Position numbers and translations under genes: made by a program. From Sphingomonas sanguinis (lineage in GTDB: Bacteria > Pseudomonadota > Alphaproteobacteria > Sphingomonadales > Sphingomonadaceae): a stretch of 64,000 bases of DNA. The notes under the pieces are model-generated. The model was given only the letters and a program-made list of their open reading frames with translations. It made no database searches and was not told the DNA's origin. This document shows positions 1 through 64,000 of the stretch, in pieces. Each line of letters starts with the position of its first letter. Position 1 is the first letter of the stretch. Location of the stretch: positions 1,213,001 through 1,277,000 of the forward strand of contig NZ_CP079203.1 of assembly GCF_019297835.1 (NCBI RefSeq), in the 5' to 3' direction.

Positions 1-38
1 GTACCGCCCAGCCGCCCCAGATTTGAAAGGAACCGATC

Positions 39-281
39 ATGGCGACCAACCCCGAAAACCATCCCGACAGCCCGCCCAGCGAGGCGCCCGAGAACAACCC
101 CGACAGCCTGCCGCGCGAGGACCCACGCAGCGACATCGAACAGGCGGTCGAGGCGCGTTCGGATGCGGTCGCGCGTGGCGAAGGCGGTGAAGAGCCGGTG
201 ACGTTTACCGATACCGGCGAGCATGACGGCGTCGGTGGGACAGGCGGCGTGGTGCGGAACCAGGATCTGGATGCGCAGTAG
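39..281 (+). CDS. small acidic, probably disordered protein
   Basis: 80-aa protein of unknown function. It is rich in Pro, Glu, Asp and Gly, with no signal peptide, membrane segment or recognisable domain, so it is probably intrinsically disordered. The N-terminal third has two similar Asn/Pro/Asp-Ser-rich stretches. The ATG at 39 follows an AAAGGA ribosome site six bases upstream, which supports real translation. The gene converges on gatB, and the 280 bases between them are filled by a palindromic repeat. I do not recognise the family, although short proteins of this composition are common in sphingomonads. Confidence 0.6.
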   Translation: MATNPENHPDSPPSEAPENNPDSLPREDPRSDIEQAVEARSDAVARGEGGEEPVTFTDTGEHDGVGGTGGVVRNQDLDAQ

Positions 282-289
282 GTCCTGAT

Positions 290-556
290 TTTGGGGATGG
301 GCTCGGTGAGACACCGTTGCCCTCCCCCATCCCCTCCCGCCTGCGGGAGGGGAGAGGCTTGTGGTTGAGCGGGAAGATTATCGCAGGCCGTCGGATAGGC
401 ACGCCACTTGCGAGCGCGCGTACCACACGCCCAGAGCACGCCCCTCCCGCAGGCGGGAGGGGATGGGGGAGGGAAAGCCACAGGCGATGGGCTCTGCGAG
501 GCTCCCTACCCTCCCCCCAACCCCCTCCCGCCTGCGGGAGGGGAAGTTCTTGCGGG
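290..556. repeat. palindromic repeat family A, copy 1 (three cores)
   Basis: Three copies of a 22-bp palindrome whose centre reads cctcccgcctgcgggagg lie at 331-352, 441-462 (inverted centre) and 522-543. They are flanked by ccctcccccatc-type tracts and a shared phrase gggctcggtgagacacc. The same composite occurs at about 12430-12550 and 22011-22190. It fills the gap between two convergent genes, so it may end transcription, but there is no T-run. It resembles REP/BIME-type intergenic repeats. Confidence 0.8.
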
Positions 557-561
557 AGCCC

Positions 562-2043
562 TTACCCCGCCAGCGCCTTCTTCAACAAATCATTCACCAC
601 CGCCGGGTTGGCCTTGCCGCCCATCGCCTTCATCGTCTGACCGACGAAGAACCCAAACAGCGCTTCCTTACCACCACGGTACTGGCCCAGCTGGTTCGGA
701 TTCTTCTCCAGAACCTCGGCGATCACCGCCTCGATCGCGCCGGTGTCGCTGGTCTGCTTGAGGCCCCGCTCCTCGACGATCTTGGACGGGCCATCGCCGG
801 TTTCCAGCATGATCTCGAACACCTGCTTCGACAGGCTGCCCGACAGCGTGCCGTCGGCGACCAGCGCCAGCAATTCCGCCGCCTGCGCAGGCGAAACCGG
901 GCTCTGGGTGATGTCCTTGCCCAGCCGGTTGAGCGCGCCGAACAGCTCGGCTGCGACCCAGTTGGCCGCCTGCGCGGGCTTGGCGCTCGTGCCTTCCAGC
1001 GCGTCCAGCAACCCGTCGAACCAGCGCGCCGTCTCGACCTCGGCGGTCAGCACGCCCGCGTTATACGCGGTGAGGCCCAGCGCCTCATACCGGCGACGCT
1101 TGGCGTCGGGCAGTTCGGGCAGGCTGGCGCGGCATTCCTCGAGGAACGCGTCGGTCAGTTCCAGCGGCAACAGGTCGGGATCGGGGAAGTAGCGATAATC
1201 ATGCGCATCTTCCTTCGACCGCATCGAGCGGGTGGTGCCGCTCTCGACGTTGAACAGGCGGGTTTCCTGGACGATCTTGCCGCCGTCCTCCAGCACCGCG
1301 ACCTGCCGCTTGGCCTCATATTCGATCGAGGCCATGACGAAGCGAACCGAGTTGACGTTCTTCGTCTCGGTGCGCGTGCCGAACTCGTCGCCCACCTTGC
1401 GCACCGACACGTTCACGTCGGCGCGCATCGAGCCTTCTTCCATATTGCCGTCGCACGACCCGACATAGCGGAGAATGGCGCGCAGCTTACGGAGATAAGC
1501 CCCTGCTTCGGCGGGCGAACGCATATCGGGGCGGCTGACGATTTCCATCAGCGCCACGCCCGAGCGGTTGAGGTCGACATAGGAGCGCGTCGGATGCTGG
1601 TCGTGCATCAGCTTGCCCGCATCCTGCTCGACATGGATACGCTCGACGCCGATCGACTTGGTCGGGCCGTCGGGGTTCTTCTCGTCCAGGCTGATCTCGA
1701 TCGCGCCCTCACCCACCAGCGGGTGGTAGAGCTGGCTGATCTGATAGCCCTGCGGCAGATCGGCGTAGAAGTAGTTCTTCCGGTCGAAGCGCGACCATTT
1801 GTTGATCTGCGCATCGATCGCCATGCCGGTTCGCACCGCCTGGCGGATGCACTCCATGTTGGGCACGGGCAGCATGCCGGGCATCGCGGCGTCGACCAGT
1901 GAGACCTGGGTGTTGGGCTCTGCGCCGAACGCGGTCGCCGCGCCGGAGAACAGCTTGGCGTTGGTCGTGACCTGGGCATGGACTTCCAGGCCGATCACGA
2001 CCTCCCATTCTCCGCTCGCGCCCTGGATGCGATATTCGCTCAT
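562..2043 (-). CDS. gatB: Asp-tRNA(Asn)/Glu-tRNA(Gln) amidotransferase subunit B
   Basis: 493-aa GatB, the subunit of the GatCAB amidotransferase that binds the misacylated tRNA and activates its side chain for conversion of Glu-tRNA(Gln) to Gln-tRNA(Gln). The N-terminus carries the family signature [12 protein letters not shown] (about residues 13-24), followed by the GatB kinase-like core with [20 protein letters not shown] near residue 85 and a C-terminal YqeY-like helical tail ending in NDLLKKAL. Length is normal for the family. It is the last gene of a minus-strand operon gatC-gatA-membrane protein-gatB, and its ATG overlaps the stop of the preceding membrane-protein gene by four bases. 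Confidence 0.97.
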
Positions 2044-2456
2044 GTTCGATCTCGATGATGAAGATAGTTGATCGCCGTCAGGACGGCGTTGCTGCCCAGC
2101 AGGGCGACGATCCAGCAGGTCGACAGGATGCGCAGGACGGACGTCTCGAAGCCGAGGTTCCGCGCCTCCCGCAACCCGATATAGGCCGCGCCCGCGCCCA
2201 GCAGCAGGAACAGGATGCCCAGCCGTACCTCACCGCGCAGGATCACGCTGTTGCCCACGCACAGGCACAGGATGAAGCCCGCCACGCCCAGAAAGAAGCG
2301 CGCCAGCGTGTGATGGTCGAAGGGCTGGGCTTCCATATGGCTCAGCGACACGCCGACATAGGCGCTGAGGATCGCCCCGAACGCAACGTTCAGGGCGCCC
2401 TGCGCCTCCCGCAACACGGCGATGTTGCGGGCCGAAAAGGCTCGGTCGCTTACCAC
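2040..2456 (-). CDS. four-helix membrane protein inside the gat operon
   Basis: 138-aa hydrophobic protein with about three or four predicted membrane helices (around residues 20-40, 52-72, 76-94 and 108-128) and no recognised domain. The GTG start at 2456 overlaps the end of gatA by seven bases, and its stop overlaps the gatB start, so it is translationally embedded between gatA and gatB. Nothing in the sequence indicates enzymatic activity. The position suggests co-expression with the amidotransferase rather than a shared function. Its codon composition matches its neighbours. Confidence 0.75.
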
Positions 2457-3931
2457 CAGGCCTGCGGACGGGCGGTAAAGCCCGCGCGCTGCTCGATGGC
2501 GAGGCCAGCGTTCAGCACGCCCTGCTCGTCCAGCGGCTTGCCGATGATCTGAAGGCCGAGCGGCAGCCCGTCCTTGTCCAACCCGCCCGGCACCGACATG
2601 GCGGGCAGCCCGGCCAGCGAGGCGGGCACCGTGAACACGTCGTTGAGGTACATGGCCAGCGGATCGGCCTGCTTCTCACCCAGCGCGAACGCCGCCGAGG
2701 GCGCGGTCGGGGTGAGGAGCACGTCGCATTGCTCGAACGCACGCTCGAAATCGCGGGCGATCAGCGTGCGGACCTTCTGCGCCTGCGTATAATAGGCATC
2801 GTAGAAGCCCGCCGACAGCACATAGGTGCCGATCAGGATACGGCGTTTCACCTCGTCGCCGAAACCGGCGGCGCGGGTGGCGGCGTACATGTCCTGCAAC
2901 CCCGCCCCTTCGGGCAGGTCGCGCAGGCCGTAGCGCACGCCGTCATAGCGCGCGAGGTTGGACGACGCCTCGGCCGGCGCGATGATGTAATAGGCGGGCA
3001 GCGCGTATTTGGTGTGCGGCAGCGAGACCTCGACGATCTCCGCACCTGCATCGCGCAGCCAGTCGATGCCCTGCTGCCACAAGGCTTCGATCTCGCCGGG
3101 CATGCCGTCGACGCGATATTCCTTGGGCACGCCGACCTTCTTGCCCTTCAGGTCGGTCGACAGCGCGGCTTCCCAGTTGGGGACGTCGAGCTTGAGCGAC
3201 GTCGCGTCCTTGGCGTCGAAGCCCGCCATCGCCTCCAGCATGATCGCGCAGTCGCGCACGTCGCGCGCCATCGGCCCAGCCTGGTCGAGCGAGGAGGCGA
3301 AGGCGATCGTGCCCCAGCGCGAGCAGCGGCCATAGGTCGGCTTGATGCCGGAAATGCCGGTAAAGGCGGCGGGCTGGCGGATCGAGCCGCCGGTGTCGGT
3401 GCCGGTCGCGCCCGGCGCCAGCCCCGCCGACACCGCCGTCGACGACCCACCCGACGACCCGCCGGGGGCGAGCGGCGCGGTGTCGTTCGGGCGACGCCAG
3501 GGCGAGATGACGTTGCCGAACGCGCTGGTCTCGTTGGACGAACCCATGGCGAACTGGTCGAGGTTCAGCTTGCCCAGCATGCCTGCGCCCGCGTTCCACA
3601 GATTCTGCGAAACCGTCGATTCATAAGGCGGCACGAAGCCTTCGAGGATCTTGCTGGCGGCGGTGGTCGCGACGCCCTTGGTCGCGAACAGATCCTTCAT
3701 GCCGATCGGCACACCCGCGAGCGGCTTGAGCGTCTCGCCAGCGGCACGCGCCGCGTCGGCCGCATCGGCGGCGGCGAGCGCATGCTCCGGGGTCTTGACC
3801 AGGAAGGCGTTGAGCGCGTCGGCCCCCGCGACCTTGGCATTGAACGCCTCGGCGACTTCGCGCGCCTTGAACAGGCCGTCGCGCACGCCGTCGCGGATGG
3901 CGGCGATGCCGAGTGTGGTGAGATCAGTCAT
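2450..3931 (-). CDS. gatA: Asp-tRNA(Asn)/Glu-tRNA(Gln) amidotransferase subunit A
   Basis: 493-aa GatA, the amidase subunit that releases ammonia from glutamine for the tRNA-dependent transamidation. The amidase signature is clear: catalytic Lys in [11 protein letters not shown] (about residues 76-86), then the Gly/Ser-rich segment [13 protein letters not shown] with the cis-Ser and nucleophile Ser in [14 protein letters not shown] (about 175-190). The start codon overlaps the gatC stop (TAATG). Length is typical. It works in the cytoplasm with GatB and GatC encoded on either side. Confidence 0.97.
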
Positions 3932-4218
3932 TATTCGATCACCTTGGGCACCGTGAAGAAGCCGTGTTCGGCCTGCGGCGCATTCTGCATGAGGAGGTCG
4001 CGGATGCCGCCGTCATTGACGACGTCGTCGCGCAGGCGAAGCTGGTTCGGGATCACCGCGGTCATCGGCTCGACCCCTTGGGTATCGACCTCGCCCAGTT
4101 GCTCGATCCAGCCCAGGATATTCCCAAGCTCGGGGGCGAGGCGCGTCGCGTCCTCCTCGGTGATCGCGATGCGGGCGAGGCTCGCGATCTTCTTCACGGT
4201 TGCGGTATCTACGGACAT
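3931..4218 (-). CDS. gatC: Asp-tRNA(Asn)/Glu-tRNA(Gln) amidotransferase subunit C
   Basis: 95-aa GatC, the small subunit that wraps around GatA and stabilises its contact with GatB. Typical features are the N-terminal [15 protein letters not shown] helix, the [15 protein letters not shown] segment and the C-terminal [11 protein letters not shown]. The reading frame is open further upstream, but homology begins at the ATG at 4218, giving the normal family length. It is the first gene of the gatC-gatA-orf-gatB operon. Confidence 0.95.
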
Positions 4219-4356
4219 GGATTTGCGGCTAGCATCGCCGCGCGGCTTCGCGCAACGCTTTTGCCGCCTCGGCGATTGCAATGGGGGCAAGTGGGGCATC
4301 ATGGATAGCAATTGCGGGCCGTCCGATTTTGTTGCGCCGCACAACGGAGTGATGAT

Positions 4357-5463
4357 TTGGCGCGCAAATTCCTCTATGTCGTGGCGGCACTCATCGTGCT
4401 GACGATCGCCGCCGCCTTTGCTTACCGCCTGTTCGGCAACCAGCTGCTCCGCTGGTCGACGGTGCCGTCCGAGTCGTTCCAGACCCAGGCGGTGACGCGC
4501 GCCGAGGAATATCGCGACCGCAAGATGTGGCTGGCGCGGCCCGACCTGCCGGGCAATCCGGCGCTCTGGGTGCCGACCGGCTATACCCCGGGCCAACCGG
4601 GCCAGGGCGCGGCAATCTTCTTCATCCACCCGACCTCCTATATCAGCAAGGCGCACTGGAACGCGCCGCTCGACGATCCCGAGACCAATGGCCGCGCCGA
4701 GCTGTTCCTGCGCGGACAGGCCAGCGCCTTCAACGGAGCGGGCGACATCTGGGCGCCGCGCTATCGCCAGGCGACCTTCGGCGCGTTCCTGACCAGCATG
4801 GCGGATGCCGAGCGCGCGCTCGACCTCGCCTACAGGGATGTGGACGCCGCCTTCACCGCCTTCCTGGCGGACGTCGATCCCAAGCGCCCGCTGATCCTGG
4901 CGGGGCATAGCCAGGGCGCGCTGCACCTGTCGCGGCTGCTGACCGACCGGGTGGCGAAGACTCCTGCCCTCAAGCGGCGGATCGTTGCGGCCTATGTGGT
5001 CGGCTGGCCGATTTCGATGACCGCCGACCTGCCCGCCATGGGGTTGCCCGCTTGTGCGACGCCCGACCAGACCGGCTGCATCCTAAGCTGGCAGAGCTTC
5101 GGCGAGCCTGCCGATCCGTCGTTGATCCTCGACGTGTTCGACCAGACCAACGGCTATACCGGCGCGCCGCGCAAGGGCACGCAGATGCTGTGCACCAACC
5201 CGCTGACCGGCACACCCGGCGTCGCCGCGCCCGCCACCGCCAATCTGGGCACCCTCTATCCGTCCGCCGACCTCAAGACCGCCGCCATCGCCGCGGGCAA
5301 GGTGCCGGCCAAGTGCGAGGGGCGCGGCATCCTGACCATCGGCGAGGGACCGAGCGTCGGCCCCTATGTGCTGCCGGGCAACAATTACCATGTCTATGAC
5401 TACAGCCTGTTCTGGGCGAATGTCCGCGCCGATGCGGAGCGCCGTTTGAAAGCCTTTCGATGA
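4357..5463 (+). CDS. DUF3089 alpha/beta-hydrolase-like protein
   Basis: About 368-aa DUF3089 family protein. An N-terminal hydrophobic helix (about residues 4-24) should anchor it in the inner membrane. The body carries [10 protein letters not shown] near residue 90 and the nucleophile elbow GHSQGA near residue 185, as in alpha/beta hydrolases, and a conserved late H in [11 protein letters not shown]. Substrate unknown. I chose the TTG start at 4357 because GGAG lies eight bases upstream; an in-frame TTG at 4312 would add 15 residues without a good ribosome site. The stop overlaps the ruvX start (ATGA). Confidence 0.8.
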
Positions 5464-5924
5464 GCCTGATTACCACAGACCGTAGCGAGTTCCGCGCCGC
5501 CCTGCCCTCCGGCGGGCGGCTTATCGGGCTAGACGTCGGCACCAAGACGGTCGGCACCGCGCTGTGCGATGCCGGATGGAGCTTCGCCAGCCCCGCCACC
5601 CTGATCCGCCGGACCAAGTTCACCAAGGACAAGGAACAGCTGATCGCGATGATCGCGCAGCAGGGCGTGCAGGGTCTGGTCATCGGCCTGCCGCTGAACC
5701 TGGACGGTAGCGAGAGTCCGCGCTCGCAATCGACGCGCAGCTTCGCCCGCAACTGCGCCGATCTGGGCCCCGTCCTGCTCTGGGACGAGCGCTGGTCGAC
5801 GGTCGCGGTCGAACGCACGATGATCGAACAGGATATGAGCCGCGCCAAGCGTGCCGAGCGGATCGACAACCTCGCCGCCGCGCATATCCTGCAGGCCGCG
5901 ATCGATGCGCTGGTCATGGCCTGA
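5460..5924 (+). CDS. ruvX: putative pre-16S rRNA nuclease / Holliday junction resolvase YqgF
   Basis: 154-aa YqgF/RuvX family RNase H-fold nuclease. Members mature the 5' end of 16S rRNA, and some have been proposed to resolve Holliday junctions. Key family segments are [15 protein letters not shown] (first catalytic Asp, about residues 24-38), [16 protein letters not shown] (about 76-91), [12 protein letters not shown] (about 109-120) and the final Asp in [11 protein letters not shown]. Start overlaps the preceding hydrolase gene by four bases. Confidence 0.92.
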
Positions 5925-6029
5925 GAGCGTAGCTTCCCGCCTCCGTTAACCAGCCTCTGTGTCGGATCGGGATAGCACCGCGCCTCCTCGCTTGTCGTAT
6001 CGCGGCCGTTTGGGCAGACCCTGAGCCGC

Positions 6030-7553
6030 ATGAGCCCGGATCATCCCGCCGCACCGCCGTCGTCCAGCCGCAGCTGGCGCCTGCCCTCCGTCTGGACGGG
6101 CGGGATGCTCGGCGTAATTTTCGTCACGCTGGTCTGCGCGATGGTCATGGCCATGCGGCTGCGCGGGCCATGGTATGACGAGTTCTACACGCTCTACGTC
6201 GCGCGGCCGGGTATTCCCCTGCCCTATGCCTTTGACCGCTGGCTGGCGGACAATCATCCGCCGCTATTCTATGCGCTGGTGCGCGCGACCGCGTGGCTGG
6301 GGTCCACGGTGGAGGCGCGGCGGGTCGTCAACCTGTTCGTGCTGGTCGGCGCGACGGTCCAGATCGCCTGGTGGCTGACCCCGCAAGGGTTGCGGCGGAT
6401 CGGCTGGGTGTTCGCGGTGGCGCTGGCCGGTGCGTGGCCCGCGATCGACCGGGCGGCCGAACTCCGCTCCAACTATCTCGCCTTCGCCGCCGCCGCCGTG
6501 GCGGTCGCCGCGCTCGTCGGCTTCGGCCGGGGGTATCGCGCGCATCGGCGGGTCGAATGGGCGATGCTGACCTTTGCGCTGCTGGTCGCGTTCAACATCC
6601 ATCTGGCGGCCAGCATGGTGGTCGGCTCGCTCGCCGCCGCGATGATCCTGCGCCGCCTGCTCGCCCGCGATCTGCCGGGGACCGCTCGGCTGTTCGCCGC
6701 AGCGACCGTGGCTGCCCTTCCGATGATCGTCCATATCGCCTGCTCGTTCGGGCGGATCGAGGCCAATACCCGCGACTTCTGGATCAAGGGCGGCTTCATG
6801 GCGGCCCGCTGGGCGATCCAGACCGAGGTCGAGCGCAACCTGCTGTCCAATCCGCCGATCACCATCCTGGCGATGACCGGCTTCGCGTTGCTGGCCTATC
6901 GAAGCTGGCAGAACCGCCGCCTTGCCCCGGCGATCGATCTGGCGGTGACGCTGGCGGTCGGGCTGGTGCTCGGTTGCGTCGTGATGATTGCGATCCATCT
7001 GTGGCGGCCCTTCATCATCGACCGCTATCTGGTCACGCTGCACCCGCCGATGGCGATGATCCTGGCGCTGGGGGTCGCGGCGCTACTGGAGCGCGTGCGA
7101 CCGCTGTTCGCGATCATCTTCGCGTTCCTGATGAGCCTTGCGGCGCTGACGGCGATCTACGTCAATGCGGGCCGGACGGTGGCGCAGACGAGCTGGTATG
7201 GCACGGGCCGGACCATCGCCGCGATCCGGCGCAGCTGCCCAACGACCCGCGTTCATGTCGACGCCAATGGCAATCGCAGCGTCATGAACGCGCCGCCGAC
7301 CGAGAATCGCTACGTCTTCCCCTTCGCCTATCATATCGTCGCAGACCATTTCGGCTTTCCGCTCGCGCTCGACAGCGACCGCACCCTGTCGCCCGACTGC
7401 CCCACCCTGTTCTGGAGCGAGCATGTGCCCGCCCATGCAGGCACGGCGCAGGGCCTGACGGCGGCGCTGAGGGCGCAGGGCTTTCCCATCGGAAGCGCCC
7501 GTCTGGTTCGGGTCGGCGATGGTTATGTGCTGGTCACGCGGCCGATGCGCTGA
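6030..7553 (+). CDS. GT-C type membrane glycosyltransferase (family 39-like)
   Basis: 507-aa polytopic membrane protein with about ten hydrophobic segments. After the first helix (about 28-44) comes the acidic pair Asp50-Glu51 in RGPWYDEFYTLY, and a loop with DNHPPLFY at 74-81. This arrangement is typical of the first periplasmic loop of GT-C lipid-linked sugar transferases (PMT/ArnT/family 39). The C-terminal 100 residues are soluble and probably periplasmic. It would transfer a sugar from a polyprenyl-phosphate donor to an unknown acceptor; no glycan gene cluster surrounds it. It lies alone between ruvX and pyrB. Confidence 0.72.
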   Translation: MSPDHPAAPPSSSRSWRLPSVWTGGMLGVIFVTLVCAMVMAMRLRGPWYDEFYTLYVARPGIPLPYAFDRWLADNHPPLFYALVRATAWLGSTVEARRVVNLFVLVGATVQIAWWLTPQGLRRIGWVFAVALAGAWPAIDRAAELRSNYLAFAAAAVAVAALVGFGRGYRAHRRVEWAMLTFALLVAFNIHLAASMVVGSLAAAMILRRLLARDLPGTARLFAAATVAALPMIVHIACSFGRIEANTRDFWIKGGFMAARWAIQTEVERNLLSNPPITILAMTGFALLAYRSWQNRRLAPAIDLAVTLAVGLVLGCVVMIAIHLWRPFIIDRYLVTLHPPMAMILALGVAALLERVRPLFAIIFAFLMSLAALTAIYVNAGRTVAQTSWYGTGRTIAAIRRSCPTTRVHVDANGNRSVMNAPPTENRYVFPFAYHIVADHFGFPLALDSDRTLSPDCPTLFWSEHVPAHAGTAQGLTAALRAQGFPIGSARLVRVGDGYVLVTRPMR

Positions 7554-7608
7554 CAGCCGTGACTGAAGCCTTGCCGAATGCCGTCCCGCCCGCTACCCGG
7601 CGGCTTTA

Positions 7609-8592
7609 ATGCAGACCTCGGATCATCGCCCCGGCACGCTCATTCAGGGTGGCGCCGTTTTCCCGCACCGGCATCTGACCGGAATCGACGGCCTTCAACC
7701 GCATGAGATCATGTTCCTGCTCGACGAGGCGGAACACTGGCTCGATCGCGGCGCGACCGATACGCCCGACACAAGGCTGGCGGGCCTGACCCAGATCAAC
7801 GCCTTTTTCGAGAATTCAACCCGGACTTTGCTGTCCTTCGAGATCGCGGGAAAGCGGCTGGGCGCGGACGTGGTCAACATGCACGCCGCGCAATCGAGCG
7901 TGAAGAAGGGCGAGACGCTGATCGACACGGCGATGACGCTGAACGCGATGCGCGCCGATGTCATCGTGATCCGCCACATGGCGAGCGGTGCGGTGCGCCT
8001 GATCGCCGACAAGGTCGACTGCCCCGTCCTGAACGCGGGTGACGGGCGGCACGAGCATCCGACGCAAGCCTTGCTCGACATGCTGACCATCCGCCGCCGC
8101 CGGGGGAGCGTCGCGGGACAGAAGGTCGTGATCTGTGGCGATATCCTGCACAGCCGCGTCGCGCGCTCGGACATTCTCGCACTGACCGCGCTGGCCGCCG
8201 AGGTGCGGGTCTGCGCGCCCTCGACGCTGATGCCCAAGGGGATCGAGCGGATGTTCGTCACCCCCTTCACCGATTTCGACGAAGCGATCGAGGATGCCGA
8301 TGTCGTCATGATGCTGCGTGTCCAGAACGAGCGGATGGCGGGCGGGTACATCCCCTCCACCCGCGAATATCGGATGCGCTACGGCCTGACCGCCGAGCGC
8401 CTGAAACGCGCCAAGCCGGGTGCGCTGGTCATGCATCCCGGCCCGATGAACCGGGGGGTCGAGATCGACTCGGAGGTGGCGGACGGCCCGCAATCGGCGA
8501 TCACCGAGCAGGTGGCGATGGGCGTCGCGGTGCGCATGGCGTGCCTGGACGTGCTGACCCGCCGCGCCCGCAAGCTGGAGGGCTGGGCATGA
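7609..8592 (+). CDS. pyrB: aspartate carbamoyltransferase catalytic subunit
   Basis: 327-aa aspartate carbamoyltransferase, which condenses carbamoyl phosphate with aspartate in de novo pyrimidine synthesis. The carbamoyl-phosphate loop appears as [13 protein letters not shown] (about residues 65-77), followed by [20 protein letters not shown] near 150 and the late [11 protein letters not shown]. The stop overlaps the ATG of the dihydroorotase-like gene, the pyrB-pyrC' arrangement in which the second product is structural in the holoenzyme. Confidence 0.96.
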
Positions 8593-9806
8593 GCGTCACC
8601 GCCTTTACCAACGCCACTTTGATCTGCCCGATCGGCGGCGAGATCACGGGCCAGACCCTGCTGGTCGAGGACGGCGTCATCACGGGCACCGGTGACGTGC
8701 CGGGGCGCGCGACGGTCGTCGACTGCGGCGGCAAGATGCTCGCCCCCGGCATCGTCGATCTGGGCGTGTTCAAGGTCGACCGCGCCGCCTGTCGCGCGGG
8801 CGGCATCGTGCGCATCGGCCTGATGCCCGACCAGTCGCCGGTGCTCGACGATCCGGGCGTGGTGCAGCGCGCCGCGCTGATCGGGCGGCCCGATTTGTGG
8901 ATTCACCCCATCGCGGCGGCGACCCGCTCTCTGGCGGGCACCGACCTGGCCGAGATGGCGGTGTGCGTCTCGGCGGGCGCGAAAGCGGTCGGGACCGGGC
9001 GGGGCTGGATCGCCGATACGGGGGTGATGCACCGGGTGCTCGCTTATGCGGGCGACCTGGGGCTGACCGTCATTTCCCATGCCGAAGACGGCGGCCTGGC
9101 CGCCGATGCGGTCGCAACCGAGGGCGAGACGGCCAGCCGTCTGGGGCTGCCCTCCGCCCCCGCCATCGCCGAGTCGCTCGCCATCGCACGCGACCTGATG
9201 CTGGCGGAAGAGACGGGTGCGAAGTTGCATATCCGTCAGGTGACGACGGCGGCTGGCTTCGACCTGATCCGCGCGGCCAAGCGGCGGGGCGTAAAGGTTA
9301 CGTGCGGCATCACGCCCGCGCATCTCCACCTTTCCGACATCGCGATCACAGACTTCCGCACCTTCGCCCGCCTCTCGCCGCCGCTGCGCGACGAGAGCGA
9401 CCGGCAGGCCGCGCTAGCGGCGATCGCCGACGGCACGGTCGATGTGATCGGCTCGGGCCACGACCCGCACGGGCCGGAGTCGAAGCGCCTGCCTTTCGTC
9501 GACGCTGAAGCGGGCATGGCGGGGGCGGAGACGCTCCTCCCGCTGGCGCTGATGCTGGTCCGCGACGAGCGGATCACCCTGCCCCGGCTGTTCACGCTGC
9601 TGGCGAGCAATCCGGCCAAGATACTGGGCCTCGACACCGGCACGCTGGAGCCTGGCAAGCCCGCCGACCTGATGCTGTTCGATGCCGAGACGCCATGGAT
9701 GGTGTCGGGCGACACCTTCACCTCGGCAGGGAATACGCCGTTCGACGGCTTCCCGGTCCAGGGCCGCGCGCTGCGGCTGTGGAAGGCCGGGCGGGAGATC
9801 GCCTGA
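8589..9806 (+). CDS. pyrC': dihydroorotase-like protein lacking the zinc HxH motif
   Basis: 405-aa amidohydrolase-fold protein of the multifunctional dihydroorotase type. In active enzymes the first strand ends in a His-x-His zinc pair within PGxxDxHxH. Here the equivalent reads [12 protein letters not shown], so both ligands are gone. Later segments ([33 protein letters not shown]) are partly kept. This fits the inactive PyrC' chain that scaffolds PyrB in Pseudomonas-type transcarbamoylase (family knowledge). The ATG overlaps the pyrB stop (ATGA), which fixes the start. A catalytic dihydroorotase would have to be encoded elsewhere. Confidence 0.88.
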
Positions 9807-9807
9807 A

Positions 9808-9951
9808 AAATCCTCCCCATCTCCGATGGGGAGGGGGAACGCTCGCGTCAGCGAGTGGTGGTGGAGCCGACAACGCCAGCGAGAGGCCCCTGCCCCTCCA
9901 CCACAGGGCTGACGCCCGGCGGTCCCCTCCCCAAGCGAGCTTGGGGAGGAA
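9808..9951. repeat. short inverted repeats, family B, copy 1
   Basis: Two imperfect palindromes, cctccccatctccgatgggg at the left and cctccccaagcgagcttggg at the right, flank a middle part containing gtggtggag and cctccaccac. This ctcccc-X-ggggag architecture recurs at about 16409, 20246, 33959, 35251 and 49585. It is non-coding and lies just before the shared terminator between pyrC' and the helicase gene. Confidence 0.65.
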
Positions 9952-9952
9952 T

Positions 9953-9991
9953 AAAAAAGCCCTCCCCGAGACGCCTCGGGGAGGGCTTTTT
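9953..9991. terminator. bidirectional intrinsic terminator
   Basis: A perfect 12-bp stem (gccctccccgag with ctcggggagggc, 9959-9970 and 9975-9986) encloses a four-base loop, with A6 on the left and T5 on the right. It can therefore stop both pyrB-pyrC' from the left and the helicase gene from the right. Confidence 0.9.
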
Positions 9992-10009
9992 ACTGGAACC
10001 GCGAGGGGT

Positions 10010-11752
10010 TTAGCCGCGACGCGGACCGCGCGGGCCGCCCTGGGTGGGACGCGGCGCGTAGCGGCGCGGGCCGCCGGGGCCACCGGCCGGACGACCGCCC
10101 ATCGGACGGTTGCCGCCCGGACCACGACGCGGACCGCCGCCATGACCCGACCCACCGGCGGGCGGGCCATCGGCCTGCTCGATCGCGATATCGTCCTCGG
10201 CATGGTCCGCCTCGGTCCGCTTCAGCGCGGCGATGAAGCGCGATGCCAGCGCGGACGGGATCTCGAACAGCGTCTCGTTGGGCTGGATGCGGATCGCGCC
10301 GATCTCGTTGCGGGTGATGTGCCCGCGACGGCAGATCAGCGGCAGCAGCCAGCGCGGATCGGCATTCTGGCTGCGGCCGACGCTCATGCGGAACCAGGCG
10401 GTGTCGTCGAACCCTTCGCGACGCTCGCGCGGGGCCGGGGCGTCACCCTCGACCAGTTCCTCGGCCTGGGGAAGTGCTGCGCGATGCGCGCGGACCAGCG
10501 CGGCGGCGATGTCCTCGGGCGACTTTTCGGCGAGCAGGCGGGTCGCCAGTTCGCGATCACCCTCGTCCACTTCGACCGGCGCGAGCAGCGCGGCAAGCAG
10601 ACGCTCGCGGTCCTGCGCGCGGATTTCCTCCAGCGTCGGCGCACGACGCCACTCGGCATCGATGCGGGCGCCGCGCAGCATCCCCTCGACCCGGCGACGG
10701 CGCGGGTACGGCACGATCAGGATCGCGGTGCCCTTGCGACCGGCGCGGCCGGTGCGACCCGAACGGTGCTGCAACGCCTCGGCATCGCGAGGGATTTCGA
10801 CGTGGATGACCAAAGTCAGGCCGGGCAGGTCGATACCGCGCGCCGCGACGTCGGTCGCGACGCAGACGCGGGCGCGCCCATCACGCAGCGCCTGCAGCGC
10901 ATGGTTGCGCTCGTTCTGCGAATGCTCGCCCGACAGCGCCACCGCCGAGAAACCGCGCTCGACCAGGCTGGCGTGCAGATGGCGGACATTGTCGCGCGTG
11001 GCGCAGAACAGGATCGCGACCTCGGCCTCGTGCAGGCGCAGCAGGTTGACCACCGCCGCCTCGATATCGGCGGGGGCGACCGTTACCGCCTGATAGGCGA
11101 TGTCGGCATGGCCCTTGTCCTCGCTGATCGTCTCGATCCGCTTGGCATTGGTCTGGTAGCGCTTGGCGAGCTGCACGATCGGGCGCGGCATGGTCGCCGA
11201 GAAGAGCAGCGTGCGGCGCTCGGACGGCGTGCCGTCGAGGATCTGCTCCAAATCTTCGCGGAAGCCCATGTCGAGCATCTCGTCCGCCTCGTCGAGGACG
11301 ACGAACTTCAGCGACGACAGGTCGAGCGCACCGCGCTCCAGATGGTCACGTAGACGGCCCGGCGTGCCGACGACGATGTGGGTGCCATGGCTGAGCGCGC
11401 GACGTTCGCGCGAGGCGTCCATGCCGCCGACGCAGGTTGCGATGCGCGCGCGGGCACCGGCATAAAGCCATTCCAGCTCGCGGCTGACCTGCAGCGCCAG
11501 CTCGCGCGTCGGCGCGATGACCAGCGCCATCGGCGCGCCCGGCTGGGGCAGGTGATCGCCGCCGTTCAGCAACTCGCTCGCCATGGCGAGGCCGAAGGCG
11601 ACGGTCTTGCCCGAACCGGTCTGGGCGGACACGATCAGGTCGCGACCCTGGGCGTCATCCTCGATGACGGCGGCTTGGACCGGGGTCGGCGCGGTATAGC
11701 CACGCGCGGAAAGGGCAGCCGACAATACCGGCGGCAAGGCAGAAAAAGGCAT
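10010..11752 (-). CDS. DEAD-box RNA helicase with DbpA-type RNA-binding domain and RGG tail
   Basis: About 580-aa ATP-dependent RNA helicase. Motifs in order: Q motif GYTAPTPVQ (about 17-25), Walker A AQTGSGKT, PTRELALQV, TPGRL, DEAD in VLDEADEM, SAT, then the second RecA domain with ATDVAARGIDLPGL and HRSGRTGRAG. Residues around 450-520 match the DbpA RNA-binding domain (MSVGRSQNADPRWLLPLI), which in relatives targets 23S rRNA, and the tail is Gly/Arg/Pro-rich (RGG-like). I start at ATG 11752 because GGAG precedes it by seven bases and it begins the Q-motif helix. Likely roles are ribosome assembly or cold adaptation (inference). Confidence 0.93.
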   Translation of the reverse strand: MPFSALPPVLSAALSARGYTAPTPVQAAVIEDDAQGRDLIVSAQTGSGKTVAFGLAMASELLNGGDHLPQPGAPMALVIAPTRELALQVSRELEWLYAGARARIATCVGGMDASRERRALSHGTHIVVGTPGRLRDHLERGALDLSSLKFVVLDEADEMLDMGFREDLEQILDGTPSERRTLLFSATMPRPIVQLAKRYQTNAKRIETISEDKGHADIAYQAVTVAPADIEAAVVNLLRLHEAEVAILFCATRDNVRHLHASLVERGFSAVALSGEHSQNERNHALQALRDGRARVCVATDVAARGIDLPGLTLVIHVEIPRDAEALQHRSGRTGRAGRKGTAILIVPYPRRRRVEGMLRGARIDAEWRRAPTLEEIRAQDRERLLAALLAPVEVDEGDRELATRLLAEKSPEDIAAALVRAHRAALPQAEELVEGDAPAPRERREGFDDTAWFRMSVGRSQNADPRWLLPLICRRGHITRNEIGAIRIQPNETLFEIPSALASRFIAALKRTEADHAEDDIAIEQADGPPAGGSGHGGGPRRGPGGNRPMGGRPAGGPGGPRRYAPRPTQGGPRGPRRG

Positions 11753-11962
11753 GGGGACTCCAACAGAAAAAGGAGCGCGTACCGCCGAACCAAGGGACCC
11801 ATCCCTCTTAGTTGGCGGATACACCCATGCGGCACGGGTGAATGTTTGCGTTCCGTGAAAGCGTGGCCCTTTACACTATTGCGCGGAAAACTCAAGCCGT
11901 GCTTGCGGTGAACCGATCGGCCCGCCATGGAGCCGCGCCATGACCCTGTGCGTTGATCCCCA

Positions 11963-12418
11963 ATGAGTGTCGCCTTTCGCCGCGAATCCGATGAGGAACA
12001 TCTCGAACCCAAATTCGAGCTGCCCATTCCGCCCGGCCCCAATCTGGTCACGCCGCGCGGGCTAGAACTGACTCGCGCCAAGGTGACGGAAGTCGAGGCC
12101 GCCGTTGCCGCCGCGACCGACGACGAGGAACGCACCCGGCTCCAGCGCGAACTGCGCTATTGGAACACCCGCGCCGCCACTGCGGAGCTGGCGCCCGCTC
12201 CCGCCGAGGATGAAGTGGGGATCGGCAGCATGGTGACGATCCGGCTCAACGGCCAGACCAAGACGCTGACCATCGTCGGCCATGACGAGGCCGATCCCGC
12301 ACACGACCGCATCGCCTATGCCGCGCCGCTGGCACGCGCGCTGATGGGGGCGATGGCGGGGGAAATGGTGGCGTTCGGGGGGAAGGCGGACGCGGTGGAG
12401 GTGGTGGAGGTCGAGTAG
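11963..12418 (+). CDS. GreA/GreB-like transcript cleavage factor
   Basis: 151-aa protein of the GreA/GreB family. Residues about 30-75 form a charged coiled coil (LTRAKVTEVEAAVAAAT..LQRELRYW), and the C-terminal half (about 85-150) is the FKBP-like domain with GIGSMVTIRLNGQTKTLTIVG. Gre factors enter the RNA polymerase secondary channel and stimulate cleavage of backtracked RNA. The extended N-terminus and divergence from canonical GreA suggest a paralogue, so I give no symbol. It lies divergent to the helicase gene. Confidence 0.85.
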   Translation: MSVAFRRESDEEHLEPKFELPIPPGPNLVTPRGLELTRAKVTEVEAAVAAATDDEERTRLQRELRYWNTRAATAELAPAPAEDEVGIGSMVTIRLNGQTKTLTIVGHDEADPAHDRIAYAAPLARALMGAMAGEMVAFGGKADAVEVVEVE

Positions 12419-12429
12419 CCCCCTCCTCT

Positions 12430-12550
12430 TCCTTCTGCATCCCCTCCCGCAGGCGGGAGGGGACCGAGGGGAGGGCAAGGGGTCTCACGGAGACCATCGC
12501 CCGTGGCGCGGCCCTCCCCCATCCCCTCCCGCCTGCGGGAGGGGCGTGCC
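12430..12550. repeat. palindromic repeat family A, copy 2 (two cores)
   Basis: Two 22-bp palindromes of the cctcccgcctgcgggagg family lie at 12441-12462 and 12523-12544 in opposite centre orientation, with ggtctcacggagacc between them. This is the same composite as near 290-556 and 22011-22190. It lies between two plus-strand genes. Confidence 0.8.
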
Positions 12551-12604
12551 AAGCGGCTACCGTAAACGCTATCTCTAGCGCCCGATCCCTTCTAAACCCC
12601 CGCC

Positions 12605-13792
12605 ATGCAACACTATGACGCGATCATCCTCGGCGCGGGAGCGGCGGGGCTTATGGCTGCCGCCACCGCCGGGCAGCGGGGGCGGCGGGTACTGGTCGTC
12701 GACCATGCCGAGGCGCCGGGCAAGAAGATCCTGATTTCGGGCGGCGGACGGTGCAACTTCACCAATATCGGCACCGTGCCCGACCGTTTCCTGTCGGCCA
12801 ACCCGCATTTCGCTAAGTCGGCGCTGGGCCGCTACACGCCCGCAGACTTCCTGGCGCTGGTCGAGGCGCATGGCATCGCTTGGCATGAAAAGACGCTGGG
12901 CCAGTTGTTCTGCGACGGATCGGCGCGGCAGATCGTGGCGATGCTGCTCGACGAATGCGACCGGGCGGCGCGGTCCGGCGGCGTGGTCGACATCGCGCTC
13001 GGTCAGTCGATCGAAGCGGTCGCGCATGACGGCATGCAGTTCCACGTGACGCACGGCAGCAAGGCCGCAACCGCCCCCCGCCTGATCGTCGCGACCGGCG
13101 GGCCGAGCATCCCGAAGATGGGTGCGACCGGCTATGCCTATGATCTTGCCCGCCAGTTCGGGTTGAAGGTGGTCGAGCCGCGCCCTGCCCTCGTACCCCT
13201 GACGCTTGGCGGCGAGGAGACGCTGTTCCGCTCGCTCTCGGGCGTCGCGTCGGAGGTCGTCGCGCGCGCGGGCAAGACGCGGTTCCGCGAGGCGGCGTTG
13301 TTCACCCATCGCGGCCTGTCCGGCCCGGCGATCCTGCAAGTCTCGTCCTATTGGCGGCACGGCGAGGCCATAGGCATCGACTTCCTGCCCGATTGTGCGC
13401 CCGACTGGCTGGTCGCACTCAAGCGCAGCCAGCCCCGCACCAGCCCACGCCGGGCACTCGGCCAGCATCTGCCCGACCGGCTGGCGGAGACGCTGGCGGA
13501 GCGACTGGCGCTGCCGAACGAACTGGGCGCGGCGACCGACAAGCTGCTGGCGGCGGCACAGGGACGGCTCGCCGACTGGACCTTCCACCCCAATGGCAGC
13601 GAGGGTTATGCCAAGGCCGAGGTGACGGTCGGCGGTGTCTCCACCGCCGGGCTGTCGTCACGGACGATGGAGGCCAAGGCGGTGCCCGGGCTGCACTTCG
13701 TCGGCGAGGCGGTGGACGTCACCGGCTGGCTGGGCGGGTACAATTTCCAATGGGCCTGGGCGAGCGGCCGCGCAGCGGGCGAGGCGGTTTGA
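12605..13792 (+). CDS. HI0933/BaiN-type FAD-dependent flavoprotein
   Basis: 395-aa flavoprotein of the HI0933/YhiN group (TIGR03862-like). A Rossmann FAD motif GAGAAGLMAA begins at residue 9. The family signature KKILISGGGRCNFTN follows at about 38-52, and the C-terminal GWLGGYNFQWAWASG motif closes the FAD site. The fold is that of NAD(P)H-dependent oxidoreductases, but the physiological substrate is not established. It is monocistronic and converges on a SPOR-domain gene. Confidence 0.88.
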   Translation: MQHYDAIILGAGAAGLMAAATAGQRGRRVLVVDHAEAPGKKILISGGGRCNFTNIGTVPDRFLSANPHFAKSALGRYTPADFLALVEAHGIAWHEKTLGQLFCDGSARQIVAMLLDECDRAARSGGVVDIALGQSIEAVAHDGMQFHVTHGSKAATAPRLIVATGGPSIPKMGATGYAYDLARQFGLKVVEPRPALVPLTLGGEETLFRSLSGVASEVVARAGKTRFREAALFTHRGLSGPAILQVSSYWRHGEAIGIDFLPDCAPDWLVALKRSQPRTSPRRALGQHLPDRLAETLAERLALPNELGAATDKLLAAAQGRLADWTFHPNGSEGYAKAEVTVGGVSTAGLSSRTMEAKAVPGLHFVGEAVDVTGWLGGYNFQWAWASGRAAGEAV

Positions 13793-13805
13793 TTTGGAAA
13801 AACGC

Positions 13806-15107
13806 TCAGAGCGAGGCGATGCCGATCCCCGGCCGTGCCCATTGCGCCATATGGTCGTCGGCCTGACGCCGGACGAAGCAGGCCCCACCCGCCGCGCGGT
13901 AGCGATGGCAGAGTGAGTCGGCATCGGCGCGGCTGAGACCGCCGACCGACAGGCGGTAAAGTTGCTCGCCCGACAGGCGCACCGTGCCGCTTTGTGGGGT
14001 ATAGCCCGACAGGCCGTCGAAGCGGCGGGTCAGCTGGCCCCAGGCCTTCTGTGCACCGTCCGCCTTGCCGAAAGCGCCGATCTGGACATTCCAGTCGCCG
14101 CGACGATGGGCGACGACCCGCCGCTCCTCCGCGCGACGCAGCAGGGCGGGCGCGGTGACGGGGCCTGCCGCGATACGCTCCATCGACGGCTGGGGCTGGT
14201 CGTCGCGCTGGGCCGAGCGTGTGGCGCTCATGGGCAGCGGTTGAACGACGTCCTGACGCGCGGCGAAGAGGATCCCCGGCGCCGCCGGTTCGGCAGCGGC
14301 GGGCTTAGGATCGGGCTGGGGCAAGGCCTGAACCATGTCCTGCACCACCGCCGCAGACGGTGCGCCGTTCAGCGCCAGCGTGATCGGCTGGCCGGTATCG
14401 ACCGTCTGCTTCACGCCCAGCAGCGAGGAGACCCTGTCGGCCGGGCTGGTATTGGCGGCGAAGTCGGCCCATTCGCGCATCCGCACCTCGACATCGGCAG
14501 GCGCCATGTCCGCCGACGCGGCCATGCGCGCCATATCCCATTGCCCCGACAGCGCCAGCGCGAGCGCGAGATTCTGTCGCGCCTTGACGCTCGCCCCCGG
14601 CTCACGCGCGGCGGCGGTCAGCAAACGGACGCCCTCGCCCGGCGCTCCGGCCAGCGCCAGAGCAAGCCCCAGATCGGCGGCCGGAATGACCGAGGCATGG
14701 CTATCGAGCAACGTTCTGGCCCCCTCGCCATTGCCGCCCGCGATCATCGCCAGTGCGAGGTTCAGCGCGGCGCGGCCATCCGCCGGGTCGAGCTGCAACG
14801 CGTCGGTAAAGGCCTGTCGCGCCGAGGCGAAGCGCCCCGCCTGAAGATAGCTTTGCCCCAGCAGCGAACGATAGCCCGCATCCCTGGGATCGGCGGCGAC
14901 CAGCCGTTCGGCCAGCGCCACGGCGGCGGTGCCGTCGCGCTGCGCCAGGACCCGGCGGGTCTGGTCGGCAAGGGCTGCGGTGGCCCTGGCTGGGCTGACC
15001 TCCTGCTTCAGCCGGGCGGTACGCGGGCCGGTCGCGGTGCAGCCCGCCAGAATCAACATGCCGACGCTGCAGGACAAAAGAGTGCGGAACGTGGTCATCT
15101 TGGTCAT
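13806..15107 (-). CDS. SPOR-domain TPR lipoprotein
   Basis: About 433-aa envelope protein. It starts with a lipoprotein signal (lipobox LAGC, Cys at about 23), followed by tetratricopeptide-like helices (about 35-240, with the repeat AGYRSLLGQSYLQAGRFASA), a low-complexity linker and a C-terminal SPOR domain (about 355-430: VQIGAFGKADGAQKAW...YRLSVGG). SPOR domains bind denuded septal peptidoglycan, so the protein may act at the division site or in envelope assembly. Start at ATG 15107; ATG 15098 is an alternative. It is divergent from another SPOR gene at 15287. Confidence 0.85.
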   Translation of the reverse strand: MTKMTTFRTLLSCSVGMLILAGCTATGPRTARLKQEVSPARATAALADQTRRVLAQRDGTAAVALAERLVAADPRDAGYRSLLGQSYLQAGRFASARQAFTDALQLDPADGRAALNLALAMIAGGNGEGARTLLDSHASVIPAADLGLALALAGAPGEGVRLLTAAAREPGASVKARQNLALALALSGQWDMARMAASADMAPADVEVRMREWADFAANTSPADRVSSLLGVKQTVDTGQPITLALNGAPSAAVVQDMVQALPQPDPKPAAAEPAAPGILFAARQDVVQPLPMSATRSAQRDDQPQPSMERIAAGPVTAPALLRRAEERRVVAHRRGDWNVQIGAFGKADGAQKAWGQLTRRFDGLSGYTPQSGTVRLSGEQLYRLSVGGLSRADADSLCHRYRAAGGACFVRRQADDHMAQWARPGIGIASL

Positions 15108-15286
15108 CCGGTCCAGCCCAAGAGGAAGGCCATCGATACGCCCGGCGCACGACCCCATTCCCCGATCGGCCCCCGTGCTAGGCCCCCAGCCCATAAGGAA
15201 CGGTTAACCCCTCACTGTCAGCTTTACCCGCAGCCAGTCGCGCGGCATGGATGATGGCGCGTGCAACAAGGGCGGAAGGACGAAAC

Positions 15287-16399
15287 ATGATGCGCAGATT
15301 CCCGATCGGCAGCATGGTCTTACCCGCCACGCTTCTCACCGCCGCTCTGATCGCCACGCCCGCCATGGCGGCCCCGGATGTGAAGGCCGGGGTCGATGCC
15401 TGGGCGCAGGGCGATTATCGCAAGGCAGTCGAGGAATGGCGCGGTCCCGCCGTGGCGGGCGATGCCGATGCGCAGTTCAACCTGGCCCAGGCCTATAAGC
15501 TGGGTCGCGGCGTGCCGCTTGACCCCGCGCTCGCCGAAAGCTGGTTCCGCAAGGCCGCCGTCCAGGGCCATGTCCAGGCGGCCGACAATTACGGCCTCGC
15601 GCTGTTTCAATCAGGCAAGAAGGCCGAGGCCGCCCCCTGGCTGGAAAAGTCCGTCGCGCATGGCGAACCACGCGCGCAGCTGGTGCTGGGCACGATGCTG
15701 TTCAACGGCGACGGCGTGCCCCGCGACTATCCGCGCGCCTATGCGCTGATGACGCTGGCGTCGCAGGCGGGGCTGCAAGCCGCGTCGCAGACGCTGGCGC
15801 AGATGGACCAGTATATCACTCCGCCCGACCGCCAGCACGGCGTCGAGCTGGCCCAGCAATATCGCGCCCGCCTGGCCGCCCTGCCCGCTCCCGCCGCCAG
15901 CGCGCCGAAGCGGGTGACGGTGGGCACCGAACCGTCGCCGGTCAAGGCCGCCGATACGCCGGTCCGTACCGCTGCGCAGCCCCGCCCGACGGTGCAGCCG
16001 GTGCCGATCACGCCGTCACGCCCGGCGACGTCGGGCTATGGCGCGAGCTATCCTGCACCCGGCACGCCCGCGAGCCAGACGCCGCCGGTTCGCGAGGAGG
16101 CGGCCGACCTGATCGACCGGCGCAAGCCCGTTGCGCCGCCGCCCGCACCGCGCCCCGCCAAGCCGACCCCGGCTCGCTCAACCAGCGGGCCCTGGCGTAT
16201 CCAACTCGGCGCCTTCCGCGATCGCGGCAATGCCGACGCGCTCTGGCAACGAGTGCGGGGGCGCCTCAGCGGTGCGCAGCCCTATTTCGTGACGGCGGGC
16301 GGCGTCACCCGGCTTCAGGCAGGCGGCTATGCCAATCGTGCCGCCGCGCAAACCGCGTGCAGCCGCTCGGGCCAGCCTTGCGTGGTGGTCGCGCCGTAA
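15287..16399 (+). CDS. secreted Sel1-repeat protein with C-terminal SPOR domain
   Basis: About 370-aa protein with a Sec signal peptide (cleavage after ATPAMA, about residue 24). Sel1-like repeats follow (about 35-170: GDADAQFNLAQAYKLGRG, GEPRAQLVLGTMLFNGDG), then a Pro/Ala/Thr linker, and a C-terminal SPOR domain beginning WRIQLGAFRDRGNADALW (about 300-370). Two Cys near the C-terminus (ACSRSGQPC) could form a disulfide. Start at ATG 15287, preceded by GGAAGGA. It is transcribed divergently from the SPOR lipoprotein at 13806, and the pair probably shares a regulatory region. Confidence 0.85.
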   Translation: MMRRFPIGSMVLPATLLTAALIATPAMAAPDVKAGVDAWAQGDYRKAVEEWRGPAVAGDADAQFNLAQAYKLGRGVPLDPALAESWFRKAAVQGHVQAADNYGLALFQSGKKAEAAPWLEKSVAHGEPRAQLVLGTMLFNGDGVPRDYPRAYALMTLASQAGLQAASQTLAQMDQYITPPDRQHGVELAQQYRARLAALPAPAASAPKRVTVGTEPSPVKAADTPVRTAAQPRPTVQPVPITPSRPATSGYGASYPAPGTPASQTPPVREEAADLIDRRKPVAPPPAPRPAKPTPARSTSGPWRIQLGAFRDRGNADALWQRVRGRLSGAQPYFVTAGGVTRLQAGGYANRAAAQTACSRSGQPCVVVAP

Positions 16400-16408
16400 T
16401 AGAGCCTA

Positions 16409-16530
16409 TTCCTCCCCTGTAAGGGGAGGTGGCAGGCCGAAGGCCTGACGGAGGGGGGTCGCGCTATCGAGAGGGGGACACCCCTCCGACGCGCTAACGC
16501 GCGCCACCTCCCTTACAAGGGGAGGAATGA
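16409..16530. repeat. inverted repeat family B, copy 2
   Basis: The outer arms cctcccctgtaaggggagg and cctcccttacaaggggagg are each self-palindromic and related to one another. Inside lie ggcaggccgaaggcctgacgg and a GC-rich hairpin around cgcgctaacgcgcg. The aggcctgacgg phrase recurs at about 34000 and 35281. The element separates two convergent genes and has no coding potential. Confidence 0.75.
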
Positions 16531-16542
16531 CTGGACTGCCCT

Positions 16543-17484
16543 TTAACCGACCACCCACTCCGCGCTCGGAATGCCCTGCGCATAAAGCAGCGTGGTCAGG
16601 TCGCCATGGTCGATCCGCGCCGCCGCCGCGCCCGCGACGATCGGCTTGGCGCGGTATGCGACGCCCAGGCCTGCCCGGCGGATCATCGCCAGATCGTTGG
16701 CCCCGTCGCCCACCGCCATGCTGTCCGCCGCATCGATGCCCAGTTCGTCCAGCGCGGCGAGCAGCGTCTTTTCCTTGGTGTCCGACCCGACGATGGGCTT
16801 GCGCACCGTACCGGTCAGCTTGCCGTGCGCGATCTCGAGGTAATTGGCGATGGCACGGTCGAAACCGATCTCGGCCGCGACCGGCTCGGCGAAGCGGGTG
16901 AAGCCGCCCGACACCAAGATCGCATGGCCGCCGCGCGCCTTCATCGTGCGGACCAGCGCGCGAGCCCCGGCCATCAGTTTGACCCGCTCGGCCAGGCATT
17001 GTTCGATGACGTGCTCGTCCAGCCCTTCGAGCAGCGCGACCCGCGCGTCGAGGGCAGCGGCGAAGTCCAGTTCGCCGCGCATGGCGCGTTCGGTGACCTC
17101 GGCCACCTGCTCCTTGATCCCGGCATAATCGGCCAGTTCGTCGATGCATTCGACGGTGATCATGGTCGAATCCATGTCGGCGACCAGAAGGCGCTTTTCC
17201 CGATTGGCGGCAGGCTGGACGATGACATCAAGCGTCAGGTCCTGTCCGTATCCGCCCTTGGCGATCGCACAGGCGCGTTGCTTCAAGCCGTTTGCGAGTT
17301 CCGCGCAGACGCTCGCCGAAAAGCCGTCAGCGGGTTGGAACGTCAGATCGAACGCGCGGCCTTCGTCCAGCCACTCCCCCGAAACCAGCCGTCCCGCCCT
17401 CGATTCGCCATCGAATTCATAGGCGACGTCAGAAAGCATCGCGGCGTCGAAGGTCTGATCGGCTATGTAGGTCGCAATGAACAC
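16543..17484 (-). CDS. serB: phosphoserine phosphatase
   Basis: 313-aa SerB of the HAD superfamily, catalysing the last step of serine synthesis. The nucleophile motif is LLVADMDSTMI (DxDST, about residues 98-108), followed by the ILVSGGFTRFAEP motif and VGDGANDLAMI near 255-265. An N-terminal ACT-like region (about 1-85) precedes the phosphatase domain. The frame is open much further upstream, but a GTG at 17484 with GGGAGAG 7-8 bases before it gives the family-like N-terminus. That start overlaps the divergent miaA start by eight bases. Confidence 0.93.
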   Translation of the reverse strand: MFIATYIADQTFDAAMLSDVAYEFDGESRAGRLVSGEWLDEGRAFDLTFQPADGFSASVCAELANGLKQRACAIAKGGYGQDLTLDVIVQPAANREKRLLVADMDSTMITVECIDELADYAGIKEQVAEVTERAMRGELDFAAALDARVALLEGLDEHVIEQCLAERVKLMAGARALVRTMKARGGHAILVSGGFTRFAEPVAAEIGFDRAIANYLEIAHGKLTGTVRKPIVGSDTKEKTLLAALDELGIDAADSMAVGDGANDLAMIRRAGLGVAYRAKPIVAGAAAARIDHGDLTTLLYAQGIPSAEWVVG

Positions 17485-18406
17485 AATGGCTCTCCCGAAT
17501 GTCGCGCTCATCGCAGGGCCGACCGCCAGCGGCAAGTCCGCATTGGCGCTCGATCTGGCGAAGGCGACTGGCGGCACGATCATCAATGCCGATTCGGCGC
17601 AGGTGTACCGGGACCTGTCGATCCTGACCGCCCGCCCCTCGTGCGACGAAGTGACGCAGGCGCCGCACCGGCTGTTCGGCCATGTCGACGGCGCCGACAC
17701 CGGCTATTCGGCGGCGCGCTGGGCCGCCGAGGCCAGTGCAGCGATAGACGACAGTGTGGCAGCAGGATCGCTGCCCATCCTGGTCGGTGGCACCGGCCTG
17801 TATATGCGCACTCTGCTCGACGGGATCGCTCCGGTGCCGGAGATCGATCCCGATATTCGCGCGGAGGTTCGTGCCCTGCCCGTCTCGGACGCGCATGATG
17901 CCCTATCGCACGAGGACCCCATCGCCGCCGCCCGGCTCAACCCCGCCGACACCACCCGCGTTGCCCGCGCGCTGGAGGTGGTGCGTTCGACCGGCCGCCC
18001 GCTGCACGAATGGCAGGCGCGCAAGGAGGGCGGCATCGGCAACCGCATCGCCCTCTCCGCCGTCATCCTGCTGCCCGACCGCGACTGGCTGAACGCACGG
18101 ATCGACCGGCGTTTCGGCGAGATGCTGGATGAAGGACTGGACGAAGCCGCCGCACTCCTCGCCCGTCCCGACCTGCCCGCCGACGCCCCCATCCGCCGCG
18201 CGATCGGCGTGCCGGAGGCCGCCGCGCTGCTGGCGGGCACCATGACCCGCGCCGAGGCGGAGGCTGCGGGCGCGCTCGCGACAAGGCGTTATGCCAAAAG
18301 GCAATTTACCTGGTTCCGTCACCAGCCCGGCCCCGGCTGGACCGCGATTTCCGACACGGCTCCCAATGTGCGACGCAACATAATAGAAACTTTATTGCGC
18401 AATTGA
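17477..18406 (+). CDS. miaA: tRNA dimethylallyltransferase
   Basis: 309-aa MiaA, which adds a dimethylallyl group to N6 of A37 in tRNAs reading U-starting codons. It has a P-loop LIAGPTASGKSALA (about residues 10-23), the catalytic Asp segment INADSAQVYRDL (about 39-50), the VGGTGLYMRTLLDG substrate channel motif near 103-116 and the KRQFTWFRHQPG zinc-free C-terminal motif. ATG 17477 and ATG 17486 are both possible. It reads away from serB, and the two start regions overlap. Confidence 0.96.
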   Translation: MNTMALPNVALIAGPTASGKSALALDLAKATGGTIINADSAQVYRDLSILTARPSCDEVTQAPHRLFGHVDGADTGYSAARWAAEASAAIDDSVAAGSLPILVGGTGLYMRTLLDGIAPVPEIDPDIRAEVRALPVSDAHDALSHEDPIAAARLNPADTTRVARALEVVRSTGRPLHEWQARKEGGIGNRIALSAVILLPDRDWLNARIDRRFGEMLDEGLDEAAALLARPDLPADAPIRRAIGVPEAAALLAGTMTRAEAEAAGALATRRYAKRQFTWFRHQPGPGWTAISDTAPNVRRNIIETLLRN

Positions 18407-18430
18407 CGGTTGACGCGCACTTTTTAAACT
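18403..18430 (+). promoter_or_regulatory. possible housekeeping promoter of ilvB
   Basis: TTGACG (18403-18408) and TAAACT (18425-18430), separated by 16 bases, resemble a sigma-70 promoter. They lie at the very end of miaA and about 60 bases before the ilvB start. A second TTGACG at 18410 is less well spaced. I found no short peptide rich in Val, Leu or Ile in the leader. Confidence 0.35.
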
Positions 18431-18491
18431 TGTAGCCGCGCCATTCCCGACACGCCCCGTCAGCGGGCACGGACGCAGAAGGACGAAGACG

Positions 18492-20237
18492 ATGACCGAG
18501 AAGAGCGGAGCCGATATCCTGGTCGAGGCGCTGTGCGATCTCGGCGTGGAGGTCGTCTTCGGCTATCCGGGTGGTGCGGTGCTGCCGATCTATGACGCCA
18601 TGTTCCGATCGAAGCGCATCCGCCACATTCTCGTCCGCCACGAACAGGCGGCGACCCATGCGGCGGAGGGCTATGCCCGCTCGACCGGCAAGCCCGGCGT
18701 GGTGCTCGTCACCTCCGGCCCCGGTGCGACCAATGCGGTCACCGGCATCACCGATGCGCTGCTCGATTCGATCCCGATGGTGGTCATCACCGGCCAGGTT
18801 CCGACCGCGCTGATCGGCACCGACGCGTTCCAGGAAGCCGATACCGTCGGCATCACGCGCCACTGCTCCAAGCACAATTACCTGGTGAAGGACCCCGCGC
18901 GCCTGGGCGAGGTGGTGCATGAGGCGTTCCATATCGCGACCTCGGGCCGCCCCGGCCCGGTTGTGATCGACATTCCCAAGGACGTGCAGGTCGCCACCGC
19001 CCGCTATCAAAAGCCGGGCCCGATCCGTCACAAGACCTATCGCCCGCAGGTGAAGGCCGACCAGAGCCAGATCGAACAGCTGGTCGACATGCTGGCGGCG
19101 GCGGAACGCCCGATCCTCTATACCGGCGGCGGCATCATCAATTCGGGTCCGGCCGCGTCGCAACTGCTGCGCGAACTGGCCCGCATCACCGGCGCGCCCG
19201 TGACCTCGACCCTGATGGGCCTGGGCGCCTTCCCGGCCAGCGACCCGCAATGGCTGGGCATGCTGGGGATGCACGGCACCTACGAAGCCAATATGGCGAT
19301 GAACCAGGCCGACCTCGTGGTCGCGCTGGGCAGTCGCTTCGACGACCGTGTGACCGGGCGCTTGGACGCGTTCAGCCCGAACAGCCGCAAGGTCCATGTC
19401 GATATCGACCGGTCGAGCGTGAACAAGAATGTCCGCGTCGACCTGGCCATCATCGCCGATGTCGGCCACGCGCTGGAGGATGCGGTGCGCATCTGGAAGT
19501 CGCGCCAGCATCCCAAGCCCGACACGACCGAATGGCAGCGCCGCATCGCGGGCTGGCGTGCGGTCGGCTGTCTCTCCTTCCCCGAGGCGGGCGACGTGAT
19601 CATGCCGCAACGCGCGATCCGCGCGCTCTACGACGCGACCAAGGCACGCCAGCCGATCATCACCACCGAGGTCGGCCAGCACCAGATGTGGGCCGCCCAG
19701 CATTTCGGCTTCGAAAAGCCCAATAAGTGGCTGACGTCGGGTGGTCTGGGCACCATGGGTTACGGCCTGCCCGCCGCGATCGGTGCGCAGCTGGGCAATC
19801 CGGGTGCGCTGGTCATCGACATCGCCGGTGAAGCCTCGATCCAGATGAACATCCAGGAACTGGCGACGGCGACCCAATATCGCCTGCCGGTCAAGATCTT
19901 TATCCTGAACAACGAATATATGGGCATGGTCCGCCAGTGGCAGGAACTGACCTATGAGAGCCGCTATGCCGAGAGCTATTCGGACAGCTTGCCCGATTTC
20001 GTGAAGCTGGGTGAAGCCTATGGCTGGAAGGGCATATTGATCGAACATCGGCACGAGCTGGAGGACGGCATCGCCGCGATGCTGGACCATGACGGGCCGG
20101 TGATCGTCGACTGCCGCGTGGCCAAGCTGGCCAACTGCTTCCCGATGATCCCGAGCGGCGCGGCGCATACCGACATGATCCTGCAGGCCAATGAGGTATC
20201 GGGCACCATGGACGACGAGGCAAAGGCGCTGGTTTGA
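18492..20237 (+). CDS. ilvB: acetolactate synthase, large (catalytic) subunit
   Basis: 581-aa thiamine-diphosphate enzyme that makes acetolactate and acetohydroxybutyrate, the first common step of Val/Leu/Ile synthesis. The N-terminal domain holds the catalytic Glu in RHEQAATHAAEGYAR (about 46-60), a central FAD-binding domain follows, and the C-terminal ThDP-binding part holds GLGTMGYGLPAAIGAQ and the cofactor segment running to LNNEYMGMVRQWQ. It is the first gene of ilvB-ilvN-ilvC. A 150-base repeat separates it from its regulatory subunit gene. Confidence 0.97.
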   Translation: MTEKSGADILVEALCDLGVEVVFGYPGGAVLPIYDAMFRSKRIRHILVRHEQAATHAAEGYARSTGKPGVVLVTSGPGATNAVTGITDALLDSIPMVVITGQVPTALIGTDAFQEADTVGITRHCSKHNYLVKDPARLGEVVHEAFHIATSGRPGPVVIDIPKDVQVATARYQKPGPIRHKTYRPQVKADQSQIEQLVDMLAAAERPILYTGGGIINSGPAASQLLRELARITGAPVTSTLMGLGAFPASDPQWLGMLGMHGTYEANMAMNQADLVVALGSRFDDRVTGRLDAFSPNSRKVHVDIDRSSVNKNVRVDLAIIADVGHALEDAVRIWKSRQHPKPDTTEWQRRIAGWRAVGCLSFPEAGDVIMPQRAIRALYDATKARQPIITTEVGQHQMWAAQHFGFEKPNKWLTSGGLGTMGYGLPAAIGAQLGNPGALVIDIAGEASIQMNIQELATATQYRLPVKIFILNNEYMGMVRQWQELTYESRYAESYSDSLPDFVKLGEAYGWKGILIEHRHELEDGIAAMLDHDGPVIVDCRVAKLANCFPMIPSGAAHTDMILQANEVSGTMDDEAKALV

Positions 20238-20245
20238 CCTTGAAG

Positions 20246-20379
20246 CTCCTCCCCGCCCGCGGGGAGGGGGACCGTGACGCGAAGCGGCACGGTGGAGGGG
20301 GATCACCGCGTAGGACAGCATGAGTGGAGAACCCCCTCCACCATGCTCCGCATGGTCCCCCTCCCCGTACCGGGGAGGA
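20246..20379. repeat. inverted repeat family B, copy 3, between ilvB and ilvN
   Basis: Two outer palindromes, ctccccgcccgcggggag on the left and ctccccgtaccggggagg on the right, enclose complementary inner arms (ccgtgacgcgaagcggcacgg; ccaccatgctccgcatgg). The right arm ends in ggggaggaa, nine bases before the ilvN ATG, so it also acts as that gene's ribosome-binding site. Near-identical right arms occur at about 34047-34087 and 35330-35375. Confidence 0.8.
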
Positions 20380-20387
20380 ATTTTGGA

Positions 20388-20903
20388 ATGCACATCAAGA
20401 CCGAACAGGTGGAACGCCACACGCTGGCGGTGATCGTCGACAACGAACCGGGCATTCTCGCGCGGATCGCGGGTCTGTTCACCGCGCGCGGCTATAACAT
20501 CGAAAGCCTGACCGTGTCGGAGATCACCGCCGACAAGGCCGTCAGCCGCATCACCATCGTCACCAGCGCCTCGCCGCCGGTGATGGAGCAGATCATCGCC
20601 CAGCTCGACCGGCTGGTCCCCGTCCACAAGGTCGCCGACCTGACCGTGCTGGGCGACCATGTCGAACGCGAGCTGGCGCTGGTGAAGGTGTCGGGCACCG
20701 GCGACCGCCGGATCGAGGCGCTGCGCCTCGCCGAAGTCTACCGCGCCCGCGTGGTCGACGCGACGATCTCCAGCTTCGTGTTCGAAGTCACCGGCGGCAT
20801 CGCCAAGATCGACAAGTTCGTCGAACTGATGGGCGAAGTCGGCCTCGTCGAGGTCGCCCGCACCGGCATCGCCGCCATCTCGCGCGGCGCTGAAGCGGCC
20901 TGA
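20388..20903 (+). CDS. ilvN: acetolactate synthase, small (regulatory) subunit
   Basis: 171-aa IlvN/IlvH-type subunit that confers valine feedback control on IlvB. The N-terminal ACT domain is visible (ERHTLAVIVDNEPGILARI, about 8-26, then the GYNIESLTVSE segment), and the C-terminal domain has KVADLTVLGDHVERELALVK near 80-100. The correct start is ATG 20388. The frame is open upstream only because it runs through the repeat. The Shine-Dalgarno GGGGAGGAA is the terminal arm of that repeat. Confidence 0.95.
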   Translation: MHIKTEQVERHTLAVIVDNEPGILARIAGLFTARGYNIESLTVSEITADKAVSRITIVTSASPPVMEQIIAQLDRLVPVHKVADLTVLGDHVERELALVKVSGTGDRRIEALRLAEVYRARVVDATISSFVFEVTGGIAKIDKFVELMGEVGLVEVARTGIAAISRGAEAA

Positions 20904-20936
20904 GGCCACCCCCTCCAGTTTTTCAGTCTTTCATGA

Positions 20937-21995
<1,059 letters not shown>

Positions 21996-22010
21996 ATTAT
22001 CGCTAGGGGT

Positions 22011-22190
22011 GGGCTCGGTGAGACACCTTGCCCTCCCCCATCCCCTCCCGCTTGCGGGAGGGGTGCGTTGCTGGGCTGCCCATACGCACAATCGCAACCT
22101 ATCACCGAGTTGCAAAGTTAGTTAAACCCTTGCCGCAGCCGCAAGCACGCCCCTCCCGCAGGCGGGAGGGGATGGGGGAGGGAAAGAGGC
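22011..22190. repeat. palindromic repeat family A, copy 3 (two cores)
   Basis: Two 22-bp palindromes (22042-22063, centre ctt; 22150-22171, centre cag) lie in opposite orientation, with the gggctcggtgagacacc lead-in shared with the copy near 298. The element lies between ilvC and the YceI gene and contains no T-run. Confidence 0.8.
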
Positions 22191-22291
22191 CTCGCAGAGA
22201 CCAACCTAGAAACGCATCGTTGCGACCTTGGCCTTTGACGCGCGTTAACCGCACGGCTCAAAAAGGCCACCGTTCAACAGGGAGTCTACCC

Positions 22292-22900
22292 ATGCGTTTC
22301 GTCCTTCCCGCCGCTCTGGCGCTCGCCACCATCGCCGCGCCCGCCATCGCGCAGACCGGCACGCCCGGTGCCGCCGTCGCCTCGCGCGTCGTCGCGGGCA
22401 CTTATGCCGTCGACCCCGCCCACACCCAGGTCACTTGGTCGCTCAACCATATGGGCTTCTCGATGCTCGAGGGGCAGTTCGGCGCATCGGAAGGCACGCT
22501 GACCATCGATCCCGCCCGCCCTCAGGCCGCCAAGGTCGACGTGACCTTCAAAATCAACGATCTCTCGGTCACCGCCGCCCCCTTCGCCAACCATCTGAAG
22601 TCGAAGGACTTTTTCGACGCCGCCACCTATCCGACCGCGCGCTTCGTCTCGACCGGCGTGAAGGTCATGGGCACAAAGGCCGTCATCACCGGCAACCTGA
22701 CCATCAAGGACCAGACCAAGCCGGTGACGCTGAACGCGACCTTCTTCGGCGCAGGGACCAACCCGATGTCGAAGAAGCTGAACATCGGCTTCCGCGCGAC
22801 CGGCAAGATCAAGCGTTCGGACTTCGGCGTCGGCGCCTATGTCCCGGTGGTGGGTGACGAGGTCGACCTGACCATCAACGCCGCCTTCACCGCGCAGTAA
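22292..22900 (+). CDS. YceI family periplasmic lipocalin-like protein
   Basis: 202-aa YceI-type protein with a signal peptide (MRFVLPAALALATIAAPAIA, cleaved near residue 21). The mature part has the family's start GTYAVDPAHTQVTWSLNHMG and the strands HLKSKDFFDAATYPTARFVS and GNLTIKDQTKPVTL. YceI proteins form a beta barrel that binds a long isoprenoid in studied members; the role here is unknown. Start at ATG 22292, with CAGGGAG about eight bases upstream. A strong terminator follows at 22928. Confidence 0.9.
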   Translation: MRFVLPAALALATIAAPAIAQTGTPGAAVASRVVAGTYAVDPAHTQVTWSLNHMGFSMLEGQFGASEGTLTIDPARPQAAKVDVTFKINDLSVTAAPFANHLKSKDFFDAATYPTARFVSTGVKVMGTKAVITGNLTIKDQTKPVTLNATFFGAGTNPMSKKLNIGFRATGKIKRSDFGVGAYVPVVGDEVDLTINAAFTAQ

Positions 22901-22927
22901 CGTCCCTTATCCTCTCCCATCCGCGAA

Positions 22928-22960
22928 AGGCGGGGTCGTCCGCGCGGCCCCGCCTTTTTT
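22928..22960 (+). terminator. intrinsic terminator of the YceI gene
   Basis: A ten-pair stem (aggcggggtc with ggccccgcct, one G-T pair) and eight-base loop are followed by T6. It closes the YceI transcript, so the leuA leader downstream must have its own promoter. Confidence 0.88.
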
Positions 22961-23038
22961 CGTCGGCGCAGCTTCATGACGGCGCCAAGCCACCGGCCGT
23001 CATCAATCTCGATATGGACAAGGCCCCGCCGACGCGGC

Positions 23039-23101
23039 ATGAACCCGTCCATCATGATCGCCGCGCTGCTGCTTCGTTCGCTTCGACTTATCCGCCCTTA
23101 G
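23039..23101 (+). CDS. leucine-rich leader peptide of leuA
   Basis: 20-codon open frame (ATG 23039; a second in-frame ATG at 23054 would give 15 residues) reading MNPSIMIAALLLRSLRLIRP and ending in TAG at 23099-23101. Five Leu codons fall within eight codons (23066-23089). The stop lies inside a 10-bp inverted repeat (23094-23103 with 23131-23140), 115 bases before leuA. A Leu-rich peptide with its stop in a stem in front of the first leucine-pathway gene is the hallmark of ribosome-mediated attenuation. The Shine-Dalgarno is weak. Confidence 0.7.
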   Translation: MNPSIMIAALLLRSLRLIRP

Positions 23102-23140
23102 GGGAGGATCGGCGTGGCCATGCGCGACTTCCCTAAGGGC
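23094..23140 (+). promoter_or_regulatory. putative leuA attenuator stem-loop
   Basis: Perfect inverted repeat gcccttaggg / ccctaagggc separated by 27 bases, overlapping the stop of the Leu-rich leader peptide. A further six-pair option exists between cttatc (23087-23092, inside the last Leu codon) and gataag (23151-23156), which could be a competing structure. No T-run follows, so simple intrinsic termination is not evident; Rho or an altered fold may be involved. Confidence 0.5.
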
Positions 23141-23215
23141 TGAATGAACCGATAAGCCTTATCCCCGCCGCGTGACAGGCCAGACGCGGCCGAGACTATT
23201 GGAAGACCGACGATC

Positions 23216-24874
23216 ATGCTCCGCGATCCTTCGACCAAGTACCGCCCCTTCCCGACCATCGCCCTGCCCGACCGGCAATGGCCGAACCGCACAATCACGA
23301 AGGCGCCGCGCTGGCTGTCGACCGATCTTCGCGACGGCAATCAGGCGCTGATCGACCCGATGGATGCGGAAAAGAAGACGCGGATGTTCGACCTGCTGGT
23401 CAAGGTCGGGCTGAAGGAGATCGAGGTCGGCTTCCCCAGCGCGGGCGCGACCGAGTTCGATTTCATCTCCGGCCTGATCCGGGACGATCGCATCCCCGAC
23501 GACGTGACGATCCAGGTCCTGACCCAGTCGCGCCGCGACCTGATCGAGCGCAGCTTCGAAAGCCTGGAGGGCGCACGCACCGCGATCGTCCATCTCTACA
23601 ACGCGGTCAGCCCGGCCTGGCGCAAGATCGTGTTCGGCATGACCCGTGACGAGGTCCGCAAGATCGCGGTCGAGGGCGCGAAGATCCTGCGCGACGAAGC
23701 GGCCAAGCGTCCCAACACCGACTGGTTCTTCGAATACAGCCCCGAGACCTTCTCGACCGCCGAACTGGATTTCTCGGTCGAGGTCTGCGCCGCCGTCATG
23801 GACGTGCTCAAGCCCACGCCCGACCATCCGCTGATCCTGAACCTGCCCGCCACGGTCGAGTGCGCGACGCCTAATGTCTATGCCGACCAGATCGAATGGT
23901 TCGGCCGCAACATCCCGAACCGCGACTCGGTGGTGATCTCGCTGCACACGCATAACGACCGGGGGACCGGTGTCGCCGCCGCCGAACTGGGCGTGATGGC
24001 GGGGGCAGACCGGGTCGAGGGCTGCCTGCTGGGCAATGGCGAGCGGACCGGCAATTGCGATCTCGTGACCGTCGCGCTCAACATGTACACGCAAGGGGTC
24101 GACCCCAAGCTCGACCTGTCGGACATCGACGAGGTGGTGAACACGGTCAATTACTGCACCAACTTGCCCGTCCACCCGCGCACGCCCTATGCGGGCGATC
24201 TGGTCTTCACCGCCTTTTCAGGCAGCCATCAGGATGCGATCAAGAAGGGTTTTGCGGCACAAGCGGCGCGCAACGACGATCTGTGGGAAGTTCCATACCT
24301 CCCCATCGACCCCGCCGATCTGGGCCGTTCCTACGAAGCCGTGATCCGCGTCAATTCGCAGTCGGGCAAGGGCGGCGTCGCCTGGGTGATCGAGCAGGAC
24401 AAGGGGCTGAAGCTGCCCAAGCGGCTCCAGGCCGATTTCAGCCGCCATGTCCAGGCGATGGCCGACGCCACCAGCCGCGAGTTGAACGCCGCCGATATCT
24501 GGGGCGGGTTCGAGGCGACCTATCTGCCGCGCGAGGGCGACCGTTTCGTGCTGCGCGACTATGAGGAAAGCGGCTCAACGGGGCAGCGGACCTTTATCGG
24601 CCGCGTGCAGGTGGATGGCGAGGAGCGTTCGATCTCGGGCCGTGGCAACGGCCTGATCTCCAGCGTGATCGCAGCGCTGGCCGACACGACAGGTCCGAAC
24701 CTCGAAGTGATTGACTATAACGAACATGCCATCGGTCACGGTGCCGACGCCCAGGCCGCCGCCTATGTCGAGGCGCGCACCCCGGATGGCCGGATCGTGT
24801 TTGGCGTGGGGCTGGACACCGACATCGCCACCGCCAGCGTCCGGGCGGTGCTCTCCGCCGCCAATCGGGCGTGA
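23216..24874 (+). CDS. leuA: 2-isopropylmalate synthase
   Basis: 552-aa enzyme that condenses acetyl-CoA with 2-oxoisovalerate, committing carbon to leucine. It is the long (LeuA type 2) form. The TIM-barrel metal site is seen in [16 protein letters not shown] (about 38-53) and [11 protein letters not shown] (about 241-251), with GNGERTGN near 272. The C-terminal LeuA dimer/allosteric domain (about 430-552) includes the leucine-sensing region. It is preceded by a leucine-rich leader peptide and followed by an intrinsic terminator, so it is a single-gene unit. Confidence 0.96.
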
Positions 24875-24898
24875 TGCGCCCCGTCCTTCTCGGCTAAG

Positions 24899-24936
24899 AC
24901 GACGCGCCATGCGGGTCATCGGAGCGTCGTTTTTTC
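24899..24936 (+). terminator. intrinsic terminator after leuA
   Basis: A seven-pair outer stem acgacgc / gcgtcgt with an internal loop that can pair further is followed by T6-7. It lies 25 bases after the leuA stop. Confidence 0.75.
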
Positions 24937-24979
24937 TGACCCGGAAGGGCGAGGTCGCAGATGGAGGGGCGTCGGCATC

Positions 24980-25780
24980 ATGAGCGTCGCCGCCCCTCCG
25001 TCACGCTGGGCGTTCATTCCCGAACGCTACCGCGAAAAGCTGCGCGAGCGGGGGGCGTCGATCACGCTCACCGTGCTGGCGCACCTGTTGCTGGCATGGC
25101 TGCTGTTCCATCTGGCGCCCAAGCTGATCGACCCGGAGAAATCTTCGGCGCTCAACACCTTCTCCGTGTCGCCGGACGACAAGGAGTCGGGTGCGCCGGT
25201 GCCCAAGACCCGCACCGCGACGCGCAAGCCCGCGGCGGCCGGCGGCTCCAAGGCCCCGGTCTCGGAGAAGCGCGCGGACACTCCTGTCCCGCAGCCCGAG
25301 AAGAAGGCCGACACCTCCACGCCGACGCCGTGGCAATGGGGGGACAAGTCGCTGTTCGACGCAGGCGACATCGCCGCGTTACCCAAGGGCGAAGGCAAGG
25401 GCGTCGGGTCGAGCAAGGGCGACGACCGGGGCGAGGACAGCGCATCCGCCTATGGCCCCGGCGAAGGGCCGGGCGGTCGGCGGCTCTACAATGCCGAATG
25501 GTTCCCGCGCCGCCCGAGCAATGCCGAGTTGAGCGGCTATCTGCGCGGCCCCGCCCCCGATGGCGGCTGGGCGTTGATCGCGTGTCGTACCATTCCCGAC
25601 TACCGCGTCGAAAATTGCCAGATCCTGGGCGAGTCCCCTGTCGGCTCCGGGCTGGGTCGCGCGATGCGCGAGGCCGCATGGCAATTCCGCGTCCGCGCGC
25701 CGCGCATCAACGGCAAGGAAATGATCGGCGAATGGGTCCGTATCCGGATCGACTTCTCCACCACCAAGCGTGGCGATTAG
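24980..25780 (+). CDS. TonB-like single-helix envelope protein
   Basis: 266-aa protein with a short cytoplasmic N-terminus, one membrane helix (ITLTVLAHLLLAWLLFHLAP, about 30-49), a Lys/Pro/Ser/Gly-rich linker (about 60-160) and a compact C-terminal domain (about 175-262). That domain has two Cys (ACRTIPDYRVENCQ) and the segment GSGLGRAMREAAWQFRVR, like TonB C-terminal domains in sphingomonads. A role in energy coupling across the periplasm is inferred only from this layout. It converges on the porin gene with only three bases between the stops. Confidence 0.65.
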   Translation: MSVAAPPSRWAFIPERYREKLRERGASITLTVLAHLLLAWLLFHLAPKLIDPEKSSALNTFSVSPDDKESGAPVPKTRTATRKPAAAGGSKAPVSEKRADTPVPQPEKKADTSTPTPWQWGDKSLFDAGDIAALPKGEGKGVGSSKGDDRGEDSASAYGPGEGPGGRRLYNAEWFPRRPSNAELSGYLRGPAPDGGWALIACRTIPDYRVENCQILGESPVGSGLGRAMREAAWQFRVRAPRINGKEMIGEWVRIRIDFSTTKRGD

Positions 25781-25783
25781 GCC

Positions 25784-27226
25784 TCAGTAAGTGAATTGCA
25801 GCTGGGTTCGGATCAAATCGCCCGTGGCCCGGCCCGTTCGCCGCGAATCCGCCTCGCGCCGCTCCATCCGAGCATAGGCCAGCGTCAGTTCCAGTGCGTC
25901 GACCAGCTGAATTTCCGTGCCCAGTTCCCACTCGTCGGTTTCCAGGCGGGGCGCATCGACATTGGCCTTCCAGCCGCCGCGATAGCGCTGCCACCGCGCA
26001 TAAGGGATGGCGCGGCCGATCGGGGTCCGGCCGAGGTCGGTCATCAGCTGGACATAGCCGCCGCCAAGCCGCTGGCTGCGGACCGAACGCAAGGCCATGT
26101 CATATTGCGGTCCCCAGCCGGTCGTCCATTCGGTCTGGATACCGAAGGGCTGCGGATAGAGGATCGCGTGGAAGCCGACCCGGTCGTCGCGATATTCGAC
26201 CGGGCTGATGCCGCTACGCAATTCGGGGCGGAAACGGTTGAGGATCATCGATCCACCCAGCTCCAGCACCTGCCCCTCGAACACCGGCCCCAGCCCGTCG
26301 AGCGCGAAGGGCCAGGTGGCCATGGCGACCTTCATCAGGCTGTCGTTGCGCTCGGTCCGGTTGGTGCCCTGGCCGTTATAGACGGCCAGCCCGAACGCGC
26401 CGTAATTGCCGAACAGCTTCTGCTTGTTCTTGGTCAGCCGGTCCCAGATCGCCTGGACCGGCGCCGGGGTGTAATAGACGTTAACCCCGACATCGCGCTC
26501 GCCGGGCACGCCGCTGTTGATCGCATCGGACCGGTCGAGCGGCAGGCGGTTGGACGAGCTTTGCAGATTCTCCCAGCCGAACGGCACCTTGGACTGGCCG
26601 AAGCGCAGACGCAGGCGGCGCTCGGGGTCGAGGAACCAGTCGACATAGACGTCGCGCAGCTGCCCGAAATTCTCGCGCCGCTCGGTGCTCGACTGATTGT
26701 TCACCGCCGCGCCGAAATCATGCTGGAAATAGAGCTGCAGCCGATCGGTGATATCCCCCTGCAACACCAGCCGGACACGCCGCAGCAGGAAGCCGCCATC
26801 GTCGTTGATCGAGGCGTCATGGACCGAGCGCAGCCGCGATCCGGTCTCTCCCGGCGCATCCTGGGCGTCGAGCACCCCATTGTAACGCAACTGCGTATAG
26901 CCGCGCAGGCGCATCCGCTCATACCAGGGGGCGCGGGCCGAGGGCGGCTTGGCGACCGCCGCGACGCGCTGGGGTGCGGTCGGCGGCGGGGGCGAAGACG
27001 GGGTGGCGGTCGAGGCAGCAAGCTGGGGCACGGCGGCCATCGGCACCGTGGCGGCGGGCGCTCCCTTCTGCGCATCGGTCAGCGCCTTAATCTGCGCCTT
27101 CAGCTCGTCGATCTGACGCTGCAATTCCTGTACGGTCTGGGCGGCGGCGGGTGCCGGGCAGCTTGCCAGCATCATCGCGGCGGCGATCCCGGTACCGGCC
27201 CGCTGGGGTATCGACTTGATCGCCAT
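25784..27226 (-). CDS. OprO/OprP-type outer-membrane porin
   Basis: 480-aa porin with a signal peptide (cleavage near AAAQ, about residue 30). A short coiled coil (QTVQELQRQIDELKAQIKAL, about 30-49) is typical of this trimeric porin family, followed by a Pro/Ala/Ser linker and a 16-strand-type barrel (about 115-480). The C-terminal residues LIRTQLQFTY end in an aromatic residue, as required for BAM recognition. The family includes phosphate/polyphosphate-selective porins, but selectivity here cannot be read from the sequence and no Pho box was identified. Confidence 0.85.
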   Translation of the reverse strand: MAIKSIPQRAGTGIAAAMMLASCPAPAAAQTVQELQRQIDELKAQIKALTDAQKGAPAATVPMAAVPQLAASTATPSSPPPPTAPQRVAAVAKPPSARAPWYERMRLRGYTQLRYNGVLDAQDAPGETGSRLRSVHDASINDDGGFLLRRVRLVLQGDITDRLQLYFQHDFGAAVNNQSSTERRENFGQLRDVYVDWFLDPERRLRLRFGQSKVPFGWENLQSSSNRLPLDRSDAINSGVPGERDVGVNVYYTPAPVQAIWDRLTKNKQKLFGNYGAFGLAVYNGQGTNRTERNDSLMKVAMATWPFALDGLGPVFEGQVLELGGSMILNRFRPELRSGISPVEYRDDRVGFHAILYPQPFGIQTEWTTGWGPQYDMALRSVRSQRLGGGYVQLMTDLGRTPIGRAIPYARWQRYRGGWKANVDAPRLETDEWELGTEIQLVDALELTLAYARMERREADSRRTGRATGDLIRTQLQFTY

Positions 27227-27328
27227 GATGTTCCGCCCTGTTTGCGGCGGCGACTTAGGACGGGTGCGGTCCCTTCCGCAACAGATTGATGACAGTCGCG
27301 TGATATTATCGTGACATCGACGCCCGGC

Positions 27329-27682
27329 TCAGCGCGACCGTTCGATCTCGCAGCCCACGCGCGCATCAGGATAGATGCCGGTCTTGGTCGAGCGCACCTT
27401 CACCGAGACCACACGGGGATCAGCCAGACACAAGGCCGCCACCGCCTCGCAAAGGCTCTCCTGAAGTGCGAAGCCGGGACCGCCCGCCATCGCCAAAAGC
27501 CCCTCTCGCAGGAAATCATAGTCCAGCACCTCCTCGATCCGGTCGGCGCGGGGGGCGGATGGGTAGGTTATGGTCATCGCGACGGACAGGCTGACCGGCT
27601 GCGGCTCGGTTTCGTGCGGATGGATGCCCAGCCGCATCGCCACGCTCATATCGTCGAGCAGGATGGTATAGGTCGCGCTCAT
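27329..27682 (-). CDS. folB: dihydroneopterin aldolase
   Basis: 117-aa FolB family protein (tunnelling fold), cleaving dihydroneopterin to hydroxymethyl-dihydropterin and glycolaldehyde in folate synthesis. The usual start ILLDDMSVAMRLGIHPHETEPQPV is present (residues about 7-30), with the basic/catalytic C-terminal segment VSVKVRSTKTG. The start is fixed at ATG 27682, which overlaps the SDR gene stop. It is the third gene of folE-SDR-folB. Confidence 0.85.
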   Translation of the reverse strand: MSATYTILLDDMSVAMRLGIHPHETEPQPVSLSVAMTITYPSAPRADRIEEVLDYDFLREGLLAMAGGPGFALQESLCEAVAALCLADPRVVSVKVRSTKTGIYPDARVGCEIERSR

Positions 27683-28425
27683 CCTCGTCCCTCGAACATC
27701 ACATCGCCGTCGCGGCGGCAGAAGCGCTGGCCGCAATCGACATAGAGCGTCTGTCCCCTGATCCCGCGCGCGGTCAGCAGGAAGGACACTGCCTCCGCCA
27801 CCGCCTCCGCGCGGATCGGGCGGGCGAGCAGGTTCTTGGTCGCCGCCGCCACGAACTCTTCGTCGCTCTGGTCGCCGCTTTGCAGGGTCAGGCCCGGTGC
27901 GACCGCGTTCACCGCGATGCGGGGCCCCAGTCCTTGCGCCAGCATTGTGTTCGCCCCCGCCAGCGCGAATTTGGCGCAGCTATAGGCGAAGAAATCGGGA
28001 TTCGGGTTCGCCAGCTTCTGGTCGAGGATATCGACCACCGCGCCATCCGTCACGTCATCCTGCCGCGCCAGCGCCGAAGCGAGCAAGGCGGGTGCGGCGG
28101 CGTTGATCGCGTAGAGCTTCGCCATCAGACCCGCATCCGTGTCCGGCGGCCGGTCGAACTCGAAGGCCGAGGCGCTGTTGACCAGCCCGTCGATGGGCCC
28201 ACCCACCGCCGCCCGTGCCTGGGCGAACAGGGCGTCGATCTCGTCGATCCGCGAAAGGTCACCCTGCACCATCGGCGCGCCCAGCTCCGCTGCCAGCGCC
28301 GCCGCCGCCTCGCCCGAGCCGTTATAATGGATCACCGACTGATGCCCGTCCGCCGCCAGCCGCCGGGCGATGCTCGCGCCCAGCCTTTTGGCCGCTCCGG
28401 TCACCAGCACGGTGCGGCGTGTCAT
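27679..28425 (-). CDS. short-chain dehydrogenase, pteridine-reductase-like
   Basis: 248-aa SDR enzyme. The NADP motif TGAAKRLGASIA (about 9-20) has the Arg of pteridine reductases, with NSAS at about 87 and the catalytic Tyr/Lys in FFAYSCAKFAL (about 143-153). The gene lies between folE and folB with four-base overlaps on both sides, so a FolM-like dihydromonapterin or dihydrofolate reductase role is likely. The specific substrate is inferred from context. Confidence 0.85.
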   Translation of the reverse strand: MTRRTVLVTGAAKRLGASIARRLAADGHQSVIHYNGSGEAAAALAAELGAPMVQGDLSRIDEIDALFAQARAAVGGPIDGLVNSASAFEFDRPPDTDAGLMAKLYAINAAAPALLASALARQDDVTDGAVVDILDQKLANPNPDFFAYSCAKFALAGANTMLAQGLGPRIAVNAVAPGLTLQSGDQSDEEFVAAATKNLLARPIRAEAVAEAVSFLLTARGIRGQTLYVDCGQRFCRRDGDVMFEGRG

Positions 28426-29048
28426 CCGCCCAGGCCCATCAGCGACAGGACTTCCTTGCGGCTGCGATCGTCGTCGCGGAACACGCCCATCATCCGGCTC
28501 GTCACCATCGACACGCCCGGCGTGCGCACCCCGCGCGAGGTCATGCAGCCATGCGTCGCCTCGATCACCACCGCGACGCCCAGCGGCTTCAGGTTTTCCC
28601 AGATACAGTCAGCCACCTCGGCGGTCAGTCGCTCCTGCACCTGCAACCGGCGGGCAAAGCCATGCAGCACGCGCGCGAGCTTGGAGATGCCGACGACATG
28701 GTTGCGCGGCAGGTACGCGATATGCGCGCGCCCGATGATCGGGGCCATGTGATGCTCGCAGTGGGACTGGAACGGAATGTCCTTCAGCAGCACGATCTCG
28801 TCATAGCCGCCCACTTCCTCGAACACCCGCGACAGGTGGACGGCAGGGTCGTCGCCATAGCCTGCGCAATATTCGGCCCAGGCGCGCGCGACGCGCTTGG
28901 GCGTGTCGACCAGCCCCTCGCGCATGGGGTCGTCCCCCGCCCAGGCGATCAGCGTGCGGATGGCGTCGGCGACATGATCGGGCACGACGATCTTGCCGTC
29001 CTGACCGATCAGGTCGCCGTCCTCCGGGTCGCCATGCGCGCAGCTCAT
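28422..29048 (-). CDS. folE: GTP cyclohydrolase I
   Basis: 208-aa FolE, converting GTP to dihydroneopterin triphosphate, the entry step of folate synthesis. Zinc ligands and active-site residues are seen in FQSHCEHHMAPIIGRAHIAY (about residues 107-126) and in ATHGCMTSRGV (about 171-181); GISKLAR and QVQERLT are family blocks. First gene of folE-SDR-folB on the minus strand; its stop overlaps the SDR start. Confidence 0.97.
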   Translation of the reverse strand: MSCAHGDPEDGDLIGQDGKIVVPDHVADAIRTLIAWAGDDPMREGLVDTPKRVARAWAEYCAGYGDDPAVHLSRVFEEVGGYDEIVLLKDIPFQSHCEHHMAPIIGRAHIAYLPRNHVVGISKLARVLHGFARRLQVQERLTAEVADCIWENLKPLGVAVVIEATHGCMTSRGVRTPGVSMVTSRMMGVFRDDDRSRKEVLSLMGLGG

Positions 29049-29131
29049 ATCATGTCCCTCACATCAAAGCCGGTGCGATAGCGGATCGATTGCCGGGGTG
29101 CAAAACTCGCATCCCCTTAACCCATGTCACA

Positions 29132-29236
29132 CAACTCCGTTCAGCCTGAGCGAAGTCGAAGGCCACGCCATGCCACCTGGATCTGGGCGTATTCCCTTGC
29201 CTTCGACTACGCTCAGGCTGAACGGAAGGGGGGATG
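29132..29236. repeat. inverted repeat family C, copy 1
   Basis: Two arms in inverted orientation: ccgttcagcctgagcgaag on the left, continuing tcgaaggccacgcc, and a near-complement ccttcgactacgctcaggct / gaacgg on the right, with about 40 bases between. The same pair, in the opposite arrangement, is at 46308-46403. It is an intergenic, REP-like element between folE and fghA. Confidence 0.8.
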
Positions 29237-29256
29237 CTTGACTCAGCGGGAAGGAA

Positions 29257-30099
29257 TTACCCGCGCAACCGCTCCGCCGCCCAGGCGACGTGGTCGGCCA
29301 TGAAGGTGGAGATGAAGTTGTAGCTATGGTCATAGCCCGGCTGCATCCGCAGGGTCAGCGCGATCCCGGCCCTTTCGCAGGCCCCGGCCAGCAACTCGGG
29401 GCGGAGCTGCTCGGCCAGGAACTGGTCGGCATCGCCCTGGTCGACCAGCAGGTCGGGCACCTGCGCGCCGTCCTCGATCAGTGCGACGGCATCCGCGTGT
29501 CGCCACGCGGCGCGGTCCTGCCCTAGATAGCCGCTCAGAGCCTTCTCGCCCCATGGCACCTGAGACGGCGCGACGATGGGGGCAAAGGCCGACACGCTGC
29601 GGAAACGGTCCGGGTTGCGGAGCCCGATGGTCAGTGCACCGTGGCCGCCCATCGAGTGACCGGTAATCCCTTGCGCGCCCATGTCGGCCATGGCGAAATG
29701 CTCGGCGATCAGTGCGGGCAGTTCCTGCTCGATATAGGTCCGCATCCGGAAATGCTTCGCCCAAGGCTCTTCCGTCGCATCGACGTAGAAGCCGGCCCCC
29801 TGTCCCATGTCATAACCGTTGTCATCGGCCACGCCTTGCCCGCGCGGTGACGTATCGGGCGCGATGAAGATCACGCGGTGCTGGGCGCAAGCGGCCCGAT
29901 ACTCGCCCTTGTCGGTGACATTGGCGTGCGTGCACGTCAGCCCAGACAGATACCAGAGGACGGGGAGCTTCTCTCCTTCCTCATGCTCGGGCACGAAGAC
30001 CGAGAAGGTCATGCGCGTGCCCGTCGCTTCGCTGTCATGCGCGTACACACCCTGCACGCCGCCATGCGCCTTGGAGGTCGAAATCGTCTCGATCGTCAT
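29257..30099 (-). CDS. fghA: S-formylglutathione hydrolase
   Basis: 280-aa esterase-D type serine hydrolase that releases formate and glutathione from S-formylglutathione. The nucleophile lies in GHSMGGHGAL (about 147-156); Asp and His of the triad lie in DQGDADQF and GYDHSYNFIS near the C-terminus. Last gene of the frmA-VOC-VOC-purU-fghA operon, its start overlapping the purU stop. It acts right after the FrmA dehydrogenase. Confidence 0.94.
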   Translation of the reverse strand: MTIETISTSKAHGGVQGVYAHDSEATGTRMTFSVFVPEHEEGEKLPVLWYLSGLTCTHANVTDKGEYRAACAQHRVIFIAPDTSPRGQGVADDNGYDMGQGAGFYVDATEEPWAKHFRMRTYIEQELPALIAEHFAMADMGAQGITGHSMGGHGALTIGLRNPDRFRSVSAFAPIVAPSQVPWGEKALSGYLGQDRAAWRHADAVALIEDGAQVPDLLVDQGDADQFLAEQLRPELLAGACERAGIALTLRMQPGYDHSYNFISTFMADHVAWAAERLRG

Positions 30100-30953
30100 C
30101 GGAACACCACCGTCCGGTTGTCATTGAGGAAGACGCGCCGCTCGCCCACCCAGGCGACGGCGCGGGCCAGCACCTGCGCCTCGATATCGCGGCCGATGCG
30201 GATCAGGTCGTCGACGCTGGCGCGGTGATCGACCCGCTCGACCGCCTGTTCGATGATCGGCCCTTCATCGAGATCCGCCGTCACGAAATGCGCGGTCGCG
30301 CCGATCAGCTTCACGCCGCGCGCATGGGCGCGGTGATAGGGTTGCGCGCCCTTGAAGCCGGGCAGAAAGCTGTGATGGATGTTGATGCACCGCCCCGGCA
30401 GCGCGGCAACCAGCCGCTCGCCCAGCACCTGCATATAGCGGGCGAGGACCAGATAATCGGCGGCGCTCTCGTCCATCAGCGCGAGCATCGCCGCTTCCTG
30501 TTCGGCGCGATTGCCGTTGTCGACCGGCAGGTGATGCCAGGGCAGGCCATGCCATTCGACCAGCGGCCGCAAGCTATCGTGATTGGATACGACCCCGACG
30601 ATCTCCACCGGCAGCGTGTTGGTCCGCCAGCGATGGAGCAGGTCGTTCAGGCAGTGCGAGCCCTTCGACACCGCGATCAGCATCCGGGGGCGCTCGGTCG
30701 CTGGCGCGACATGCCAGTCGAAGCCGAAGCGCGCCGCCGGTTCCGCCAACGCCGCCCGCACCCCCTCGACCGAGACGGGAAAACGCTCCCCCTGCCCGGT
30801 GAAGACGATGCGCAGGAAGAAGCGGCCCGTTTCCAGATCGGCATATTGCTGGCTGTCGAGGATGAACCCGTCGATCCCCGCCAGCGCGCCCGACACGGCG
30901 GCGACGATGCCGACCCGGTCCTGGCACGCCAGCGTCAGGATATAGTCGCTCAT
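30096..30953 (-). CDS. purU: formyltetrahydrofolate deformylase
   Basis: 285-aa PurU, hydrolysing 10-formyl-THF to THF and formate. An N-terminal ACT domain (about 1-80, YILTLACQDRVGIVAAVSG) precedes the formyltransferase-fold hydrolase domain with HHSFLPGFKGAQPYHRA (about 207-223) and the catalytic Asp near ATAHFVTADLDEGPIIEQ. Its place in a formaldehyde operon connects folate-bound one-carbon units with formate production. Overlaps both neighbours by four bases. Confidence 0.93.
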   Translation of the reverse strand: MSDYILTLACQDRVGIVAAVSGALAGIDGFILDSQQYADLETGRFFLRIVFTGQGERFPVSVEGVRAALAEPAARFGFDWHVAPATERPRMLIAVSKGSHCLNDLLHRWRTNTLPVEIVGVVSNHDSLRPLVEWHGLPWHHLPVDNGNRAEQEAAMLALMDESAADYLVLARYMQVLGERLVAALPGRCINIHHSFLPGFKGAQPYHRAHARGVKLIGATAHFVTADLDEGPIIEQAVERVDHRASVDDLIRIGRDIEAQVLARAVAWVGERRVFLNDNRTVVFR

Positions 30954-31339
30954 GCAGCGGGCAGGCGACAGGCCAGGCAGAGCTTGTTGCCGTCCGGGTC
31001 GCGCAGATAGCCGAGATGCGCCTTGCCCATGCCGGTATCGCGCTCACCGACCGGCCCTTCGATCGCCGTGCCGCCATTCGCGACGCCCGCCGCATGCGCC
31101 GCAGCAACCTGTGCCGGGTCGGCCGCGCCCAGCCCGATCGTGCCGCCATTGGCATGGGTCGCGGGCTGGCCGTCGATCGGTCGGGTCACGATGAAGACCG
31201 CGCCATTGTGCAGGTACATGACACGCTCGACATTCGGGTCCTGCCGCCCCGGCTTGCCGCCCAGCGCGGTGAACAGCGCGTCATAGAAGGTCTTGGAACG
31301 CGCGATGTCGTTCGATCCGACCATGATATGCGTGTACAT
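30950..31339 (-). CDS. VOC (glyoxalase-fold) protein, copy 2
   Basis: 129-aa vicinal-oxygen-chelate protein of the glyoxalase/bleomycin-resistance fold. It opens MYTHIMVGSNDIARSKTFYD and ends with GYLRDPDGNKLCLAC, carrying one His early and a conserved late region. It is clearly paralogous to the adjacent gene at 31339 (same blocks, similar length), so the pair arose by tandem duplication. Function unknown; the operon suggests a glutathione adduct or aldehyde metabolite as substrate. ATG 31339 overlaps the preceding stop by one base. Confidence 0.88.
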   Translation of the reverse strand: MYTHIMVGSNDIARSKTFYDALFTALGGKPGRQDPNVERVMYLHNGAVFIVTRPIDGQPATHANGGTIGLGAADPAQVAAAHAAGVANGGTAIEGPVGERDTGMGKAHLGYLRDPDGNKLCLACRLPAA

Positions 31340-31725
31340 CAGGCCGCCTCCACCAGATGCCGGGCGCACAGCTTGTTGCCGGTCGGATCACGCAAATAAG
31401 CCAGATAGACCTTGCCTACCGGCACTTGGCGGACGCCCGGCGGGTTCTCGATCGCGGTGCCGCCGTTCGCCAGACCCGCTGCATACCAGGCATCCGCCTG
31501 TTCCGGCGAGTCCATCGCAAAGCCCAGCGTCGCGCCATTGGCATAGGTCGCAGGCTCGCCATTGATCGGCTTCGAAATGAGGAACCGCGCGCCCTTATGG
31601 CTGTAGACCAGCCGCCCGAGCGGATCGACCACACCCTCGGCCGCGCCCAGCACGCCCAGCGTCGCGTCGTAGAAGCGCTTGGCCGCCGCAATGTCGTCGG
31701 CCCCCAGCATGACATGGCTGAACAT
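31339..31725 (-). CDS. VOC (glyoxalase-fold) protein, copy 1
   Basis: 128-aa VOC family protein: [20 protein letters not shown] at the start and AYLRDPTGNKLCARH at the end. It shares with its downstream neighbour the central pattern NGEPATYANGATLGF / DGQPATHANGGTIGL. It is located directly after frmA with a one-base overlap (TGATG). The exact reaction is unknown; a role in a glutathione-dependent step is inferred only from operon context. Confidence 0.88.
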   Translation of the reverse strand: MFSHVMLGADDIAAAKRFYDATLGVLGAAEGVVDPLGRLVYSHKGARFLISKPINGEPATYANGATLGFAMDSPEQADAWYAAGLANGGTAIENPPGVRQVPVGKVYLAYLRDPTGNKLCARHLVEAA

Positions 31726-32837
31726 CAGAAGATCACCACGCTGCGGATGCTCTCACCCGCATGCATCAGGTCGAAGCCCTTGTTGATCTCCTCCAGCGTC
31801 AGGCGGTGGGTGATCATCGGGTCGATCTCGATCATGCCGTTCATATACCAGTCGACGATCTTGGGCGTGTCGGTCCGCCCCCGCGCGCCGCCGAATGCCG
31901 TGCCGCGCCAGTTGCGCCCCGTCACCAGCTGGAACGGCCGCGTGCTGATCTCCTTGCCCGCCTCGGCCACGCCGATGATGATCGAGGTGCCCCAGCCGCG
32001 ATGACAGGATTCCAGCGCAGTGCGCATCACCTCGGTATTGCCGGTCGCATCGAAGCTGTAGTCCGCGCCGCCATCGGTCAGCTCGAGCACCTTGGCGATC
32101 GTCTCTTCGCGGCTCAGCCCCTTGGAGTTGAGGAAATGGGTCATGCCGAAGCGGCGGCCCCATCCCTCACGGTCGGGATTGATGTCGACGCCGATGATGC
32201 GGCCCGCGCCCGCCAGCTTGGCACCCTGGATGACGTTCAGGCCGATGCCGCCCAAGCCGAAGACGACGATATTCTCGCCCGGCTGCACCTTGGCGGTGTT
32301 GACTACCGCGCCCACGCCCGTCGTCACGCCGCAGCCGATATAGCAGCTGGTGTCGAACGGCGCGTCCTCGCGGATCTTCGCCACCGCGATCTCCGGCAGG
32401 ACGGTGAAGTTCGAGAAGGTCGAGCAGCCCATATAATGGAAGATCGGCTGGCCCTTGTAGCTGAACCGCGTCGTACCGTCGGGCATCAGCCCCTTGCCTT
32501 GCGTGGCGCGGATCGCGGTGCACAGGTTGGTCTTGCCCGACAGGCACGACTTACACTGGCGGCATTCGGGGGTGTAGAGCGGGATGACATGGTCGCCCGG
32601 CACCACGGACGTGACGCCCGCACCGACCTCGCGCACGATGCCGCAGCCTTCATGGCCAAGTACGCTGGGGAAGATACCCTCGCTGTCGAACCCGTCGAGC
32701 GTATAGGCGTCGGTGTGGCAGATGCCGGTCGCCATGATTTCGACCAGGACCTCGCCAGCCTTGGGGCCTTCCAGATCGAGTTCGACGATTTCGAGCGGCT
32801 TCTTGGCTTCGAAGGCGACGGCTGCGCGGGTCTTCAT
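31725..32837 (-). CDS. frmA: S-(hydroxymethyl)glutathione dehydrogenase (class III ADH)
   Basis: 370-aa zinc-dependent, NAD-linked formaldehyde dehydrogenase that oxidises S-hydroxymethylglutathione. Catalytic zinc ligands lie in [12 protein letters not shown] (about 41-52) and [10 protein letters not shown] (about 64-73); the structural zinc loop is [15 protein letters not shown] (about 93-107); the cofactor motif is [15 protein letters not shown]. Start at ATG 32837, preceded by AGGAGACAGG. First gene of the five-gene formaldehyde operon. Confidence 0.96.
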
Positions 32838-32944
32838 GGGGTTCCTGTCTCCTTGGCTTGCCGCCCTGATGCCCCGAGGCGCGCGCTGGTGCAACCAATG
32901 AACACGACGGGGGATTGATGCGGATCGACCCCTGGAGAGCAGAG

Positions 32945-33148
32945 ATGAGCGGATTTAAAAAGGACGATCGCGTCACTTGGAACAGCCATGGCGGCACCGC
33001 CGAGGGCAAGGTCGTCAAGAAGCAGACCAGCGATACGACCATCAAGGGCCATACCGTCCGTGCGTCGAAGGACGAGCCGCAATACATAGTAGAGAGTGAC
33101 AATGGCGGAAAGGCAGCGCACAAGGCGGACGCGCTGAAGAAAGCGTGA
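32945..33148 (+). CDS. DUF2945 (HVA1/TUDOR-like) small protein
   Basis: 67-aa basic protein matching the DUF2945/hypervirulence-associated TUDOR-like family. Conserved block [20 protein letters not shown] lies at about 4-23, then [21 protein letters not shown] and a C-terminal [10 protein letters not shown]. The fold is a small SH3-like barrel; molecular function is unknown. Start at ATG 32945, with GGAGAG about eight bases upstream. It is divergent from frmA and is followed by a SWIB-domain gene. Confidence 0.88.
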
Positions 33149-33204
33149 TTCACGCGCGTCCCGCCAAAGGGCTGGGACGCTGAAGGATTATAGGAAGGAA
33201 CATC

Positions 33205-33465
33205 ATGGCCACCGCAACCACGGGCACCGGCATCCACGCCCCGGTCCAGCCGTCCGAGGAACTGGGCGCGATCGTCGGCAACGAGAAGCTGCCGCGCAGC
33301 CAGGTCATCAGCAAGGTGTGGGACTATATCAAGGCCAACAACCTGCAGAACCCCGAGAACAAGCGGGAAATCCTGGCCGACGACAAGCTGAAGAAGGTGT
33401 TCGGCAAGGACAAGTGCACCATGTTCGAGATGAACAAGTTCATCTCGGCGCATCTGAAGAAGTAA
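33205..33465 (+). CDS. SWIB/MDM2-domain protein
   Basis: 86-aa protein consisting almost wholly of a SWIB domain (about residues 25-85: LPRSQVISKVWDYIKANNLQ, then NKREILADDKLKKVFGKDK and MFEMNKFISAHLKK). SWIB domains are found in eukaryotic chromatin remodellers and in bacteria such as chlamydiae, where one is fused to topoisomerase I; bacterial stand-alone copies probably act on DNA. Strong AGGAAGGA ribosome site. Confidence 0.92.
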   Translation: MATATTGTGIHAPVQPSEELGAIVGNEKLPRSQVISKVWDYIKANNLQNPENKREILADDKLKKVFGKDKCTMFEMNKFISAHLKK

Positions 33466-33523
33466 GCCTTCTTCCGCCCCGGCCGCCATGCCGGGGCACA
33501 CCCTTCCCCGCTCGCGCCGCCAG

Positions 33524-33940
33524 TTACCGCAGGTCCAGGACCAGCGGCTTGCGCGCGGGCGGTGTCGCGGCCGGTTTTTGGGCCGGAGACGGCGCGCGAC
33601 CCACGGGTCCCGATGCCGACGGCGTTGCAGCAGGGGCCGGATCGCCCGCCCCCACACGCCCCGCCTCAATCTGGTTCAGCCGCTGCTCGACCAGTTGCGC
33701 ATCCAGCAGCTTGCGATCCCCCTGCATCGCCGCGACCTGCGCCTCTAGCACAGCGACCCGCTGTTCGAGCATCTTTACCCGAACCTGATCCTCGGTCTGC
33801 GCGACCATGTCCTTCGCGGCCTTCTCCTGCCGCGCCCGTTCCTGCGCGTCGGCGTCGGCAAGACGATCGTCGGCACGGCTATTCTGCTGGCAAGCGGCCA
33901 GCGACAGGGTGAGGATCAACAGGGGAGCGGCACGGCGCAT
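33524..33940 (-). CDS. small lipoprotein with coiled coil and Pro/Ala tail
   Basis: 138-aa predicted lipoprotein: hydrophobic signal and lipobox LAAC (Cys17), then a charged coiled coil (about 25-90, VKMLEQRVAVLEAQVAAMQG) and a Pro/Ala/Thr-rich C-terminus ending in LVLDLR. No known domain. The architecture resembles small structural lipoproteins tethering envelope complexes; function unknown. Confidence 0.75.
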   Translation of the reverse strand: MRRAAPLLILTLSLAACQQNSRADDRLADADAQERARQEKAAKDMVAQTEDQVRVKMLEQRVAVLEAQVAAMQGDRKLLDAQLVEQRLNQIEAGRVGAGDPAPAATPSASGPVGRAPSPAQKPAATPPARKPLVLDLR

Positions 33941-33957
33941 CGGCGGTCTCGAGTCTC

Positions 33958-34088
33958 AAAAATCCTCCCCGGCAGGGGGAGGTGGCAGGCCAAAGGCCTG
34001 ACGGAGAGGGGCTTCCTCATAGGATAGACCATGTGGCAATCCCCCTCCACCATCCTTCGGATGGTCCCCCTCCCCGTACCGGGGAGGA
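33958..34088. repeat. inverted repeat family B, copy 4
   Basis: The left part contains ctccccggcagggggag and ggcaggccaaaggcctgac; the right part is ccaccatccttcggatggt followed by ctccccgtaccggggagg. The right arm is almost the same as that in front of ilvN (20246-20379). It lies between the lipoprotein gene and xth and has no coding potential. Confidence 0.8.
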
Positions 34089-34090
34089 TT

Positions 34091-34864
34091 TCAGTCGCGC
34101 AGCTTTACCCAGGTCGGGGCATGGTCGCTGGCCTTTTCCCGCCCGCGATAGCTCTTGTCGACGCCCGCATCGACCAGCCGGTCGGCGGCCTGCGGGCTGA
34201 GCAGCAGATGGTCGATGCGGAATCCCGCATCGCGCTGCCACGATCCGGCCTGATAGTCCCAGAAGGTCCACACCCCGCCCTTGGGCGCGCGCGTCCGCAG
34301 CGAATCCGTCCAGCCCTGCGCGAGCAACCGGCGATAGGCCTGACGGCTCTCCGGCTGCATCAACGCATCGCTCGCCATGGCGGGGACGGAGAAGGTGTCG
34401 TCGTCATTGGGAATGACGTTGTAATCCCCGGCGAGCACGGCGGACACTTCCTCCGCCAGCAACGCCCGCGCGCGGCTCGCCAGCCGTTCCATCCAGCGCA
34501 GCTTGTAATCGAATTTCGGCCCCGGCTGGGGATTGCCGTTGGGCAGATAGAGCGAGGCGACGACCAGGCCGTTCACCTCGCATTCGAGGTAGCGGCTATG
34601 TTCGTCCTCATCTTCGCCCGCCAGCCCGCGCTGCCGCTCGACCGGCTGGGCACCGCGCGCGAGGACCGCAACGCCGTTCCAGCTCTTCTGCCCGTGCCAG
34701 ACCGCCCCATATCCGGCGGCCTCTATGTCCTTGATCGGAAAGGTATCGTCGCTGGCCTTCAGTTCCTGAAGACAAACGATATCCGCGTCCGCCTCGGCCA
34801 GATATTCGAGCAGGCGGGGCAGACGGGCCTTGATCCCGTTGACGTTGTAGGTAGTGATCTTCAC
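34091..34864 (-). CDS. xth: exodeoxyribonuclease III
   Basis: 257-aa AP endonuclease/3' exonuclease of the ExoIII family in base-excision repair. Motifs in order: ITTYNVNGIKARL (about 3-15, metal-binding Asn), CLQELKASD with catalytic Glu (about 31-39), VASLYLPNGN (Tyr, about 103-112), GDYNVIPNDDD (Asp/Asn, about 146-156), FDYQAGSWQRDAGFRIDHLL and the terminal SDHAPTWV. It starts one base after the erpA stop, forming an erpA-xth operon. Confidence 0.95.
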   Translation of the reverse strand: MKITTYNVNGIKARLPRLLEYLAEADADIVCLQELKASDDTFPIKDIEAAGYGAVWHGQKSWNGVAVLARGAQPVERQRGLAGEDEDEHSRYLECEVNGLVVASLYLPNGNPQPGPKFDYKLRWMERLASRARALLAEEVSAVLAGDYNVIPNDDDTFSVPAMASDALMQPESRQAYRRLLAQGWTDSLRTRAPKGGVWTFWDYQAGSWQRDAGFRIDHLLLSPQAADRLVDAGVDKSYRGREKASDHAPTWVKLRD

Positions 34865-34865
34865 G

Positions 34866-35204
34866 TCAGACCGAGAAGCTGGTGCCGCAGCCGCAGCCCG
34901 AGGCCGCGTTGGGGTTCTTCACCTGAAACGCCGCGCCGCCGAGGGACTCGACATAATCGACCTGCGCCCCCCGGACGAGATCCAGGCTGATGCTGTCGAC
35001 GACCAGTGTCACGCCATCGGTCTGCGCCACCGCATCATCCTCGGCAGGCGCATCGGCCAGGCCGAACTTGTACTGGAAGCCCGAACAGCCGCCGCCTTCG
35101 ACCGACAGACGCAGGATGGCGGGCTTGTTCTGCCGCTCGGCGATCGTCGCGACACGCGCCGCGGCGGCCGAGGTCAGCGCGATTTCGGAAATGCTGGTGG
35201 CCAT
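34866..35204 (-). CDS. erpA: A-type iron-sulfur cluster carrier
   Basis: 112-aa ErpA/IscA family protein that hands Fe-S clusters to apo-proteins. The three ligand Cys are in VEGGGCSGFQYKFGL (about 37-51) and the C-terminal SGCGCGTSFSV (about 101-111). The frame is open upstream through a repeat, but homology begins at ATG 35204 (MATSISEIALTSAAAARV). Upstream of xth in the same operon. Confidence 0.93.
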   Translation of the reverse strand: MATSISEIALTSAAAARVATIAERQNKPAILRLSVEGGGCSGFQYKFGLADAPAEDDAVAQTDGVTLVVDSISLDLVRGAQVDYVESLGGAAFQVKNPNAASGCGCGTSFSV

Positions 35205-35250
35205 GGGGATGAGATAGGCGCGAGGGGCGAGTGGGGCAATCCCACTAAAT

Positions 35251-35376
35251 CCTCCCCGGCACGGGGAGGTGGCAGACCGAAGGTCTGACGGAGGGGGGCT
35301 TCCGCAAAGGGCGCCTCTAGCCGCCATCCCCCTCCACCGCTCTGCGAGCGGTCCCCCTCCCCGTTCCGGGGAGGAA
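35251..35376. repeat. inverted repeat family B, copy 5
   Basis: Left part ctccccggcacggggagg followed by ggcagaccgaaggtctgac; right part ccaccgctctgcgagcggt followed by ctccccgttccggggagg. Same layout as 33958-34088. It lies between erpA (start side) and the M23 peptidase gene. Confidence 0.8.
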
Positions 35377-35380
35377 ACTT

Positions 35381-36130
35381 TTAGTCCTGCGCGGCGGGGC
35401 CGTCGGTCGAGACGGGAATCTGGTGGATCGCGTGATCCTGCGACGCGGTCAGATAATCGCCGGTGGTCAGGAAGGGGATCGGGTTGACGGCATGGCCGTC
35501 CATGCGGACCTCGTAATGGAGGTGCGGGCCGGTCGAACGGCCGGTCGACCCCATCAGCGCGATCAGCTGGCCGCGCGTCACGCGGGCACCGTCGGCGACG
35601 AGGATCTTCGACAAATGGCCATAGCGGGTCGCGATGCCCTTGCCATGGTTGATCTCGACCAGATTGCCGTAACCGCCCTGCCAGCTGGCATGATCGACGA
35701 TGCCGTCGGCGGTGGCATAGATCGGCGTGCCGACCGGACCCGGGATATCGACCCCGGCATGCATCGCGGCGGTGCCACGGAAGGGGTCGGAGCGGATGCC
35801 GAAATTGCTGGTGAACTGAAGCTTTTCGACCGGATGGACCGAGGGGATCGCGATGACGCCGTTCGGGCGGGCGTCCATCTTCTTCCAGGTCTGGAACAGG
35901 GTGCGGAACTGCTGGTCGGTGCGAAGGTCGGCCGAGGCTTCGGCGCTGTTGGCGGGGATGAACTCACCCCCGACGGCGGCATTGGCCTTGGCGACCGGAG
36001 CGGCGGGTGCCGAGTGGGCCATCGCCATCTGGCCGGACAGACCGCCCGAAAAACCGACGATCAGGGTAGCAAGGAAAACAGAGCGGACGCGCGATGCAAT
36101 CGATTTACCCGAGAGTGCCAGTTGATTCAT
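35381..36130 (-). CDS. M23 family peptidoglycan endopeptidase
   Basis: About 249-aa secreted LytM/M23 metallopeptidase. An N-terminal signal region ends near MAMAHS, a short linker follows, and the catalytic domain (about 115-235) has the zinc motif in HAGVDIPGPVGTPIYATADG (HxxxD) and the HLHYEV (HxH) signature, with GHLSKILV. All zinc ligands are present, so it is probably active on peptide cross-links. The start is uncertain: ATG 36130 gives a normal signal peptide, and ATG 36190 would add 20 residues. Confidence 0.88.
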   Translation of the reverse strand: MNQLALSGKSIASRVRSVFLATLIVGFSGGLSGQMAMAHSAPAAPVAKANAAVGGEFIPANSAEASADLRTDQQFRTLFQTWKKMDARPNGVIAIPSVHPVEKLQFTSNFGIRSDPFRGTAAMHAGVDIPGPVGTPIYATADGIVDHASWQGGYGNLVEINHGKGIATRYGHLSKILVADGARVTRGQLIALMGSTGRSTGPHLHYEVRMDGHAVNPIPFLTTGDYLTASQDHAIHQIPVSTDGPAAQD

Positions 36131-36217
36131 CGAACCCCGAACCCTTGTCGCCGAACGATCCCGCAGTCGGAAAAGCCCGGCTTCGTTCATCCTATGCTGT
36201 GTCGCAGCCCCACCGCG

Positions 36218-37042
36218 TTACAGACGGTCAGCTTGTGCCTTTATGGGTTCCTCGTCCGCAAGAGGCGCATAGAAATCGCGCGTCAAACCGGCTGTATCGC
36301 GCGCCGAAACGTTGAACGGTGGCTTAACCGCCCCCCGGAAATGGCGACGGATCAGCATTCGCCAATGCTCGGCGGGCGCGATGTCATGCCCGGCGGCCAG
36401 ATAACCGAACCATTTCGCGCCGAATCCGACATGGCGAATCTCGTCGGTATAGATGCGGTTGAGGATGCGCGCCGACGCCTCGTCGCCCCCCGCCCGAAAG
36501 CGCGCGATCGTCTCCGGGGTGACGTCGAGTCCCCTCGCCTCCAGCACCATCGGCACGACGGCCAGCCGTGCCATGGCGTCATGCGCGGTCTCCTCCGCCG
36601 CTTCCCAGAGGCCCGCATGGGCAGCCAATTCGCCGTAACCCGACCCCAAGGTCTTCAACCGGCGATGCAGGACGGCGAAGTGCATCGCCTCATCCGCGCC
36701 GACCGAAATCCAGTCGTCGACGAAGGTGCGCGGGAACTGCCCGCCGAACCGGCCCGCCGCGTCGAAGGCCAGGTCGATCGCCGCGAACTCGATATGCGCC
36801 AGCGCGTGGAGCAGCGCGATCCGCCCCTTTTCCGAACCACCCCGCCCGCGCTTGGGCATGCGATTGGGCGGCAGCAATTCGGGCCGGTCGGGCCGCCCCG
36901 GCGCATCGGGCATCGCCACGTCGAAGTCATGCGCCAGAGCGCCGCGACGCCAGCCGCGCGCCACCGCCCGCGCCAACCGAACCTTGGCCAGCGGATCGCT
37001 TTCGCGCAGGACGGCTGCGCAGGCTTGGGCAATCGTCGTCAA
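36218..37042 (-). CDS. DUF455 ferritin-like protein
   Basis: 274-aa DUF455 family protein with a ferritin-like four-helix domain. Metal-ligand-type helices are HIEFAAIDLAFDAAGRF (about 80-96), DEAMHFAVLHRRL (about 116-128), AAEETAHDAMARL (about 148-160) and IYTDEIRHVGFG (about 196-207), carrying the expected Glu and ExxH residues for a di-iron site. Physiological role unknown. The start overlaps the bcp stop by four bases. Confidence 0.85.
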   Translation of the reverse strand: MTTIAQACAAVLRESDPLAKVRLARAVARGWRRGALAHDFDVAMPDAPGRPDRPELLPPNRMPKRGRGGSEKGRIALLHALAHIEFAAIDLAFDAAGRFGGQFPRTFVDDWISVGADEAMHFAVLHRRLKTLGSGYGELAAHAGLWEAAEETAHDAMARLAVVPMVLEARGLDVTPETIARFRAGGDEASARILNRIYTDEIRHVGFGAKWFGYLAAGHDIAPAEHWRMLIRRHFRGAVKPPFNVSARDTAGLTRDFYAPLADEEPIKAQADRL

Positions 37043-37494
37043 AGTACGCGCGCCGCCTCCAGCACGGCCTCGGCATGGCCGGGCACCTTCACCTTGCGCC
37101 AGCTCTGGGCGAGCTTGCCGTCGCGACCGAACAGGAAGGTCGAGCGCTCGATACCCATATAGGTCTTGCCGTAGAGCTTCTTCTCGCCCCAGACGCCGAA
37201 CGCCTCGCAGGCCGCGCCGTCCTCGTCGCTGACCAGCTCGACGGCCAGCGCGTATTTTTCGGCGAACTTGCGATGCTTGGCCGGGCTGTCCTTGGAGATG
37301 CCGATCACGCGCACGCCCGCGCCCGCGAAATCCCCGGCCAGCGCGGTGAAGTCCTGTGCCTCGCGCGTGCAGCCGCTGGTGTCGTCCTTGGGGTAGAAAT
37401 AGACGACCAGCGGCCCGCCCAGATCGCCCAGCGCCAGCGGCTGGTCGGTCGCGGTCATGACCGTCACCGCCGGAATTGCGTCACCCTGCTGCAT
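37039..37494 (-). CDS. bcp: thiol peroxidase of the Bcp/PrxQ type
   Basis: 151-aa peroxiredoxin reducing hydroperoxides. The peroxidatic Cys lies in YFYPKDDTSGCTREAQDF (Cys about 45) and no second Cys is present at the usual i+5 position, so it is probably a 1-Cys or atypical form. Late blocks GVWGEKKLYGKTYMGIERST are typical. Two adjacent ATGs (37497, 37494) follow AAGGAGG; spacing favours 37494. The start lies inside the 3' end of glnE. Confidence 0.92.
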   Translation of the reverse strand: MQQGDAIPAVTVMTATDQPLALGDLGGPLVVYFYPKDDTSGCTREAQDFTALAGDFAGAGVRVIGISKDSPAKHRKFAEKYALAVELVSDEDGAACEAFGVWGEKKLYGKTYMGIERSTFLFGRDGKLAQSWRKVKVPGHAEAVLEAARVL

Positions 37495-40156
37495 CATTGC
37501 CTCCTTGCCAGACCTGCAGGACCTCCTGCCGCGTCGCCTCCAGCGTGGCAACCACCGTCGCCCAGTCGGGCAGGCCCATCGCCCGCGCGATCAGCGGGCG
37601 GGTCGGCTCGGGCGGCTCCTGCCCGTCCGGCACGAGCAGGCGGAAGGACACCAGCGCACGGGTCAGCACGTCATGCGCCCGCGTCACCCATTCCGGCATC
37701 AGCCCCGCCGCTACGAGCGCCGCGATCGCCCGGCCCAGATCGGGATCGAAGCCGGTGCGATGGACCAGCTGCGCGCGGTGTACCGCGAACTCCAGGTCGA
37801 CCAGCCCGCCGGGCAGCAGCTTGATGTCGAGCGGCCCCTGCGGCGGTTTGTGCCGCGCCATCTCGGCCCGCATCTCGCCCGCCTCGGTCGCCACGTCACG
37901 GGCGGGGCGGTTGCCGTTCAGCACATCGGCAACGATCGCCGCCACCTCCGCCCGCGCCTCTGCCGAGCCGAAGATCGGCCGGGCACGGGTCAAGGCCATA
38001 TGCTCCCAGGTCCAGGCGTCTTCGCGTTGATATCGCGCGAAACTCTCGACCGAGACCACCAGCGGCCCCTGCGTGCCCGATGGCCGCAGCCGCGTGTCGA
38101 CCGGATAGAGCGGCCCCGCCTGGGTCGGCACCGATAGCGCCGCCGTCACCCGCTGCGCCAGCCGATTGTAATAAAGCGTCGCGCCCAGCGGCTTCGGCCC
38201 ATCGGACTCGCCCGCGAAATCGCCGGTGAACAGATAGACGAGATCGAGGTCGGAGGCGTGGGTCAGCGCCGCGCCCCCCATTCTCCCGAGCGCAAGGATA
38301 ACGAGTTCGCTATTCGGCACCCGGCCATGCGCCGCGACGAATTCATCGACCGTTGCTTGCGCCAGCACGCCGACCGCCGCCTCGGCGACACGCGCATAGC
38401 CGCCCGCCACCTCGAGCGGATCGGCCCGCCCCGCAACAATCTGCGCCCCCAGAGCGAACCGCAACTCGCCGACCACGCGGCGGACATGGTCGAGCCGATC
38501 CTGATAATCCTGTCCGCTCTCGCCGCCGCGCATCGCGCGTTCGAGGAACTTCACGGCGGGCAACGGCTCGAAGGCAGAGGCATCGATCAGCCCATCGAGG
38601 AGCGCAGGCCGCCGCGCCAGCTCGGCCGCGAGCGGTGCGGCATGGCTGAGAATCGCGACGGTCAGGCTGGCCAGCCCCGGCCGCGCCTCCAGCAGGCGGA
38701 AGATGTTGATCGCGCTCGTCATCCGCTCGAACAGCGAATCGAGCTTCAGGATCGCGGCATCGGGATCGGGCGCCTCGGCCAGCGCCTCGACCAGCGTGGG
38801 CAGCACCGCGTCCAGCGCCTCGCGCGCCGCCGGGCTGCGCAGCGCGGCATAGTCGCCGCCACGCCACGCCGCAATCCGACGCGCCGCCGCCTCGATATCG
38901 TGCAGCCCCGCCGCCGCCAGTCGCGCGTTCAGCAGGACCGGGTCATGCGGCAGTCGGGGTCGCTCATCGGCGTCGAGCGCGTCGTAGAAGCGCCCGACCC
39001 GTTCGGTGACGGGTGCCAGCATGGCGATCAGCGCATCGCCATCCGCCAGTCCGTGGATCTGCGCGACCCGGCCCAGCCCCTCCCCCAACGGCAGCTGATG
39101 GGTCTGGCGGTCGTCGATCATCTGGACTCGATGCTCGATCGTGCGCAGTAGAACATAGGCGTCGCTCAGCGCCGCCGCCTGCCCGGCATCGATCCGCCCC
39201 GCCTCGGCCAGCATCGCCAGCGCGTCGCGGGTGGCGGGCGCCCGTAGCACGGGGTCGCGGCCGCCATGGATCAGCTGGTGAATCTGCGCGAAGAATTCAA
39301 TCTCACGGATACCGCCGCGCCCGCGCTTCAGGTCATAGCCGGGCCCCATCGCCTGCCCCTGCGCATGATGGTCGCGGATGCGCCGGGTCAGATCGCGGAT
39401 TTCGCCGACCGCGCCGAAATCGAGCGCACGCCGCCACACGAACGGGCGGATCGCATCGAGGAAACGCTGGCCCAGCGCCAGATCGCCCGCCGCCGCTCGC
39501 GCGCGGATGAACGCTGCCCGTTCCCAGGTCAGCGCCTGGCTCTCGTAATAGGCGATTGCCCCCTCCACGGGAATCGCGATCGGCGTCGCTTCGGGCGAGG
39601 GCCGCAGCCGCAAGTCGACGCGCAGGACATAGCCCTCGCCGTCGCGCGCCTGGAGCAATTCGACGACCCGCTTGCCGATGCGCACCGCCGCATCCTCCGG
39701 TTCCTCGCGCGGACGGCGGGGCAGCGTCTGGGGATCAAAGATCAGGATGGGATCGATATCGGAGGAATAGTTGAGTTCGCGACTGCCCTGCTTGCCCAGC
39801 GCGATGGCGGCGAAACCGACCGGCTCCGCGCCCGGCGTGCGTTCCTCGATCGCGGCGCGGATCGCACAGTCGAGGGACCGGTCGGCGAAATCGGTCAACC
39901 GGTGCGTCACCTCGGTCAGGTCGTACAGTCCGGATAGATCGCCGAGCGCGACGGTGAGCGCCAGCGCGCGCCGCTCGCGACGCAATCGGGTGCCGACCGG
40001 CAAGTCCTCCGCCACGACGGGTGGCGCGAGCAACTCCCCCGCCAGTGCCGCCACCTCGATCTCCGGCTCCCGGTCGAGCAGCATCGCCAGAAAAGACGAA
40101 TGCCGGCGGGCACGGGCGATGGCATCGGGCAAGGTGGACGAGGGCAGGCTGCTCAT
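37481..40156 (-). CDS. glnE: glutamine synthetase adenylyltransferase / adenylyl-removing enzyme
   Basis: 891-aa bifunctional GlnE controlling glutamine synthetase by adenylylation and deadenylylation. Two nucleotidyltransferase domains each show the GxG..DxD motif: GKQGSRELNYSSDIDPILIF (121-140) and GRMGGAALTHASDLDLVYLF (about 623-642). These are separated by a PII-responsive helical region, and a C-terminal domain ends near VLQVW. Slightly shorter than the E. coli enzyme, which is normal for alphaproteobacteria. Overlaps bcp and, through it, DUF455 in one operon. Confidence 0.96.
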   Translation of the reverse strand: MSSLPSSTLPDAIARARRHSSFLAMLLDREPEIEVAALAGELLAPPVVAEDLPVGTRLRRERRALALTVALGDLSGLYDLTEVTHRLTDFADRSLDCAIRAAIEERTPGAEPVGFAAIALGKQGSRELNYSSDIDPILIFDPQTLPRRPREEPEDAAVRIGKRVVELLQARDGEGYVLRVDLRLRPSPEATPIAIPVEGAIAYYESQALTWERAAFIRARAAAGDLALGQRFLDAIRPFVWRRALDFGAVGEIRDLTRRIRDHHAQGQAMGPGYDLKRGRGGIREIEFFAQIHQLIHGGRDPVLRAPATRDALAMLAEAGRIDAGQAAALSDAYVLLRTIEHRVQMIDDRQTHQLPLGEGLGRVAQIHGLADGDALIAMLAPVTERVGRFYDALDADERPRLPHDPVLLNARLAAAGLHDIEAAARRIAAWRGGDYAALRSPAAREALDAVLPTLVEALAEAPDPDAAILKLDSLFERMTSAINIFRLLEARPGLASLTVAILSHAAPLAAELARRPALLDGLIDASAFEPLPAVKFLERAMRGGESGQDYQDRLDHVRRVVGELRFALGAQIVAGRADPLEVAGGYARVAEAAVGVLAQATVDEFVAAHGRVPNSELVILALGRMGGAALTHASDLDLVYLFTGDFAGESDGPKPLGATLYYNRLAQRVTAALSVPTQAGPLYPVDTRLRPSGTQGPLVVSVESFARYQREDAWTWEHMALTRARPIFGSAEARAEVAAIVADVLNGNRPARDVATEAGEMRAEMARHKPPQGPLDIKLLPGGLVDLEFAVHRAQLVHRTGFDPDLGRAIAALVAAGLMPEWVTRAHDVLTRALVSFRLLVPDGQEPPEPTRPLIARAMGLPDWATVVATLEATRQEVLQVWQGGNDAAG

Positions 40157-40265
40157 GGCCCCGCTTCTACCCCGCGGGGTGTGGCGAAAGAAACACTTTC
40201 GATCCCGTTAACAAATGCGCATCAGATGATTTGCAACTTGTCAAGCCGCGATCGGTTATGTTGCC

Positions 40266-40424
40266 ATGATGAGCACCGAAACCGGGACCAGCGACATCCG
40301 CATCGTCCGCGCGCCGCAGCGCACGGACGATATCGGCTGTGCGCTCCGCTCGGCCTATTCCCGGCCGGTGCGGTTACCGGATCATTGGGTGCGGCTGCTG
40401 GCGCGACTGGACAGGCGTTCCTGA
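40266..40424 (+). CDS. second NepR-like anti-sigma microprotein
   Basis: 52-aa open frame starting ATGATG at 40266. Its C-terminal half, GCALRSAYSRPVRLPDHWV followed by RLLARLD, aligns with the NepR of this window (GSALRQAYQKTVDERIPDEM, LDLLSKLD) when a three-residue gap is placed before the Pro-Asp. Shared positions are ALR-AY, V, PD, LL and LD, exactly the helix-1/helix-2 core that contacts EcfG and PhyR in the NepR family. It lies divergent to glnE and ends four bases before a convergent DUF6624 gene, 1.1 kb from ecfG. No good Shine-Dalgarno is seen. It could sequester EcfG or modulate PhyR. Confidence 0.6.
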   Translation: MMSTETGTSDIRIVRAPQRTDDIGCALRSAYSRPVRLPDHWVRLLARLDRRS

Positions 40425-40428
40425 TCGG

Positions 40429-41436
40429 TTATGGCCGGGTGCCCGGCGGGCAGCGGCCGAAACTCTTGTCCATCCCACCGAGATATTCCGCCACCGGCGC
40501 GAGGCCGACCTCCGTACGAAGACGATCGACCGCTTTGTCATCCTCCAGAGGCTGCGACACGCGCGTGCCGTTATTGCACATCGCCTGAGTACCATAACGC
40601 TGCTTGCCGCTGATCTTCAGCATCACACGATCGTAAAGATAGGCATAGTCCTTCTTCGACACTTCGCCGTGCGGAACGAGCGACTCCATGGCGCGCAATA
40701 TGGCGAGCTGGAACGCAGGATCGGCATCGGCGTGCTGAACGAGTAGCCAAGCCTGACGCGCCGCGTCGTCCCCGACTTCTGACCGCTTTGGCCAACCCTG
40801 CTTTGCGACTATCTGCTTGAGCCACTCGGTATTTTCCCGATCCTCCACCCTTAACGCCGTCATCAGACGCGACAGGATAATGGCCTTTACCGGCTCGGTT
40901 ACTGCCGGCGCGTCGGCCATGTCGCCCGACCCCCAACTGCTGGAGTAACGCAGCATCTGTTCGCCCATCGGGCGCGCCATCAACTGATCATGAAGCTTGG
41001 ACGTATCGGACTCGCTGATTTGCTTGGCCGTTTTTACCGCCAGCAGATAGGTGTCCGCAATCGGTCGAGCCGTTTCGAGGGACTGCTGGAACGCGGCGAA
41101 ACTCGACCAGAGCGAGGTGTCGATGAATGAGCTGACCTGAGAGTACAGCAGGCCGCCGACAGGCGCCCCCTTTAATTGCGGATCGGTGACGCCAAGAACG
41201 AGAAGTTCCGCCCGCGTATCGTCGAGAGCCGCCATGTAAGACGCCTTCAACCAATCCCGAACCTGCTTGTCCTGCGCCTTTTCCTCCGGCGTCGCATCCG
41301 GGAAGCGGCCCTTCATCCATTTATAATCGCCCGGATCGAAACGATCACCCTTGATATACGGCTTGAGGACGTCCGGGATCGGCGGCGTGGCCGCTGTCAA
41401 CAGAAAGACGGAGAAGATCAGGGACAGCATGCGCAT
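40429..41436 (-). CDS. secreted DUF6624-type protein
   Basis: About 335-aa protein with a hydrophobic N-terminus (MRMLSLIFSVFLLTAAT) indicating export. The C-terminal half matches the DUF6624 pattern: WPKRSEVGDDAARQAWLLVQ (about 218-237), HGEVSKKDYAYLYDRV and GKQRYGTQ (about 286-293), then a late GLAP motif. Function unknown. A sigma-70-like promoter whose predicted start point falls on the ATG suggests a leaderless mRNA. A shorter relative lies at 53792. Confidence 0.75.
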   Translation of the reverse strand: MRMLSLIFSVFLLTAATPPIPDVLKPYIKGDRFDPGDYKWMKGRFPDATPEEKAQDKQVRDWLKASYMAALDDTRAELLVLGVTDPQLKGAPVGGLLYSQVSSFIDTSLWSSFAAFQQSLETARPIADTYLLAVKTAKQISESDTSKLHDQLMARPMGEQMLRYSSSWGSGDMADAPAVTEPVKAIILSRLMTALRVEDRENTEWLKQIVAKQGWPKRSEVGDDAARQAWLLVQHADADPAFQLAILRAMESLVPHGEVSKKDYAYLYDRVMLKISGKQRYGTQAMCNNGTRVSQPLEDDKAVDRLRTEVGLAPVAEYLGGMDKSFGRCPPGTRP

Positions 41437-41442
41437 GGCCGG

Positions 41443-41471
41443 ATCGGACAAGGTCTCGCAATCACTGTCAA
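41443..41471 (-). promoter_or_regulatory. possible sigma-70 promoter of the DUF6624 gene
   Basis: On the minus strand TTGACA (41471-41466) and TCCGAT (41448-41443) are separated by 17 bases. Transcription would begin about seven bases on, at or next to the ATG at 41436, which lacks a Shine-Dalgarno. Confidence 0.4.
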
Positions 41472-41488
41472 GCCGACCCATTCCGACA

Positions 41489-41522
41489 CAAAAAAGCCGC
41501 CCCGATCATAACCGGGACGGCC
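41489..41522 (-). terminator. intrinsic terminator after ecfG
   Basis: Read on the minus strand, a ten-pair stem (gccgtcccgg with tcggggcggc, including G-T pairs) with a six-base loop is followed by T6. It lies about 30 bases past the ecfG stop and isolates the DUF6624 gene from the stress operon. Confidence 0.85.
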
Positions 41523-41550
41523 GTCTATTAAAACTCGTAAGTAAAGGCGC

Positions 41551-42198
41551 TTACCTCCCGCCGCTCAACTGATCGACATCGCCCATGATCGTGTCGAGCG
41601 CCGTCTTGCTGCTGTCGGTTTCATGCAGGCGGCGCGAGGGCAGCGAGCCTTCGTTTAGGATCGTCTCCAGCGCGACGCGGCCGCGCGCCACGCGGCTCTT
41701 GATCGTACCCACCGCGACGTTGCAGATTTCGGCCGCTTCCTCATAAGCGAAACCACCGGCACCGACCAGGATCAACGCCTCGCGCTGCGGCTGCGGCAGG
41801 TGCATCAGGGCGCGCTGCATGTCGCCCAGTTCGACATGGCGATCCTGGCTGGCCGGAGCCGCCAGAATGCGATCGGCGACCAGATCGTCCCATTCGCCCT
41901 TGAAGCGCGCGCGACGCATCTGCGACAGATACAGGTTGCGCAGGATGATGAAGGTCCAGGCACGCATGTTCGTGCCCGCCTGGAACCGCTTGCGCGCGGC
42001 CCATGCCTTCAACAGCGTTTCCTGCACCAGATCATCGGCCAGATCGCGGCTGCCCGAGAGCGAGCGGCCGAAGGCGCGAAGATGGGGGATGACGCGCGCC
42101 AGTTCCGCCTTGAACTCGGAGTCGGGGAGCGCGACGTGCTCGACGGGCGTATCGGGTGCGTCGTCCTCGAATTCGTCCCGCGTCAGTGGCTGCGTCAT
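41551..42198 (-). CDS. ecfG: general stress response ECF sigma factor EcfG
   Basis: About 215-aa ECF sigma factor of the EcfG (ECF15) group. Region 2 is ELARVIPHLRAFGRSLSGSR, DLADDLVQETLLKAW and MRAWTFIILRNLYLSQMRR (about 35-100), and region 4 is MQRALMHLPQPQREALIL with the helix-turn-helix FAYEEAAEICNVAVGTIKSR (about 125-175). These blocks are characteristic of sphingomonad EcfG. It should recognise GGAAC-N16/17-GTT promoters, is held by NepR and is freed when PhyR is phosphorylated. Start chosen at ATG 42198 by homology; ATG 42237 would add 13 residues. Confidence 0.93.
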   Translation of the reverse strand: MTQPLTRDEFEDDAPDTPVEHVALPDSEFKAELARVIPHLRAFGRSLSGSRDLADDLVQETLLKAWAARKRFQAGTNMRAWTFIILRNLYLSQMRRARFKGEWDDLVADRILAAPASQDRHVELGDMQRALMHLPQPQREALILVGAGGFAYEEAAEICNVAVGTIKSRVARGRVALETILNEGSLPSRRLHETDSSKTALDTIMGDVDQLSGGR

Positions 42199-42255
42199 GA
42201 AAATCCGATCATCGGAAACGGCCGCCCTCGCGACCATTTCGAAACATAAGGGGCC

Positions 42256-42279
42256 AACCCTGAAATAGCCAGCCGTCCC
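42256..42279 (-). promoter_or_regulatory. weak EcfG-like promoter before ecfG
   Basis: Minus-strand GGGAC (42279-42275), 16 bases, then GTT (42258-42256): one mismatch from GGAAC-N16-GTT. It lies about 50 bases upstream of the ecfG ATG, a suitable place for autoregulation. Confidence 0.3.
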
Positions 42280-42304
42280 AAAGGGCTAATCGAGGGGGCT
42301 CGTG

Positions 42305-42442
42305 TCAGCGCAACACCAAAAAGGCGAAGATCGCGATCACGAGCACCAGCGAGATGGGCAGGATGTAACGCGTCACATGCGGCGTCGACCCTGCCCTGGC
42401 ATCCTCTTTGGCGACATGAATGGGTTCATTGGAATCAGCCAT
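42305..42442 (-). CDS. 45-aa single-helix membrane microprotein
   Basis: Short gene between phyR and ecfG on the same strand. The product has a charged N-terminal half (MADSNEPIHVAKEDARAG) and one strong hydrophobic helix, ILPISLVLVIAIFAFLVL (about 27-44), ending in Arg and stop. The topology is probably N-in with almost no periplasmic part. GAGG five bases before ATG 42442 supports translation. No family recognised. Its position in the stress locus suggests regulation by, or of, the PhyR-EcfG pathway. Confidence 0.7.
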   Translation of the reverse strand: MADSNEPIHVAKEDARAGSTPHVTRYILPISLVLVIAIFAFLVLR

Positions 42443-42493
42443 GTCTGCCTCAACGCCTCTCAACCGTTTCGGGTCCGTAACTGTCAGTCTTTC

Positions 42494-43294
42494 TTATTCC
42501 GCCGGGACGGTGCTCTGGTCGAAGAACAGCGCCTGGCTGATCGCGGCCTTCACGGTCGACCGCTGGAACGGCTTGGTGATCAGGAAGGTCGGCTCCGGAC
42601 GCTCGCCGGTCAGCAGACGCTCGGGGAAGGCGGTGATGAAGATGACCGGAACCTCGAACTCGGCCAGGATGTCCTTGACCGCATCAATGCCCGAGCTGTC
42701 ATCGGCCAGCTGGATGTCCGCCAGAACCAGGCCCGGACGGTCCTCCATGGCCAGCGCCACGGCCTCGTCGCGGGTCACGGCGACGCCCGTGACTTCATGG
42801 CCCAGGTCGCGCACGATCGTCTCGATATCCATCGCGATGATCGGCTCGTCCTCGATGATCAGCACGCGGGCGCGGGTCTGCTTTTCGATCTCTGCCAGCG
42901 CCTCGGAGACGAGGTTCTCGACCTCGCTCGGCTCCACGTCGATCAGATAGGCCGCGTCCTCGGGCGTGAAGCCCTCCATCGCGGTCAGCAGCAGCGCCTG
43001 GCGCGACAGCGGCGTCATCCGGGCGAGGCGAGCGCGGGCCAGACCTTCGTTGCCGTCGGCATCGACACCGTCATTGTCCAGCTCGTCATAATTGGCCGAC
43101 GACCAGATGCCCTGGAACATGCGGTACAGGCCCAGGCGCGGATCGACGTCGCGCGGAAACTGGTCCGGGGCCGCGACGATCGCCTCCAGCGTCGCGCGAA
43201 CATATTTGTCGCCGTGCATCTGGCTGCCGGTCAGGGCCCGGCCATAGCGCCGCAGGAAGGGAAGATGGGGCGCAAGCTGCTGTCCAAGCGACAT
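42494..43294 (-). CDS. phyR: general stress response regulator PhyR
   Basis: 266-aa PhyR. The N-terminal half (about 1-135) imitates an ECF sigma factor (HLPFLRRYGRALTGSQMHGD, then a region-4-like TPLSRQALLLTAMEGFTPED). The C-terminal half (about 140-260) is a receiver domain with acidic E148-D149-E150, phosphoacceptor Asp193 in VLADIQLADD, Thr221 in FITAFPE and Lys241, of the FAT-GUY type. On phosphorylation the sigma-like part binds NepR and frees EcfG (partner switching). The ATG follows CAGGGAG. Divergent from nepR-phyP. Confidence 0.97.
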   Translation of the reverse strand: MSLGQQLAPHLPFLRRYGRALTGSQMHGDKYVRATLEAIVAAPDQFPRDVDPRLGLYRMFQGIWSSANYDELDNDGVDADGNEGLARARLARMTPLSRQALLLTAMEGFTPEDAAYLIDVEPSEVENLVSEALAEIEKQTRARVLIIEDEPIIAMDIETIVRDLGHEVTGVAVTRDEAVALAMEDRPGLVLADIQLADDSSGIDAVKDILAEFEVPVIFITAFPERLLTGERPEPTFLITKPFQRSTVKAAISQALFFDQSTVPAE

Positions 43295-43429
43295 GGGTAA
43301 TAATCACTCCCTGAGGTATTCGCGGACGCCTGATGTGCTGACCCCCGCGCATGTTTTCAATGCCGTTTCCCGAAATCCCCGTCTGACACAGCCTATGGAC
43401 GCGCCGTTCGGATTTTTCGTATCGCATCG

Positions 43430-43454
43430 GGAACCAACCAGATCGAATTTGGTT
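43430..43454 (+). promoter_or_regulatory. EcfG-type promoter of nepR-phyP
   Basis: GGAAC (43430-43434), 17 bases, GTT (43452-43454). This matches the alphaproteobacterial general-stress consensus GGAAC-N16/17-GTT and lies about 100 bases before nepR, implying positive autoregulation of the locus. Confidence 0.65.
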
Positions 43455-43556
43455 TCATCGCCACATCAACTATGGCCCTGGCATGACGCCAACCGGCGGC
43501 GCCACGGGCCGCCATCGCGTCGGTTGCCCCGCTAGTGGGTCGTGCAGGGGGATATT

Positions 43557-43712
43557 TTGAGTTTGGGCAACAAGACGAAGAAGACGCCGTCCTCCACGCC
43601 CGAAAAGGGCGGTCAGAAAGATGCGGGCTCGGCACTTCGCCAGGCGTATCAGAAGACCGTGGACGAGCGGATCCCCGACGAGATGCTTGACCTTCTCAGC
43701 AAGCTGGACTGA
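43557..43712 (+). CDS. nepR: anti-sigma factor NepR
   Basis: 51-aa NepR starting with TTG at 43557, five or six bases after AGGGGG. A basic disordered N-terminus (about 1-22) is followed by the conserved core GSALRQAYQKTVDERIPDEM and LDLLSKLD (about 24-51). NepR clamps EcfG in unstressed cells and is titrated by phosphorylated PhyR, encoded divergently. It is followed after 12 bases by the sensor kinase-like gene, so nepR-phyP form an operon. Confidence 0.93.
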   Translation: MSLGNKTKKTPSSTPEKGGQKDAGSALRQAYQKTVDERIPDEMLDLLSKLD

Positions 43713-43724
43713 ACGTCCGGCTGA

Positions 43725-45311
43725 ATGGCCAGCGCACCTCCCCAAGACATCGAGGCTCTCGAACGCCTCCGCCCTGCCCCGCCCCGTCTCGCCACGGGCG
43801 CCAAGCTCGTGCTCGTGCTGGGCTGCACCCTGTTCATCCTGGCCGCGATCGCGGTGTTCGCGACGCTGCAGACGACGCGGCTGGCCGATAGCGAGGCGAG
43901 CGGGCGGCTGCGCATAGCCGCCAACGAAGACGCGCGCGCCATCGCCGCCGAGTTGATGGGCGACATGACCGCGTTGCGCGTCGCCGTGCGCGCCATGGGC
44001 CAGGACCCGCTCGACATGCCGAGCTGCGCGCGCGCCCAGGGGGTCTTCGCGCAACAGTCGATGACGGGCGCGCGTTTCCTCATCACGGATCGCTCGGGCA
44101 AGACGCTGTGCGGCGATCCGCTGCCCGCCGCGCTGCCCGTTCCGGTCGATGGCTCGCCGATCGGCGCTGACATCCTGCCCGGCAAGGGGCTGGTCCTGTC
44201 GGTCGCGAGCCAGGACGGCCGCGCCCAGGCGCGCGCCTTCTTCCCCCTGCCCTTCCTCCAGTCGCTGGTCGACCAGAGCAATCCGACGAGCCCGATCGAA
44301 TCCGTGCTGGAGCTGGACGGCGAGTTGCTCCCCATCCATCAGCTTTCGCGTCAGAGCGCGTTGGAGCGGATGAAGTCGATGCGGACCGAGCTGGGCATTG
44401 CCGGGCTGGTCCTGCGCACCTCCACGCCCAGCGCGCCGATCACCTCCTCGCTGATCGTCGCGCTCGCGCTGCCGCTGCTCATGTGGCTGGCCGCGGTGGT
44501 GCTCGGCTGGTTCATCGTCGACCGGCTGTTGATCCGCCCGCTTCGCCGGTTGCGCACCATCGTCGCCACCTATCAGCCGGGCGAAGTGCTCGATATTTCG
44601 GAGGTCGAGGCCGCGCCCGCGCAGGAAATCCGCGATCTGGCCGACACGTTCGAGGCGATCACCCGCACCGTCGCCACGCACGAGGCCGGGCTGGCCGAGG
44701 GGCTGGTGCGCCAGACCAAGCTGACCCGCGAGGTGCATCACCGGGTCAAGAACAACCTTCAGGTCATCTCCAGCCTCATCAACTTCCACGCGCGCGGCGC
44801 GACGGGGCCGGAGGCGATGGCGGCCTATTCGTCGATCCAGCGGCGCGTCGATGCGCTGGCGGTCGTACACCGCCACCATTTCGCCGAGCTGGAGGAAAAT
44901 CGCGGGCTGAACCTGCGCACCATGATCGGCGAGCTGGCCGCCAATATCCGCGCCACCGCGCCGGAGAATGCGGCCGGGATCGGCATCTCGCTCGACGTCG
45001 CGCCCCTGCTGGTCAATCAGGACGTGGCGGTCGCCGTCGCCTTCCTCGTTACCGAGACGATCGAGCTGGCGATGAACTGCGACCCCGCTGCGCAGATCCG
45101 CGTCGCGATCAAGCCTGCCGAACAGGAGGGCCGCGCGGTCGTCCGCGTCGTCACCCGCGCGCTGGTCGAGACGGACGAGCTTCGCCACCTGATCGGCAAG
45201 CGTTATGGCCGGGTGATGGAAGGGCTGGCGCGCCAGCTTCGCGCACCGCTGCACCATGACCCGCTGGTCGGCGCCTATGAGATCGCTATCCCCATCGTCG
45301 GACGCGACTGA
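43725..45311 (+). CDS. phyP: PhyP-like HisKA_2 sensor with degenerate ATPase domain
   Basis: 528-aa membrane sensor: helix 1 at about 28-50, a periplasmic domain (about 51-240), helix 2 at about 241-265, a HAMP-like linker, then the HisKA_2 phosphotransfer motif REVHHRVKNNLQVISSL (His338/339). The following ATPase region lacks the usual N-box Asn (it reads FLVTETIELAM) and I find no DxGxG box, so autophosphorylation is doubtful. In Sphingomonas the equivalent PhyP has been described as acting mainly as a PhyR phosphatase, which would suit this sequence. Co-transcribed with nepR. Confidence 0.85.
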   Translation: MASAPPQDIEALERLRPAPPRLATGAKLVLVLGCTLFILAAIAVFATLQTTRLADSEASGRLRIAANEDARAIAAELMGDMTALRVAVRAMGQDPLDMPSCARAQGVFAQQSMTGARFLITDRSGKTLCGDPLPAALPVPVDGSPIGADILPGKGLVLSVASQDGRAQARAFFPLPFLQSLVDQSNPTSPIESVLELDGELLPIHQLSRQSALERMKSMRTELGIAGLVLRTSTPSAPITSSLIVALALPLLMWLAAVVLGWFIVDRLLIRPLRRLRTIVATYQPGEVLDISEVEAAPAQEIRDLADTFEAITRTVATHEAGLAEGLVRQTKLTREVHHRVKNNLQVISSLINFHARGATGPEAMAAYSSIQRRVDALAVVHRHHFAELEENRGLNLRTMIGELAANIRATAPENAAGIGISLDVAPLLVNQDVAVAVAFLVTETIELAMNCDPAAQIRVAIKPAEQEGRAVVRVVTRALVETDELRHLIGKRYGRVMEGLARQLRAPLHHDPLVGAYEIAIPIVGRD

Positions 45312-45349
45312 ATTTTTTCAAAAAAAGATTCGCGTAGGCCATAAAAACG

Positions 45350-45374
45350 GGAACCCCTGCCTCGGCAGTGTGTT
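45350..45374 (+). promoter_or_regulatory. EcfG-type promoter of a putative sRNA
   Basis: GGAAC (45350-45354), 17 bases, GTT (45372-45374), 38 bases after the phyP stop. It has the same form and spacing as the promoter upstream of nepR. Transcription should begin around 45381, directly before two hairpins, and no open frame starts until the entericidin gene at 45595. Confidence 0.65.
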
Positions 45375-45380
45375 CTGCTC

Positions 45381-45485
45381 TTCGGATAGCGAACTTATGC
45401 CCCCCCGCTCTCGCTGTCCAAGCCATAGGCCTGGAAGCGTCCACCCTCCCCCCCCCGGTGACGCTTCCAGGCCTTAATCTTTTTC
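45381..45485 (+). ncRNA. putative GsrN-like stress sRNA with exposed C-rich loop
   Basis: About 105-nt transcription unit, bounded by an EcfG-type promoter and an intrinsic terminator. The 5' hairpin is a nine-pair stem (GGATAGCGA 45384-45392 with TCGCTGTCC 45411-45419, one G-U pair) presenting an 18-base loop that contains C7. After an eight-base linker comes a 15-pair terminator stem, also with a C-rich loop, and a T-rich tail. Caulobacter GsrN is a SigT-controlled sRNA of about this size with a C-rich loop that pairs with target leaders. Sequence homology was not tested; the resemblance is architectural. No credible small ORF inside. Confidence 0.65.
45427..45485 (+). terminator. strong intrinsic terminator with C-rich loop
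   Basis: Perfect 15-pair stem aggcctggaagcgtc (45427-45441) with gacgcttccaggcct (45460-45474), a loop of mostly C, and the tail ttaatcttttt. It would end the putative sRNA and any read-through from phyP. Confidence 0.92.
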
Positions 45486-45536
45486 GGGGCATTTCCTCCG
45501 TTTTCCGCCATTCGACGCATGTTCCGTGACAGATGC

Positions 45537-45561
45537 GGAACGATTGCTGGCGTGACGCATT
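45537..45561 (+). promoter_or_regulatory. possible EcfG-type promoter of the entericidin gene
   Basis: GGAAC (45537-45541), 16 bases, CATT (45558-45561), 33 bases before the entericidin ATG. The -10 differs by one base from CGTT. Location is ideal, but the match is weaker than the two other candidates. Confidence 0.4.
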
Positions 45562-45594
45562 GATCCGCGACGGAATTCATCGAGGAGACAGAGA

Positions 45595-45729
45595 ATGCGT
45601 AAGCTCATGGGTCTGGCGATCGTCGCCGGTGCACTGCTGGTCAGCGCCTGCAACACCGTGGAAGGCATGGGCAAGGACGTCAGCTCGGCGGGCAATACCG
45701 TCGCCAAGACGGCCGACAAGTCCAAGTAA
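45595..45729 (+). CDS. entericidin-family small lipoprotein
   Basis: 44-aa EcnA/EcnB-like lipoprotein: signal MRKLMGLAIVAGALLVSAC with the lipobox Cys at residue 19, and the family mature part NTVEGMGKDVSSAGNTVAKT. CGAGGAGA lies about seven bases before the ATG. Entericidins in enterobacteria are a stationary-phase lipoprotein pair; stand-alone copies in alphaproteobacteria are often stress-induced. It directly follows the stress locus and has its own terminator at about 45760. Confidence 0.92.
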   Translation: MRKLMGLAIVAGALLVSACNTVEGMGKDVSSAGNTVAKTADKSK

Positions 45730-45756
45730 GCCTTTCACCCGGCTGACTTAGCGAAA

Positions 45757-45795
45757 GGGCTCCGGCGGGTTTCCGTCGGGGTCCTTTTCTTCTTG
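45757..45795 (+). terminator. intrinsic terminator after the entericidin gene
   Basis: A stem of about ten pairs with G-T pairs (gctccggcgg with ccgtcggggt), loop gttt, then ccttttctt. Located 30 bases beyond the stop codon. Confidence 0.75.
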
Positions 45796-45855
45796 GGGCG
45801 GGCGGTTCTTTTCGCGGTAAGTGGACCATCGGCTTTCGCCCGATATCGGACATCA

Positions 45856-46215
45856 CTACCGAGATTGGCTGTCAGCAAACTTGGCCCATCTTCGTTCTAG
45901 GCCGCTCGCATCGAGCTTTTCCGCCGGACCTGCGCGGTCAAGCGACTGCATCCACTTCCCTAATTCCGCCTTCGCGAATTGCTGCCCTGTCAACGTAAGT
46001 TGTGAAAAGCGCAACTCCATATTAGGCGTTCTCGACACATTTACATTGGGCTGTAGAAGTCCTTTGTCCTTCATGAATTCAGCGAACACATAGACGACTT
46101 CGGCGCCACGTCGTTGATATTCGCCATTGTCAGGAATGACGTTTCCCGCAGCGTCATAGGTGGTCACAATTTGGTTCAGCATCCACGCTGCCGACACTAA
46201 CACAAAGTCGTTCAT
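45856..46215 (-). CDS. hypothetical protein, 119 aa
   Basis: Soluble protein without a recognised domain. It opens with a mildly hydrophobic stretch (MNDFVLVSAAWMLNQIV) and has a charged C-terminus with a helix QQFAKAELGKWMQSLDRAG (about 80-98). AGGGG six bases before ATG 46215 supports translation. It converges on the entericidin gene and is followed upstream by a family C repeat. Lower GC than its neighbours, hinting at a more recent origin. Confidence 0.55.
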   Translation of the reverse strand: MNDFVLVSAAWMLNQIVTTYDAAGNVIPDNGEYQRRGAEVVYVFAEFMKDKGLLQPNVNVSRTPNMELRFSQLTLTGQQFAKAELGKWMQSLDRAGPAEKLDASGLERRWAKFADSQSR

Positions 46216-46307
46216 GCTAACCCCTGCGCTTCCAGCACAGGTCTATCACGGCCATGACCGCACTCCACCCCTAGCAGACGCAATGACCACCCATGTCGGT
46301 GATTCAC

Positions 46308-46403
46308 CCGTGGCCTTCGACTTCGCTCAGGCTGAACGGCGGATTGGGTTTGATCCATTTTCCTCAATTTGTTCAGCCTGAGCGAAGTCGAAGGCCACGC
46401 CCC
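46308..46403. repeat. inverted repeat family C, copy 2
   Basis: Arms gtggccttcgacttcgctca / ggctgaacgg and gttcagcctgagcgaagtcg / aaggccac are exact inverted copies about 35 bases apart. The same unit is present at 29132-29236 with arms turned the other way round. Confidence 0.85.
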
Positions 46404-46417
46404 CATCCTCCGCCCAA

Positions 46418-46448
46418 CAAAAAAGGGCCCCGGCTTTCACCGAGACCC
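46418..46448 (-). terminator. intrinsic terminator of the tatABC operon
   Basis: On the minus strand a nine-pair stem (gggtctcgg with ccggggccc, two G-T pairs) with loop tgaaag is followed by T6. It lies 25 bases after the tatC stop. Confidence 0.85.
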
Positions 46449-46472
46449 CTTCGCACTCCAGACCCAACTGGA

Positions 46473-47261
46473 TCACGCAACCGCGTCGGCATCCTCTTCC
46501 ACGGCCGCCGCCTGCTTCGAGCGCGCCCTTTCGGTAAACCAGATGCCGATGATCGCCAGTTCGTAGAGAATGATCAGCGGTACCGCGAGCAGCACCTGCG
46601 ACATCAGGTCCGGCGGAGTCAGCACGGCGGCGATCGCGGTCGCCGCGACGATGGCGTAGCGCCGCGCGCCGATCAGTTGTTTGCGGGTCACGATCCCCGC
46701 CCGCTCCAGCAACATCAGCAGCACCGGCAGCAGGAAGGCCAGGCCGAAGGCGAACAGGAACTGCATCACGAAGGACAGGTAATTGCCGATCGCGGGCAGC
46801 GCCTCGCGCTTCACGCCGCCTACCATGCCGTCAAAGCCCAGCAGGAAGTGCAGTGCCATCGGAATGGCGATGTAATAGGCCATCGCCGCCCCCATCAGGA
46901 ACAGCACCGGCGTCGCCAGCAGGAAGGGCAGCAGCGCCTTCTTTTCCTTGCGGTACAGCCCCGGCGCGACGAACTGCCACAGCTGGTTGGCGATCACGGG
47001 GAAGGAGATCATCATCGCGGCGAAGAAGGATACCTTCACCTGAACAAAGAACGCCTCGAAAATCTGGGTATAGACCAGGGTCCCCTGCCCGGCGCGGAGC
47101 AGCGGCTTGGCCAGGAAGCCGAAGATCGACTCCGAAAAATACATCGACACGAAAAAGGCCAGGCCGATGGCGATGATGCAGTAGAGCAGCCGTCGCCGCA
47201 GCTCGATCAGATGCTCGAGCAGGGGAGCGCGGCTGGCGTCGATCTCGTCATGATCGCTCAT
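46473..47261 (-). CDS. tatC: twin-arginine translocase subunit TatC
   Basis: 262-aa six-helix inner-membrane protein that recognises twin-arginine signal peptides. Typical features: LLEHLIELRRRLLYCI at the N-terminus (about 14-29, with the conserved Glu), FAPGLYRKEKKALLPF near 96-111, and helices to about 235. The C-terminus is Arg/Ala rich and not conserved. Last gene of tatA-tatB-tatC; overlaps tatB by four bases. Confidence 0.96.
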   Translation of the reverse strand: MSDHDEIDASRAPLLEHLIELRRRLLYCIIAIGLAFFVSMYFSESIFGFLAKPLLRAGQGTLVYTQIFEAFFVQVKVSFFAAMMISFPVIANQLWQFVAPGLYRKEKKALLPFLLATPVLFLMGAAMAYYIAIPMALHFLLGFDGMVGGVKREALPAIGNYLSFVMQFLFAFGLAFLLPVLLMLLERAGIVTRKQLIGARRYAIVAATAIAAVLTPPDLMSQVLLAVPLIILYELAIIGIWFTERARSKQAAAVEEDADAVA

Positions 47262-47734
47262 GATGCCGCCCCCTCGGTGCCGCGCGGCGGATGCTCGCTG
47301 GCGGGTGCGGGCGTGACGGCGGGCTTTTCCACCATCACCGGCTGATCGCTATGATCCGTATGGGGGGAGCCATGCGTGTCGTGCGCATGGGCATCGCGGT
47401 TGGGCGCATCGGGCGCCATCGCGTGTTGCGTCGCATCCGGCAGCGCCGCCGGAGGCGTCGATGCGGCAGCTTCGGTATCGACATGCGGCGGCGTCTCGGC
47501 GGCGTGTTCGCGCATGATCCGCTCATTCTCGGCGGCCCAGCGCTTTTCCATTTCCTCCAGCTCGGCCTCGCGGACCATATTGTCGAAGCCCTGGCGGAAC
47601 TGGCGCGTCACGCCGCGCGCCTTGCCCACCCAATAGCCGACGACGCGCATCGCCTTGGGCAGGTCCTTGGGACCGATCACGACGAGCGCGACGATAGCGA
47701 CCAGCAGGAACTCGCTGGAATCGATGTTGAACAT
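47258..47734 (-). CDS. tatB: twin-arginine translocase subunit TatB
   Basis: 158-aa TatB: an N-terminal membrane helix with the DSSEFLLVAIVALVVIGPKDLP signature split over about residues 4-26 (Glu8 and the Gly-Pro hinge), an amphipathic helix to about 75 and a long, His/Pro/Ala-rich disordered tail. TatB pairs with TatC to form the substrate receptor. Middle gene of the tat operon. Confidence 0.95.
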   Translation of the reverse strand: MFNIDSSEFLLVAIVALVVIGPKDLPKAMRVVGYWVGKARGVTRQFRQGFDNMVREAELEEMEKRWAAENERIMREHAAETPPHVDTEAAASTPPAALPDATQHAMAPDAPNRDAHAHDTHGSPHTDHSDQPVMVEKPAVTPAPASEHPPRGTEGAAS

Positions 47735-47766
47735 GAAAGTCCGCTGCTGGCTCTAACGGACCGGGA

Positions 47767-48003
47767 TCAGCGATCGTCGCGCACGCGCTCGCCGTCGCGA
47801 TCGAAGGCGGGCTCGGCCGACTTCTGCGCCTCGATCCGGGCCGACGGCTTCGCGGGCGTCTCGTCTTCCTCGGCCATGCCCTTCTTGAAGTTCTTCACAC
47901 CCTTGGCGACGTCGCCCATCAGGTTGGAGAAACGCCCGCCGCCGAGCAGAAGGATGGCGACGATCGCGAGGACGATGAGGTGAATCGGGCTAAGGCCGCC
48001 CAT
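47767..48003 (-). CDS. tatA: twin-arginine translocase subunit TatA
   Basis: 78-aa TatA: short N-terminal helix PIHLIVLAIVAILLLGGGRF (about 6-25), hinge, and amphipathic helix GVKNFKKGM with the typical FKKG. The acidic C-terminal tail is variable. Oligomers form the protein-conducting patch of the Tat system. CAGGAGACG precedes the ATG. First of tatABC, downstream of scpB by about 150 bases. Confidence 0.96.
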   Translation of the reverse strand: MGGLSPIHLIVLAIVAILLLGGGRFSNLMGDVAKGVKNFKKGMAEEDETPAKPSARIEAQKSAEPAFDRDGERVRDDR

Positions 48004-48157
48004 GGCACGTCTCCTGGAATTTATATCTATCTAGGCTCTGGCATCGCCAGCGGCAATGGGCCAGCGGCAATGGTCGAGCGATGACATGGCCCCCGATCCG
48101 GGGATGCAGGAGCCGTGACAATCCATTGTGACGTGGCCATGACGTAAAGGAAAGCGC

Positions 48158-48772
48158 TCAATCGCCCTCACCCCCATCTGAATCCGGGGCGGCATCGGGC
48201 GTATCCTCGTCGCCCATCCGCTCCAGCGCCAGATCGACGGGATCGAGCAGCCCGGCGGCGCGCAAGTCTTCCAAACCCGGAAGATCGCGCCGGGTCGTCA
48301 GCCCGAAATGCTGGAGGAAGGCAGGCGTCGTCGCATAGATCAGCGGCCGCCCCGGCACCTCGCGCCGCCCGGCGGGGCGCACCCAACCCGCCTCCATCAA
48401 CACGTCGAGCGTGCCCTTGGAGATGGCGACACCGCGAATCGCCTCGATCTCCGCGCGGCTGACGGGTTCCTGATAGGCGATGATCGCCAGCGTCTCGATC
48501 GCGGCGCGCGACAGGCGGCGTGCTTCCTCGCGGTCGCGGCGGAGCAGATGGGCGAGATCGGGTGCCGTCTGGAAATGCCAGCGGTCGCCGCGCCGGACGA
48601 GCGTGATGCCCCGCCCGCGATATTGCGTCTCCAGCTGCTCCAACGCACCGCGGATGTCGCCGCCGCCCTTGCCCACCCCGACATGCGCGCGGATCGAATC
48701 CACGCTCATCGGTTCGGGCGAGGCGAACAGCACCGCCTCGACGGCGCGGACGGTCGGGTCGATATCGGTCAT
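48158..48772 (-). CDS. scpB: chromosome segregation protein ScpB
   Basis: 204-aa ScpB, a winged-helix partner of SMC-ScpA condensin. Conserved blocks are AVEAVLFASPEPMSVDSIRA (about 10-29), AIETLAIIAYQEPVSRAEIE (about 93-112) and RPLIYATTPAFLQHFGL (about 147-163). The start overlaps the scpA stop (ATGA); the frame is open upstream but non-homologous. The acidic tail is species-specific. Confidence 0.94.
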   Translation of the reverse strand: MTDIDPTVRAVEAVLFASPEPMSVDSIRAHVGVGKGGGDIRGALEQLETQYRGRGITLVRRGDRWHFQTAPDLAHLLRRDREEARRLSRAAIETLAIIAYQEPVSRAEIEAIRGVAISKGTLDVLMEAGWVRPAGRREVPGRPLIYATTPAFLQHFGLTTRRDLPGLEDLRAAGLLDPVDLALERMGDEDTPDAAPDSDGGEGD

Positions 48773-49494
48773 GGGGCGGGCTGACGGATGAGCAGCGGGG
48801 CGAAGGGTGCCGCCTGACGCAGTTCGACCTTGCCCTGTCGCGCCAGTTCCAGCACCGCGAGGAAGCTGGATGCCAGCGCCGACCGCCGCAGCCTTTCGCT
48901 GCCCTCGGGCAGAAACGTCTCGATCGCCGACCAGTCGATGCGGCTGCCGACCAGCATCGACACCCGCTCCAGCGCGGCCTCCAGCGTCATCACCTGCCGG
49001 TCGGCGACGACATGCATGACCGGGCGGGTGCGCGCGTTGATCCGGCCATAGGCGGAGATGAGGTCGTACAGTTCGGCCTGCCACATCGCCTTGCGCTGCA
49101 CCGCCAGTCCCTCGGGCGCGCCGCGCATGAAGACGTCGCGGCCCAGCCGGTCGCGCGCCATCAGCCGCGCGCCGCACTCGCGCATCGCGGCCAGCCGCTC
49201 CAGCCGGAGTTGCAGGCGCAGCGCCATTTCCTCGGGGTCGGGCTCCTCCTCGGGCGGGCGGGGGAGCAGCAGCGAGGATTTGAGATAGGCGAGCCAGGCG
49301 GCCATCACCAGATAATCGGCCGCCAGCTCCAACTGCATCCGCCCGGCCTTGTCGACGAAGCGCAGATATTGCTCCACCAGCGCCAGGATCGAAATCTGGC
49401 GCAGATCGACCTTTTGCGAGCGGGCGAGCGACAGCAGCAGATCGAGCGGCCCTTCCCACCCCTCCAGATCAAGCGTCAGCTGTTCCCCCGTCAT
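48769..49494 (-). CDS. scpA: chromosome segregation protein ScpA
   Basis: 241-aa kleisin ScpA that bridges the SMC heads. N-terminal signature WEGPLDLLLSLARSQKVDLR (about 13-32) with ISILALVEQYL, then LAADYLVMAAWLAYLKS (about 57-73), and a C-terminal winged helix near AVLELARQGKVELRQ. Start at ATG 49494 by homology. In the nagZ-scpA-scpB-tat order conserved in alphaproteobacteria. Confidence 0.94.
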   Translation of the reverse strand: MTGEQLTLDLEGWEGPLDLLLSLARSQKVDLRQISILALVEQYLRFVDKAGRMQLELAADYLVMAAWLAYLKSSLLLPRPPEEEPDPEEMALRLQLRLERLAAMRECGARLMARDRLGRDVFMRGAPEGLAVQRKAMWQAELYDLISAYGRINARTRPVMHVVADRQVMTLEAALERVSMLVGSRIDWSAIETFLPEGSERLRRSALASSFLAVLELARQGKVELRQAAPFAPLLIRQPAP

Positions 49495-49582
49495 GATGCG
49501 CGACCCTAGCCGCGATGATGCGGGATGGCGAGATGGCGCATGACGGGCGCCGAACCGATGGAGAATCGAGGTCCGCCCCTCC

Positions 49583-49612
49583 AATCCTCTCCATCCGGCG
49601 ATGGGGAGGAAT
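49583..49612. repeat. short inverted repeat, family B-like
   Basis: cctctccatccggcgatggggagg forms an eight-pair hairpin related to the left arm at 9808. It occupies the 128-base gap between nagZ and scpA. Possibly a minimal or decayed copy. Confidence 0.5.
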
Positions 49613-49622
49613 AGGGTGCTAC

Positions 49623-50627
49623 CTAGTCCGCGATCGCGAGCAACGCGTCGCGGCGGGCGATCAGCTCGGCGAAGTCGCCCTCCCCCGCGCCGACGCTCGC
49701 CATCGCCCGGTCGAGACGGGTGCGCGCTGCCTCGGTGATCGGGGGTACCCGTCCGGCGATCTCGACCATCTCGTCCATCCGCGCCCAGCAATCGAGCACC
49801 AGATCGCATCCGGCGGCCAACGCGCCCGCCGCCTTTTCGCCTGCGGTCCCCGACAATGCCTTCATGTCGATATCGTCGGTCATCAACAGCCCGTCGAAGC
49901 CGATCCTCCCCCGGATGATCCGTTCGATAACGGTCGGAGACAGGGTCGCGGGGCGCTCGGCATCCCAAGCCTCGAACACGATATGGCTGGTCATGCCCAT
50001 CGGCGCGCCCGACAGGGTGATAAAGGGTTCGAGATCGACCTCCAGCTCCGCCTCGCTGGCGGTGACGGTGGGCAGCAGATGGTGCGAGTCGACCAGCGCA
50101 CGGCCATGGCCGGGCATGTGCTTGACCACCCCGACCACGCCCGCCGCCGCCAGCCCTTCCAGCATGGCACGACCCAGCGCGGCGACCGGCATCGGCGCGG
50201 AGCCATAGGCGCGGCAGGCGATCGCCTCGGTCGTGTCGGCTTGCGCCACATCCAGAAGCGGCGCGCAGTCGACGGTGATCCCCACCTCGCGCAGCATCAC
50301 GCCCAGCGACTGGCCGTTGGCGCGCATCGCCTGGATCGCCGACATCGGCGCCTTGTCATACAGCCGGGCAAAGACCGGCCCGGCGGGGAAAGCGGGCCAT
50401 TCGGGCGGCCCCATGCGCGCGACGCGGCCGCCCTCCTGATCGATCAGGATCGCCAGATCGTCCCGCCCCGTCAGTTCCCGCAAGCTGTCGGTCAGCGCGC
50501 GGACCTGCGCCCGGTCGACGATATTGCGCTTGAATAGGATATAGCCCGCCGGTTCGACCGAGGCGAAGAACGCCCGCTCGTCGGGGGTCAGCACCGGGCC
50601 GGACAGGCCGAAAATGACGGGGATCAT
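49623..50627 (-). CDS. nagZ: beta-N-acetylhexosaminidase NagZ
   Basis: 334-aa glycoside hydrolase family 3 enzyme that removes GlcNAc from recycled anhydro-muropeptides in the cytoplasm. Motifs: ILIDQEGGRVARM (about 83-95), VVKHMPGHGRALVDSH with the acid/base His-Asp dyad (about 170-185), and the nucleophile Asp in LLMTDDIDMKALSG (about 250-263). Start at ATG 50627 by homology. In some species NagZ activity controls ampC induction; no ampC is in the window. Confidence 0.95.
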   Translation of the reverse strand: MIPVIFGLSGPVLTPDERAFFASVEPAGYILFKRNIVDRAQVRALTDSLRELTGRDDLAILIDQEGGRVARMGPPEWPAFPAGPVFARLYDKAPMSAIQAMRANGQSLGVMLREVGITVDCAPLLDVAQADTTEAIACRAYGSAPMPVAALGRAMLEGLAAAGVVGVVKHMPGHGRALVDSHHLLPTVTASEAELEVDLEPFITLSGAPMGMTSHIVFEAWDAERPATLSPTVIERIIRGRIGFDGLLMTDDIDMKALSGTAGEKAAGALAAGCDLVLDCWARMDEMVEIAGRVPPITEAARTRLDRAMASVGAGEGDFAELIARRDALLAIAD

Positions 50628-50637
50628 GTTTGAACGA

Positions 50638-51378
50638 TCAGCTGGCGACGAAGCAGCTCTCGCCCGCCACGCGCAGGCGCCCGCAAATATCGGCGGCCTG
50701 GTTGGCCGAACCGGCATTCACGCGCAGGCGATAAAGGGTCTTACCGTTCGACGCGACGGGCTGGACCACCTTGCCGAGCGCGGCGACATAGGAAAACCGC
50801 TTGGAAAAGCGATCCCAGGCAGCATTGGCGGAGGCCTCGCTGGGATAGGCACCCAGCTGGACCATCGCACCGCCGGTCGGAGCAGCAACGGGCGCCCTCG
50901 CCGCCGCTACTGGCGCGGGGGCGACGAGCTTGCCGCCCGATTCCGGCACCTGCGCCACCGCGTTACGGCCGCCATTCGGCTCGGCGGGCTTCTGAACGAC
51001 GCGGGTGCCGTTCATCGGCGCCTCGGGCACGGCGCGCAGATCGATAGCGCCGGTGCCGCCGGGCTTGCCCGCGCTGGTGGCGATGGCTGTATTGCCCTCG
51101 CCCTTGATCTTCAGGCCGCCGGGATCGGCCGGACGGACCTTATAGTCGCCCTCGGGTGCGGCGATCACCGCGCCGTCGCCGTCCGCCGCCGCCTGATGCG
51201 CCTGCCATTTGTAGAAGCCGAAGCCGATCGCCGCCAGAATGGCGAGGCCCAGGATGACCAGCGCCACGACCTTGCCGATGCCGACGCCTTCCGGTTCGTC
51301 GGCCTCGACGGTTTCCAGCCAGGGCAGGCGATCCGCGTCGTCCAGGTCAAAGGTACGGCCGTCCGTCTCGTTCGCCAT
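50638..51378 (-). CDS. membrane-anchored SPOR-domain protein
   Basis: 246-aa bitopic protein: cytoplasmic N-terminus (about 1-34), one helix GKVVALVILGLAILAAIGFGF (about 35-55), a long Pro/Ala/Gly linker and a C-terminal SPOR domain (about 170-243: MVQLGAYPSEASANAAWDRF... YRLRVNAG). The topology is that of FtsN-like and DamX-like septal proteins that bind denuded glycan. Sandwiched between argS and nagZ, as in many alphaproteobacteria. One-base overlap with argS. Confidence 0.88.
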   Translation of the reverse strand: MANETDGRTFDLDDADRLPWLETVEADEPEGVGIGKVVALVILGLAILAAIGFGFYKWQAHQAAADGDGAVIAAPEGDYKVRPADPGGLKIKGEGNTAIATSAGKPGGTGAIDLRAVPEAPMNGTRVVQKPAEPNGGRNAVAQVPESGGKLVAPAPVAAARAPVAAPTGGAMVQLGAYPSEASANAAWDRFSKRFSYVAALGKVVQPVASNGKTLYRLRVNAGSANQAADICGRLRVAGESCFVAS

Positions 51379-53102
51379 CACTTCATCTCCGACACGGCTT
51401 CGACGCCCATCAGCGCCAGACCGTTGCGAATAATCTGCCCGATCCCGTCGCTGAGGAAAAGACGCGCGCGGGTCAGTTCGGCGTCTTCCGCGATCAGGAA
51501 GCGGCGATCGACGCGATCGTTCCCGACATTCCACGCCGCATGGAAGGCGGCGGCCAAGTCATAGAGGTAGAAGGCGACGCGATGCGGCTCGCGCGCGGTC
51601 GCCGCCGTCTCGACGATGCGGGGGAACTGGGCGGCCAGCTTGACCAGCGCCAGATCCTCGGCGTCGAGCAGCGCCAGGTCGGCGGTGCCGCCCTCGATGC
51701 CCGCTTCGGCCGCGCGCCGCTTCAGCGAGGCGATGCGCGCATGGGCATATTGGACATAGAAGACCGGATTGTCCTTCGACGCCTCGACCACCTTGGCGAA
51801 GTCGAAGTCCATCTGCGCGTCGGCCCGGCGGGTCAGCATGGTGAAGCGCACCACGTCCTTGCCGACCTCGCGCACGACATCGGCAAGCGTGACGAAATTG
51901 CCTGCACGCTTCGACATCTTCACCGGCTCGCCGCCGCGCAGCAGGCGGACCATCTGGACCAGCTTCACGTCGAACTTGGTCTTGCCACCGGTCAGCGCCT
52001 CGACCGCCGCGACGATGCGCTTGACGGTGCCCGCATGGTCGGCGCCCCAGATATCGATCAGCTGGTCGGCGGACTGCGCCTTCTGATAATGATAGGCGAG
52101 GTCTGCGCCGAAATAGGTCCAGGCGCCGTTCGACTTCTTGATCGGGCGATCCTGATCGTCGCCGAACTGGCTGGAGCGGAACAGCGGCAGCTCGACCGGC
52201 TCCCAATCCTCGGGGGTTTCGCCCTTCGGTGCTTCCAGCACGCCGTCATAGACGAGGCCGCGCGACCGCAGCTCGGCCTCGGCGGCCTCGGGCTTGCCCG
52301 CCGCCTGCAACTCCGCCTCGGACGAGAAAATGTCGTGATGGATGCCGAGCAGCGCCAGATCCTCGCGGATCATCGCCATCATCGCCGCGACCGCGCGGGT
52401 GCGGAACAGGACCAGCCATTCGCTCTCGGGCGCATCGACATACTTGTCGCCATACTCGGCCGCGAGTTCCGCGCCGATCGGCTTTAGATATTCGCCCGGA
52501 TACAGGCCTTCGGGGATTTCGATCGTCGCGCCCAGCGCCTCGCGGTAGCGCAGATGCGCCGAGCGGGCGAGGACATCGACCTGACCGCCCGCATCGTTGA
52601 CATAATATTCGCGGATGACCTTGTGGCCCGCAAACTCCAGCAGCGTGGCGAGCGCATCGCCCACCACCGCGCCGCGGCAATGGCCCATATGCATCGGCCC
52701 GGTCGGGTTGGCCGAGACATATTCGATATTGACGGTCACGCCCTGGCCGCGGACCGAACGGCCATAATCGCCACCCGCCGCCGGGATCGCGGCCAGCTCG
52801 TCGCGCCAGGCCGCATCGGTCAGCCGCATGTTCAGGAAGCCCGGCCCTGCGACCGACACGCTGTCCACCTCGTCCAGCTTGCCCAGCTCGGCCGCGATCG
52901 CCTCGGCCAGCGCGCGCGGATTGGTGCCTGCGGGCTTGGCCAGCACCATGGCGGCGTTGGTGGCGAGATCGCCATGGCTCGCATCGCGCGGCGGCTCGAC
53001 CGTCACGTTGCGGCGATCCAGCCCGCCGGGCAGCGTGCCGGCGGCGACCAGCGTGTCCAGCGCCGCGTCGATATGCGCGGCAAAGCGGGTGTAGAGGGTC
53101 AT
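51378..53102 (-). CDS. argS: arginyl-tRNA synthetase
   Basis: 574-aa class I synthetase. The HIGH-type motif is PTGPMHMGHCRGAVVGDA (about 122-139) and the KMSKS-type loop is PVKMSKRAGNFV (about 395-406). The N-terminal additional domain (about 1-115) that recognises the tRNA D-loop and the C-terminal anticodon-binding domain (DALV-containing, about 455-574) are both present. Start at ATG 53102, by homology; the promoter region upstream contains palindromes at 53191-53266. Confidence 0.96.
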   Translation of the reverse strand: MTLYTRFAAHIDAALDTLVAAGTLPGGLDRRNVTVEPPRDASHGDLATNAAMVLAKPAGTNPRALAEAIAAELGKLDEVDSVSVAGPGFLNMRLTDAAWRDELAAIPAAGGDYGRSVRGQGVTVNIEYVSANPTGPMHMGHCRGAVVGDALATLLEFAGHKVIREYYVNDAGGQVDVLARSAHLRYREALGATIEIPEGLYPGEYLKPIGAELAAEYGDKYVDAPESEWLVLFRTRAVAAMMAMIREDLALLGIHHDIFSSEAELQAAGKPEAAEAELRSRGLVYDGVLEAPKGETPEDWEPVELPLFRSSQFGDDQDRPIKKSNGAWTYFGADLAYHYQKAQSADQLIDIWGADHAGTVKRIVAAVEALTGGKTKFDVKLVQMVRLLRGGEPVKMSKRAGNFVTLADVVREVGKDVVRFTMLTRRADAQMDFDFAKVVEASKDNPVFYVQYAHARIASLKRRAAEAGIEGGTADLALLDAEDLALVKLAAQFPRIVETAATAREPHRVAFYLYDLAAAFHAAWNVGNDRVDRRFLIAEDAELTRARLFLSDGIGQIIRNGLALMGVEAVSEMK

Positions 53103-53190
53103 CACATCGTCCGATCGGGGTAGCAAAGCGTTGCGCTCTAGCGAAAACGGGCGCCCGCTTCAAATCATGGCGTGCGTGCGCGCTGGACGA

Positions 53191-53235
53191 TTGCAACGAG
53201 TGCAATCAGGCAGAATCCCTTTGCAGTTGCTGCAA
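53191..53235. promoter_or_regulatory. twin dyads TTGCA-N5-TGCAA spaced 30 bp
   Basis: Two dyads with identical half-sites, TTGCA-N5-TGCAA at 53191-53205 and 53221-53235, begin exactly 30 bases apart, i.e. about three helical turns, so both face the same side of DNA. A third dyad of the same geometry, TTTCG-N5-CGAAA, is at 53252-53266. They lie between the divergent argS and the secreted 99-aa protein gene; a dimeric regulator binding cooperatively is the simplest reading. Confidence 0.5.
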
Positions 53236-53330
53236 ATGCTGCATCGCAGTATTTCGGTATACGAAAGTAAAGCGCGGACAACGCGCGAGAGGACCTGATC
53301 CGGCTCAACGCAAATGCGGGAGTTTCGATC

Positions 53331-53630
53331 ATGCGCAAGACCATTCTGATCCTGGCCGCCACCGTCGCCGCCGCCGTCCCCACCATCGGCGCGATCGCCG
53401 CCGAGGGCGAGCAGCGTTTCGTTCACGAGGGCAGCACCTATGTCTACACCCGTTCGAACGAGAACGGCCAGTCGGTGATCCAGGGCCATCGCTATCCGGG
53501 CGGCGAGCCGTTCCGCTTCGTCGTCAAGGGCCACCGCGTCACCGGCACGACCGGCACCACCCAGGTCGCCTTCACCACCGACGAAGCACGCGGCGCGCGC
53601 GGCGTGGGTGTGGAGAGCAGCGCTCGCTAA
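53331..53630 (+). CDS. small secreted protein, 99 aa
   Basis: Signal peptide MRKTILILAATVAAAVPTIG and a likely cut after AIAA (about 23), leaving a 76-residue mature protein with repeated aromatic/basic strands (RFVHEGSTYVYTRS, RYPGGEPFRFVVKGHRVTGT). No Cys, no recognised domain. The upstream region contains two identical dyads, so expression is probably controlled. It has its own strong terminator. Small periplasmic proteins of this kind are common in sphingomonads; function unknown. Confidence 0.8.
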   Translation: MRKTILILAATVAAAVPTIGAIAAEGEQRFVHEGSTYVYTRSNENGQSVIQGHRYPGGEPFRFVVKGHRVTGTTGTTQVAFTTDEARGARGVGVESSAR

Positions 53631-53654
53631 TCCCGGCCTGACGGCTTGAAGGAG

Positions 53655-53690
53655 AGCCCCGCCCATTTCGATATGGGCGGGGCTTTTTTC
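53655..53690 (+). terminator. intrinsic terminator after the 99-aa secreted protein
   Basis: Perfect 11-pair stem gccccgcccat (53656-53666) with atgggcggggc (53673-53683), six-base loop and T6. Confidence 0.93.
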
Positions 53691-53791
53691 GTACGAAGGG
53701 GGCGGCTATGGGCAAGACCACGACCAAGTGATTTTACTTCGATCACCTTCCATGCAAACCTCCTGTGCATCTTCGCAATTTGGAGGCGCTC

Positions 53792-54379
53792 ATGAAGTAT
53801 GTGGCCAGCTTGCTGACTTTTGCCTGCTTGGCGCTTTCGCCGCTTCCGGCCTATGGTCAAGGCAATCCATCGGACGATAATGCGGAAATATCCGCACTCT
53901 TCAAAGCCGACCAATCTGTTCGCGAAAATATAAAGCCCGAGCAGTTCAAGGACAGGGCGTTCGTGACGCAGATGATTGCCAACGATCGCATCCGTCGAGA
54001 TCGAGCGCACGCTCTGCTAGAGGAAGGCAAACTAAAGACCGCCGACGATTTCTATCGCGCGGCCTTCATCTTCCAGCACGGCAACACGGCGAACGATTAT
54101 CTTCTTGCTCACAGCCTTGCCTTGGCTGCGACGGCGAGGGGAAACAAGGATGCTCCCTGGATCGCTGCTGCCACCTTGGATCGCTATCTGCAAACCATCG
54201 GACAAAAGCAGATTTACGGCACGCAATATCTCAACAGCCGGGAAACCGGACCGACGATGGAGCCTTATGACCGGACGCTTGTGCCCGATACCCTACGCGA
54301 GACACTCGGTGTGCCATCGCAAGCCAAGCAGCAAGACCGACTGGAAAAGATGAAGTCGAGCGGCACGCTGGGCCGGTAG
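53792..54379 (+). CDS. secreted DUF6624-like protein
   Basis: 195-aa protein with a signal peptide (MKYVASLLTFACLALSPLPA, cleaved about residue 24 at AYGQ). The mature part ends in a block reminiscent of DUF6624: AAFIFQHGNTANDYLLAH (about 89-106), GQKQIYGTQY (about 145-154) and VPDTLRETLGVP (about 170-181), like the larger protein at 40429. TGGAGGCGCT lies before ATG 53792. It converges on dgt with eight bases between the stops. Function unknown. Confidence 0.75.
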   Translation: MKYVASLLTFACLALSPLPAYGQGNPSDDNAEISALFKADQSVRENIKPEQFKDRAFVTQMIANDRIRRDRAHALLEEGKLKTADDFYRAAFIFQHGNTANDYLLAHSLALAATARGNKDAPWIAAATLDRYLQTIGQKQIYGTQYLNSRETGPTMEPYDRTLVPDTLRETLGVPSQAKQQDRLEKMKSSGTLGR

Positions 54380-54387
54380 CACGCGGA

Positions 54388-55554
54388 CTAAAATCCCTCC
54401 GGCAGATCGATCCCGCCCACCACTTCCCGATAACACCGCACCGCATAGCGGTCGGTCATCCCAGCGATGAAGTCCACGATGTGCCGGCTGCGCGCCGGTT
54501 CCTCGACCGGCAACCGCTCGCGCCATTCGTCGGGCAGTTGCGCAGGGTCGGCGCGATAGGCCGCGAACAGGCCCTTCACGATGCCATGTGCCGCATTCGC
54601 CGCTGCCAATTGAAGCGGGTGGTGGTAGAGATTGGCGTACATGAAGCGTTTCAAGTCGCGCTCCTCGATCCGCATCGCGTTGGAAAAGCCGACCAGTGCC
54701 CGGCCCGCCGCGCGGACGTCGGCCACGTTCTCCACACCGCTCTCGGCGATGCGGGTCCGGGTTTCCGCGACCAGATCGTTGACCATCACCCCGATCTGCG
54801 AGCGGATGAGTTCGCTCGCCAGCCGCTTGGGCGCGACATCGGGGAACTGCGCCCGCGCCGCGTCCCAGCCGCGCGCGACCAGCGGCACGGCCAGCAGCTG
54901 GTCGAGCGTCAGCAGCCCGGCGCGCAGGCCGTCATCGATATCGTGATTGTCGTACGCGATGTCGTCGGCCAGCGCCGCGACCTGCGCCTCCAGCGAGGCA
55001 TGGCTGTCCAGATCGAGCGGAAAGCCCGCATCAGCCTCCTTCAACGCCCAGCCGGGATGACGCACGGGCCCGTTATGCTTGGCCAGCCCCTCCAGCGTCT
55101 CCCAGCTGAGGTTCAGACCGTCCCAGCGCGGATAGGGCCGCTCGATCTCGGTCAGGGTGCGTAGCGTATGGCCGTTATGATCGAACCCGCCCTGCTCGGC
55201 GAGTGCGGCCTTGAGCGCATCCTCGCCCGCATGGCCGAAGGGCGGATGGCCGATGTCGTGCGCCAGGCACAGCGCCTCGGTCAGATCCTCGTTCAGCCCC
55301 AGCGTGCGCGCGATCGTGCGGCCGATCTGCGCGACCTCCAGGCTGTGGGTCAGGCGGACGCGGAAATGGTCGCCGTCGGGCGCCATGAAGACCTGCGTCT
55401 TGTGACGCAGCCGCCGGAAGCTGATCGAATGGATGATCCGGTCGCGGTCGCGCTGAAACGCATCGCGGGGGCCGCGCGCCAGCGGCGTGGCCTCGTCATG
55501 ACGGCGACCCCGGCTGTATTCGGGATAGGAAGCCCAGGGGGCGAAGCGGCTCAC
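54388..55554 (-). CDS. dgt: deoxyguanosinetriphosphate triphosphohydrolase-like protein
   Basis: 388-aa HD-domain dNTPase (type 2 Dgt-like). Metal ligands appear in [19 protein letters not shown] (about 36-54), [11 protein letters not shown] (about 69-79), [19 protein letters not shown] (about 95-113; the HD motif) and a late Asp in [16 protein letters not shown] (about 190-205). Such enzymes hydrolyse dNTPs to nucleoside and triphosphate. Its start overlaps the downstream end of the large SPOR-protein gene, so the two are co-transcribed. Confidence 0.93.
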
Positions 55555-57581
55555 TTGGCGTCGAGCCGCGTCACCGCCTGCCCTGCGTCGCTGGTCACGG
55601 GGAAGGCCGAAACCCCCTTCCTGGCGAGCTGGTTGACGAAGGCGCGAGCCTCCGCATCGGTCTTGAACGGGCCGGTCAGGACGCGGTGGGTCGCGCGGAT
55701 CGGCGTCTTGTAGCCCTTGCGCGCGGCGAACAGCTCCGGCGCCTTCGCCTTAGTCGCGGCCCATGCCTTGGGCAGATCGTCCTCGTTCGCGCCGCCCGCG
55801 ACCTGGACCCAGATCCGCTCGGGGTTGGCGCGCGCACGCTTCTTTTCCTCCGCCTCTTCCTTGGCGGCGAGCGCCTTTTTCTCGGCCTCGGCCTTTTTGG
55901 CGGCCGCCGCCTTCTTCTCGGCGGCGGCCTTGGCGGCGGCGGCCTTTTTCTCGGCCGCCGTGGGCGCGCGGGGCGCGGCCTCCGCTTCTTCGGTCTTTTC
56001 GCGCGCCTGACGGTCGCGCTCGGTCTTGGCGCGCGCCTCCGCAACGACACGCTGCGCGCCGTTGCTCACCGGGGTCGTGGCGGCGATGGCGGCGGGGCGC
56101 TCGGGGCCTTCGACGCCCAGTTCGGAGGCGGGGATCGAGAGATTGGCGACGATCCGCGCCAGCACCGAGTCCTCACGCGCCGAGCGGGCGGGCGTCGGTG
56201 GCGTGCGGCGAGCGGCTACCCGCGTCGGGCGGGTTGCCGGGCTATCGTCCTCGACCTTGCTCGGCAGCGGCTGGACCATCGCGGTGGCCACCGGTGTGGG
56301 CTTGACGGGCACGGGGTCCGGCGCGGGCACGGTCTGCACCATCTGGAGCGGAGGCGCCGACGCAGGCGTCGCGGGCAAAGGCTGGACCATGGCGGTCGCC
56401 GTCGGGCTGGATGCCGCCGGAGTCGCGACCGGCGCAGCGGGCAGCGGCTGGATCATCGGCCGCGTGGTGTTCGACGCCATCTGGACCGGCGCACGGGCCT
56501 CCGTCGCGCTCGGCAACGCGCTGGTGAAGCCCGGCTGCGGTTGCGGCTGGGTGGGCGCCTGAGTCTGGGGCAAGGGCTGGACCATCCGCATTGGGGCGGC
56601 GGCGACGCGCGGGCTGGTCGCCGATGCCATTTGCGTCGGTGCGGGCGTGGCCGGGGTGGTATTGGCGGCCATCGCGACGCCGCGCGCATTGCGCCCGCCC
56701 CGTCGCCGCTCTTCACGCGCCGATACCGGAACGGCCGTGGCGACCGGAGCGGAGGCCAGCGCCACCGGCGCTTCCGGCGTCAGCGGCGGCAGGTTCGGGG
56801 CGAGCTTTGCATCCGCCAGCCGCTCGGGCGTCGGGCGGGTCTCGCCGAAATGGACGGCAAAGGCGCGATCGACGGCGGGCAGGCTCGGCAGCCGCTGGAA
56901 AAAGGGTTGCAGCCCCTGCGCCAGCTGCGGCGGCATCATGGTCGAGGCGATCCGGGTCGCCTCGGGCAGGTCGCCACCCATTGCCAGGATGAAGGCCCGC
57001 GCCCGCCACGCCGCCCGGTCGGTCTTGCGCAGCAGCGGATCGAGCTGTTCGAGCGCCTGTTCGCGCTGCCCCGAAATGCCGAGCGACAGGGCATAACGGC
57101 GGACGATCTCGTCGGTCGGGGCGCTCGCCAGCGCCAGCCGGTAGTCGCGCTGCGCCCGCGCCTGATCGCCGATCAGGTCATAGGCCAGACCGCGATCGCC
57201 CGCGAACCGCGCGGGCGGCATCCCCGCTGCCTCGGCTTGGGTGAAATAGCGCAGCGCCTCGCCCGGCCGTTCCGAGCGGACCAGGATTGACCCCATGCCC
57301 GCCTTGATACGCGGGTCGCGGGCATCGACCTTTTCGGCGCGTGCCAGCAGCGAGGCGGCACCCGACAGATCGTCGAGATGGATGGACAGTTCCGCCGCCT
57401 CGACCAGCGCATCGACATCGCGCGGGTTCTGCGCGACGCGGCGCATCACGTCCCCCAGCTTGTCGGCATCGGTGGTGCCGGGAAGCGGCTGAACCACTTC
57501 CTGTGCGAGAAGGGGCACGGGCGCGGCGGCGAGGGCCAACGCGAGCGCGAGCGAGGCGCGGGGAAAAATTGCGAACGTCAT
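55551..57581 (-). CDS. large TPR protein with Ala/Lys-rich linker and SPOR domain
   Basis: About 676-aa secreted protein: signal peptide (ends near LLAQ, about residue 28), TPR-type helices (about 35-230), a long low-complexity region in which the phrase MVQPLP recurs about ten times (about 270-470), an Ala/Lys/Glu-rich helix (about 545-600: [20 protein letters not shown]) and a C-terminal SPOR domain (about 605-676: [17 protein letters not shown]). Probably periplasmic and peptidoglycan-binding. ATG 57581 gives the best signal peptide; ATG 57596 is an alternative. First gene of the pair with dgt. Confidence 0.83.
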
Positions 57582-57712
57582 GGGACTGTCGCCCATAAAG
57601 CGCGTTTTCCGGCGCGCGGCAATGGTTAACCCATCACTGGCGCGCCCGAGCGCTCCGGACCGTCGACCAACAGGCGATAACTCCGCGCCCACATCCTTCT
57701 CGGCCCTGGCGG

Positions 57713-58183
57713 TCAGCGGCGCGGATCGGCCACGAACGAGGTCTTCGCGCCCTTGGCCAGCACCACATAGGCACGGTTCCATGGCTGGTCGCCCAGCATG
57801 GTCCAAGCATGGCCGGTGCCGGTATGGTCCTCCGCGACCAGCACGTCGCCGGGATGCAGGGTAAAGCTCTCGCCCGTCCTGGTCACGAACTTCAGGGTGC
57901 CCGCCAAGGTCAGCACATATTGCGGCTCGGGATCATTGTGCCAGTCGAAATGCGAATGCGGTGCGGTCGTCTTGAAATGGATTTTTTCGACTGCGCTCGG
58001 CACACCGGGCGTCACGCTGCCCTCCTCGACATGCGAGTTGCCGTCCGGGCCGGTGAACAGGCGGAAGGCATGGATGCGGCTATGGCCGGGCGCAGGCTGG
58101 GCCGTGGCGACGCTTGTCGCCAGCGCAACAGCCAGCGCCGAACTGGCGGCGATGGCGCAGGATTTCAGTGGGTTGAAGCGCAT
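57713..58183 (-). CDS. secreted cupin-domain protein
   Basis: 156-aa protein with a signal peptide (MRFNPLKSCAIAASSALAVA, cleaved near ATAQ, about 28) and a single cupin barrel. Metal-binding residues are seen in HSHFDWHNDPEPQYVLTLAG (about 76-95, HxH..E) and the second motif HPGDVLVAEDHTGTGHAW (about 109-126). The fold could bind a metal and a small acid or oxidise a substrate; no specific function is evident. It lies between the SPOR gene and ftsZ with its own spacing. Confidence 0.83.
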   Translation of the reverse strand: MRFNPLKSCAIAASSALAVALATSVATAQPAPGHSRIHAFRLFTGPDGNSHVEEGSVTPGVPSAVEKIHFKTTAPHSHFDWHNDPEPQYVLTLAGTLKFVTRTGESFTLHPGDVLVAEDHTGTGHAWTMLGDQPWNRAYVVLAKGAKTSFVADPRR

Positions 58184-58322
58184 TGCGTTCTCCGTGTCTG
58201 GCTATCGCCGCGCGAGGGGCGGGCTTTCAAGCGGGACGGATCGCATCGGGGGCCGCCACAGACGAGTGAAATTCCTGTAAGATGACCGCTTCGACGAGGC
58301 CCCTCCCCACCGCCGAGCGCAC

Positions 58323-58356
58323 GAAAAAGGCCCGTGCGATCCTGTCGCACGGGCCT
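58323..58356 (-). terminator. intrinsic terminator of the ftsZ operon
   Basis: On the minus strand an 11-pair stem ggcccgtgcga / tcgcacgggcc (58345-58355 and 58329-58339) with loop cagga is followed by T5. It closes the long division transcript 40 bases after ftsZ. Confidence 0.92.
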
Positions 58357-58393
58357 GATATCGGTCCGGTATGCCCGCCGGGCGGGCCGGAAA

Positions 58394-59923
58394 TTACTGG
58401 TTGTTCTGGCGATGCAGGAAGCGCGGAATGTCGAGCGACGAGTCCGATCCGCCCTGCGCATTCTCGTCACGCGGCGCACCACGCGCCGCGTTCGACATGC
58501 GCTCGAACAGCGTACCACCCAGCTTCACGCGCGGGGCGGGCTGTGCTGGGGCTTCGCCTGCCTCGCTGCCGGGGGCCAGCCAGCGGCGGCGGGCTTCGTC
58601 GCTGCCCGGTGCGGGCTCGACGGCGGCGGGATGCGACGGTGCCGCAGGGGCGGGAACGATCGTGTCGGCGCCCAGCACCAGCTCGTCATCGGCCGCCGGA
58701 GCGGGGGCCGGGGCGGGCGCGGGCTTGGCCACCGGCGCAGCGATGCTCGACGCGACGGGTGCCGCCACCGGGGCGGGTGCGGGCGTGGCGACCGGCTGCT
58801 CGACCGGGGCGGCCGGAGCCACGCTGGCCTGCGGCGCAGGTGCGGCGGCGGCGGGTTCACTCGGGCGATAGCTGGGCGTCTCGTCCGACTTGCGGGCCAT
58901 GCCGCCCATGCTGAAGCTGCTGCGGTTCGCTTCCGACGGCGACGGCGCGACCTTCAGATCGGCGTCGATGCCGGTCGCGACGACCGACACGCGGATGCGA
59001 CCTTCCAGCTCGGGGTTGAACGCCGAACCCCAGATGATGTTCGCGTCCGGATCGACCAGCTCGCGGATATGGTTGGCGGCCTCGTCGACCTCGAGCAGGC
59101 GCATGTCGTCGCCGCCGGTGATCGAGATGATGACGCCCTTGGCGCCCTGCATCGACACGCCGTCGAGCAGCGGGTTGGCGATCGCCTTCTGCGCCGCCTC
59201 GATCGCGCGATTGTCGCCGGTGGCTTCACCGGTGCCCATCATCGCCTTGCCCATCTCCTGCATCACCGAGCGGACGTCGGCGAAGTCGAGGTTGATGAGA
59301 CCCGGCATGACCATCAGATCGGTGATGCCGCGCACGCCCTGCTGCAGCACCTCGTCCGCCATCGCGAACGCTTCCTTGAAGGTCGTGTTGGCGTTGGCGA
59401 TCAGGAACAGGTTCTGGTTGGGGATGACGATGAGGGTATCAACGTACTTCTGAAGCTCTTCGATGCCGCCATCGGCCGACTTGGCGCGACGATTGCCCTC
59501 GAAGGCGAAGGGCTTGGTCACGACGCCGACCGTCAGGATGCCCATGTCGCGCGCCGCCTTGGCGATGACCGGGGCCGCACCGGTGCCGGTGCCGCCGCCC
59601 ATGCCCGCCGCGATGAAGCACATATGGCTACCCTCGAGCAGACGCGACAGGTCGTCGATCGTCTCTTCGGCCGCCGCGCGACCGATCTCGGGACGGCTGC
59701 CCGCACCCAGCCCTTGCGTGATCTTGGCACCCAGCTGGATCCGCTGCGGCGCGATCGACTGCTTCAGCGCCTGCGCATCGGTATTGGCGACGAGGAAATC
59801 CACGCCCTGTACCTCGGCGCGCATCATGTTCGCGATCGCGTTGCCGCCGGCACCGCCGACGCCGATGACCGCGATACGCGGCGTCAGCTCGTCGACCTCG
59901 GGTGCGATGAATTCGATGCTCAT
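58394..59923 (-). CDS. ftsZ: cell division protein FtsZ
   Basis: 509-aa tubulin-like GTPase forming the Z ring. GTP-binding signature [12 protein letters not shown] (107-118), N-terminal [15 protein letters not shown] (16-30), T7-loop [20 protein letters not shown] (about 200-219). The C-terminal linker (about 330-480) is unusually long and Pro/Ala-rich, ending in the conserved FtsA/ZipA-binding tail [14 protein letters not shown]. Long linkers are typical for alphaproteobacteria. Follows ftsA. Confidence 0.98.
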
Positions 59924-60042
59924 CCCAATTCTACTCCGCCGTTCCCGGTCGATACGCTAAGACCAGGCCCCTGAATAACTGTTAGTGCACCAGCGACCGG
60001 CCCGGTGCCAACCCAAAACTGCCGAGTTTATGGCAGATTGAC

Positions 60043-61302
60043 TTAATAATTTGCCTTCGCCGCCTGAATCAGCCGTCGGAACAGCCCCATGCCGCTCGGC
60101 CGGTGTACCGTCTGGTTCACCGCGGGGATGCTGCGCAGGTCGATCGGGTCGGTCGCGGCATAGAAAGCCAGCCCCGCGAGCGTCGCGAAAGCCGGTCCGC
60201 CATGCGCATCGGGCAGTCCGGTCAGCCCACGCGGTCGGCCGATGCGGACCGAGCGGCCCAGCGCCTGCTGCGCGTAATCCGCGATGCCCTTCAGCTCTGC
60301 GCCGCCGCCGGTCAGCACCACCTGACGCCCGACCGGCCCCTCGAACTTCAGATGCTGGAGCGCCTTGCGGATCTCGCCCATCTGATGCTCCAGCCGCTGG
60401 CGGATCACGCCGATCAGCTGCGCCTTGGTGATCTGCATCGTGTCGCCGCCATCCTCGGCCGAGATGGGCGTCACCTGGATCATGTCGTGATTGTCGCGCG
60501 GGGAGGCATTGGCCGAGCCGTGAAAGCACTTCATCCGCTCGGCCATCTGCCGCCGCGTCCCGAAAGCGGAGGCCACATCGTCGGTGATGTCGGCCGCGCC
60601 CATCGGCAGCGAGCACAACCCGACCAGCATCCCGCCTGCGAACAGCGAGACATTGGTGATCCCCGCCCCCATCTCGACCAGCGCGACGCCCAGCTCGCGC
60701 TCCTCGTCGGACAGGCAGGCAAGACCGGTCGCGACGGGGGCGGCGATGATCGACTTTACCTCCAGATGCGCCGAGCGGACGCACAGGTCGAGGTTGCGCA
60801 CCGGCGAGCCATCGGCCGCGACGACATGGATATGCACGCCCAGCCGGTCGGCGTGCAGCCCCAACGGCTTCTTCACGCCGGTCAACCCGTCGAGCGTGTA
60901 GAGCGCGGGCTGCGCGTGCAGCACCATGCGCCCCTGCGGGTCGATCGAGTTGCGCCCGGCCGCCAGCAATGCGTCGATATCGCCCTGCTCGACCTGATGG
61001 CCGCCCAGCTCGAACTCGACCTCGGCCACGTCGGACACCAGGCCACCGGCCGAAAAGCCGACCCACACATTTTCGATATTCAGGCCCGCGATCCGCTCGG
61101 CCTGTTCGACCGCCTCGCGCACCGCCGCCTCGGTCGCGCCCATATCGGCGATATAGCCGCGCTTGACGCCCCGGCTCTCGCGCTGGCCCGTTCCCAAGAC
61201 GATCAGCTCGCCGCCATCGCCCTTGCGCGCGATCAGCGCGGAGACCTTGGACGACCCGATGTCGAGTGCGGTAATCAACCCTTCGGGCGCAATCTTTGCC
61301 AT
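60043..61302 (-). CDS. ftsA: cell division protein FtsA
   Basis: 419-aa actin-like ATPase that tethers FtsZ to the membrane. LITALDIGSSKVSALIARKG (about 9-28) is the phosphate-1 motif, with SHS2-type insertion around GFSAGGLVSDVAEVEFELGG, the phosphate-2 region GAGITNVSLFAGGM (about 207-220) and adenosine motif VVLTGGGAELKGI. The C-terminal amphipathic anchor is LFRRLIQAAKANY. Start at ATG 61302 by homology; the frame is open upstream. Eight bases after ftsQ. Confidence 0.96.
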   Translation of the reverse strand: MAKIAPEGLITALDIGSSKVSALIARKGDGGELIVLGTGQRESRGVKRGYIADMGATEAAVREAVEQAERIAGLNIENVWVGFSAGGLVSDVAEVEFELGGHQVEQGDIDALLAAGRNSIDPQGRMVLHAQPALYTLDGLTGVKKPLGLHADRLGVHIHVVAADGSPVRNLDLCVRSAHLEVKSIIAAPVATGLACLSDEERELGVALVEMGAGITNVSLFAGGMLVGLCSLPMGAADITDDVASAFGTRRQMAERMKCFHGSANASPRDNHDMIQVTPISAEDGGDTMQITKAQLIGVIRQRLEHQMGEIRKALQHLKFEGPVGRQVVLTGGGAELKGIADYAQQALGRSVRIGRPRGLTGLPDAHGGPAFATLAGLAFYAATDPIDLRSIPAVNQTVHRPSGMGLFRRLIQAAKANY

Positions 61303-61309
61303 GACCTTG

Positions 61310-62293
61310 CTACCCCTGTACTGCCCCCGGAGCCGCCGCCCCTTCGGACGCCGCCCCGCCCGCGTCATTACCATCCGCGTCATTCCCGGACGCGGGATCG
61401 CCTGCCACATCCCCGGCCTTGGCCGGATCGGCAAGCGCATGATTCTGATTCAAACCGGGCTTTCGCGCAACCAGCTTTGCGGGGTCGCGCATGTCAAAGC
61501 GCAGCCAGCCGCGCCCGAGCAGCGGCCGCGAGCCGTCCATCGCGGCGAACTTCATCAACGCCGCCCCCGCCCCGTCCTCGGGCAGCGCCAGCGTCTCGCC
61601 GCTGTCGAAGGTGATGTCCCAGCGGCGATTGCCGATCCAGGTCGCTGCCTTGACACGGGGTTTCAGCGCGGGCGCAGCGGACAGCAACGCCTGATAGGCC
61701 GGTTCCTGCAGATTGGCGCCCGGCCCGATGATCAGCGGCAGGTCGGGCATCGCCTCGGCCCGTACCGGCTCCAGCAGCACGCCGCCCGCGTCGATCAGGG
61801 TCAGCTGGCCGTTATCCTGCCACACTGCCGCCGGGGTCCGCTCCTCGATATCGACGAGCAGCGTGTCGGGCAGACGGCGCGAGACATGCGCGTCCTTGAT
61901 CCAGCCATAGCGGAGCAGCTTGGCACGCACGTCTTCCAGATTGACCAGCGGCATCGCCCGGCTCTGCTGGTCGAGCGCGACGGCATAGACGGTCATCCGG
62001 TCCATGCGCTTCAGGCCCGTCACCTCGATCTGCTGGACGCGGAACCCGGCATGGCCCGCCTGTTCGGCGATCGCGGTACCGATCATGCCGGGCACGCCGA
62101 CATAGGTCGCGACCGCCAGCACCGCCGCGCCCGCGCCGCCCAGGATCGTCCAGGTGACGGCCTTCTTGATCGTCTCCTCGCTGACCGGCACCTTGGCCAG
62201 CAGGCGCTGCGCCAGCGTGACGCGCTTGACCGGCTGGCGGCGGCGGGGCGCCGGACGGCGCGGGGGGGGGCCGCGCTTGATCGTCCGGCTCAT
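61310..62293 (-). CDS. ftsQ: cell division protein FtsQ
   Basis: About 327-aa bitopic septal protein: basic N-terminus (about 1-50), one helix GGAGAAVLAVATYVGVPGMI (about 50-69), POTRA domain (about 85-155: FRVQQIEVTGLKRMDRMTVY) and the FtsQ beta domain with LRYGWIKDAHVSRRLPDTLL (about 123-142). The C-terminus is Ala/Asp/Gly-rich. Start at ATG 62293, which overlaps the ddl stop (ATGA). Confidence 0.94.
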   Translation of the reverse strand: MSRTIKRGPPPRRPAPRRRQPVKRVTLAQRLLAKVPVSEETIKKAVTWTILGGAGAAVLAVATYVGVPGMIGTAIAEQAGHAGFRVQQIEVTGLKRMDRMTVYAVALDQQSRAMPLVNLEDVRAKLLRYGWIKDAHVSRRLPDTLLVDIEERTPAAVWQDNGQLTLIDAGGVLLEPVRAEAMPDLPLIIGPGANLQEPAYQALLSAAPALKPRVKAATWIGNRRWDITFDSGETLALPEDGAGAALMKFAAMDGSRPLLGRGWLRFDMRDPAKLVARKPGLNQNHALADPAKAGDVAGDPASGNDADGNDAGGAASEGAAAPGAVQG

Positions 62294-63234
62294 CCCGCCT
62301 GATCCTTGTACCAAGCGATCGCCTCGTCCACGATCGCCTGAACCAGCGTGTCGTAATCCATGCCGACATGGCGGCCCTGTTCGGGCACCAGGCTGAGCGG
62401 GGTCATACCCGGCTGGGTGTTGACCTCCAGCAGGAACAGCCCGTCGACCCCGCGCTCGTCATCCCAGCGGAAGTCGGAGCGCGAGGCACCGCGACAGCCC
62501 AGGATGCGATGCGCCTCCAGCGCCAGCGACTTGCACGCCTCGGCGATCTCGTCGGGAATCTGCGCGGGGCAGACATGCTCGGTAAGGCCGTCGGTGTACT
62601 TCGCGTCGAAGTCGTACCAGCCATTCTTGGGCTTCAACTCGGTCACGCCCAGCGCACGGTTGCCCAGCACGGCGGTGGTCAGCTCGCGGCCCCGGATATA
62701 GGGCTCGGCCAGCAATTCCTCAAACTCGCCCCAGGGACCGGCGGCATCGCGCGCAATGGGCTGGCCATGGTTGCTGGTGTCGGTGACGATCGCGACGCCG
62801 ACCGAGGAACCCTCGTTCACGGGCTTGAGCACATAGGGGCGCGGCAGCGGATCGGCGGCGAACAGATCCTCCGACTTCACGATGCGGCCGCCGGGCATCG
62901 GAATGCCGTGCGGCACGAGCGCCTGCTTGGTCAGCACCTTGTCGATCGCGATGACCGAGGTGGCGAGGCCCGAATGGGTGTACGGAATGCCCATCAGGTC
63001 GAGCATGCCCTGCACCGTGCCGTCCTCGCCGGGTGAACCGTGCAGTGCGTTGAAGACGATATCGGGCTTGGCTTGCGTCAGCCTGGCCGCAAGGTCGCGG
63101 TCCATGTCGATCCGGGTAACGCGGTGGCCGTTTCGCTCCAGCGCGTCGGCGACGCCCGCCCCGGACATCAGCGACACCGGCCGCTCCGCCGACCAGCCGC
63201 CCATCAGAACCGCGATATGCAGATTGTCGGTCAC
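62290..63234 (-). CDS. ddl: D-alanine-D-alanine ligase
   Basis: 314-aa ATP-grasp enzyme that joins two D-Ala for peptidoglycan. N-terminal AVLMGGWSAERPVSLMSG (about 8-25), ATP-grasp RPYVLKPVNEGSSVGVAIV (about 138-156) with the SSVGV loop, and metal-binding LFLLEVNTQPGMTPLSLVP (about 262-280). A GTG at 63234 overlaps the murB stop (GTGA), the usual coupling in this cluster; an in-frame ATG at 63264 is less likely. Confidence 0.95.
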   Translation of the reverse strand: MTDNLHIAVLMGGWSAERPVSLMSGAGVADALERNGHRVTRIDMDRDLAARLTQAKPDIVFNALHGSPGEDGTVQGMLDLMGIPYTHSGLATSVIAIDKVLTKQALVPHGIPMPGGRIVKSEDLFAADPLPRPYVLKPVNEGSSVGVAIVTDTSNHGQPIARDAAGPWGEFEELLAEPYIRGRELTTAVLGNRALGVTELKPKNGWYDFDAKYTDGLTEHVCPAQIPDEIAEACKSLALEAHRILGCRGASRSDFRWDDERGVDGLFLLEVNTQPGMTPLSLVPEQGRHVGMDYDTLVQAIVDEAIAWYKDQAG

Positions 63235-64000
63235 TTCGCGATTCCCACTCTTTGTATTTCCCATTCGAGGCAAACGCCCGACTGCGCCTTCACGCGGGCG
63301 CGCACATCCTCGCCCAGCGCCTCGATCTCCGCCGCCGTGGCGTTGCCGAGGTTGAGCAGGAAATTGCAATGCTTTTCCGACACCTGCGCGTCGCCCAGCG
63401 TCAGCCCGCGACAGCCCGCCGCATCGACCAGCGCCCAAGCCTTGTGCCCGTCCGGATTCTTGAAGGTCGAGCCGCCGGTCTTGGACCGCAGCGGCTGCGA
63501 CGCCTCACGCGCAGCGGCGATGCGGTCCATCTCGGCCTGGATGTCGGCAGGTTCGGCGGCATGGCCCCGAAAGGTCGCCTCGACCACCACCGTGCCGTCG
63601 GTCAGGTTGGAGTGGCGATAGGTATATTCCAGATCGACGATCCCCACCGTCTCGACCGTGCCGTCGCGACGCACAACCGTGGCGGAGACCAGCACGTCCG
63701 CCACCTCGCGGCCATAGGCGCCGCCGTTCATCCGCACGAAGCCGCCGACCGTGCCGGGGATCGAGCGCAGAAACTCCAACCCGCCAATGCCCGCATCGCG
63801 CGCGTTGGACGAGACCAGGATGCCCGAGGTGCCGCCGCCACAGGTGATGAGGTGCCCCTCCCCGGCCCGCGCATAGCTGAACGGCTTGCCGAGCCGGATC
63901 ACGACGCCCGGCACGCCGCCGTCGCGCACGATCAGATTGGAACCGAGGCCCAGCGCCATGACGGGCGTGTCGGCCCCGAGCGCCCGCAGGAACGCCGACA
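63231..64000 (-). CDS. murB: UDP-N-acetylenolpyruvylglucosamine reductase (5' end outside window)
   Basis: MurB, FAD-dependent reductase making UDP-MurNAc. The window shows about 256 codons of the C-terminal and FAD domains; the frame runs off the right edge with no start. Recognisable blocks: PVMALGLGSNLIVRDGG (FAD loop), GLEFLRSIPGTVGGFVRMNG (substrate loop), YRHSNL, and the late catalytic SKTGGSTFKNPDG followed by AGCRGLTLGDAQVSEKHCNF. The stop overlaps the ddl start. Probably preceded by murC outside the window. Confidence 0.95.
   Translation of the reverse strand, partial: SAFLRALGADTPVMALGLGSNLIVRDGGVPGVVIRLGKPFSYARAGEGHLITCGGGTSGILVSSNARDAGIGGLEFLRSIPGTVGGFVRMNGGAYGREVADVLVSATVVRRDGTVETVGIVDLEYTYRHSNLTDGTVVVEATFRGHAAEPADIQAEMDRIAAAREASQPLRSKTGGSTFKNPDGHKAWALVDAAGCRGLTLGDAQVSEKHCNFLLNLGNATAAEIEALGEDVRARVKAQSGVCLEWEIQRVGIAK

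Follow-up and report, generated by a model that had tools for sequence, protein, structure and literature searches.

A predicted small RNA between phyP and ecn

The window analysed here, a 64,000-nucleotide stretch of the Sphingomonas sanguinis genome, holds the genes of a general stress response (GSR) locus. On the minus strand lie an ecfG-type sigma factor gene (41551-42237; PF04542, PF08281, PF22029) and phyR (42494-43294; PF22029, PF22233, PF00072). The plus strand carries nepR, for the anti-sigma factor (43557-43712; PF18557; probable TTG start), a phyP/phyT-like HisKA_2/HWE kinase gene (43725-45311; PF07568, PF07536) and an entericidin-like small lipoprotein gene, ecn (45595-45729; PF08085). 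A probable EcfG-type promoter of ecn itself, GGAAC-N17-ATT, stands at 45537-45561 on the same strand and has the motif found in ecn leaders. In Sphingomonas melonis Fr1, for which GGAAC-N17-20-GTT was derived as the EcfG motif, the locus comprises #1442 (a small secreted protein), #1443 (PhyT, once PhyP), #1444 (NepR), #1445 (PhyR) and #1447 (EcfG), and #1442 and #1444 are EcfG-dependent (log2 -4.7 and -3.4; PMC6599016). From its position and motif we infer that #1442 is the counterpart of ecn. Between phyR and nepR, at 43430-43454, the nearly palindromic GGAACCAACCAGATCGAATTTGGTT may serve both directions; the motif of S. melonis #1444 resembles it.

The initial annotation had placed a stress-controlled small RNA (sRNA) directly behind nepR-phyP, and this is true in the window, where phyP ends at 45311 and the sRNA promoter starts at 45350. 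Direct reading found the EcfG-type promoter, the C7-loop hairpin and the C-loop terminator all as described, and the predicted fold concurred. The promoter, GGAAC-N17-GTT, occupies 45350-45374 on the plus strand (GGAAC at 45350-45354, GTT at 45372-45374). The predicted sRNA of about 105 nt would run on the same strand from 45381, 6-7 nt past GTT, to 45485. Its 5' hairpin of nine pairs (45384-45419) is formed by GGATAGCGA (45384-45392) with TCGCTGTCC (45411-45419), and the 18-base loop of the predicted fold (45393-45410) contains CCCCCCC at 45400-45406. A linker of 7 bases (45420-45426) leads to an intrinsic terminator (45427-45485) with a T-rich tail, in which 45427-45441 pairs with 45460-45474 (15 pairs, plus 3 inner pairs) around a loop with the C-rich CTCCCCCCCCC at 45446-45456; TTAATCTTTTT lies directly 3' of the stem-loop. 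The fold has a predicted energy of -48.6 kcal/mol (z -8.57), equalled in 0 of 200 shuffles, and Cs 45401-45406 have an unpaired probability of at least 0.98. No match to Rfam 15 was obtained anywhere in the window at the family gathering cut-offs, and the best sub-threshold matches to the sRNA were unrelated (E 0.42 or worse).

The combination of features had been called hard to explain by chance. For the promoter pattern by itself this did not stand, as its 3 occurrences in the window against 2.48 expected are not significant; together with C6 the promoter occurred twice in the own genome, and a reversed-pattern control once. Because the pattern is expected 2.48 times per window, conservation had to decide, and conservation and covariation do exclude chance.

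Conservation and covariation in the genus

When 45312-45594 was used as a DNA query, 149 of 151 genus genomes gave matches, as did 136/136 of those of good quality. We aligned 90 loci, the window included, of which 30 were top-scoring and 60 came from the weaker-scoring part; 59 of the 149 matching genomes lie outside this alignment and, as the genomes are related, the counts are not independent. GGAAC and the 17-base spacing were invariant (90/90) and GTT was present in 89/90, with the promoter spacer and the element flanks near random across the same loci. The mean majority share was 0.91 in the 5' loop versus 0.36-0.45 in the flanks, and conservation of the two C-rich loops (0.91 and 0.87) was close to that of the stems (0.84-0.94). 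The loop C-run had 6 Cs in 9 loci, 7 in 74 and 8 in 7; the loss of C7 loop or promoter in close relatives, which the initial annotation had named as evidence against an sRNA, was thus not seen. ATG precedes the C-run in 52/90 loci, TTG in 27 and neither in 11. The earlier statement that no translatable frame fits needs qualification, since the loop ATG of the window copy opens a frame of 26 codons; that frame is nevertheless not kept across the 90 loci, where C-run lengths of 6, 7 and 8 shift it and the peptide lengths scatter.

Covariation was assessed on 89 complete copies (L039 was dropped), reduced to 57 under 93% identity and aligned with MAFFT, with the pairing read from the window copy as the structure. 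Of the cells in this alignment 94.6% pair, and 19 of 27 pairs vary on both sides, which bears out the expectation of conserved stem-loops with compensatory changes. None of 500 shuffles matched any of five measures, a test that related rows inflate, and slid partners paired at less than 45%. The 5' hairpin was paired in 99.4% of cells, with changes on both sides at 5/9 pairs, and the terminator in 92.1%, with such changes at 14/18. Across 64 copies from the family, 14 of them from the own genus, all 27 pairs change on both sides in an alignment made to the model, which leans towards the model structure.

The neighbourhood is largely kept. By tblastn (E≤0.01), phyP lies upstream of the sRNA in 83/90 genus loci and ecn downstream in 85/90; two of the five loci without ecn (L039, L059) are truncated by contig ends. 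Another gene replaces phyP in seven loci (L033, L035, L036, L037, L041, L042, L043), and these seven retain the whole promoter-RNA unit. Identity to the window copy was higher for the sRNA than for the PhyP protein in 81/83 genus loci.

Distribution across the family, order and class

Model R1, which was built without the promoter and against which the window sRNA, itself an R1 member, scores 111.6 bits, matched 94/249 family genomes in 40/96 genera, or 92 genomes once two spurious matches (G185 and G327) had been dropped. Of 385 class genomes, in a sample that may lack Caulobacteraceae, it matched 3: two of the own genus and G519 (32 bits, without the promoter). Model R2, built from 64 family copies, had matches in 88 of the 296 genomes searched across the order, every one within the own family, a count that includes the weakest matches as scored. 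Nothing convincing was found outside the family with R1 in the 385 class genomes or R2 in the 296 order genomes; the filters of these many-genome searches were strict, which makes absences soft.

We inspected 58 distant loci, and 54 of them reached at least 32.6 bits; the four with lower scores, L154-L157, have no EcfG promoter upstream, nor has window 58286. The EcfG promoter GGAAC-N17/18-GTT, which is absent from the model, lies 6-10 bases upstream in 52 of these 54 copies and precedes 0/5 weak matches judged spurious; the two exceptions are L140, with GGAAC-N17-ATT, and L142, with a degenerate -35. Upstream phyP was found in 32/54 distant loci and ecn downstream on the same strand in 41/54. 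The weak model matches L154, L155, L156 and window 58286-58361 were rejected because they had no C-loop promoter unit. At L157 (2501-2591), from another alphaproteobacterial family, two C-rich-loop hairpins stand in matching order and score 35.1 bits with R2, and the EcfG promoter is absent upstream of them. A second copy in G372 (L149 2501-2590) has unrelated stems, the same CCTTTTGCCCCCCCGCTCTC loop core and its own EcfG promoter.

A scan of 84,980 species with the promoter plus GCCCCCCCGCTC gave at least 120 stretches, and 116 of the matches listed were the sRNA; L225, L251, L287 and L298, which lack the hairpins, were set aside as chance matches. Among the matches listed, 80 were titled, as Sphingomonas, Sphingosinicella, Hephaestia, Stakelama, Sphingorhabdus, Parasphingopyxis, Rhizorhabdus, metagenome-assembled genomes (MAGs) and two chance rows; the MAG carriers titled there were placed in Sphingomonadaceae or less precisely. 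With phyP called at E≤1e-35 (98 genomes), the 249 family genomes comprised 86 with both sRNA and phyP, 6 with the RNA only, 12 with phyP only and 145 with neither, a co-occurrence for which kinship inflates any p-value. Two of the 12 phyP-only genomes (G174 and G350) were later matched by R2.

A second C-loop RNA beside phyR

We examined 20 family genomes without an R1 match and found phyR in 17 (E≤1e-30). The phyP type accounts for four of them (G153, G173, G174, G179), and in three of the four, G153, G173 and G179, no such C-loop RNA was found at the locus, where phyP is present. The remaining 13 loci (L320-L332, 12 genera) belong to a lineage without phyP, and in 13/13 a distinct RNA, about 95 nt long, was found near phyR. 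It is preceded by GGAAC-N17-ATT in 12/13 and GGAAC-N18-GTT in 1/13, has a hairpin with the loop GAGACCCCCC(C)TCCCGTCC (C5-C7) followed by a strong terminator, and lies on the strand opposite to phyR, upstream of that gene by at most 520 bases, in 12/13 loci and farther off in L327. One example occupies L328 3905-3999 on the minus strand. The ATT variant of the EcfG motif is common to the ecn promoter and this second RNA.

In the second RNA 95.0% of cells pair and both partners vary at 8/29 pairs; the number of different pair types was unexceptional, being reached in 62/500 shuffles. Its core motif occurred in no other locus among those examined. The second RNA is like the phyP-linked sRNA in its EcfG-type promoter, 5' C-loop hairpin (C5-C7), linker, terminator and GSR locus, but unlike it in the loop GAGACCCCCCTCCCGTCC, the -10 ATT (12/13) and a terminator loop that is not C-rich. 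R2 gave the second RNA in L320 just 16.4 bits. A model of its own, R3, scored its 13 members at 81-109 bits and, where the first RNA lies, gave L147 24.2 bits and L139 17.9; because of these two scores, the first and second C-loop RNAs may be distant kin. An R3 match at window 9920-9992 (29.8 bits) is a hairpin pair without EcfG promoter and was rejected. Three members scored 22.9, 25.1 and 27.9 bits against Rfam CC1840, a Caulobacter sRNA, under a cut-off of 50, and unrelated Rfam families received lower E-values in the same runs; kinship with CC1840 is a lead only.

Comparison with GsrN and other small RNAs

GsrN of Caulobacter crescentus is about 100 nt long and sigma-T dependent, recognises G-rich mRNA sites through six tandem Cs in its 5' loop, and usually lies near GSR genes in Caulobacteraceae (PMC5869019, Tien et al. 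2018). The outline of GsrN in the initial annotation (length, general stress sigma control, a C-rich loop for mRNA) agrees with what is given there. The RNA described here resembles it in length (about 100 nt), in an EcfG/sigma-T-type promoter motif (GGAAC 90/90, GTT 89/90), in an exposed 5' C-run (C6-C8 in 90/90, unpaired in the predicted fold) and in linkage to GSR genes (phyP upstream in 83/90 genus and 32/54 distant loci); the G-rich target sites are those of GsrN. It differs in the second C-rich loop in its terminator, in its position between phyP and ecn, and in belonging to Sphingomonadaceae, the Erythrobacter litoralis outgroup having had no apparent gsrN-like gene in the account of PMC5869019. 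Putative GsrN-like RNAs of Rhizobiaceae were likewise proposed from GSR locus, EcfG site and exposed C-rich loop (PMC5869019), with neighbours other than phyP and ecn. Both comparisons are by published description.

By promoter motif, structure and C-run loop, the RNA falls among EcfG-controlled C-loop sRNAs as a functional kind. Of the proposal that it is GsrN-like, the architecture (length, promoter type, C-loop, locus) stood, while its being a GsrN was not established and the katG signal was inconsistent. By analogy it is an RNA that works like GsrN, descent being unproven. Leaders of katG gave no consistent loop-pairing signal across the 17 loci scored, and katG was dropped as a conserved target. 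The katG start was credible in 9/17, among which only L389 stands out (z -3.07); in the other eight the frame picked had no credible start, and neither own-genome katG start could be settled.

Other alphaproteobacterial sRNAs, namely AbcR, NfeR1 and the cuckoo RNAs, have anti-Shine-Dalgarno motifs that are CCUCC-like, whereas the phyP-linked sRNA has a pure C-run between UG and GCU. Such a motif, also present in Caulobacter SisA-D (PMC12559287), probably pairs with ribosome sites; no description of these sRNAs as EcfG-driven at a GSR locus was found in the text covered. We found no earlier description of either C-loop RNA in the open-licence PMC literature, and term searches of two primary papers on the sphingomonad system, PMC6599016 and (outside its reference list) PMC7083833, turned up no small RNA and no RNA arm of the response.

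nepR as a candidate target

The nepR leader of the window reads CAGGGGGATATTTTG, with TTG as the likely start, and carries GGGGG at the ribosome site (43547-43551, plus strand), where the C7 loop would pair. The fraction of leader windows with a G-run of at least 5 was 0.53 for nepR (n=30, 140 nt), against 0.27 for phyR, 0.14 for ecfG, 0.05 for phyP and 0.02 for ecn (105 nt each). We recognised nepR in 60 of 78 named loci and took the start candidate with the longest G-run, the same rule being applied to control frames. At least five Gs were then found at the nepR ribosome site in 46/60 and at least four in 58/60, compared with 6 and 31, respectively, of 306 other frames of at least 150 codons in the same loci; the chosen nepR candidate was TTG or GTG in 59/60. 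In the window plus 20 genus loci, nepR had at least five Gs in 20/21. For L365 and L374 this means a start that is unusually early, and L380, to which the rule assigned a wrong frame in this set, does have G5. With distant loci added the figure was 24/34, and in three loci no nepR was recognised. By these counts the G-run site itself is real and unusual.

The best loop-leader duplex falls on the nepR G-run in 57/61. Its energies were not better than those of composition-matched shuffled leaders (mean z: nepR +0.22, phyR +0.09, ecfG -0.51, ecn +0.68, phyP +0.72), and duplex energies were consequently dropped as proof of a target. A 13-base target pattern was likewise dropped: its matches in the own genome with up to two mismatches exceeded the reversed control, an excess inseparable from codon bias. 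The nepR site of the window is partly paired in the predicted fold. There are counter-examples on both sides, as L315 keeps the nepR G5 site with no RNA detected, and L317 has a divergent RNA with a nepR that lacks the G-run. At the second-RNA loci, ten nepR frames were recognised; nine of them offer ATG as a start candidate, and at least four Gs occur only in L322, at an inner GTG. The lineage whose nepR lacks the G-run thus has a C-loop RNA of its own, which makes the lineage contrast in nepR G-runs less clean and lowers our confidence in nepR as a target. Among the leaders scored nepR is the best candidate found, a tentative one that we would rather bet against than for; repression of nepR by the sRNA is possible. 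The nepR mRNA of Caulobacter was recovered together with GsrN, GGGGGGCG being the predicted site, and GsrN gave no feedback on sigma-T (PMC5869019).

Proposed role and alternative explanations

From sequence comparison we conclude with high confidence that the element represents a predicted, conserved and previously unlisted family of sRNAs in Sphingomonadaceae with an EcfG-type promoter. To judge from the promoter motif, the stress sigma factor very probably turns it on. We consider it likely that the RNA is a trans-acting regulator of the general stress response, made by EcfG, whose C-runs pair with G-rich mRNA sites, and base-pairing through the C-runs is a quite likely mode of action.

Several other accounts of the element were weighed against a trans-acting RNA. 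An attenuated ecn leader, in which EcfG would start transcription here, most transcripts would end at the terminator and read-through would serve as ecn mRNA, would fit the position of ecn, downstream on the same strand in 85/90 genus and 41/54 distant loci, with phyP upstream in 32/54 of the latter. We regard it as improbable, because an EcfG-type motif of the form GGAAC-N16-18-[AG]TT is present in 76/84 ecn leaders themselves (N17-ATT in 57/84), a strong terminator intervenes, and 13/54 distant copies, some at contig ends, have no ecn nearby. S. melonis #1442, with its own motif, is EcfG-dependent, though read-through could contribute (PMC6599016). The two unusually pure C-rich loops, whose conservation (0.91 and 0.87) is on a par with that of the stems (0.84-0.94), could instead bind a protein or sponge another RNA. 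The nearest studied RNA, GsrN, pairs however with G-rich mRNA sites (PMC5869019), and nothing in the analysis points to a protein partner; this reading is, if anything, the less probable of the two.

That the element merely terminates the nepR-phyP transcript, as its start 39 bases behind phyP might suggest, is very improbable: phyP and the hairpins are separated by a conserved promoter, and the first hairpin with its loop would be superfluous for termination. The possibility raised in the initial annotation that the terminator only ends phyP read-through was also not borne out, given the 7/90 genus loci that keep the unit without an upstream phyP. Least credible of all is a small peptide, for which the 26-codon frame opened by the loop ATG in the window copy would speak; ATG stands ahead of the C-run in just 52/90 loci, the lengths scatter, and changes in the C-run shift the frame.

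In the preferred reading, that of an EcfG-made trans-acting sRNA, stress would lead PhyR to free EcfG from NepR, and EcfG would transcribe the RNA of about 105 nt from the RNA's own promoter. The 5' hairpin would hold its C-run open and the C-rich terminator loop would offer a second one. Pairing of these C-runs with G-rich ribosome-binding sites could then alter the translation or stability of mRNAs. A nepR site of GGGGG(G) with an apparent TTG or GTG start might be easy to block, and repression of NepR would amplify EcfG in a positive feedback, for which the counter-examples given above exist. More broadly, C-loop RNAs may be a general stress arm of sphingomonads, with two forms that stand in for one another in different genera, and the phyP-linked form may act in nepR positive feedback, its C7 loop covering the poly-G ribosome site of nepR, lowering the anti-sigma factor and holding the response on; this wider scheme we consider doubtful. 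In sphingomonads the general stress response has been studied, and negative loops through NepR, NepR2 and PhyT are known; the proposed positive feedback runs counter to them. The predicted sRNA lies in an annotation gap of this known locus and brings a specific, testable candidate target. With its two forms, Sphingomonadaceae would join Caulobacteraceae and Rhizobiaceae as families with C-loop RNAs behind EcfG promoters.

Other features near ecn

A frame of 119 amino acids without a Pfam match adjoins ecn on the minus strand (45856-46215). At 46311-46400 an inverted repeat surrounds TTCGACTTCGCTCAGGCTGAAC and has the appearance of a dispersed repeat element.
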